Positions 1 to 10,723 of a stretch of DNA of 10,723 nucleotides are shown here, piece by piece. This DNA comes from an uncultured Odoribacter sp. Its GTDB lineage: Bacteria; Bacteroidota; Bacteroidia; Bacteroidales; Marinifilaceae. The stretch spans positions 1 through 10,723 of the forward strand of contig CAMWQQ010000039.1 in assembly GCA_947176455.1 (NCBI GenBank), written 5' to 3'. Position 1 is the first letter of the stretch. The number at the start of each line of letters is the position of its first letter. Position numbers and translations under genes: made by a program. Below the pieces are notes generated by a model. It saw nothing but the letters and a program-made list of their open reading frames with translations, had not been told where the DNA came from and searched no databases.

Positions 1-1384
1 ATAACATACCAGTGTAATAGTTGCCTTTCCCCTCGAATCGGGTTTCTTCAAAATTCTGAGTCTTACCTTCAAGTGCTCTTTCTTCGCCCGTCATAAAACG
101 GTTGTCCCAAATTTGGTCTTTCGATACCTTTACCACGCCTTTCCTCTTGTAGCTGGTACGTTGAGTTTCCGGGTCAAAGATTTTCTCCAATACCTCGAAT
201 TTGTCTCCCGCTTCCAGGCCTTCTTTCATGCCGATTTTAGCCGTAATGACCTGAGCTTTCTCGTCTCCGGAAACAATCATCGGGGTCTTTGTTTTGAATA
301 CCTCGTATTTCTTTTCCAGTTTGGCCAATGTCGCATCCGTGGCATTAATGGTGGCTATTCGAATCAGTTCACTTTCTGATTTATCAGTAAAAATACCAGC
401 CTTCACATTTGCCCAGGCCTTCTCTTCTCCGATGTATTTTAGGCTGAAAATATCGGATTGTTCATAGGCTTCCGGATTATCCCACAATTGGTTGTAGAAT
501 ATCCCTGCAATGGAGTCGTTCCAGTTCAACTGAAATAGGTAAGAGGTGCTTTGGACATAGTAACCGGCACCCAGCGAAGCCTTCACAGCCAAGGTTGCAG
601 CAGATGCTCCTATTGACGCATAGCCACCTCCCGCCAATTTGGCTGCCGCCTGAGCTGCCGCATCGATTTGGGCAACAAGTTCATCTTTGCTCAAATAGTG
701 AAAACGGGTTACCACCACGAAAGTGTTGTTAATCAATTCTTCTCCGGCATCTGCCAACAAAGCCATACCGCGAGCAGAGCTTTTTGCGTTTTCGACAGCA
801 ATGGCTGATGCGTCGTACATGCCACGTTCCTGTACAAGGTTCATGGAAAAACTACTATCCTGGGTTCTAAACCACCGGTCGAAGAGTTGTTTTGCCATAT
901 TTTGTTGTTGTAAAAACTTGTAGGCGGAAGCAGCGTATTCGGAATTGGTCGTTTCATTTACCAAACCGCCAGTAGCACTGCCCAAAGCAGCTTTTCCCAG
1001 ACCACCTACCATTTTGCCGAACCCGCCTTTCTTCTTTCCAGAATCCTTGCCCGATTCCTCTCCCGAATTTTTTTGCTTCGCCAAGCTTTCACCCAACACT
1101 CCTGCCTGTACAGCTTCTTTAAACGCTTTGTCATCTTCTGCCGTCAATTGCATCGTGTCCTTGCAGAACATCCGAACGGAGGCATTGTGGTCATTGTACT
1201 TGTCTGGCACTGGCAAACTCAAGAAAGCCTGCTTAATGACTTCCCTGTTCGGCATCTTGGATTCGTCAAGCATGATTAAACAAAGGGAACTCCGCCGATA
1301 ATTGCTTCCTTTGTCTTCGTTCTTTTCCGCAAAAGAGATTTGGGAAAACATGAAAGTTACGAGCAGTAATAATACTGTTTTCAT
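1..1384 (-). CDS. Secreted protein of unknown function, C-terminus beyond the window
   Basis: The minus strand is open without a stop from an ATG at 1384 to the window edge, giving 461 residues with the C-terminus missing. Residues 1-19 form a signal peptide (MKTVLLLLV... ending ISFA, cleavage before E20), so the protein should be exported; I see no lipobox cysteine. Residues 103-120 are a Lys/Ser/Gly/Glu linker, followed by a Gly-rich stretch (121-141) and a long Ala-rich helical region (about 148-275) with an Ala/Gly-rich segment at 241-274 that might contact a membrane. Residues 375-430 look like a small beta domain (a G-x-x-x-G-D-x-F pattern at about 389-396). AAGGAG lies about 15 nt before the ATG. 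I do not recognise the family. Predicted plus-strand ORFs inside this span are shadows. That the gene is real rests on the uninterrupted frame, the signal peptide and protein-like composition. Confidence 0.85.
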   Translation of the reverse strand, partial: MKTVLLLLVTFMFSQISFAEKNEDKGSNYRRSSLCLIMLDESKMPNREVIKQAFLSLPVPDKYNDHNASVRMFCKDTMQLTAEDDKAFKEAVQAGVLGESLAKQKNSGEESGKDSGKKKGGFGKMVGGLGKAALGSATGGLVNETTNSEYAASAYKFLQQQNMAKQLFDRWFRTQDSSFSMNLVQERGMYDASAIAVENAKSSARGMALLADAGEELINNTFVVVTRFHYLSKDELVAQIDAAAQAAAKLAGGGYASIGASAATLAVKASLGAGYYVQSTSYLFQLNWNDSIAGIFYNQLWDNPEAYEQSDIFSLKYIGEEKAWANVKAGIFTDKSESELIRIATINATDATLAKLEKKYEVFKTKTPMIVSGDEKAQVITAKIGMKEGLEAGDKFEVLEKIFDPETQRTSYKRKGVVKVSKDQIWDNRFMTGEERALEGKTQNFEETRFEGKGNYYTGML

Positions 1385-1432
1385 AAATGTGATTTTTTTC
1401 TCCTTTAATTCCCTGAAAGGTAAGTTTGTAAA

Positions 1433-1606
1433 ATGCAAAAAGCGTGGGAATTTTTCCGTTTTATCTACACTGAGGGTCTGGACTCCCTTACCAAAAACAA
1501 AACGATACCCCACGCCAGACCGGATATAGAAAAGTTCCTATATGGCAAGCATGAGCGTCTGTATCGCTTCCCCCTTTGGTATGAAATTGTCCAGATTTCA
1601 GTGTAG
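1433..1606 (+). CDS. Possible 57-residue small protein or gene remnant
   Basis: An ATG at 1433 opens a 57-codon frame ending in TAG at 1604-1606, divergent from the secreted-protein gene. AAAGG (1416-1420) lies about 12 nt before the start. The peptide begins MQKAWEFFRF and is rich in aromatic and charged residues (several W, F, Y, K, R), with no signal peptide or membrane segment. Its codons look like those of nearby Bacteroidales genes, unlike a random AT-rich frame. It could be a true small protein, the 5' remnant of a larger gene, or chance. No family recognised. Confidence 0.3.
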   Translation: MQKAWEFFRFIYTEGLDSLTKNKTIPHARPDIEKFLYGKHERLYRFPLWYEIVQISV

Positions 1607-1738
1607 GGATAAAGCAAAAAACGCTTTTATATAAAAATATGTCTGTCCATACGAATAAATTCGCACGGAACTTGGCAAATATAGATAAATTTCGTTTCTT
1701 ATACAAACGTCTCAATCGAAGCAATACAATCTAAATAT

Positions 1739-1759
1739 ATAGAAGTCACACACTTCTAT
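1739..1759 (+). terminator. AT-rich hairpin followed by a T run
   Basis: ATAGAAGT (1739-1746) and ACTTCTAT (1752-1759) form a perfect 8-bp stem with a 5-nt loop, followed by a T run at 1762-1766. It could terminate transcripts of the small ORF upstream. The stem is AT-rich, so termination would be weak. Confidence 0.35.
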
Positions 1760-1792
1760 CATTTTTCTAAAATTCAAACTCCTATTTTTCAT

Positions 1793-1821
1793 CAGATTTC
1801 CCGACTTCGGAGGGAAATCTG
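1793..1821. repeat. Perfect 10-bp inverted repeat
   Basis: CAGATTTCCC (1793-1802) and GGGAAATCTG (1812-1821) pair perfectly around a 9-nt loop that contains CTTCGG. No T run follows on the plus strand, so it is more likely a structured RNA or DNA site than an intrinsic terminator. Confidence 0.6.
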
Positions 1822-1841
1822 GGTCTCTGCAAGGGCAAGGC

Positions 1842-1881
1842 GTTTTCAGAGTAACTCAAAACCATTTGAGTAACTGAAAAC
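1842..1881. repeat. Overlapping direct and inverted repeats
   Basis: GAGTAACTCAAAAC (1849-1862) is repeated as GAGTAACTGAAAAC (1868-1881) with 13 of 14 matches. The same stretch also holds an inverted pair, GTTTTCAG (1842-1849) and CTGAAAAC (1874-1881). Nested direct and inverted units of this kind are typical of protein-binding sites such as relaxase or partition-protein sites; that role is inference. Confidence 0.5.
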
Positions 1882-1890
1882 ATACCTTGC

Positions 1891-1930
1891 TATTAGCAAA
1901 TGCTAATAAAAATCCGTCAAAAGACGGATT
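1891..1930. repeat. Two adjacent perfect 8-bp hairpins
   Basis: TATTAGCA (1891-1898) pairs with TGCTAATA (1901-1908) around a 2-nt spacer, so it acts more as a dyad site than a stable hairpin. Two bases further on, AATCCGTC (1911-1918) pairs with GACGGATT (1923-1930) around an AAAA loop. The second has A-rich flanks on both sides (T-rich on the minus strand) and could act as a weak terminator. Confidence 0.5.
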
Positions 1931-2126
1931 AAAAGCCAACAGTACGCCAGAAACAAAAAACACCTTGGACAGCCCTGTCGCTTGGGCGCAAAATTAGGTG
2001 ACTTGTCTATGCGGAAGCCGACTTTTAGCTGTGCCAACCGCTACCAGCCTGTGCCAGATGCTGCCAGTTAAAGAAAAATATGATGTAAGCAGATATGGTT
2101 AGACCCTAATTTGTAAATATATGGTC

Positions 2127-2249
2127 GGTTGATTTACAAGCTCATCAAATGATTAATTTGAGGGTTCATTGGTTAATTGATTTACCGACTTACTTACCGA
2201 TTTATTGATACACTAACTTATAAGTCTGTTGATTTATGGAATAATCAAC
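2127..2249. repeat. TTGATTTA-type repeats, iteron-like
   Basis: Variants of (G/A)TTGATTTA recur at 2128-2136 (GTTGATTTA), 2176-2184 (ATTGATTTA) and 2228-2236 (GTTGATTTA), with a related CGATTTATTGATA at 2198-2210. GTTGATT (2228-2234) also pairs with AATCAAC (2243-2249) to give a 7-bp stem, and GGTTGATT at 2127 is inverted relative to AATCAACC at 2243-2250. Spacing is irregular. Possible binding sites for a partition or replication protein, or simply AT-rich repetition. Confidence 0.35.
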
Positions 2250-2321
2250 CAATTATATCATTATATGGCTATATAATTAAAAGAAAAGTGCTTTTTAAGA
2301 TGCGAAGGTGGAAATTGTTGT

Positions 2322-2361
2322 AAAAGCCGGAAATAATCCTCATGGGTTATTCTGGCTTTTT
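2322..2361. terminator. Bidirectional terminator-like hairpin
   Basis: AAAAGCC (2322-2328) pairs with GGCTTTT (2354-2360), and the inner arms (GGAAATAATCC against GGGTTATTC) extend the stem with small bulges. T runs lie after the stem on both strands. On the minus strand it sits about 80 bases beyond the stop of the AbiEii gene and could end that transcript. Confidence 0.5.
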
Positions 2362-2383
2362 CAATGATTTCGTGGGAGGACGG

Positions 2384-2421
2384 AAAGTTACGGAGCCCAA
2401 CAGCCGGCTCAAGCTAACTTT
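2384..2421. repeat. Compound hairpin just past the toxin gene
   Basis: AAAGTTA (2384-2390) pairs with TAACTTT (2415-2421) and, inside an asymmetric internal loop, GAGCC (2393-2397) pairs with GGCTC (2406-2410). It begins about 19 bases beyond the AbiEii stop on the minus strand and lacks a T run, so it may protect the mRNA 3' end or mark the edge of the inserted AbiE cassette. Confidence 0.4.
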
Positions 2422-2439
2422 TCGGACAGGAGGAATCCA

Positions 2440-3243
2440 TCAATCTCTCCTCCCTGGCATTCTATCAATTAGTTTCTCATATACAAACTGATAGGCAACT
2501 TGTGGATTAAATTCAATCTCTGGTCTTAGTAGCGGTTTTACATCCGTCAAGAACTCCTCGTCCTGCATCTTTTCCTCTATGTTCTGTAGATATTCCTTAT
2601 ACGAAGGTACATTTTGTACCACAAATTCCATATACTTGCGATAGCACTCCAATAATTGCTCCACATTACACTCGCGGATTGTCAAGCCTTTATACATATC
2701 GAAAAGATCCCGTCCCTTTTTCCTTTGGTATAATGCTCTAAGTTTTGTCCCCATCAGTTCCTCGAAGCGATACGTGGTCAACTCCGCCTCTCCCGTAAAC
2801 CAACTGTTTTCCACTCGAAAAGGTATTTTCTCGAATCCCAATACATTAAAATGCTCGTGACAGTTGATCTCTATTTTCAGACGAATTTGTTCTACGGGAG
2901 GTATTTCCGAATCAAAACGAAAGAACATCTTGTTGCTATATTTTTTCTGAGCAGTACTTCGATTCGGAAGCCAGTCCAACACCTCGCCCAATCTAAATAG
3001 CACCTTTTTTATCGGTCCTGGATGAATCTGTACCAAATCTATGTCTTCACTATATCGGGGTTGAGGTCGCAAATACAATTTATGCAACGCAGTTCCACCC
3101 CGAAAAGCCAATTGGCTTGCCAGAAACTCATCGCTGAATATGCATACCAATACGCGACAGATAATCAAGTCCTGTTCTATCATAGCATCCGTATTCCAGG
3201 GTACTTGTTCATGCCATTCCTGTATGGAAAACTGCGGTATCAT
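2440..3243 (-). CDS. abiEii: AbiEii-type nucleotidyltransferase toxin of a type IV toxin-antitoxin pair
   Basis: A 267-residue protein with the motifs of the AbiEii nucleotidyltransferase family (the MenT-like superfamily). Motif I is R48-G-G-T-A-L-H-K55; motif II is the metal-binding D67-I-D69 in YSEDIDL; a third acidic residue is likely E125 in LKIEIN; motif IV is the K167-L-R-A-L segment followed by K175-K-G-R-D179, matching the family's TKLRAL...R.K.RD pattern. Characterised relatives transfer nucleotides to cellular targets (GTP-linked for AbiEii, tRNA ends for MenT) and halt growth, which aborts phage infection. Length is typical of the shorter family members. The start ATG overlaps the antitoxin stop by 4 bases (ATGA), so the two are translationally coupled and co-transcribed. 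All catalytic positions look intact. The cytoplasmic toxin role is known for the family and inferred here. Confidence 0.92.
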   Translation of the reverse strand: MIPQFSIQEWHEQVPWNTDAMIEQDLIICRVLVCIFSDEFLASQLAFRGGTALHKLYLRPQPRYSEDIDLVQIHPGPIKKVLFRLGEVLDWLPNRSTAQKKYSNKMFFRFDSEIPPVEQIRLKIEINCHEHFNVLGFEKIPFRVENSWFTGEAELTTYRFEELMGTKLRALYQRKKGRDLFDMYKGLTIRECNVEQLLECYRKYMEFVVQNVPSYKEYLQNIEEKMQDEEFLTDVKPLLRPEIEFNPQVAYQFVYEKLIDRMPGRRD

Positions 3244-4058
3244 ATTTCGTCTATTTCAAATTTATAATTCTCTATGATTTTCCATCGATTGGTTGCCTGC
3301 ATATCTTCTGGTACGGCAACCGATTGTTTTAATGCGACTTTACGCATAGTTCTTCCCGTTTGTTTTGCCAATAGGTAAAGTGCATCCGCCTGTTCCAGTT
3401 CTTCTATCTGTTCAAGCAGATAGCCCAATCGTTGAATCGTTGCAATGCTGAAATATCCAAGCAAGGATAGTTTTGTGTCATCCCAATGAGTCGATTCACA
3501 AAGTTCAATCAACACTTCAGCTACACGTCCCAAGCCACCTATCTTCTTTTCCTCCACTACTATGTCCAAAGCCGTCAGTTCCGCATCGGACACATTCATA
3601 TAACCCATCTGCGTCTTTACCTTCCGAACAAACTGCATAGGCAACTGCTGTTTTAGAACGAACTCAAGTCTCGTTCCATTCTTCACGCCCGAACGAATAG
3701 GTCCCCCATTGACTGTTGCCTGAAATACCATTGCTTTCTGATGAGAAGCCCCATTCAAAGCAGCTGCCGATAATAACGAAACATAATACTCCCGATTTAA
3801 AAACTTCATCAATCTATCTATATAGAATGAAGGAGGCACAATCCCCTTGAGTTTATATTCTGTCGGAATTATGACATAAAAATTCTGCCACGGCGACATA
3901 ATTACTCCTCTGTCCGACAAGCGCATCAAACTATTTTGCAATGACTGATTCGATATAGATAAATGCAACGACTGTATATCTTCCTTGGTGAAGATATATC
4001 GACCTCTTAACATCTGACCTGTCACCCACTCTTGTAAAGTAATATCACTCATTGCCAC
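3240..4058 (-). CDS. abiEi: AbiEi-type antitoxin and autorepressor
   Basis: A 272-residue protein if started at the GTG at 4058; an ATG at 4052 gives 270 residues and is the more likely start. No clear Shine-Dalgarno sequence precedes either. Residues about 10-65 read as a winged helix-turn-helix (FTKEDIQ..., then a recognition helix near SLQNSLMRLSDRG and a wing ending NFYVIIP). Residues about 70-270 match the AbiEi C-terminal antitoxin domain, with the typical YYVSLLSAAALNGASHQ segment (91-107) followed by a F-Q-A-T-V strand. In studied AbiE systems this protein represses its own operon by binding inverted repeats at the promoter and counteracts the toxin without forming a stable complex with it. 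It is the first gene of the operon, directly upstream of the toxin, which is the usual order. Confidence 0.9.
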   Translation of the reverse strand: MAMSDITLQEWVTGQMLRGRYIFTKEDIQSLHLSISNQSLQNSLMRLSDRGVIMSPWQNFYVIIPTEYKLKGIVPPSFYIDRLMKFLNREYYVSLLSAAALNGASHQKAMVFQATVNGGPIRSGVKNGTRLEFVLKQQLPMQFVRKVKTQMGYMNVSDAELTALDIVVEEKKIGGLGRVAEVLIELCESTHWDDTKLSLLGYFSIATIQRLGYLLEQIEELEQADALYLLAKQTGRTMRKVALKQSVAVPEDMQATNRWKIIENYKFEIDEI

Positions 4059-4117
4059 AAATAGTGTAATTGATATGCATAAATAATCATATATTGATGA
4101 TTTCTGCTTTTGAATTA

Positions 4118-4148
4118 CAAAATTAATGTATCACAATAGAAATGACAA
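4118..4148 (-). promoter_or_regulatory. Bacteroidales promoter for the AbiE operon
   Basis: On the minus strand a perfect TAnnTTTG box, TAATTTTG, spans 4125-4118. TTG at 4148-4146 lies 20 bases upstream of it, which fits the -33/-7 arrangement of the Bacteroidetes housekeeping sigma factor. Transcription should start near 4111, leaving a leader of roughly 50-60 nt before abiEi. Confidence 0.6.
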
Positions 4149-4238
4149 TAGTTTACGGTCAAAATTCTCCCCAAAACTTTAAATGACTGACAAATAAATT
4201 TGATGTTTCGAATACTCCTTGTACCTATCAATCACCCA

Positions 4239-4270
4239 TATTCCAGTTTTTAAGCCATAAAACTGGGATA
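4239..4270. repeat. Long hairpin, 12-bp stem
   Basis: TATTCCAGTTTT (4239-4250) pairs with AAAACTGGGATA (4259-4270) around an 8-nt loop; 11 Watson-Crick pairs and one G-T pair. No T run follows on either strand. It lies about 90 bases upstream of the AbiE promoter, in the divergent intergenic region. Confidence 0.55.
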
Positions 4271-4300
4271 TTTAACTGCTAAAACTACATCATCCATTCA

Positions 4301-4332
4301 TTGGGTTTTCTGAAACGGATTTACTACCTTTA
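4301..4332 (+). promoter_or_regulatory. Possible plus-strand promoter
   Basis: TTG at 4301-4303 and TACCTTTA at 4325-4332, one base off TAnnTTTG, are separated by 21 bases. It would drive a transcript through the tiny ORF at 4384 and perhaps toward the DAC-like operon. The box is imperfect and the call is tentative. Confidence 0.35.
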
Positions 4333-4383
4333 CCCTTGTAGACGAGAAATGGCAGACATAGAGATGTCAAGGGGAGGGACAAC

Positions 4384-4479
4384 GTGACGATAATTTTTAA
4401 ACCGATCCGATTCTCATACAAACAAATAATCGTTCTCAATTTATTCATTTTGATTGACGCATTGAGTATGGTATCTTAA
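4384..4479 (+). CDS. Possible 31-residue membrane peptide with an overlapping upstream mini-ORF
   Basis: GTG at 4384 follows a good Shine-Dalgarno-like run (GGGGAGGGA, 4371-4379) and opens a 31-codon frame ending in TAA at 4477-4479. The product has a basic N-terminal part (FKPIRFSYKQ) and then a hydrophobic helix (IIVLNLFILI), as a small membrane peptide would. A 12-codon ORF starting at ATG 4349 stops at TGA 4385-4387, overlapping this start (GTGA). The pair looks like a leader or coupled arrangement, or the broken 5' end of a lost gene. Not recognised; chance cannot be excluded. Confidence 0.25.
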   Translation: MTIIFKPIRFSYKQIIVLNLFILIDALSMVS

Positions 4480-4628
4480 TTTAATAAAATTTTTGACACA
4501 AACTAATTATTCAAACTACGCCGTATAAGCAACTTTTCCCCCCTCTCCTATGAGGAGGCCATTTGAGGCGTTTTCAGGTGGTTATTTTCTATCGTTTTCA
4601 AGGAGTTAAGTTTACCGTTTTTCAATTG

Positions 4629-4657
4629 CAAAGGTATTATCTGGAAATTGTGAACAA
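4629..4657 (-). promoter_or_regulatory. Minus-strand promoter box, or CTnDOT-like attachment core
   Basis: The minus strand carries TACCTTTG (4636-4629), a perfect -7 box, with TTG at 4657-4655 eighteen bases upstream. It points away from the DAC-like operon toward abiEi, with no gene for some 570 bases, so it would give a long leader or a non-coding RNA. The segment ATACCTTTGC is also one base off GTANNTTTGC, the known core of CTnDOT-type insertion sites, which overlap promoter boxes of this kind. The sequence alone does not decide between them. Confidence 0.4.
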
Positions 4658-4716
4658 TACTTATTTGATGATTAAAATATCATATAAATTCCAATAAATG
4701 TTATCGTTTTATTTTG

Positions 4717-4724
4717 TACTTTTG
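4717..4724 (+). promoter_or_regulatory. -7 promoter box of the DAC-like operon
   Basis: TACTTTTG is a perfect TAnnTTTG box ending 47 bases before the ATG at 4772. No good TTG/TTTG is seen about 20 bases upstream, so the -33 contact is weak or an activator is needed. The expected leader is about 40 nt, AT-rich and without a Shine-Dalgarno sequence, as is common in this phylum. Confidence 0.55.
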
Positions 4725-4771
4725 TATATGGTTTTATTGCGAATCACATTAAACAAATTACATTATTAAAT

Positions 4772-5809
4772 ATGGAGAAAGAGCAAAAAAAGTCATCGAT
4801 GAGAGCAAGTACCTTATCTGATATAGGCTCTTTTCTTTTTGATGAAGGATTTAATACTTGCCCTATTACCAAGGCGGGAATATTAGATTTGGTTAATCTT
4901 ATTTCCGATTATTATGAGGAAGGAGTTCATTTATACCCTGAAGTGGTTATAACAAATGATTTTAATATTTTTAGAACTATACCCTATCGACGTATTCTTA
5001 TCAAAGAAGCAACATTAGATATTGGAGGTTTTAAGAATGCAATAAAACTTTGTGCTCCATTGGCAACGAATAGTTGGGTTATTTTCATTGAAGTAAAGGA
5101 TAATAAAATTGGATTTGGCTTAATCTCTACTGAAATGACAGAGACTAGCTTGTCTTTATATAAACAAGCTATTGAAAATAATGGAAATGAGGATCATGCA
5201 ACTCTTGCTTATGTTCGTAATTTGGGGCAAAAAGTAGTTGAATTAGTTGGATTAAAAAGTCGCCTCGTGATTTCATTAACTCTTGATGATGAAAAAAACA
5301 TACTAAATAATGAAATATCAAAACTGGCTCAAATTATCTCTAATGGGTGCTCAGATGAGTATAAAGCTAAAACAGAGGCTTTTTTTGAGAAAATTTTGAA
5401 TGAAGCTATAAAAACAGGCCATGGCAATCTAGTGGGCATAGTAGATGATAATGAGGATACTATATCAAAATTAAAAGAATCATTAAACGATGGTATATAT
5501 CTCAGAGAACCTATTGATATTGGAAACTATATAAAAATAGCAGAAGAGGAAAAAACAAATGAAGCGTCAGTAGCATTGAAAGCGTTTTCTTCAATATTAA
5601 TATCAATGCTGAATCATGATGGCATTACTATTATTTCAAACAAAGCGAGATTATTAGGATATCATTTGTTTGTGAGAAATAGCATAGAGGAACAAGAATT
5701 AGTTGGAGGTGCTAGAACAAGAGCTTTTGAAGCAATGAAAAAATTAGATTTAAATGCTTGTTTTTACAGATCTCAAGATGGAAATATAAAATATTATAAC
5801 CATGAATAA
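4772..5809 (+). CDS. Diadenylate-cyclase-like (DisA_N/DAC) protein with N-terminal sensor-like domain
   Basis: A 345-residue soluble protein without signal or membrane segments. Residues about 205-343 follow the order of DAC (DisA_N) motifs: AIKTGHGNLVGIVDD (212-226) in the place of the GALIV strand; an acid-helix segment to I250; NHDGITII (281-288) in the place of the catalytic DGA motif; GGARTRAFEA (312-321) in the place of GTRHRAA; and RSQDGNIKYY (333-342) in the place of SEETGxIS. Residues about 30-120 form a separate alpha/beta domain (EEGVHLYPEVVITND; LCAPLATNSWVIFIE; KIGFGLIS) that resembles the sensor modules found N-terminal to DAC-like domains. Active DACs make c-di-AMP from ATP. 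Here T and H of the GTRHR motif are replaced by A and T, so the protein may be a variant cyclase or a non-catalytic nucleotide sensor. The gene overlaps the next by 8 bases and is visibly AT-richer than the flanking genes, suggesting recent transfer. Confidence 0.72.
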   Translation: MEKEQKKSSMRASTLSDIGSFLFDEGFNTCPITKAGILDLVNLISDYYEEGVHLYPEVVITNDFNIFRTIPYRRILIKEATLDIGGFKNAIKLCAPLATNSWVIFIEVKDNKIGFGLISTEMTETSLSLYKQAIENNGNEDHATLAYVRNLGQKVVELVGLKSRLVISLTLDDEKNILNNEISKLAQIISNGCSDEYKAKTEAFFEKILNEAIKTGHGNLVGIVDDNEDTISKLKESLNDGIYLREPIDIGNYIKIAEEEKTNEASVALKAFSSILISMLNHDGITIISNKARLLGYHLFVRNSIEEQELVGGARTRAFEAMKKLDLNACFYRSQDGNIKYYNHE

Positions 5810-7127
5810 CGATATACAAATTTGGAGTGGCCCTGACGGTATTACAATACCAGCAAATACGAGAGAACCTAAAGATATTGTTAAATATGCCAATACGGAA
5901 ATCCTAACACAAAAACAACAAGAGCAAATTATTGCAGCATTTCAAATTGACGCATATGATATGGCTGCCGAATATGCTTGGAAAAGAGCTATGATGAAGT
6001 TGAAAGAAACTTTAGCTACTTTAGGAATGAAATTTATAGGAGAAATGTTGGGGCGTGAAGATATTAATGAATTCACTCCTATTGATGTAGCCCTAACTGA
6101 CTATACAACTATCCAATTAGCAGAGCAATTAGGAGTTATCGGGAATACTGCGGCATTAAAACTTAGACAATCCCAAGAGTTAGTTTCTCATTTTTTTTCT
6201 GGCAAAGCAGATGAAGAGTTTGATTACTCTAGTGCAGTTATGGTTGTAAAGAGTAGTATTCAATATATTCTGGGGGAGCAAGAAATCTCTATTGCGATTG
6301 AATTCACAAATTTAAGAAATAGGTTACTAAGTGAAAGTCTTAAGTCAGATGACCTGCAAGTAAATCAATTAATAAGTTCTCCTTTGTTTTATTTAAGAAC
6401 AGTATTAACGATATTGCTTTCTTCGATAAGGAAAGACAAAGGAGCAATACTTGAACATGCTCTTGCAAATATTAATCTTCTTCTTCCTGAAATGTGGAGA
6501 AATTTAGGAGAAAACGATAAATGGAATATAGGAACGGCTTATAGAGATGTTGTTGCCGAAGGCAATAGTACTGCAGCCAATGGATTAAAAAAAGCCTTGT
6601 TAAAAGTTGAAGGATTTGATTTTGTTCCAGAGAATTTGCGATCAACTACCTTTAAAAACGCCGCAAGAATTGTTATTGAAACTCATTTTGCATTCAATAA
6701 TTTCTATAATGAACCTCCTGTGGTGAGAGCATTAGCTACTTTAGGCTCAACTATTCCTGCTCCAGCTTTGATTGATTGCATACAGGCTTATCTACTAGTT
6801 TATTTAGGAAATTATTATGGCGTTTCAAATGAAGCTAATCCGATTGCTTATGAAGAGCTATCAAAAATAACCAAAGATCGTTGGCATTACTATTTTGAAA
6901 AAGTGATAGCAAAAGATGAAACAATCCTATTAAACATAAGGTATGAAGGACAAATTAATCGCTTTTCAGAATTATTGAGAAACAATAAATATGATGATAT
7001 AGCTGGATTACCAAGAGATGTACAAAATCTATATAATGCGATTGTAAATAAAAAATATGCGATAGTTAAAAGTTTATCAGAAAAATTATACCAAAGTATC
7101 AAAAAAAGAGACTGTCCGAAATATTAA
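5802..7127 (+). CDS. Unknown 441-residue helical partner of the DAC-like protein
   Basis: The ATG at 5802 lies inside the end of the DAC-like gene (8-base overlap), so the two are almost certainly one operon and translated together. The product lacks a signal peptide. Residues 1-25 hold a short strand-like start (IQIWSGPDGITIP); the rest reads as successive amphipathic helices, with conserved-looking blocks at about 52-85 (YDMAAEYAWKRAM...KFIGEMLGRED), 98-122 (ALTDYTTIQLAEQLGVIG) and 305-340 (PPVVRALATLGS...YLLVYLGNYYG). The most hydrophobic stretches (about 189-208 and 322-336) are amphipathic and do not look like true membrane spans. No nuclease, protease, NTPase, TIR or HNH motif is visible. 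I do not recognise the family. By position it could be the effector or target of nucleotide signalling, or a scaffold or regulator of the upstream protein. Confidence 0.85.
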   Translation: MNNDIQIWSGPDGITIPANTREPKDIVKYANTEILTQKQQEQIIAAFQIDAYDMAAEYAWKRAMMKLKETLATLGMKFIGEMLGREDINEFTPIDVALTDYTTIQLAEQLGVIGNTAALKLRQSQELVSHFFSGKADEEFDYSSAVMVVKSSIQYILGEQEISIAIEFTNLRNRLLSESLKSDDLQVNQLISSPLFYLRTVLTILLSSIRKDKGAILEHALANINLLLPEMWRNLGENDKWNIGTAYRDVVAEGNSTAANGLKKALLKVEGFDFVPENLRSTTFKNAARIVIETHFAFNNFYNEPPVVRALATLGSTIPAPALIDCIQAYLLVYLGNYYGVSNEANPIAYEELSKITKDRWHYYFEKVIAKDETILLNIRYEGQINRFSELLRNNKYDDIAGLPRDVQNLYNAIVNKKYAIVKSLSEKLYQSIKKRDCPKY

Positions 7128-7325
7128 ATGGGAATGGGATTCAGCAAAAGCACTCTTTATAACTGAATTCTGTGTTCAAAAAATATGCTCAATTTAAAAA
7201 CTATGGGCATAAAAACGAAACGTACAAAAGGTTTAAGTTGATTTAGTTTTGCTTTAAGAACGAGGGCAAAGCGTTTAAGCGGATGTTTAATGCAACTTTG
7301 CACCGATTTTAATCAACTTTAATTT
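7128..7325. other. Short AT-rich gap between the operon and the IS relic
   Basis: No coding frame is supported. AAGTTGATT (7235-7243) is inverted at 7311-7319 (AATCAACTT), and TGCAACTTTGCA (7290-7301) is a dyad around CT. These could belong to a promoter or to the left edge of the IS relic. No convincing terminator follows the 441-residue gene, so the operon may once have been longer and cut by the IS. Confidence 0.4.
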
Positions 7326-7565
7326 GTGGGCGACCAGGAGGCTTTTAATGGCTTTCTGCCCGCTTTCTTGTTTCAGACGGGCATACCGACAATAGAAGAA
7401 TGCAAGAAGGAGATGAGGCGTATCATTCTGTTTTATAATACAGAACGCCCCCATATGAGCATTGGAAACAAAACGCCTGAAGTTGCGCATGCGGAGGATG
7501 GAGCACAGAAAAGATGCTGGCGCAACCCGTGGAACAAACCCGTCTTGTCGGTTGCTCCGGGATAA
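7326..7565 (+). pseudogene. C-terminal remnant of an IS3-family transposase (OrfB)
   Basis: The last 55 or so residues of this frame (from GIPTIEECKKEMRR) match the end of the DDE integrase core of IS3-type OrfB: helix, then ILFYNTERPHMSIGNKTP, the YN..RPH.S...TP signature. The catalytic DDE residues and the whole N-terminal part are missing. The first 20 codons (from GTG at 7326) look unrelated and probably lie outside the relic, so the breakpoint is near 7370-7390. The frame ends naturally at TAA 7563-7565. The fragment cannot be active. Confidence 0.75.
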
Positions 7566-7866
7566 CTTCCAGGTTGTTGCTAACTCCGTTTCTTTTTCGG
7601 CTTCCAATGGCGAGACAACACGAAATCGTCAATGTTTATTGCAATGTGATAGAGAATCGCTAAATTTGCCAATGGAGGACGATACAGGAAACCTTAACTG
7701 ATTATTGCCAAAGATGTAAAAGAAAACAGTTCACTGGATCAAATCTGTAAACTCAATCAGTCAACCGATATAAAACATGTAAAACAAAATAGAGAACCGC
7801 TATCAACGGTGTAAAACATATTAGTTAATCGTACTCAAATCTGTAAACTTCTTTTAGGGATAGTCA
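7370..7866 (+). mobile_element. IS3-family insertion sequence relic, right end kept
   Basis: The transposase fragment is followed by about 150 bases without a gene and then a repeat array that finishes at 7842-7866 with TGTAAACTTCTTTTAGGGATAGTCA-type sequence. Read inward on the other strand this begins TGA, has a CCC block and then reaches ACA, which is the layout of IS3-family terminal inverted repeats. No matching left end is visible upstream, so the element lost most of its transposase and its left terminus. The left boundary given here is approximate. Confidence 0.55.
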
Positions 7867-7873
7867 ACGTGGT
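7715..7873 (+). repeat. Degenerate 32-bp tandem repeat array at the IS end
   Basis: TGTAAA occurs at 7715, 7746, 7778, 7810 and 7842, giving spacings of 31, 32, 32 and 32 bases. The units share more than this core: most continue as TGTAAAAC or TGTAAACT, then an AG at positions 14-15, (A)ACCG or ATCG near position 18, and TCAA near position 25. TCAAATCTGTAAACT is repeated exactly at 7739-7753 and 7835-7849. A 32-bp step is three helical turns, so the sites face one side of the DNA, as expected for multiple transposase-binding sites. Confidence 0.65.
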
Positions 7874-8145
7874 ATTATCATATTACTAAAATTTGTAGAT
7901 TGCTACACTTTTGAACCAATCAAATATTCAAACTGATTTTATTAAATTCTTCCAGCAATATTTGCTTCTTATACGGATTAAATGTTGGACTTTAAAAATC
8001 TTGCAAGATTAAGATATGGGTGACGATAGGATTACGATGACCATTTTTCGGAATGGCATTCAACGCGTGTCCTGCGTAATGATAGAAATTTGTACTATCT
8101 TTATGGGCGGAATAATGGTATAACAACAGTAACGGATTTAATCTC
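7867..8145. other. Intergenic region upstream of the hydrolase gene
   Basis: No supported gene. AATCTTGCAAGATT at 7997-8010 is a perfect 14-bp palindrome that could be an operator. TATCTTTA at 8096-8103 is one base off the TAnnTTTG box and lies about 40 bases before the hydrolase start, without a convincing -33 element. Confidence 0.4.
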
Positions 8146-9003
8146 ATGAAAAGGATCATCTTGATGGCAACAATCGTCATTAATTCTATGATTGGTATGG
8201 CACAGGTAAATTGGCAGAGCAATCGGGTCGGGATGGCATTTGCACGCCAGGGCGGTGAAACTCCGGAAGGAACTTTTCGATTTACGACCGGTGGTTATGA
8301 AGTGTTTACCATTCAAAGTTCGGACAAATCTTTTCAACCGGCATCATTGTATTATGGCGAGAACAATGCCGACCGGGCAAAGGTTGACGCAATGGCGCCC
8401 GACGGGGAAGTGCCGACATCCATGAACTGTTTTGTCGTCAAGACACCGGAGGGTTTCATCATGTTCGATACCGGTTTGCCGGCATCAAAGGGTGGCAAGA
8501 CCGTGGAACGGCTGGCATCATTGCAAAGCTCGCCAAAAGCGATAACGGCGATTTATTTGACCCACGGTCATTTTGACCACATTGGCGGACTGATAGACGA
8601 CAAGGGGAATGCGGTGTATGCCAACGCAAACGTCTATGTTCCTGCCGCAGAGCTTGCTTTTATCAGAGAAAGCATGGGCGAGGCGGCAACTCAAATCGAG
8701 AAGGCTTATAAAAACAGACTCGTCGTTTTTGAACCGGGAAATATGCTACCCGGAAATGTCCTGCCTATCTCGGCAAAAGGGCACACGCCGGGACATACCG
8801 CCTATCGCCTGGGGCAGTTGCTATTTGTAGGAGACCTGATGCACGGATACGAAATTCAGCTTCTTGACCCTACCATTTGCGCCAGTTATGATGCCGACCG
8901 TTCGGAAGCGATTGACACCCGCAACCGTCTGCTCAATTACGCCGTAGCCAATTCTCTGACAGTGCTCTGCGCCCATGTTCCCAACAATGGGGTGATATTT
9001 TAA
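8146..9003 (+). CDS. Exported metallo-beta-lactamase-fold hydrolase
   Basis: A 285-residue protein with a signal peptide (residues 1-20, MKRIILMATI... ending GMAQ), so it probably acts in the periplasm. The MBL-fold metal-binding set is complete: T139-H-G-H-F-D-H145 (HxHxDH), H217 in GHTPGHT, D230 in FVGDLMHG, and a late H277 in CAHVP. The early DTG (108-110) after a beta strand is also typical. The arrangement is like that of the quorum-quenching lactonase/AttM and PNGM-type branch of the superfamily; the substrate cannot be read from sequence, and a lactonase, beta-lactamase or other esterase role is equally possible. The start is supported by the signal peptide; no Shine-Dalgarno sequence is visible. 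It ends 15 bases before the convergent 86-residue gene, with no clear terminator between them. Confidence 0.88.
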   Translation: MKRIILMATIVINSMIGMAQVNWQSNRVGMAFARQGGETPEGTFRFTTGGYEVFTIQSSDKSFQPASLYYGENNADRAKVDAMAPDGEVPTSMNCFVVKTPEGFIMFDTGLPASKGGKTVERLASLQSSPKAITAIYLTHGHFDHIGGLIDDKGNAVYANANVYVPAAELAFIRESMGEAATQIEKAYKNRLVVFEPGNMLPGNVLPISAKGHTPGHTAYRLGQLLFVGDLMHGYEIQLLDPTICASYDADRSEAIDTRNRLLNYAVANSLTVLCAHVPNNGVIF

Positions 9004-9018
9004 CAAATGGTTTCCGGG

Positions 9019-9279
9019 CTATTGGTTGTGTTCGACGAGCCACTCCCGCAACGTTCCGTTTTCTATCGCAGGCAACATCTCCTGTACCTCCTCCCAATCA
9101 AAATGGGTGATGTACAGAAGGCGGTCTTGTTCATCGACACCTGCCACATATAGACCGTCCTCGCTACCCTCACCGCCGATGTAGGCGTGAGGGGCGAGGG
9201 TTTTCATGGCTTCCAGTGCGACGGGGATGCACCGCTGGCGCATCTCCTCGAAATTTTCAGGAGTGAGTGTTATGCACAT
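9019..9279 (-). CDS. Small acidic protein of unknown function, last gene of the TlpA-like operon
   Basis: An 86-residue acidic protein with no signal peptide, so probably cytoplasmic in contrast to the exported proteins encoded before it. It reads as an N-terminal helix (TPENFEEMRQRC...ALEAMKTL), two or three strands around HAYIGGEGSEDGLYVAGVD and LLYITHFDW, and a C-terminal helix pair (WEEVQEMLPAIENG; LREWLVEHN). The ATG at 9279 overlaps the end of the upstream TlpA-like gene by 10 bases, which favours translational coupling and supports this start in the absence of a Shine-Dalgarno sequence. Family not recognised. Confidence 0.7.
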   Translation of the reverse strand: MCITLTPENFEEMRQRCIPVALEAMKTLAPHAYIGGEGSEDGLYVAGVDEQDRLLYITHFDWEEVQEMLPAIENGTLREWLVEHNQ

Positions 9280-9827
9280 TTGCCGTATTTTTTAAGAATT
9301 TGCTTGATGACATCGGCGGTCAAGGCACGCCTTGAACTTCCGTCGCCGTGCGGATTGCCTTGCCAACGCACAATGCCCTTCGGGTCAATGATGATGACAC
9401 TCGGGATTGCCTCTAATTGGAAAGCGCGAAACAGTTCGAGGTGCGGATCTGTCGCTTGGTAAAACTGGATAGGGACATACTCTTCGTTCATCTGCTGCTT
9501 GGCTCTCTGAATCTGTTTTAAGCCCTTTTCCACCGCCTTCTCGTTCTGCGTTGCCACAGCGATAAATACCGCCTTTTTACCGAATTTCCGGGCAAATTCA
9601 TTCATCTTCGGCGTGAATCTCACGCACGGACCGCAATACGTTGCCCAAAAGTCCAGCACGATGAATTTACCCGCCGTGTCCGGCTTCTCCGTCATCCAAC
9701 TACCAAAGTTCAATTTCGGAGCCTGCTTGTTCAATAACGGGCGACTCCAGTCAAATGCACTGTTCTCCTGCGCAAAAGTTGCCACGGTGAGCAACAGGGC
9801 GCACAAACATACGATACTCTTTCTCAT
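9270..9827 (-). CDS. TlpA-like periplasmic thiol-disulfide oxidoreductase with CGPC
   Basis: A 185-residue protein with a signal peptide (1-20, ending TFAQ) and one thioredoxin-fold domain. The active site is W61-A-T-Y-C65-G-P-C68 after the strand IVLDF, and the cis-proline is P142 in EAIPSVII, followed by DPKGIVRW. This is the full TlpA/ResA-like set, so it should act in the periplasm as a reductant or oxidant of protein thiols. AAAGGAAG lies just before the ATG at 9827. It is third in a minus-strand operon after two related proteins that have lost the cysteines, and is likely the only redox-active member of the set. The partner or substrate is unknown. Confidence 0.9.
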   Translation of the reverse strand: MRKSIVCLCALLLTVATFAQENSAFDWSRPLLNKQAPKLNFGSWMTEKPDTAGKFIVLDFWATYCGPCVRFTPKMNEFARKFGKKAVFIAVATQNEKAVEKGLKQIQRAKQQMNEEYVPIQFYQATDPHLELFRAFQLEAIPSVIIIDPKGIVRWQGNPHGDGSSRRALTADVIKQILKKYGKCA

Positions 9828-9836
9828 CTTCTTCCT

Positions 9837-10349
9837 TTATTTTGTCAATAACTCTGCTAATCTCTCTTCTGTCAGGTTGAATACATTACGCTCTCCTTGT
9901 CCCTCCTTCAGTACATTGCCTTCCCAAATGACAATCCCTTCCGGATTTACCAGATAGGCGACGGGGTACGCCTGGATATCAAACAACTCTTCTTCCACCT
10001 TGTAGTCGATGATGCCGTTGTAATATTCAATCACGGGGTCGACTATCAGGCTTACGATATAAGGGTCTCCGGAGGTTAGTCCGACGACACACAATTTGTC
10101 CTTGAATTTCTCCGCCAGATGATTCTGGTGGGGCACTGTCCGACGAACCACCGGATAGGCGAGGATATTCCAAAAATCCACCAACACGTATTTTCCTTTC
10201 GTATCAGGTTTCTCCCCCAGCCATTCCTGCACCTCAAAGGTAGGAAATTTTTGTCCAAGAAGTGAACGCTTGAGTACTTCTTCTTTCGCCTGCGCACGGC
10301 TGCCGAGGGCATAACAAGCCAGCACGACCGCTAAAATCAATCTTTTCAT
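9837..10349 (-). CDS. TlpA/thioredoxin-like exported protein without CxxC
   Basis: A 170-residue protein with a signal peptide (1-20, ending SRAQ). It is clearly related to its downstream neighbour: both have an EKPDTxGK stretch leading into a V-D-F-W strand and an (N/D)P(E/K)GIV strand near the end. The active-site position reads W60-N-I-L-A-Y-P-V67, so both cysteines are replaced (by A64 and V67), while the cis-proline survives at P129 in AYPV. It keeps the fold but cannot do disulfide exchange at the usual site; a binding, chaperone-like or structural role is inferred. The start overlaps the upstream stop as ATGA, and the gap to the next gene is 9 bases. Confidence 0.85.
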   Translation of the reverse strand: MKRLILAVVLACYALGSRAQAKEEVLKRSLLGQKFPTFEVQEWLGEKPDTKGKYVLVDFWNILAYPVVRRTVPHQNHLAEKFKDKLCVVGLTSGDPYIVSLIVDPVIEYYNGIIDYKVEEELFDIQAYPVAYLVNPEGIVIWEGNVLKEGQGERNVFNLTEERLAELLTK

Positions 10350-10723
10350 TTATTGGGTAGATATTTTTGGATAAACTTCTCTAACAACTCTTCTGTCACC
10401 GCTTCGCCCTTCAGCAGGGGAAAACATTCGTGGATGACCTTCCCTTTCGGGTCAAGCAAGTAGCAATAGCAGAATGTCTTCACGCCGAACTGCTTGACCG
10501 TTTCCGGTGCCGAGGCATACGGATACTGCGGAAGCGGTTCGATGTCTTTGATAAAATCCGCATCATCCGGTGAAAGTCCGATAATCCGCAATCTGTCGCC
10601 GTATTGTTTGGCAAACTTGTTGAACCGGGGGATGTCCACGTAAGCGGGCATCGGTGCACCCGTCGACCAGAAGTGCAACAGCGTCAGCCGTCCTTTGCTC
10701 TCTTCCGGAGCCCGGTTGACCCA
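10346..10723 (-). CDS. Third TlpA/thioredoxin-like protein, N-terminus beyond the window, no CxxC
   Basis: The frame is open from the right edge to TGA at 10346-10348, giving 125 residues of the C-terminal part; the true start and any signal peptide lie outside. A thioredoxin-like strand L-T-L-L-H-F-W is followed by S-T-G-A-P-M-P in place of the WxxxCxxC loop, so both cysteines are missing. Where the neighbours have the cis-proline (AIPS, AYPV) this protein has F-C-Y-C-Y, putting a CxC pair in that position, followed by the usual LLDPKGKV. The ATGA overlap with the next gene shows one operon. A new redox or metal site at CxC is possible but unproven. Confidence 0.8.
   Translation of the reverse strand, partial: WVNRAPEESKGRLTLLHFWSTGAPMPAYVDIPRFNKFAKQYGDRLRIIGLSPDDADFIKDIEPLPQYPYASAPETVKQFGVKTFCYCYLLDPKGKVIHECFPLLKGEAVTEELLEKFIQKYLPNK

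Follow-up and report, generated by a model that had tools for sequence, protein, structure and literature searches.

Gene organization of the locus

The window, that is, the whole stretch of DNA analysed here, is an entire contig of 10,723 bases from a genome that is 67.7% complete. Two adjacent genes in it, here called A and B, were predicted from the sequence to form a nucleotide-signalling or defence operon with its own promoter, flanked by an AbiE toxin-antitoxin pair and the relic of an insertion sequence (IS). The features of this region are:

2440-3243, reverse strand: AbiEii toxin, neighbour (Pfam, 3.6e-33; PADLOC)
3240-4058, reverse strand: AbiEi antitoxin, neighbour (Pfam, 5.2e-19; PADLOC)
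4717-4724, forward strand: possible -7 promoter box TACTTTTG (pattern match)
4772-5809, forward strand: gene A, open frame, diadenylate cyclase (DAC)-like protein of 345 aa
5802-5809, forward strand: 8 nt shared by the end of A and the beginning of B
5802-7127, forward strand: gene B, open frame, helical protein of 441 aa
7326-7565, forward strand: probable IS3-like transposase relic, neighbour, translation FYNTERPHMSIGNKTPEVA

Both predicted reading frames are present and open, and the 8-base overlap between them is confirmed, the stop codon of A and the start codon of B lying in ...CCATGAATAACG... at the junction. The two genes are AT-richer than their surroundings, as had been claimed, with a GC content of 32.1% for the operon versus 40.6% for the whole window (AbiE genes, 41.2%; left part of the window, 42.3%; right part, 50.3%). 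The AbiE pair, which is divergent from A-B, was recovered by both Pfam and PADLOC. The box at 4717-4724 is there and resembles the Bacteroidota-type -7 consensus; the window holds 19 copies of the TANNTTTG pattern to which it belongs where 11.4 would be expected, 19 being reached in 9 of 200 shuffles, and taken alone the box is weak, non-significant evidence for a promoter. The IS relic is plausible, its translation being presumably, by motif, the end of an IS3-like transposase, but blastn against plasmids gave no match. Further downstream, the window encodes a metallo-beta-lactamase-fold protein (8146-9003; PF00753, 7.2e-21) and, on the reverse strand between 9270 and 10678, three ORFs that we assume to be of the TlpA/thioredoxin type.

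Protein A has a divergent diadenylate cyclase fold

Protein A consists of an N-terminal alpha/beta domain (residues ~1-180) and a C-terminal DAC-fold domain (~190-345), whose features are:

5339-5806, forward strand: DAC-fold domain (motifs HG, DGI, GGARTR and SQDG)
5420-5425, forward strand: motif HG (H217-G218)
5618-5626, forward strand: motif DGI, replacing DGA
5705-5722, forward strand: motif GGARTR, replacing G-x-RHR
5771-5782, forward strand: motif SQDG

The DAC identity proposed for A is borne out by its predicted structure, which bears the DAC fold. No substitution of H217-G218, D283, G284, R315, S334 or G337 occurs among 35 diverse and 80 close homologues. The sequence itself is remote from known families: a Pfam scan of A returned no family, the cut-off of PF02457 not being reached, and PF02457 was matched weakly by 4 of 35 A homologues (best 0.0014); a PDB sequence search with A gave no significant match (best 0.41), and PADLOC matched neither A nor B. 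Where canonical DisA and CdaA have DGA, RHR and SE-x-x-G, the A family has DGI (35/35), R-S/T/K-R and SQDG, and the canonical DGA and RHR active-site motifs are missing from it; at the R-x-R site the first arginine is present in 35/35 homologues, the last in 32/35 and a middle histidine in just 1/35. A would be a divergent enzyme of the diadenylate cyclase fold, with a DGI and R-x-R site, and its nucleotide product may be other than c-di-AMP.

Judged by full-length profile homology, A belongs to the lineage of DACNV-DAC proteins (PF21751 plus PF02457), which have the same two-domain layout and whose DACN domain names reportedly come from Burroughs and colleagues (2015). A single hhalign comparison aligned A columns 33-351 with the DACNV-DAC profile at a probability of 86.6 (E 4.4e-6) when the diverse A alignment (A3) was used, and at only 8.6 with a narrower one (A1). 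The narrower alignment reached a probability of 1.7 against CdaA, and DACNV itself reached 1.1 against the same CdaA profile, which was built from those 21 of 25 picked ORFs having DGA and [RK]HR. Both A and DACNV-DAC carry an EEG motif N-terminally, and their DAC parts share HG-like, D-G, G-x-R and SQDG motifs. The DACNV Pfam model, however, did not match A at E 1 and is absent among the 16 Pfam families matched by any of 35 A homologues. The two also differ in that the DACNV consensus has DGA where A has DGI, and in that DACNV is near-universal within its order (55 of 61 genomes) while A occurs sporadically and in association with B.

Canonical DACs are core regulators, whereas A is accessory. 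Although no PF02457 match was found in the source genome (67.7% complete), a canonical DAC is present in 25 of 25 other relatives, and because A is sporadic we reject it as the core c-di-AMP enzyme. Canonical DACs were also sought in 28 of the 49 genomes found through B (see below), two of which carry caspase-B proteins; among the remaining 26 A-B genomes a match was present in 13 and absent in 13. It is therefore unlikely that the product of A depends everywhere on a c-di-AMP network of its host, and action of A solely via host c-di-AMP receptors is disfavoured.

Protein B is a HEPN-like helical protein lacking the nuclease motif

The AlphaFold2 model of B is almost entirely helical (pLDDT 83.9, pTM 0.62), with the following features:

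5892-6287, forward strand: HEPN-like N-terminal region (residues 31-162)
6288-7124, forward strand: helical-repeat-like remainder, with two signatures
6612-6644, forward strand: signature GFDFVPENLRS
6696-6716, forward strand: signature NNFYNEP

B, which had been described as unrecognised, matches PHROG 27609 (4.2e-23), a family of unknown function, and no significant match was returned by a PDB sequence search (best 0.039), by Foldseek against the PDB or by a comparison with viral structures (none at E 0.001 in either), or by a search of annotated phages. A Pfam match to an RbmA-like family (0.0048) was under the cut-off and was discarded.

Solo proteins with a HEPN motif, found on plasmids and in genomes, are homologous to B at 68-163 bits over profile positions from ~35-50 to at least 340. 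All six of those sampled carry RN-x(4-5)-H, whereas this motif is missing at the same position from all of 40 diverse B proteins; elsewhere in the protein the pattern occurs in 3 of 120 close B proteins and 8 of 120 proteins of the caspase set described below. Within the corresponding helix of B, H130 is invariant (40/40) and E126 is kept in 36/40; position 122 is R in 19, K in 11, L in 6, M in 3 and S in 1 of the 40, and spacings of R-x4-H and R-x6-H occur in 8/40 and 2/40, respectively.

Window B was matched by 63 plasmid records, two of them over at least 80% of its length. Enterobacterial and lactococcal plasmids encode RN-x(4-5)-H proteins resembling B at L062 (6797-8206), L063 (6869-8182) and L064 (5833-7194), and a search of these three loci (L059-L061 being outside it) found no A profile match beside them; they are candidate single-gene HEPN defence proteins. 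At L060 (736-3234), the gene right after a distant HEPN-motif B encodes an Mrr_cat protein (5.5e-9).

A and B are linked across phyla

The co-occurrence of the two genes in other genomes was one of the checks proposed with the original prediction. B was found at 49 loci when genome contigs were scanned, and whole-genome searches of these 49 genomes found B in all 49 and A in 43, with one A each (partial in G407 and G442; detected by six-frame searches at L028 and L033). All 43 A genes lie directly upstream of B on the same contig and strand. The six genomes without A comprise two caspase-B fusions (L044, L045), a caspase-B gene broken by stops (L041), and fragments or contig ends (L042, L047, L050). 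In 43 pairs with full ORFs, drawn from genome loci, viral contigs and the window and measured from the B-frame start codon nearest the A stop, the genes overlap by 1-14 nt in 36 cases and are spaced by 1-4 nt in 7. Across 35 loci, the pairwise identities of A track those of B with a correlation of 0.94, as expected for co-inherited genes.

Because the 49 genomes were reached through B, searches were also run through A. Among 72,556 plasmid records A was found in two, both with an adjacent B, and both are reachable by the B search too. In four groups of 395, 247, 274 and 250 genomes, A-based searches yielded, beyond the centre genomes, an intact A next to B in G796, a fragment in G048 and two weak matches to DACNV proteins; in the phylum of the window (395 genomes) A is present in two, the source genome and one fragment. 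All three intact A genes found through A thus adjoin B, and A as an orphan gene is rejected. The one exception is the degraded A fragment of G048, which has no B inside its ~1.5 kb flank. Neither outcome that would have spoken against the prediction, a missing DAC fold or separated homologues lying among core metabolic genes, was encountered. Carriers of the pair are labelled Bacteroidota, Bacillota, Pseudomonadota, Myxococcota, Gemmatimonadota, Actinomycetota, Nitrospirota and Thermodesulfobacteriota, and the pairing of A and B across phyla is beyond chance.

An all-against-all comparison of 229 ORFs within 3 kb of the 43 pairs found no third conserved gene; the largest shared group covers 4 loci, including two near-copies. 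Since no other gene in these flanks is common to more than 4 of the 43 loci, A and B alone form the conserved unit.

Exchange of A for a caspase or a metallophosphatase

The B part of one caspase fusion was used as a query, and the best 120 of 317 matches were listed. Among these 120, 87 have a caspase domain (PF00656), 3 a metallophosphatase domain (PF00149) and 30 no Pfam domain. The B domain is shared with the A-linked proteins, with FD[YF]VPE in 104 of the 120 listed and NN[FY]Y-x-E in 102, and the caspase fusions differ in having a protease instead of the DAC-like A. Both GHG and D[A/S]CH are kept in 81 of the 90 listed proteins of at least 660 aa, and three of the nine without both are metallophosphatase fusions. 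The PF00149 fusions (P0319, P0324, P0326) represent a third type of partner.

In a tree of 46 B-domain sequences that includes three caspase-B proteins and six HEPN-motif relatives and is rooted on the HEPN-motif split, the six relatives split off (100/100), three of them as long branches. The three caspase-B sequences form one clade (100/100), nested with modest support (85/87) in the A-linked group. With this root, we read the tree as suggesting a single replacement of A by a caspase.

Defence genes near the pair

Enrichment near known defence genes, another check proposed, was assessed with 263 proteins from 20 loci (up to 7 ORFs on each side of the pair) and a control set of 264 proteins encoded elsewhere on these contigs, in 19-kb stretches at least 27 kb from the pair. 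PADLOC family matches at E 1e-15 numbered 241 (60 + 181) in the near set versus 34 (21 + 13) in the control; these are counts of families, and a single gene can match many. The pair is therefore associated with known defence genes. The first 25 matches of each near list include type I-F Cas, a CBASS cyclase and phospholipase, and pAgo, together with type IIG and type IV restriction, IetA and PDC candidates. In the control, 17 of the 34 are PDC-S05, and the others include mad2/mad3, DpdF, MzaA, reverse-transcriptase-associated and restriction families. When ten neighbours were scanned singly against PADLOC, six matched and four did not.

The six matching neighbours are SIR2-pAgo immediately 3' of B (L018, L023), pAgo just 5' of A (L009), DSR2 (L036), and a CBASS cyclase and phospholipase adjoining A-B on an Agrobacterium plasmid (L065). 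The annotation of a Vibrio plasmid places a BsuBI-type restriction system close to A-B, and that of a Klebsiella plasmid places Ppl next to a distant B.

A model for A-B and its alternatives

The DAC fold, the linkage of the two genes and their PADLOC-rich neighbourhoods support the predicted nucleotide-signalling or defence role. We propose, with a probability of about one half, that A-B is a two-gene anti-phage module, probably acting by abortive infection, in which B is the sensor and adaptor and A its partner enzyme. Since the enzyme slot varies while B stays, and since B is without the nuclease motif kept by its solo relatives, the most economical interpretation is that B both senses and relays and the partner acts. 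The HEPN-derived domain of B, minus its RNase motif, would together with the helical solenoid form the sensor and adaptor, and a phage-linked cue would lead B to switch on the partner. In the window this partner would be A, whose nucleotide product, or consumption of ATP, would stop the cell. Related systems have, in the slot of A, a caspase protease or a metallophosphatase that is fused to B. Somewhat more tentatively, and at a little short of even odds, these systems may constitute one defence family that crosses phyla, with a HEPN-derived sensor minus nuclease and an exchangeable DAC-fold enzyme (no CD-NTase), caspase or metallophosphatase.

Signalling could also run in the opposite direction, A acting as sensor and signal maker through its DACNV-like domain and B binding the cyclic nucleotide and killing or arresting the cell. 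Pfam names DACNV a 'probable sensor domain', the DACNV-DAC alignment spans most of A, B would be the natural receptor of the product because no third conserved gene was found within 3 kb, and a host c-di-AMP network is an improbable universal target given the 13 of 26 genomes without a canonical DAC. We nevertheless consider this reading unlikely, as B need not be a receptor for the product of A when it occurs without any A in the caspase and metallophosphatase fusions, and as B lacks the HEPN motif in 40/40 and shows no catalytic site of any other recognised kind.

A toxin-antitoxin-like module that stabilises mobile elements, with defence a mere side effect, would fit the overlapping two-gene layout, the presence of A-B on two plasmids and on IMG/VR contigs, and the adjoining AbiE pair. 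It seems distinctly improbable, however, given that A and B are both large and well conserved with no small labile antitoxin apparent, and that the exchange for a caspase or metallophosphatase would better fit defence effectors.

Half of the 26 A-B genomes also encode a canonical DAC, and one order has DACNV proteins in nearly all its genomes; both would be compatible with signalling outside defence, such as stress or osmotic regulation by c-di-AMP, in genes that lie in variable regions by chance. The sporadic occurrence of A across the four genome groups, the defence-rich neighbourhoods and the replacement by a caspase are unlike core signalling, and we regard this reading as very improbable. 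Least probable is that B is an active nuclease with an altered site around H130, regulated by A through the synthesis or removal of a nucleotide. H130 and E126 are conserved, the placement is HEPN-like, and R-x4-H or R-x6-H occurs in the same helix of ten of the 40 proteins, but no arginine is conserved there (position 122 is R in 19/40) and B does not have the RN-x-H motif seen in the six relatives.

If the sensor-and-partner model holds, B would be a nuclease domain converted to a regulator and could serve as a query for finding members of a modular family with cyclase, protease and phosphatase outputs, and the DAC-like A would possibly yield a new nucleotide product. CBASS differs in that the A-B operon has no CD-NTase, A being DAC-folded and without a PADLOC match. 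The closest defence system found in the literature is DS-2 (DefensePredictor), reported in 2026, which combines a CBASS-like phospholipase and cGAS with a DAC, and in which mutation of either of two DAC catalytic residues abolished defence (PMC13092281). A DAC needed in phage defence is the likeness; DS-2 is set apart by being CBASS-like, whereas A has its own partner, B. Under the model proposed here, DAC-fold enzymes would form a separate class of defence enzymes in addition to the CBASS-linked DAC of that report (PMC13092281). DisA genes linked to STING genes are also mentioned in another source (PMC10739871), and likewise place a DAC-type enzyme beside an immune gene, the partner being STING and not B. 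A literature search, incomplete in coverage, for the A-B pair or for combinations of DAC, caspase and HEPN gave nothing closer, and the novelty originally claimed for the pair is provisional.

Variant loci

Two departures from the common layout were seen. At L014 (Prevotellaceae), just the DAC part of A (177-343) lies upstream of B, in a frame of 190 codons at 9501-10004. In three Vibrio loci a 204-aa protein is encoded directly 3' of B (11323-11937 in L032 and L035, 3225-3839 in L066); that of L032, the one scanned, had no PADLOC match, and the protein is a possible third component.
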